A stretch of 14,840 bases of DNA. Source: a bacterium. Lineage in GTDB: Bacteria; JAJRZV01. The notes beneath the pieces are model-generated. The model saw only the letters and a program-made list of their open reading frames with translations, did no database searches and was not told where the DNA came from. The position numbers were made by a program, and so were the translations under genes. Positions 1 to 14,840 of this stretch are shown here, piece by piece (within the stretch, counting starts at the first letter, position 1; each line of letters begins with the position of its first letter). The stretch lies in contig JAJRZV010000091.1 of assembly GCA_024275095.1 (NCBI GenBank), positions 1-14,840 on the forward strand, written 5' to 3'.

Positions 1-187
1 CCGAAAAATCTCCTCCCACTACGCTGAGCTCAGGAGATCAGCCTTGTGGAGGTTTTCAAAATTCTCCTTCCTTGCCGGTGGAATTTCCTTTTTTCCTCTC
101 TCTTGATGGAAAGAGATTGATAAAGGAGGCCACGCCACAACCGTGTCCTTCACCCTCTGACAGGGAAGGACGAAAGGCAAGGGTGAT

Positions 188-310
188 GTGCTAAGAGCCG
201 CGCAAGCCACCTCATTCCCCCCATTCACTGCGAAAGGCGATCGCGCCTTCGGCGGCATGGCCCGCTGGTCATCACGAGGAGGCAAGGCGACCGAAGTAAT
301 CCCGGATTCA
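188..310. repeat. Degenerate dispersed intergenic repeat with hairpin
   Basis: This stretch has no plausible gene. Positions 267-305 resemble a dispersed intergenic repeat found in many bacterial genomes, whose consensus begins GTCATTGCGAGGAG and ends with GAAGCAATCCC; here GTCATCACGAGGAG is followed later by GAAGTAATCCCGG. Just upstream, 231-251 can fold into a hairpin (arms CGAA+GGCG and CGCC+TTCG, one bulged A, ATCG loop). The match to the consensus is from memory and the copy is degraded, so it is probably an old repeat remnant. No function is claimed. Confidence 0.4.
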
Positions 311-342
311 CACACCATCCAGCACCCCCACCGCAGGACCCG

Positions 343-368
343 AATGTCAAATGTTGAGACCAGACCCC
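343..368 (-). repeat. REP-like fragment of the kind flanking IS200-like (RAYT) transposases
   Basis: Read on the minus strand this segment runs GGGGTCTGGTCTCAACATTT followed by GACATT. It differs by about one base from a motif I recall next to REP-associated tyrosine transposase (TnpA_REP, Y1-type) genes, GGGGTCAGGTCTCAACATTT. No transposase gene is present, so at most this is a remnant. It sits directly beside the other degenerate repeat and the ATPase pseudogene, which makes the left flank look like a mobile-element graveyard. Confidence 0.4.
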
Positions 369-389
369 GAAAAGACCCCCCATCAATTT

Positions 390-1269
390 TTACCTCAACT
401 TTTCTGCAAGCCAGTTCGGAAATTGCTGCCAGGGAATAGCAATATTATTGAATGGAAGATGAGTGGGGCTGCTTACCTGACATACCAAAACTCCCTCATC
501 CGATACACTATCTTTTGCCAACTCCTTAAATTTTTGAAGAGACCTTGTGTGGGCAGGCATCGGAGTCGCAGTTTTCTTTATTTCAACAGGATATAACCTG
601 CCTCCTATTTGAAGCAAGAGATCAATTTCTATCCCATCATGAGAACGCCAGAAAAACATGCTTTTGCCCACACCATAAATTGATAGTATTTTCAAAGCTT
701 TACTTACCATAAATCCTTCAAAAAGCGCTCCCCCCATTGCTCCCATAAGACTCGCTTCGCCGCCAGGCTGAAATGTCAGATCACACACAATGCAGGATCA
801 ATAAAGTAAATTTTAGGAGCACTATACGTTTACGAAAATTCCGGTAAAAAGGCGGAAGAAAAAAGCAAATGTGGGATGCTTCCAGAACCCCTGCCCACGA
901 TTTAATCGTTGGAACCGATACTCCAATCTCTTCTGAAATCCGCGATGCGTTAAAAACCTGAGTGTGATAAGCAGAGCTTAGCCTCAAAAAATTCTCAAAC
1001 AATCTTAAATCTTTAACGTTTATTAACTGCCTGAGGTCTCTCTCCACGTAAGTTTTAATGTAAGACTGCACCCATAATTTTCTTTTTTTTGGATACAGGA
1101 AAGGTTCAGGGTAAAGTCCTCTCCATATAACATCCTCGAGTGTAAACTTTTTTTTGCTTTTCAATTCCTTTATGCTGAAAGGATATAGCTCCAGCACTGC
1201 AACACGTCCTGCAAGGGACTCTGTTATGCCTTTCATCAAAACAAATTGTTGAGAACCTGAAGGAAGGAG
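390..1269 (-). pseudogene. Decayed COG1373-type ATPase with DUF4143 C-terminal region
   Basis: The fragments match the C-terminal two thirds of the AAA-type ATPase family that carries DUF4143. Visible family landmarks, in order, are SGSQQFVLMKGITESLAGRV, an ELYPFSIKEL segment, a WVQSYIKTYVERDL segment, a winged-helix-like stretch (SRISEEIGVSVPTIKSW) and a terminal nuclease-like EIDLLLQIGGRLYPVEIKK region. The N-terminal P-loop portion is missing: recognisable homology stops near 1266 and the sequence upstream is unrelated. The reading frame also changes twice within about 40 bases: once near 815, where the frame must shift to read APKIYFIDPAL, and again near 785, to continue as CDLTFQPGG and GALFEGFMVSKALK. 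A 5' truncation with two frameshifts makes this a pseudogene; sequencing error cannot explain the missing half. It is unrelated in function to the neighbouring operon. Confidence 0.8.
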
Positions 1270-1539
1270 CAGGCATTCCAACCCCCAATAGAGGGGAGGC
1301 CGGGAAGCATTAACGTCCACCCTACCCCACACCACCACCCTAATACTGCGGGCGGGACATACACACGGCAAGCGTGCAAAAAAGAAATCAGGAGGCGGCT
1401 GGTGAGAAACACGGGGGAATACCGGGTACGCGTGCCCACCACTCCCCCAACCAGGAACCAGGGATAGGGCGGGTGGGAAATGTAAACATATTAAGAGAAT
1501 AAACCGGGCTTTCCAACCTGATGTACCAGGTGCTGAAAA
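1270..1539. other. Intergenic stretch without recognisable gene
   Basis: This region lies between the 3' end of the acyl-CoA operon and the ATPase remnant. Reading frames here have no family resemblance. A near-perfect 14-base palindrome (GGGTACGCGTGCCC, 1424-1437, one T-G wobble) and a weak 5-bp hairpin (ACCTG/CAGGT, 1516-1531) are visible, but neither has a T-run after it in the direction of transcription. I see no convincing terminator or promoter. Confidence 0.5.
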
Positions 1540-3030
1540 CTAATCCTCGAGAGTGAGTTTTCTGCGGAGCACTTTGCCAGAGGGAGTTTTGGGTATGGAA
1601 TCCACGAACTTAATGTATCTGGGCACTTTATTGTGAGCGATGCGTTCCCTCATCCACCGGCGCAGTTCGTCTTCCGAGAGCCGGCTTCCCGGCCTGAGCA
1701 CAACGAAGGCTGCAATTTCCTCTCCCATCACTTTGTCAGGCACGCCCTTAACGACCGCCTCCAGTACATCCGGGTGCTGAACCATAACCCTTTCCACGTC
1801 ACCAGGCAGTATATTGAATCCCCCGCGGATGATAAGTTCCTTCTTTCGTCCCACAAGGTGAAGGTAACCATCTTCGTCAAAGTAGCCGAGGTCACCAGTG
1901 TAAAGCCAGCCGTCACGAAGCACCTTTTTTGTCTCTTCGGGATTCTTGAAATATCCTTTCATCACGTTGGGACCCCTCACGACCACTTCACCTGTCTCAC
2001 CAGGCTTCACCGGATTACCCTCTTCGTCCACGATCTTGATTTCCACGCCATCGAGGGGAATACCCACGCTTCCGGGTCGGGGGTTTCTTTCCGGGTTGGC
2101 CGCGATTACGGCTGTGGTTTCAGAAAGCCCATATCCTTCGGCAATCAGCTTACCTGTTCTTCTCTGCCACTCTTTTTGAATCCATTCGGGCAGGGGAGCC
2201 GTACCCGAACCCCAGGTTTCCACGCTTTCGACATATTCCTCCAGCCGGGGGTGTTGAAGCATAACGGCATACATCGCAGGCACACCGCGAAATGCCCTTA
2301 TCCGGTACTTCTTGATATTCTCCAGCACTTCATCCACAACAAATTTTTCCATGAGGACGCTTTTCTTTCTGAAATCCTGGATAAAGTTGGCCACAAGCCC
2401 TAAAAGACCCATGGCGTGTGAAAGGGGAACACAAATGAGCGAAATTTCATTTTTGTGCAGGTAAGGTTTCTGTCTTTCGTAAATCATCTGGACGTTGGAA
2501 CGAATATTACGATGGGTGAGCATTACTCCCTTGGGGACTCCCGTGGTGCCAGAGGTAAAAAGAATAACCGCCACATCATCGTCTGAAACCTCTTCCACGT
2601 CCTCTCTTTCTCCCGTCTCTTCGCAAAGAATCTCCTGGAGACTTTTCCAGTTTTCTCGATCACCGTCTGCCAGAATTCGAATTTTCACCCTCTCCAGGTG
2701 CTCCGAGGCTTTCGAACATGCAATACATGCAACAGGCTCCACAAACTTTACTATGTAAGCGAATTCCTGCTTTCCCAATCGGGGCACCACGGGCACCAGA
2801 ACGGCTCCACAGGCAAGTACTGCCTGAAAGGAAACGTACACCTCGGGCGAATTTTCAAGCGTAACAATCACACGGTCACCTTTCTTTACCCCCTGTTTTC
2901 TCAGGTACGCCTTGAGCTTAAGGCTGTCATTCCACACATCCACATTTGTAATTTCCCTGTCGTGAAAGATGAGAAACACGTATTCACCCAGCCTTTGAAT
3001 GTTCTCCTTCAAAATGTACGCAAGGTTCAT
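1540..3030 (-). CDS. AMP-forming acyl-CoA synthetase (acid:CoA ligase)
   Basis: This 496-residue class I adenylate-forming enzyme would convert a carboxylic acid, ATP and CoA into the acyl-CoA, AMP and PPi, feeding the operon's substrate into beta-oxidation. The core motifs are intact: P-loop TSGTTGVPKG (159-168), YGLSETT (300-306), YTGD (377-380), the GRKKELIIRGG hinge (394-404) and the C-terminal PKTPSGKVLRRKL with the catalytic Lys at 486. The length is typical, and no membrane segment or signal peptide is seen. The ATG at 3030 forms an ATGA overlap with the stop of the preceding dehydrogenase, with a GGAG about 9 bases upstream; ATG 3039 and GTG 3045 are possible but sit on or too near that site. 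It is the last gene of the operon. Substrate specificity cannot be read from the sequence; a medium-chain, branched or cyclic acid is plausible from context. Confidence 0.9.
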   Translation of the reverse strand: MNLAYILKENIQRLGEYVFLIFHDREITNVDVWNDSLKLKAYLRKQGVKKGDRVIVTLENSPEVYVSFQAVLACGAVLVPVVPRLGKQEFAYIVKFVEPVACIACSKASEHLERVKIRILADGDRENWKSLQEILCEETGEREDVEEVSDDDVAVILFTSGTTGVPKGVMLTHRNIRSNVQMIYERQKPYLHKNEISLICVPLSHAMGLLGLVANFIQDFRKKSVLMEKFVVDEVLENIKKYRIRAFRGVPAMYAVMLQHPRLEEYVESVETWGSGTAPLPEWIQKEWQRRTGKLIAEGYGLSETTAVIAANPERNPRPGSVGIPLDGVEIKIVDEEGNPVKPGETGEVVVRGPNVMKGYFKNPEETKKVLRDGWLYTGDLGYFDEDGYLHLVGRKKELIIRGGFNILPGDVERVMVQHPDVLEAVVKGVPDKVMGEEIAAFVVLRPGSRLSEDELRRWMRERIAHNKVPRYIKFVDSIPKTPSGKVLRRKLTLED

Positions 3031-4196
3031 GACGCCCATCTCCACTCTTTCTCAAAAATTTCCCTGGCTATGGTTCTCCTGTGAATTTCGCTGGTTCCTT
3101 CCACAATGCGCAGGGCCCTCATCTTTCGCAGCATCCTCTCCAGCCCGACCTCCCGCATGAGTCCCATTCCCCCGTGAATTTGAATGGCTGTGTCCACAGC
3201 CCTCCACACGAGCTCCGAACCAAACAACTTCACCATGGATGTCTCGGCCCTGCACCTTTCGCCCCTGTCAACCCGCCATGCCGTCCAGTACACCATCCAT
3301 CTCAGGCATTCCAGTTCCGTACTCATGTCCGCAAGCATCCACTGGATCGCCTGTCGCTGGGCGATGGGTTTACCGAAAGTAACACGCTGTTTCGCATATT
3401 CAATGGATTTTCTCAGCATTCGTTCCGTGACCCCCGCGGCCGTTGCCCCGATGGAAAGGCGCCCATGAGAAATCCACTCCATGGCAAGTTTAAAACCCGC
3501 ACCTTCCTCGCCCAGAATGTTCTCCTGTGGAACCCTGACTTCATCGAAGTGAATCTCTCCTGCCAGGCCATCGCGAATGATGGAGTTCTGAACATTTACT
3601 GTAATTCCCGGAGAGTCCATATCCACCAGGAAACAGGTAATTCCACCTCTTGCTCTTTTTTCAGGGTCTGTTACAGCAAAAACCATGGCAAAGTCCGCAT
3701 GGGGACTGCCTGTGATAAAGTGTTTTGTCCCTGTGATAATGTAATCATTTCCGTCTTTTTGGGCCCTTGTCTGAATATTCGCCGCATCCGAACCCGCTCC
3801 CGGCTCGGTCAGCGCAAAGCACGTGGCTTTTTCCACATTCATAAGCGGCAAAAGATATTTTTCCCTCTGCTGCTTATTGCATGCCAGAAGGATGGGGGTG
3901 GGTCCTCCGGCCCCTCCGTAAATATCTGCACCGAAATGGTAGGTTTCGTGCCTGTTAATTTCTTCCACAAGGAGCACAAAGCCCAGAATGCCCATGCCAC
4001 CGCCTCCCACCTCCTCGGGCATGTGGATTCCGTAAAATCCCGCTTCTCTGGCTTTGCGTCTGACCTCGAGTCTCACTTCCCAGGGTATCTCGTCCTCCAT
4101 AAAATATTTTTCCTCGAGAGGTATAATTTCCTTCTTGATGAACCTGCGCAGGTTCTGGAGCATGATTTCGTATTCTTCGCCAATTCTTAAATTCAT
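3027..4196 (-). CDS. Acyl-CoA dehydrogenase, canonical active site
   Basis: This is a 389-residue FAD-dependent acyl-CoA dehydrogenase that should introduce an alpha,beta double bond and pass electrons to ETF. It has the full set of family elements: LTEPGAGSDA (129-138) and KHFITGS (158-164) in the FAD/substrate region, RVTFG (271-275) and QIHGGMG (339-345) contacting FAD across the dimer, and a catalytic Glu in VEGTSE (Glu366). A strong GAGGAGG lies just before ATG 4196, and the gap from the upstream SDR is 10 bases. It aligns almost without gaps to the dehydrogenase at 9646-10800 (same catalytic residue number; shared AGFYGIH-PEEVGGGG and GGAGGPTPILL segments), so the two are paralogues. 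The retained divergence suggests different substrates or steps. No defect is seen. Confidence 0.93.
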   Translation of the reverse strand: MNLRIGEEYEIMLQNLRRFIKKEIIPLEEKYFMEDEIPWEVRLEVRRKAREAGFYGIHMPEEVGGGGMGILGFVLLVEEINRHETYHFGADIYGGAGGPTPILLACNKQQREKYLLPLMNVEKATCFALTEPGAGSDAANIQTRAQKDGNDYIITGTKHFITGSPHADFAMVFAVTDPEKRARGGITCFLVDMDSPGITVNVQNSIIRDGLAGEIHFDEVRVPQENILGEEGAGFKLAMEWISHGRLSIGATAAGVTERMLRKSIEYAKQRVTFGKPIAQRQAIQWMLADMSTELECLRWMVYWTAWRVDRGERCRAETSMVKLFGSELVWRAVDTAIQIHGGMGLMREVGLERMLRKMRALRIVEGTSEIHRRTIAREIFEKEWRWAS

Positions 4197-4206
4197 CCTT
4201 TCCTCC

Positions 4207-5055
4207 TCATTTCAGTGGTTCGAGAAGCCGGGACATATTTTTCTCCAGCAACTGAACATCCCATTTTTCAGGTGCATACATAACCTTCACCTGGTGCGGA
4301 AAAGTCCACAAACTCAGTTCATTGCCCACAATGCCGAAAATCAACCCGGTGATTTCCTTTGCCCGGTCTGAAACAAGAAAGCATACAAGTCCTGCCACGT
4401 ATTCAGGACCGGGTAGTTGAAGGAGCTTGAGGTAACGGGGGTCTTCCCGGGCCTTCTTGCGGATTACCTCCTCGGGAATGGAAAGCGTCATCCTTGTCTT
4501 TGCACCGGGCGCCACAGCATTAACCCGAATCCCGTATTTTTGCAGTTCCATCGAAAGAGTACGTGTAAAACCCAGAATGCCTGCCTTGGCTGCCGCGTAG
4601 TTTGACTGGCCGACATTACCTTTCATTCCAGCGGTGGATGTGATGTTTACAATTGCTCCACTTCCTTTCTCCCGCATAATCTCCACCGCAGCCTTTGAAC
4701 AACAGAACGTGCCTCTCAGGTGTACCCGGATAACATCGTCCCACTCCTCCTCGCTCATTTTCACAAATGTTCTGTCGCGTAAAATTCCAGCGTTATTTAC
4801 AAGAGCATCCAGTGTACCGAACTCTTCCACGGCCGTACCTACAATCCTCTTCGCATCATCAATGGAAGAAACGTCTCCCTTCACCACGGCGATTTTATCC
4901 TTATCCCCCAGCTCCTCCATGGTCTTGTTCAATTCGGCCTCGTCCACGTCGTTAATAACCACCGATGCTCCCTGCTTGAGCATCTCTTCTGCGATGGCCC
5001 TTCCTATACCCCGTGCTGCACCTGTAACCACCGCCACTTTATTCTCAAGAACCAT
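4207..5055 (-). CDS. SDR dehydrogenase resembling the 3-hydroxyacyl-CoA dehydrogenase domain of MFE-2
   Basis: This 282-residue short-chain dehydrogenase has a nucleotide site TGAARGIG (11-18), NNAG (87-90) and the catalytic Ser140, Tyr153 and Lys157. The segment NNAGILRDRTFVKMSEEEW followed by VHLRG, where the usual tetrad Asn is a His, is typical of the dehydrogenase part of peroxisomal multifunctional enzyme type 2 (17-beta-HSD4), which oxidises (R)-3-hydroxyacyl-CoA. Hsd4A of mycobacterial steroid side-chain degradation is a known bacterial relative. After the SDR core there is a tail of about 35 residues (from about 246) of unknown role. I chose ATG 5055 because GGGAGG precedes it by 8 bases; the GTG at 5064 lies inside that ribosome site, although it would make a GTGA overlap with the upstream gene. 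The likely role is NAD(P)-dependent oxidation of a hydroxyacyl-CoA; the substrate is unknown. Confidence 0.88.
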   Translation of the reverse strand: MVLENKVAVVTGAARGIGRAIAEEMLKQGASVVINDVDEAELNKTMEELGDKDKIAVVKGDVSSIDDAKRIVGTAVEEFGTLDALVNNAGILRDRTFVKMSEEEWDDVIRVHLRGTFCCSKAAVEIMREKGSGAIVNITSTAGMKGNVGQSNYAAAKAGILGFTRTLSMELQKYGIRVNAVAPGAKTRMTLSIPEEVIRKKAREDPRYLKLLQLPGPEYVAGLVCFLVSDRAKEITGLIFGIVGNELSLWTFPHQVKVMYAPEKWDVQLLEKNMSRLLEPLK

Positions 5056-5060
5056 CTTTC

Positions 5061-5858
5061 TCACCTCCCTTTGAAATCAGGTTTTCTCTTCTCGGCAAAT
5101 GCACGTCGGCCCTCCTCAAGGTCACGTGTCACGGAGAGGACAGACGCCAGAAGGTGCTCAAGTTCCAGTCCTCTTGCCAGTGGAATTTCAAAGGCACTGT
5201 TCAGGGCAAGCTTGGCAGCCCTGAGAGCGAGAGGTGCTTTTTCTGTGAGCTTGCGTGCAATATCCATGGCTCGACCCAGGAGTTTTTCATCTTCCACAAC
5301 TTCGCTCACCAGACCGTAATCCTTTGCCCGTTGAGCGTCGAAAATCTCGCCCATGAGTATGATTTCTTTGGCTCGTGCCAGCCCCACCAGCCTCACAAGT
5401 CGCTGCGTACCGCCTGCAGATGGTATTGCCCCGATGTTCACTTCTGTGAGGCCGAATCGTGCTGATGCCCCTGCAATGCGAAGGTCACACGCGAGGGCCA
5501 GTTCAAGTCCGCCGCCAACAGCCACACCGTTGACGGCCGCAATGGCGGGAAAAGGCAGATTTTCAAGGGTTTCAAAAAACCTTCTCGAAATGTTCAAATG
5601 CGCAGTTCGATGGAAGGGAGAGGCGTCCGGCGGGAGAGCCTCTGACATTTTCTTTCTTTCTCTGAGGTCTGCACCCACGCAAAAGGCCCTTCCTTCGCCC
5701 GTGATAATACACGCCCTGACCTCTTCGGCTATCATGCGCGAAGTGCAGTCCAGCAGTTCCTCAAACATCTGCATTGAAAATGCGTTGAGAACATCCGGGC
5801 GCGAAAGCTGAACGATCCCTATGGCATCTTCTTTATCAAATTTTATCGTTTCGTACAT
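5061..5858 (-). CDS. Enoyl-CoA hydratase/isomerase family protein (crotonase)
   Basis: This is a 265-residue crotonase-fold protein expected to hydrate an enoyl-CoA to the (S)-3-hydroxyacyl-CoA. The oxyanion-hole segment AFCVGADL (58-65) and the second oxyanion glycine in GVAVGGGLELALACDL (111-126) are present. Both catalytic glutamates of true hydratases are in place, Glu119 (GGGLEL) and Glu139 (LTEVNIGAIPSAGGTQRL), so hydration is more likely than isomerisation or decarboxylation. Length is normal for a single-domain hydratase. ATG 5858 is preceded by AGAGGTGA, and the gap to the upstream SDR is 17 bases. Lying between two SDR genes, it probably supplies one of them with a hydroxyacyl-CoA in a conventional beta-oxidation round. 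The MaoC pair upstream would handle a different, (R)-type or tertiary hydration. Confidence 0.92.
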   Translation of the reverse strand: MYETIKFDKEDAIGIVQLSRPDVLNAFSMQMFEELLDCTSRMIAEEVRACIITGEGRAFCVGADLRERKKMSEALPPDASPFHRTAHLNISRRFFETLENLPFPAIAAVNGVAVGGGLELALACDLRIAGASARFGLTEVNIGAIPSAGGTQRLVRLVGLARAKEIILMGEIFDAQRAKDYGLVSEVVEDEKLLGRAMDIARKLTEKAPLALRAAKLALNSAFEIPLARGLELEHLLASVLSVTRDLEEGRRAFAEKRKPDFKGR

Positions 5859-5875
5859 GCTTCACCTCTAAAACT

Positions 5876-6661
5876 TTAAACTGTGGTATATCCTCCGCTC
5901 ACGCTCAGTGTCTGTCCCGTGATAAAAGAGGCTCGCTCGGATGCAAGAAACGTCACAGCAGAAGCCACGTCTTCCACCTCACCCAGCCGACCCAGCGGAT
6001 ACCTTCTGAGGACCTTCTTCTGTCTTTCTGCGAACTTCTCCTCCCCAATTTGCGCTTTCATCTTTTCGTATATTTCCTGAATGTGGTCCGTGAGGGTTGC
6101 TCCCGGAGACACGCAGTTTACAGTAATGGAGTACTTTCCCACCTCCTTGGCCAGTGCCTTTGAAAGTCCGATAATGCCGGCCTTGGCAGCGGAGTACACC
6201 ACCAGTCCGGGCTCTCCGATTCTTCCCGCATCAGAAACAATATTGATAATTCTGCCCCATTTCCTCTCCATCATCCCGGGGAGCACCTCCCTCGTAAAGT
6301 AAATGGTTCCCATGAGGCACACACCGAGTACCTTCTGCCATTCTTCTTCCCGGGTATCAATGAATTTGCCCGAGTCCCCGATACCTGCACAGTTGACGAG
6401 AATGTCTATTCTTCCAAACTTCTGGAGGGCTCTTTCCACGCATCTTTTAACATCTGCATAAGATGAAACATCTCCGGGAATCGCCAGGGTATCCACACCC
6501 TTTGCAGAAATTTCTTCAGCTGCAGCAACCGCTTTTTCCTCCACCACGTCGTTCACGCACAGGTGTACACCCTCCTCTGCCAGAGCAATCCCTATGCCTT
6601 TGCCCATGCCCTGGCCTGCACCCGTGACAAGTGCAACCCTGTCCTTAATCTTCATGTCCAT
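5876..6661 (-). CDS. SDR family dehydrogenase (hydroxyacyl-CoA dehydrogenase-like)
   Basis: This 261-residue classical SDR has TGAGQGMG (13-20) for the dinucleotide, NCAG (90-93) and the catalytic Ser143, Tyr156 and Lys160; the C-terminus ends in the usual ITGQTLSVSGGYT pattern. The tetrad Asn position reads Cys115 (VLGVCLMG), a departure from the family norm. The SDAGRIG-x5-VYSAAKAG stretch is reminiscent of BadH-type 2-hydroxycyclohexanecarboxyl-CoA dehydrogenases, but that similarity is from memory and also fits FabG-like and other hydroxyacyl-CoA dehydrogenases. ATG 6661 is favoured over ATG 6655 because GGAGGAG lies 4-6 bases upstream. It overlaps the preceding dehydrogenase gene by 17 bases, suggesting translational coupling. 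The probable role is oxidation of a 3-hydroxyacyl-CoA formed by the adjacent enoyl-CoA hydratase. Confidence 0.88.
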   Translation of the reverse strand: MDMKIKDRVALVTGAGQGMGKGIGIALAEEGVHLCVNDVVEEKAVAAAEEISAKGVDTLAIPGDVSSYADVKRCVERALQKFGRIDILVNCAGIGDSGKFIDTREEEWQKVLGVCLMGTIYFTREVLPGMMERKWGRIINIVSDAGRIGEPGLVVYSAAKAGIIGLSKALAKEVGKYSITVNCVSPGATLTDHIQEIYEKMKAQIGEEKFAERQKKVLRRYPLGRLGEVEDVASAVTFLASERASFITGQTLSVSGGYTTV

Positions 6662-7715
6662 TTTTCTCCTCCTCTATCCACAAAGGTCCTCTCCAGTAGT
6701 GGAGAACTGTTTTTTCGAGTTCATTTCCCTGAAACCATCTTCCGGCAACACTTTTGGCCTTTTTGTAGTAAAGGTGTACGGGCATCTCTACCGTGAAGCC
6801 CATGGCACCGTGAATCTGGTGACAGTTTTTCGTGGCCTGTTCAGACACCTCGGCAGCAAACATAAAAGCCAGTGCCGATGCACCCTTCCATACCTCTAAA
6901 CCGCGTTTACACAGGTATCCGCTCTCATTCACCATGAACCCGCAGCCCCGTATGTTCATGTAGTCATCAGCGAGCATGTGCCTTATGGCCTGGAAAGAAC
7001 CGATGGGGCGACCGAACTGGACTCTTTCACGTGAATACTTCACGGCTCTGCTAAAAGCACCTTCTGCAATTCCCAGCAATTCAGCAGAAGACAGGAGCCA
7101 TATCATGCACCGTGCATCCAGCAGTGTATCCTTATCTCCAAGTACCCGCTCTCTTGTACACGCGGTATCACATTTCAGCGTGTAAACCGGTTCGTCCGAC
7201 ATCATGTCCACCTTTTCATGCTGATATTCACCCTTCAAGAGAAGAACAGGATGCACGCCACCGTCTGTCTCCACATCCACAATGACCCCGTCCGCGTCCT
7301 CCAGGAAAAACGCAAATTTTCCTTCGCACTGAACGTTCAATCGCTCTCCTTTCCATGTCCCCTGAGCCGTGTTTTCGGTGTCGAAAGCTACCGAGATAAT
7401 CTTTTCACCCTTGACAATCGCTTTGGTCAGTTCCTTGAAAGGTCCCTCCCGCTTTGAAAGCAGGTAAAGTGAAACATGACAATCAAGCGCCGGAGAAATA
7501 AACAGGTGCCTCCCGAACACCCGGAAAGAAACCACCGAAAGAATCGGGTCGCCGGGAAAAACGAAGCCCAGAGTGCACATGCGACGGTAAAGTTCCCGAT
7601 CAAATCTTTTACTCAGAAGTACCCGGTACGAAACATCAGGATATGAAGCATCTTTCAGAAGGCGGGACAGTTCGTCTTCAAGCATTTTTTCTTCTCTGGA
7701 GGGTTCAAAGTTCAC
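6645..7715 (-). CDS. Acyl-CoA dehydrogenase-like subunit lacking catalytic Glu (FadE28/ChsE1-like)
   Basis: This is a 356-residue acyl-CoA dehydrogenase homologue that cannot work alone as read. The N-terminal and middle parts have lost the TEPxAGSD and FITG segments, and there is neither an EGTS-type C-terminal Glu nor an LxxER-type internal Glu. It keeps YSRERVQFGRPIGSFQAIRH (227-246) and QIHGAMGFT (300-308), the elements that hold FAD of the partner subunit. This is the pattern of ChsE1 (FadE28), which forms a heterotetramer with ChsE2 (FadE29) in steroid side-chain degradation. The partner is the upstream gene, which it overlaps by 11 bases. I chose GTG 7715 because GGAG lies 7 bases upstream and VNFEPSREEKML aligns with normal family N-termini. 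GTG 7721 is too close to that site, and ATG 7685 would remove part of the first helix. Confidence 0.85.
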   Translation of the reverse strand: MNFEPSREEKMLEDELSRLLKDASYPDVSYRVLLSKRFDRELYRRMCTLGFVFPGDPILSVVSFRVFGRHLFISPALDCHVSLYLLSKREGPFKELTKAIVKGEKIISVAFDTENTAQGTWKGERLNVQCEGKFAFFLEDADGVIVDVETDGGVHPVLLLKGEYQHEKVDMMSDEPVYTLKCDTACTRERVLGDKDTLLDARCMIWLLSSAELLGIAEGAFSRAVKYSRERVQFGRPIGSFQAIRHMLADDYMNIRGCGFMVNESGYLCKRGLEVWKGASALAFMFAAEVSEQATKNCHQIHGAMGFTVEMPVHLYYKKAKSVAGRWFQGNELEKTVLHYWRGPLWIEEEKNGHED

Positions 7716-8859
7716 TGCCACGCTCCATAACTATTTTCGAAATAAGATTTCGCTGAACCTGGGACGTACCTCCACCGATAGTGGACGCCACGCAGTGCCT
7801 GTACCAGAATTCAATTCTTCCCCTCAGAAGAGCACGTGCTGACGAAGACTTCACCTGCCCCCTGTAACCCAGGATTTCCAGTCCCGCTCCTGCCAGTTCA
7901 TGGTAAAGAAGGGAAGTGAACAACTTGGAAACACTGGCATCGAGTGTAAAGTCTTTCCCCATATCCTGCCTCCAGGAAGCATTGTAATAAAGAAGCCGCG
8001 CCACCTCCGCCCGTGCCATGAGAGAACACAACCTGCGCCTGATGTAGGAGTCACTATCCATCCCGTTCTGCATCACATGATCTTTAAGCTCATTCACAAG
8101 CCTGTAAGCATTCCTCATGTTTCCCAGGCCCACCCTTTCCATTCCCAGGGTTTTCCTCACCACCTTCCACGCACCGTTCACCTCCCCCACAACATATTTC
8201 CTGTGTACCTTCACACCATCCATAAACACTTCATTCACCCGCCACCCGCTGGAGGTGTAAATGGGCCTGACCTCCACTCCATTCTGGTGCAGGTCCACGA
8301 TGAAGAAAGTAAGGCCTTCGTGTTTCTCTTTCGAAGGGTCGGTGCGAGCAAGCGTGAGCATATAATGGGCGAGGTGGGCACCTGTGATAAACACCTTTGT
8401 GCCATTGAGAACAAAATGGTCTCCCTCTTCCACGGCCCGTGTTTTCACGGACGCGGCGTCAGAACCCGCATCCGGCTCTGTAATACCCAGACAGCAGATA
8501 ATTTCACCTCGGGCGATGCGGGGTAAAAATTCCTTTTTTTGTTCTTCTGTACCGGCGTGAATGATGGACTGAGCAAACAGGCCCACGGTTGAACCGAACC
8601 CGCCCATGGGCGCCTCGTTGTACCCCATGATTTCCATGAAAATGGCCATGTCCATCCGTGTACCGCCGCTGCCTCCGAACTCCCGTGGCCAGGCCAGTCC
8701 GATAAACCCGGCTTCTGCAAGGCGCTGATAAAATTCGTCGCAGTGCGTTTCACCCTTCTGAAAGAGCTCTTCCACCCGTTGAGGTGAAAGGTTCTCCCTG
8801 AGGAATTCCTCGATCCTCTCCTTGAGAGCAAGCTGGTCACTTGTAAAGGAAAAATCCAT
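7705..8859 (-). CDS. Acyl-CoA dehydrogenase catalytic subunit (FadE29/ChsE2-like)
   Basis: This 384-residue acyl-CoA dehydrogenase has ITEPDAGSDAASVKTRA (126-142) and KVFITGA (155-161) intact. The usual C-terminal catalytic Glu is absent: the IGEGTS position reads IGGGTS (Gly363). A Glu is present instead in GMERVG (Glu241), the internal helix site used as catalytic base by isovaleryl-CoA dehydrogenase-type enzymes and by ChsE2. The RxxFG and QIHGG elements are also lost (LGYRGQV at 330-336). What it lacks is what the next gene keeps, so an obligate heteromer with composite FAD sites is the natural reading. Its ATG overlaps the MaoC stop as TGATG. Such heteromers act on bulky CoA esters, for example short steroid side chains attached to a ring; the substrate here is unknown. 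Confidence 0.9.
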   Translation of the reverse strand: MDFSFTSDQLALKERIEEFLRENLSPQRVEELFQKGETHCDEFYQRLAEAGFIGLAWPREFGGSGGTRMDMAIFMEIMGYNEAPMGGFGSTVGLFAQSIIHAGTEEQKKEFLPRIARGEIICCLGITEPDAGSDAASVKTRAVEEGDHFVLNGTKVFITGAHLAHYMLTLARTDPSKEKHEGLTFFIVDLHQNGVEVRPIYTSSGWRVNEVFMDGVKVHRKYVVGEVNGAWKVVRKTLGMERVGLGNMRNAYRLVNELKDHVMQNGMDSDSYIRRRLCSLMARAEVARLLYYNASWRQDMGKDFTLDASVSKLFTSLLYHELAGAGLEILGYRGQVKSSSARALLRGRIEFWYRHCVASTIGGGTSQVQRNLISKIVMERGSEL

Positions 8860-9230
8860 CAGAGCGTCCCCCGACCTTCTCCCGCCACGTGAACCGAGCC
8901 TCCTGTGTCTTCCACCGTGGCCTTAAAATGCACCTGAGAGCCTTCAACATTTTCAATAACGATCTTTGCGAATATTTCCTCTCCAGGCCTGGCAGGTTTT
9001 ATGAATTTCACGTGAAAAGAAAACCCATTCTCGAATTTGCCCTCAAGAAGCTCCACCAGATACTGGAGCATGATCACCCCGTGGGCAATGGTGCCTCCCA
9101 GGCCCACTTTCCTGGCAAACTCTTCGTCCACGTGAATGGGATTGAAGTCACCCGAAAAACGAGCAAACGCGTTGATGAAATCCTGGGTAATGAAAAGTGT
9201 TCTGGAAGTAAAGGATTCACCTTTCTTCAT
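8859..9230 (-). CDS. MaoC-family (R)-enoyl-CoA hydratase, catalytic subunit (ChsH1-like)
   Basis: This is a 123-residue single hot-dog protein. It carries the hydratase-2 signature FSGDFNPIHVDEEFA (25-39) with catalytic Asp28 and His33, followed by GGTIAHG (45-51). It would add water across an enoyl-CoA. The frame stays open far upstream, but ATG 9230 is chosen because GGAGGTCC sits just before it and the upstream gene stops at 9241; the translated extension has no family resemblance. The immediately preceding gene encodes a MaoC-fold partner without this motif. Together they resemble the ChsH1-ChsH2 heteromer, where the ChsH1-type subunit carries the active-site residues. Position next to the FadE29/FadE28-like pair suggests that it hydrates their product. 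Confidence 0.9.
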   Translation of the reverse strand: MKKGESFTSRTLFITQDFINAFARFSGDFNPIHVDEEFARKVGLGGTIAHGVIMLQYLVELLEGKFENGFSFHVKFIKPARPGEEIFAKIVIENVEGSQVHFKATVEDTGGSVHVAGEGRGTL

Positions 9231-9240
9231 GACGGACCTC

Positions 9241-9624
9241 CTATTCAGGCACCACAAAACTGAAGGAGCACTCTGCCACTGCCGTTCCATCAAGAGTTTG
9301 AATGTCCAGGCGAATAACCACGTACTTCCTTCCTCGTTTCTCATACTTGTCGTGCACCACAGCCTTTGCTCTGAAATTCCTTTCTTCAGTTGGACGAACA
9401 AGGGTGAATGACTGCGCCGCGTGAATGGTGCCGGGTTGAATGGAGCACACCTCAGCAAGGGGGCGGAATGCGTGAAGCATGACAAGGTAAGGAGGAGTAT
9501 GTGAAAAAGGCTCCCGCTTAAAGAGTTTCCTGTACTCTTCAAACTTTTCGCCGGGTATGGAAAACTCTGCTTCGAATTCCTCTCCTACGTTCATGTCCTT
9601 ATAGCTAATCAGCCTTTTCTCCAT
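9241..9624 (-). CDS. MaoC-fold (FAS1-like dehydratase) subunit without catalytic motif
   Basis: This 127-residue protein resembles the N-terminal MaoC-like/FAS1-like dehydratase domain. Recognisable elements are HTPPYLVMLHAFRPL (42-56), a QSFTLVRPT turn (71-79) and DKYEKRGRKYVVI (92-104). The Asp/His hydratase signature is missing, so it should be a structural or substrate-binding partner of the next gene's product, like the MaoC half of ChsH2. In actinobacterial ChsH2 this half is fused to a DUF35 domain; here DUF35 is encoded separately at 10802-11701. Start: GGGAGGTG precedes ATG 9624 by about 8 bases, while the in-frame GTG at 9633 lies inside that ribosome site. It lies 21 bases after the upstream dehydrogenase and 10 bases before the catalytic MaoC gene. 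Confidence 0.8.
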   Translation of the reverse strand: MEKRLISYKDMNVGEEFEAEFSIPGEKFEEYRKLFKREPFSHTPPYLVMLHAFRPLAEVCSIQPGTIHAAQSFTLVRPTEERNFRAKAVVHDKYEKRGRKYVVIRLDIQTLDGTAVAECSFSFVVPE

Positions 9625-9645
9625 GTGCGCCACCTCCCTTGCTCC

Positions 9646-10800
9646 TCAGTACTCCTCGAGAAGCCTACGTGCAATGGTAAGCCGCTGTATCTCGCTGGTA
9701 CCCTCTCCGATCCGGGCCGCCCGTACCACCTGATACAGCCTGGCAATGGGAAGTTCTCTCATGAACCCCATGCCGCCGTGAATTTGAAGTGCCCGGTCTA
9801 TCACCCTGCCGGCCATTTCCGAAGCGTACACCTTGGCCATGGCTGACTCCTTTCGCACATCCATCCCCTGCGAAGCCTTCCACGCTGTAGAGTAAAGGAT
9901 GCTCTTTGCTGCGAATATTTCTGTGGCTGAATCCGCCACCATCCACTGTATGGCCTGGTATCGGGCTATGGGCCTGCCAAAAGCAACCCTTTCCTTTGCC
10001 CACTTCACTGCAAGGTCCAGGGCACCCTGGGCTGAGCCCGTACACTGGGCCGCCACAACCAGACGACCCAGGGTGATCCACTTCATTGCCTGGATAAAAC
10101 CCATGCCCTCCTTCCCGAGCACCTGCTCCTCGCCCACCTCGCAGTCTTCGAATATCAGCTCGCCGTGCATTCTTGTGCCCGTCATTGTTTCGTGAATCCT
10201 TCCCACTTCAAATCCGGGAGTTCCCTTCTCCACGATAAAACCGGTGATGCCCTTGATGCCCTTCGAAGGATCGGTAACAGCAAACACCAGGGCGAAATCT
10301 GCGTAAGGAGCGTTCGTGATAAAGTGCTTTCTGCCGTTAATGACATACCTCCCGTTTTTCTTCACGGCCCGGGTTTTAATGGCAGTGGCATCCGAACCTG
10401 CTCCCGGCTCGGTCAGCGCAAAGCACATGGTCTTTTCAGCTCTGATAAGCGGTTTGAGGTACTTTTCAATCTGTTCTTCAGACCCATCCAGCAAAATTGG
10501 TGTGGGTCCCCCTGCACCGCCGATAATATCCGTGGAGAAGTGAATAATGAGGCTCTTGCCCAGTTCCTCGAGAAGGAGCACATAGCCGAAAATGTCCAGG
10601 CCACCACCGCCCACCTCTTCGGGCAGGTGGATCCCGTAAAAGCCCGCCTTACGGGACAGTCTTCTCACCTCCATGTGGACTTCATAAGGTACGGCGTTTT
10701 CAAATTTGTACTTTTCCTCATAAGGTCTTATCTCCTTTTCCAGAAACCTTCGAAACTGGTCTCTTAACAACACGTATTCCTGGGGTATTTCAAAATCCAT
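9646..10800 (-). CDS. Acyl-CoA dehydrogenase, canonical active site
   Basis: This is a 384-residue FAD-dependent acyl-CoA dehydrogenase with all expected residues: LTEPGAGSDA (129-138), KHFITNA (158-164), RVAFG (271-275), QIHGGMG (339-345) and catalytic Glu366 in GEGTSE. It is a close paralogue of the enzyme at 3027-4196, and the two TEPGAGSD-coding segments are nearly identical at DNA level. It interrupts the presumed aldolase/hydratase block, lying between the DUF35 gene and the MaoC pair. It starts one base after the DUF35 stop, with GAGGAATGAG before the ATG. It likely dehydrogenates an acyl-CoA intermediate as a homotetramer, with electrons passing to ETF, which is not encoded here. The substrate is not determinable from sequence alone. 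Confidence 0.93.
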   Translation of the reverse strand: MDFEIPQEYVLLRDQFRRFLEKEIRPYEEKYKFENAVPYEVHMEVRRLSRKAGFYGIHLPEEVGGGGLDIFGYVLLLEELGKSLIIHFSTDIIGGAGGPTPILLDGSEEQIEKYLKPLIRAEKTMCFALTEPGAGSDATAIKTRAVKKNGRYVINGRKHFITNAPYADFALVFAVTDPSKGIKGITGFIVEKGTPGFEVGRIHETMTGTRMHGELIFEDCEVGEEQVLGKEGMGFIQAMKWITLGRLVVAAQCTGSAQGALDLAVKWAKERVAFGRPIARYQAIQWMVADSATEIFAAKSILYSTAWKASQGMDVRKESAMAKVYASEMAGRVIDRALQIHGGMGFMRELPIARLYQVVRAARIGEGTSEIQRLTIARRLLEEY

Positions 10801-10801
10801 C

Positions 10802-11701
10802 TCATTCCTCCACTGGTTCGAAATAAAGAATGTCTTTCAGACTGCCCTCTCTTTTTTCACTCCACACGGCCCTTACACGCATGCCTGTCCTGATGCTTTC
10901 GGGAGAGCCCCTGATTAAATGATTGAAGGGAGTATGGGAGCCCGAGAGCACAATCCGTGCAAAGATCACCGGCGGCTGCAGGGGCGAATCAGGAATTTTC
11001 AGATAATAGGGCACCCAGGAATCAACCACCCCCTCGTCAGGAAGTTCAACCACCTCCTCGCACCTGGTAAAACAGACACCGCAGTAGGGAAAAGGCGGAA
11101 ACAGTACCCTGTGGCATCCGGGACATTTCACACCTACAAGTTTTCCCTGACGGATGTTTTTTCTGAAAAGGTCTCCCATGCTTCCAAGCGCCCATTCATA
11201 CTGAACACGAATGCGCCCGTTTATAACTTTCGGCTTTGCAGGCGCTGGCAGATCCTGCTCTCCGCTATTCACAGTTTCCTTACCTTCCGGTTCAAATCCC
11301 CTGATGTCAGCAAGTGACCCGGTGGTTTCCTCTTCCCACACGAGCCGCACGCGTGTGCCTATCTCTGGAATGTGTTTCGAATGAAGGTAGCGGTGATAAA
11401 AAATACTGCTTGTTCCGTCAATCTTTACACCCACGAGAACATAGGGGCTCTTCCATGGATTGTTTGGAAAATCCCTGCTCACGCGAACAGCCGCAACCAC
11501 TTCGCCCTTTCCTTCCACCGGTGTAAATTCCATGTCTTTAAGGCACCGGGGACAAAATCGAAGCGGGGGCACGACCTTCACGTCACACCGTCTGCAGATA
11601 GTTCCCAGAAACGTCCTGTTGCGCAATCCTTCAAAAAAACGGGAGGCGGCTTCTCCTGCGGCCCACTCGTATTCGTTCTCTATGGCACCTGTGACAAACA
11701 T
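10802..11701 (-). CDS. Tandem DUF35 (zinc-ribbon/OB-fold) protein, thiolase/aldolase partner
   Basis: The 299-residue product consists of two DUF35 units in tandem. Each begins with a YEWAxG-type helix (EYEWAAGEAASRFF near 10-23; QYEWALGSMGDLF, 167-179), has a rubredoxin-like zinc ribbon C-x2-C-x10-C-x2-C (Cys36/39/50/53 and Cys193/196/207/210), an OB-fold and a closing GSLxDIxxFEP (128-138 and 286-296). A Pro-rich linker lies near 140-160. DUF35 proteins bind thiolase-fold enzymes and help bind CoA, as in BbsA of anaerobic toluene degradation, archaeal HMG-CoA synthase/thiolase complexes and the DUF35 part of ChsH2 with Ltp2. A double unit downstream of two thiolase-fold genes suggests one unit per thiolase-type subunit. 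The start follows AAGGAGG: ATG 11701 overlaps the thiolase stop as TGATG, and ATG 11704 is an equal alternative. Confidence 0.88.
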   Translation of the reverse strand: MFVTGAIENEYEWAAGEAASRFFEGLRNRTFLGTICRRCDVKVVPPLRFCPRCLKDMEFTPVEGKGEVVAAVRVSRDFPNNPWKSPYVLVGVKIDGTSSIFYHRYLHSKHIPEIGTRVRLVWEEETTGSLADIRGFEPEGKETVNSGEQDLPAPAKPKVINGRIRVQYEWALGSMGDLFRKNIRQGKLVGVKCPGCHRVLFPPFPYCGVCFTRCEEVVELPDEGVVDSWVPYYLKIPDSPLQPPVIFARIVLSGSHTPFNHLIRGSPESIRTGMRVRAVWSEKREGSLKDILYFEPVEE

Positions 11702-12861
11702 CATGCCTCCTTTGAAAGCACGCATACGGTGGCAAACTGCTGGGCACCACCCCATCCCATGGCCACCGCATTCTTTACATCACCCACCTGGCGCTCACCT
11801 CCTTTACCCATTACCTGCACAGCGGCCTCGACCACCCGAAGCATAGCGGCATCCGACCCGTTGTTAGTAGCGAGGACGCCTCCCGAAGGATTAACGGGAA
11901 GTCTCCCCGTGAAAGAAAAATCCCCTTTTTCAACAAGCGTTTTTGCCTCTCCTGCATCACAAAGAAGAAGGGCCTCCATCCAGTGCATGGTCTGGTAAGA
12001 ACATGCATTGTAAAGTTCAACCACCTGAACCTCTTTCCTCGGTTGATGGAGTCCTGCCATCAAATAGGCCTTGCGGGCCGCTTCCTTTACACACCGTGCC
12101 TCGAGCACATTCCTTTCGGGGTATGTGGCAGGTTCGGCCACGGCGAAAAAGCCTCTTACCCATGCACACTTCTTTCCACGTGCTATATTTTCAGATGCCA
12201 CAATTACGGCGGCTGATCCCACTGACGTGGGACACATGTCAAGGCGTTTCACCGGTGGTGCAATGGGTGGAGAATTGAGTACGTCATCCACGGTGACCTT
12301 CTCTCTCAAATGTGCATAAGGATTTCGGGAAGCATTTTCCCGCGCGTTCACGACGCACATGGCAGCGTGTGTCTCAGTGGCTCCGGTAGTTTCCATGTAC
12401 TGCCTGAAAGTCATGGCGAGACCCATGATGGCTCCGCCGGAAAATCCACGGGTGTATATGGGGTCAACCGCCATCTGAAGGGCACGCTGTGAGCGAGCAC
12501 CGGACGCACCCGCTCTCACCGTTCCTGCTGCTGCAAGTACAATGTCAAAGTCCCCGGAAGCGACCAGCGACACCGCGGCCAGCACGGCAGAGGCCCCGAC
12601 GGTACCTCCTGTCTGAAGTCTGAAAGAGGGCTTGAGATGCCCGCACATGGAATCCACAACGAGTTTTCCCACCTGCTCGATCCCATCCTGAATTGACGTG
12701 ATGGCACTTCCAAAAACCACGGCCTCCACGTCTCCCGGTTCAACCCCCGCATCCCTGAGGGCCTCTCTTACCGAAAGGGCAATCAGTTCCTGCTCGTTCA
12801 CCTCAGGCATCCGCGAACGGTGGGGGATCTGACCCGTACCTATAATGGCAACCTTTCTCAC
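11701..12861 (-). CDS. Thiolase-fold protein without catalytic Cys/His (Ltp2-like aldolase candidate)
   Basis: This 386-residue protein has the SCP-x type thiolase fold, with an N-terminal KVAIIGTGQIPH and a VNPSGGVL segment (323-330). The thiolase chemistry residues are missing. The nucleophile Cys region reads RLQTGGTVGASAVLAA (81-96). The usual HD(C/A)F site reads ELYNAC (Tyr284), and the GHPxGATG His site reads ATNNGSDAA. This is the pattern of the Ltp2-type steroid aldolases, which cleave a beta-hydroxyacyl-CoA by retro-aldol reaction with Tyr residues and need a DUF35 partner; a Tyr at the ELY position would fit. GTG 12861 has AGGAG five bases upstream and follows the previous thiolase-fold gene by 8 bases; the DUF35 gene overlaps its stop. 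Alternatives are a non-catalytic thiolase subunit or a BbsB-like enzyme. Confidence 0.85.
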   Translation of the reverse strand: MRKVAIIGTGQIPHRSRMPEVNEQELIALSVREALRDAGVEPGDVEAVVFGSAITSIQDGIEQVGKLVVDSMCGHLKPSFRLQTGGTVGASAVLAAVSLVASGDFDIVLAAAGTVRAGASGARSQRALQMAVDPIYTRGFSGGAIMGLAMTFRQYMETTGATETHAAMCVVNARENASRNPYAHLREKVTVDDVLNSPPIAPPVKRLDMCPTSVGSAAVIVASENIARGKKCAWVRGFFAVAEPATYPERNVLEARCVKEAARKAYLMAGLHQPRKEVQVVELYNACSYQTMHWMEALLLCDAGEAKTLVEKGDFSFTGRLPVNPSGGVLATNNGSDAAMLRVVEAAVQVMGKGGERQVGDVKNAVAMGWGGAQQFATVCVLSKEA

Positions 12862-12869
12862 GGTAACTC

Positions 12870-13952
12870 CTACGCCGCGGCCTCCAGTAACATTACCGTG
12901 TTCGACTGCATTCCTGTCCCGGAGTAAGCATGGACGCAGACACGTTTCACAGGAACCGAAGGGGCGAAAGGCAGTGAATCACCACGAAGGTAAAGAGACC
13001 CAAATGCAAGGCGGTAAAGTCCGCACGCCACGAGAACGGTGGAATGCAGGGCTCCCCCTGACGGATTGACCCTTCCCTCCCTTATGAACTGTGGAAGGTC
13101 AGCAGGGTCGCATATGCCAGCAACTTCGCTCATGCGTATAAGGTGATGGGGGGTAGGCTCCGAAAGCTCCCATGCATCCACGTCTCCGGGTGCCATACCA
13201 GCACGTTCAAGCACCCTTCTTACAGCGACCTCGAAAGAAGAAAGGCCTGAAGGTTCCCTGAGGCTGAGCGTTCCTGAATCCACTGAGACCCACGAGGATG
13301 CAATCTTAACGGGCGCAGGACAGCGATTTTTATCTCCTGTGAGCACCACGGCCACTGCTCCGTCAGCATAAAGCGGAAGGTCCTTCTCGCGAAGCGGATG
13401 CACCACCACCTCGTCACTTCTCTCACCGGAGGCGACAAATGGATTTCTCTTCACATTCGTACGAAGCGCATCAAGCACTTCATCTGGTGAGAGAAACCCG
13501 TTACCTTTCATCGCAGAAGCCTGAAGTGCCAGCAACACCCACTCGTTGAATCCAAGATCCCTGAAAAGCACGGGGTCGAATGAAGCATTGAAATATGAGT
13601 GAACATCCAGACACGAGGATTTTGAATAGCCAAACACAAGCACATTTTCTGAAAGCCCGGCCTTTATTCTCTTTTCTGCATAAAAAAGTGCTGTGAGGCC
13701 ATCCTCTTCGAGTTTGCCCTCGCTCTTCAGATAGCACCCTGCGGCAGCGAGAATATCAGTGTTGGAAAGGCCCTTCCCGTCCAGAAGGTCAACACCTGCA
13801 TCAACGACAGTATCCATGTCTTTTATTGAAAGGCTGCAGTCAGCAAGGGCCTGGCTGACCGCCTGGTAAACCAGGTCGGCAAAGGTATCTTCACATTTCA
13901 CCTTCATGGGGGTGAAGCCCACGCCCGCAACATATACATCCTTCTTTTTCAC
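12870..13952 (-). CDS. Divergent thiolase-fold protein without catalytic residues
   Basis: This 360-residue product has a thiolase-like beginning (KKKDVYVAGVGFTPMKV), the NPSGG motif (296-300) and a C-terminal HAYSGTGMQSN where thiolases carry their second Cys. The nucleophile Cys region reads KLEEDGLTALFYAEKRIKAG (80-99), with Glu where Cys is expected. The HD(C/A)F site reads ELSEPT, and no GHPxGATG His is seen. It is more divergent than the next gene's product and is probably its partner in a heteromer, or a second aldolase-type subunit. The start is GTG 13952, overlapping the TGA of the upstream dehydrogenase (GTGA). No strong ribosome site is visible, which fits translational coupling. 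The upstream in-frame extension duplicates the dehydrogenase coding region and is not credible. The function of this protein on its own is not known to me. Confidence 0.8.
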   Translation of the reverse strand: MKKKDVYVAGVGFTPMKVKCEDTFADLVYQAVSQALADCSLSIKDMDTVVDAGVDLLDGKGLSNTDILAAAGCYLKSEGKLEEDGLTALFYAEKRIKAGLSENVLVFGYSKSSCLDVHSYFNASFDPVLFRDLGFNEWVLLALQASAMKGNGFLSPDEVLDALRTNVKRNPFVASGERSDEVVVHPLREKDLPLYADGAVAVVLTGDKNRCPAPVKIASSWVSVDSGTLSLREPSGLSSFEVAVRRVLERAGMAPGDVDAWELSEPTPHHLIRMSEVAGICDPADLPQFIREGRVNPSGGALHSTVLVACGLYRLAFGSLYLRGDSLPFAPSVPVKRVCVHAYSGTGMQSNTVMLLEAAA

Positions 13953-14840
13953 TTCTTGTACCCCAGTACAGCGTTGGCAATAATCAGTTTTTGAATATTG
14001 GTTGTGCCCTCGCCGATTTGATACATCTTGGCATCCCTGAACAAACGAGCAATTTTGAACTCTTCCGAATAACCATAGGCCCCGAAGATTTCCATGGCCT
14101 TGCCGGCACACTTCACGCACGTCTCTGAAGCAAAAAACTTTGCCATGCTTCCGGTTATGCGTGCATCGTCTCCTCTCTCGAGAGCGTCCGCGTGTTCAAG
14201 CACCAGCAGGTGCGCGGCCTCAATCTCAGTGGCCATGGTGGCAATGGCATCCTTGATCATCTGGAATTTTCCTATCTCAACACCGAACTGGACTCTTTCA
14301 CGGGAATATTTTACAGCCTCCTCCAGGCACGCCCGGGCCACTCCTACAGCCCCGGCAGCCACGGATAGGCGCCCCCTTACCAGCGCTTCCATGGCGATAT
14401 CAAAACCCTCTCCTTCGCTACCAAGACGGTTTTCCTGGGGGACAAAGCAATCGGAAAAAACAATTTCACCGGTGGGCGAAGCATGGTGGCCCACCTTCTT
14501 TTCAAAGGTCCGTCTTTCCATACCTTCCGTTTGAGAAAACACAATGAATGCAGAGAGTCCCTCTTTCCTCCTGGCAGGGTCCGTGCGTGCAAACACCACA
14601 GCAACGTCGAAAATTGGTGCGTGCGAAATCCAGGTCTTTGTCCCGTTGAGCACGTATCCTCCTTCCACTTTCTCTGCCCTGAGAGAAATGGATGCCACGT
14701 CCGACCCGGCACCCGGCTCGGTAAGTGCTAACGCTCCTATCCACTCGCCCTTCACGAGCTTTTTTACACAATCGTACCAGCGAGAGCCCCCGTGCCTGTA
14801 AATGGTCATGGCACCGGTCAGTCCGTTGGTGTTGAACAAG
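13949..14840 (-). CDS. Acyl-CoA dehydrogenase, 5' end beyond the window
   Basis: The last ~297 codons of an acyl-CoA dehydrogenase are present and the N-terminal helical domain is off the window. Visible elements are LTEPGAGSDVAS, the KTWISHA segment, SRERVQFGVEIGKFQMIKD for cross-subunit FAD contact, MEIFGAYGYS at the QIHGG position, and a catalytic Glu in GEGTTNIQK near the C-terminus. It is therefore a complete, canonical enzyme as far as it can be read. It is the first gene of the operon in this window and is coupled to the following thiolase-fold gene by a GTGA overlap. It does not belong to the 3027/9646 paralogue pair: the C-terminal half differs clearly, for example IFGAYGYS instead of IHGGMG. 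The promoter and any regulator lie further upstream, outside the window. Confidence 0.92.
   Translation of the reverse strand, partial: LFNTNGLTGAMTIYRHGGSRWYDCVKKLVKGEWIGALALTEPGAGSDVASISLRAEKVEGGYVLNGTKTWISHAPIFDVAVVFARTDPARRKEGLSAFIVFSQTEGMERRTFEKKVGHHASPTGEIVFSDCFVPQENRLGSEGEGFDIAMEALVRGRLSVAAGAVGVARACLEEAVKYSRERVQFGVEIGKFQMIKDAIATMATEIEAAHLLVLEHADALERGDDARITGSMAKFFASETCVKCAGKAMEIFGAYGYSEEFKIARLFRDAKMYQIGEGTTNIQKLIIANAVLGYKK

Follow-up and report, generated by a model that had tools for sequence, protein, structure and literature searches.

A minus-strand run of thiolase-fold, DUF35, MaoC and acyl-CoA dehydrogenase genes in a 2.45-Mb, 97%-complete bacterial genome raises the question of whether such genes together encode a retro-aldol shortening of acyl-CoA side chains and, if so, which of the known systems they are related to. 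A preliminary description of this DNA had taken them for a mirror image of the actinobacterial igr operon. The window, that is the whole stretch of DNA analysed, is an entire contig (C57) of 14,840 bp.

Gene content and extent of the operon

The window carries 14 genes on the minus strand, running from 14840 to 1540 in the following order:

13949..14840, minus strand: ACAD1, classical acyl-CoA dehydrogenase (Pfam), its 5' part on contig C13; 57% identical to the ACAD1 in the equivalent place in genome G289
12870..13952, minus strand: T1, Ltp4-class Cys-less thiolase-fold subunit (NF005924, 98 bits; motif, tree and model), true start a GTG near 13952
11701..12861, minus strand: T2, Ltp3-class Cys-less thiolase-fold subunit (NF006180, 295 bits; tree and model) with Tyr284 at the HDCF/YDHF position
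10802..11704, minus strand: tandem DUF35, two fused zinc ribbon and OB-fold units (PF12172/PF01796 twice), putative aldolase scaffold
9646..10800, minus strand: ACAD2, classical acyl-CoA dehydrogenase with the EGT Glu
9241..9624, minus strand: MaoCi, degenerate hot-dog subunit without the segment that houses a hydratase active site (alignment)
8859..9230, minus strand: MaoCa, active-type MaoC hydratase (PF01575, 1.8e-20)
7705..8859, minus strand: FadE29-like, predicted catalytic subunit of an alpha2beta2 acyl-CoA dehydrogenase (6wy8_B, 3.6e-59)
6645..7721, minus strand: FadE28-like, predicted non-catalytic partner subunit (4x28_D, 6wy8_A)
5876..6661, minus strand: SDR1, short-chain dehydrogenase
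5061..5858, minus strand: ECH, enoyl-CoA hydratase of the crotonase fold
4207..5064, minus strand: SDR2, FabG-like dehydrogenase
3027..4196, minus strand: ACAD3, classical acyl-CoA dehydrogenase
1540..3045, minus strand: FadD-like acyl-CoA ligase, the final gene of the operon

The junctions between these genes measure -19 to +21 bp across all 14, which indicates a single operon, as had been proposed. The preliminary description had the parts list right: each part lies on the minus strand, at its stated coordinates or close to them, and the range of 6645-13952 given there does contain those parts. That range spans T1 to the FadE28-like gene only and the operon is longer, with ACAD1 upstream, SDR1, ECH, SDR2, ACAD3 and FadD downstream and a continuation onto contig C13. 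The 3' end of C13 dovetails with the upstream end of the window over 317 bp (315/317 identical) and this join is independently supported by a syntenic operon on a single contig in a genome of another lineage (G289). The operon holds at least 14 genes. Upstream of ACAD1, C13 carries a T2-like gene, a split T1, a DUF35 gene and an HMG-CoA-synthase-like protein fused to DUF35 together with a Cys thiolase, a PaaK-like ligase, a DUF35 gene, a second Cys thiolase, an ACAD and an ECH. Further T1/T2-type units are present in the host on contigs C8, C27 and C131 in addition to C13.

The gene order is conserved in the unrelated genome G289, which reads PaaK, DUF35, Cys thiolase, ACAD, ECH, ACAD1, T1, T2, two unfused DUF35 genes, FadE29-like, FadE28-like and SDR1. 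Identities are 61% for the Cys thiolase, 57% for the ACAD, 48% for ECH, 57% for ACAD1, 40% for T1, 62% for T2, 47% for the FadE29-like subunit, 29% for the FadE28-like subunit and 65% for SDR1. ACAD2 and the MaoC pair are absent from the G289 operon and were therefore either gained in the window or lost from G289, so that a MaoC step need not belong to the system.

Kinship of the thiolase-fold pair and its DUF35 partner

Two Cys-less thiolase-fold genes and a tandem DUF35 gene had been recognised earlier and both identifications stand. The NCBIfam models named above are the best for T1 and T2, each below its curated cutoff, and the predicted structures (pLDDT 81-83) find DUF35-associated thiolases as their best PDB matches; no close solved structure was found for the pair, the best sequence match being 6esq at 119 bits. 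In alignment T2 has LQTGGTVG where a Cys thiolase has MEDACASG, the Cys being replaced by G, and T1 has LEEDG followed by a gap, the stretch beyond the Cys position being missing, leaving neither subunit with the nucleophilic Cys of a thiolase. At the HDCF/YDHF position T2 reads YNAC with a Tyr that is invariant in 15 T2 proteins. T2 has Ala at the position taken by His in Ltp2 and by the essential Cys in Sal, Tyr344 of Ltp2 is missing (Asn region), and the C-terminal His conserved in most T2 proteins is Met in the window (AMGWGG), so that no general acid can be named. The tandem DUF35 protein retains all eight ribbon Cys in its two zinc-ribbon/OB units, as CxxC pairs at 37/40, 51/54, 194/197 and 208/211.

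In a tree of 54 thiolase-fold rows 21 T1 proteins including Ltp4 form one clade (99/98) and 21 T2 proteins together with Ltp3 form another (99/96). Ltp2 lies outside both, grouped with other proteins, and forcing the T2 of the window together with Ltp2 is rejected (AU p = 0.0003). An identity as an Ltp2-clade aldolase was therefore dismissed for T2, whose motif is YNAC not YDHF and which has no Tyr344. The paralogous T1/T2-type pair on C131 stands apart from both clades.

With this placement, and with igr kinship unsupported, the closest precedent is Ltp3-Ltp4, described in reviews as a heteromeric aldol-lyase that cuts the C24-C25 bond of C24-branched sterols (PMC6678751; PMC6273163); the activity is known in the literature consulted from gene deletion genetics in actinobacteria, not from purified enzymes. 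A neighbourhood of a tandem DUF35, Ltp4 and Ltp3 occurs in Nocardia farcinica, Nonomuraea, S. clavuligerus and an actinobacterial genome, G373, which also has a mce/fadE26-fadE27 region and an igr operon (fadE28, fadE29, chsH2, chsH1 and ltp2 beside cyp125-/fadA5-like genes); as the G373 record is unannotated its gene names were assigned by gene order and kinship. We take this trio to correspond to Rv3521-Rv3523, partly from a published gene table (PMC6429209). The window resembles the actinobacterial arrangement in that its two Cys-less subunits group with Ltp4 and Ltp3, the tandem DUF35 is adjacent and CoA ligases are nearby. It differs in that identity is 25-33%, in that its tandem DUF35 follows T2 whereas the actinobacterial one precedes T1, in that its eight ribbon Cys contrast with none in the one actinobacterial tandem DUF35 examined, and in that the operon itself holds an alpha2beta2 dehydrogenase and a MaoC pair and no steroid ring genes. 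The second thiolase-fold gene had been regarded as added to an igr-like set; it is instead part of the known Ltp3/Ltp4 arrangement.

Other DUF35-associated enzymes share some of these features. The Sal-Shy bile acid aldolase of Comamonas shares the thiolase fold, the lost nucleophile Cys, the DUF35 partner and the Tyr, but has a homodimer core and a YDCY motif where T2 has YNAC and a T1 partner (PMC12329534). The benzoylsuccinyl-CoA thiolase BbsAB likewise combines DUF35 with a thiolase fold, and the second DUF35 unit of the window weakly matches the BbsA model (32 bits, cutoff 250); BbsAB is however annotated as a thiolase and has a Cys in IINVQSACSAG (7pxp_C alignment) where T2 has LQTGGTVG.

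For thiolase folds that lack the Cys, carry the Tyr and have DUF35 partners, a retro-aldol reaction is the reading that fits best, and the chemistry proposed in the preliminary description thus appears plausible.

The dehydrogenase and MaoC pairs

The best solved relatives of the FadE29-like subunit are Tcur3483 (6wy8_B) and 4x28_A. It keeps the helix-G Glu, the FadE28-like subunit lacks a Glu at both known sites, and each falls in its own alpha2beta2 clade (both 100/100). The two have the catalytic/non-catalytic design of alpha2beta2 steroid-type acyl-CoA dehydrogenases, in keeping with the pair that had been described earlier. The name of the catalytic subunit fares less well. The FadE29-like protein is basal to the FadE26/29 and FadE30/31 groups and its orthology with FadE29 is rejected, placement in the FadE26/FadE29 group giving AU p = 1.3e-5 and 0.005. 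The FadE28-like protein groups with FadE27/28 at 91/90, and orthology with FadE28 gives AU p = 0.116. Trees placing the MaoC and dehydrogenase pairs outside the Chs families had been named in advance as evidence against the proposal, and the catalytic dehydrogenase subunit does fall outside them.

The MaoC pair does consist of one inactive and one active gene, as had been noted. MaoCi itself gives no Pfam match; its homologues match PF13452, as does the N-domain of ChsH2, and in alignment the active-site housing segment is lost entirely, while MaoCa retains SGDFNPIH. Relatives of MaoCi at 20-30% identity were found in 7/386 genomes, each adjoining or fused to an active MaoC, and two of them keep the housing with a His to Tyr change as in ChsH2. 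Frames of 314 aa with MaoCi homology in genomes G365 and G097, considered as ChsH2-type MaoC-DUF35 fusions, proved to be MaoC-MaoC fusions. MaoCi lies near ChsH2 in the tree on a long branch, and MaoCa matches ChsH1 at E = 0.06, far behind HadB (1e-7 to 1e-8) and the MFE-2 hydratase (hydratase 2), so that ChsH1/ChsH2 orthology is not supported by the sequences. HadAB-type pairs also combine a degenerate with an active subunit, but MaoCi lacks the whole housing segment and its context is catabolic.

Taken against the igr operon the window has a matching functional part list, the alpha2beta2 dehydrogenase design and a dead plus a live MaoC. Its MaoC is unfused to DUF35, unlike ChsH2 and as the preliminary description had it, and there are two thiolase-fold subunits. 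The mirror image does not hold, the order from inactive to active MaoC being identical in both operons, and direct kinship with igr is ruled out by the trees and AU tests, in which T1 and T2 go with Ltp4 and Ltp3 rather than Ltp2 and the FadE29-like subunit falls outside the FadE26/FadE29 group.

Proposed route, alternatives and distribution

On balance we think it probable that the operon encodes a beta-oxidation-type route which shortens a branched or ring-attached acyl-CoA with a retro-aldol step by T1-T2. The FadD-type ligase and the PaaK-type ligase on C13 would form the acyl-CoA, and the classical dehydrogenases, the crotonase, the SDRs and the C13 thiolase of Cys type would serve ordinary rounds. 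Where the beta carbon is fully substituted, the alpha2beta2 dehydrogenase would insert a double bond, a MaoCi/MaoCa heterodimer would hydrate it to a tertiary beta-hydroxyacyl-CoA and a T1-T2 heterodimer on the fused tandem DUF35 would cleave this to a ketone and a short acyl-CoA. The hydroxyl proton would go to Tyr284 of T2, comparable to Tyr294 in Ltp2 and Tyr302 in Sal, and T1 would have a structural role or one in shaping the substrate. The base in Ltp2 is the YDHF Tyr, and Sal needs both Tyr302 and Cys304 (PMC12329534). This reading is supported by the Ltp3/Ltp4 kinship, the actinobacterial trio, the YDHF/YDCY-site Tyr together with the lost Cys, set beside the Ltp2 and Sal mutagenesis in PMC12329534, the dehydrogenase pair with its split catalytic roles and the syntenic G289 operon. 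Against it count the residue losses in T2, the gene-deletion basis of the Ltp3-Ltp4 activity in the literature consulted, the lack of the MaoC pair and ACAD2 in G289 and the nearby classical thiolases and SDRs.

The last of these points bears on the earlier argument that an aldolase is needed because no SDR could act on a tertiary alcohol. Since the operon includes two SDRs and C13 has Cys-type thiolases immediately upstream, genes for thiolytic rounds are also present, which weakens that argument. A possible but rather unlikely alternative is that the product of the MaoC pair is a secondary (3R)-hydroxyacyl-CoA, to be oxidised by an SDR and cleaved by the Cys thiolase on C13 in an MFE-2-like manner, T1-T2-DUF35 serving another round with the crotonase. 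SDR1 and SDR2, a Cys thiolase that has HDCF and GHP motifs and is accompanied by a DUF35 of its own within this conserved operon, the closeness of MaoCa to MFE-2 hydratase 2 and HadB, and the missing MaoC pair beside T1-T2 in G289 all agree with this. However, the MaoC genes sit between those of the aldolase scaffold and the alpha2beta2 dehydrogenase, and pairing of a degenerate with an active MaoC serves large substrates in ChsH1-ChsH2 (PMC11321319). It is improbable that T1-T2-DUF35 is an unusual thiolase or a Claisen/Friedel-Crafts-type C-C forming acyltransferase comparable to PhlABC or the HMG-CoA synthase complex; the HMG-CoA-synthase-like protein fused to DUF35 on C13 would fit, but neither subunit has the acyl-accepting Cys used by thiolases and PhlABC-type transferases.

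The genomic context speaks to the substrate. The comparison genomes include no phylum-level relative of the host, and the earlier suggestion of a non-actinobacterial host holds as far as can be told. Ring-degradation genes had been proposed as a check, and in the 97%-complete genome KstD/AcmB gave only a short FAD-motif match and IpdA nothing (both full-length in G373). Its two Rieske proteins, of 144 and 165 aa and one of them in a cytochrome b/multihaem cytochrome cluster, are too short for ring-hydroxylating oxygenases, of which none was found. Among markers of aromatic or anaerobic hydrocarbon activation, no glycyl radical enzyme was found in the genome, and a BadFG-like match at the end of contig C52 lies beside peptide ABC/Mla-type genes, in a stretch that, as far as examined, holds no genes for benzoyl-CoA reductase. 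With KstD, IpdA and ring-hydroxylating oxygenases missing, the known steroid ring routes are unlikely and the substrate is probably not a steroid. An igr/ltp3-ltp4 equivalent for steroid or sterol side chains in a non-actinobacterium is accordingly very improbable, even though the dehydrogenase pair, DUF35 and Ltp3/4 match at family level; these absences rule out the ring routes known as 9,10-seco and 2,3-seco but would still allow the side chain alone to be removed. The host seems to degrade no sterols, and for the retro-aldol route the substrate would be a branched, terpenoid or alicyclic acid.

A scan with a three-row T2 alignment found the order T1-T2-DUF35-DUF35, whole or partial, in MAGs labelled Planctomycetota, Actinomycetota, Leptospiraceae, Spirochaetales, Syntrophomonadaceae, Clostridia, Sulfobacillus and Proteobacteria, the second DUF35 being fused to a ligase in Leptospirales and Spirochaetales MAGs. 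The alpha2beta2 pair was seen in one gene run with T1-T2 only in the window and G289; in Nocardia and G373 it lies 8-15 kb from T1-T2 type genes. Tentatively, and with more doubt than belief, we suggest that Ltp3/Ltp4-type heterodimers carrying two DUF35 units offer a general and mostly anaerobic means of cleaving branched or isoprenoid acyl chains where the beta carbon is blocked. The T1-T2-DUF35-DUF35 cassette would then be widespread across many phyla, the sterol enzyme would be one branch of it in actinobacteria, and at least four such cassettes in this host would act on different substrates.

In the literature consulted, the Ltp3-Ltp4 type has so far been known only from sterol-degrading actinobacteria, and it is found here in a presumed non-sterol host. 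Its occurrence outside sterol degraders, in syntrophic Firmicutes, spirochaetes, planctomycetes and others, would make the reaction testable in small soluble systems, and annotations as "acetyl-CoA acetyltransferase" or "lipid-transfer protein" could change for many such genes.

DUF35 and MaoC arrangements

The tandem DUF35 protein encoded in the window keeps eight zinc-ribbon cysteines, whereas none remains in the tandem DUF35 encoded ahead of the Ltp4-Ltp3 pair at an actinobacterial locus (L202 6588-7616), where all have been lost.

In Leptospirales and Spirochaetales MAGs (L089, L093, L095 and L097) the second DUF35 and an acyl-CoA ligase form one fusion, which adjoins the genes for the Ltp4-class (T1) and Ltp3-class (T2) Cys-less thiolase-fold subunits. 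Degenerate and active MaoC domains, which are separate genes in the window, are also found fused in a single protein of 308-311 aa (L139 9870-10805; L140 1449-2375).

Genes past the operon end and on contig C13

Past the operon end lies a DUF4143/AAA_14 ATPase gene (window 390-1371, minus strand) that is broken across two frames, with the N-terminal and C-terminal parts of DUF4143 in separate ORFs, and that is apparently decayed. Upstream, the joined host contig C13 carries a second T1 gene (C13:39921-41242; L019 8922-10243) in which a frameshift leaves two ORFs that overlap, representing either a pseudogene or an assembly error. The same gene run includes a DUF35 domain fused onto an HMG-CoA-synthase-like protein (L019 10647-12002), followed by a Cys thiolase.

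Host respiration

On another host contig, C34, one cluster (L214 2013-8896) holds cytochrome b, multihaem cytochromes and a 158-aa Rieske protein, hinting that the host is a respiratory anaerobe or a metal/nitrogen-oxide reducer.
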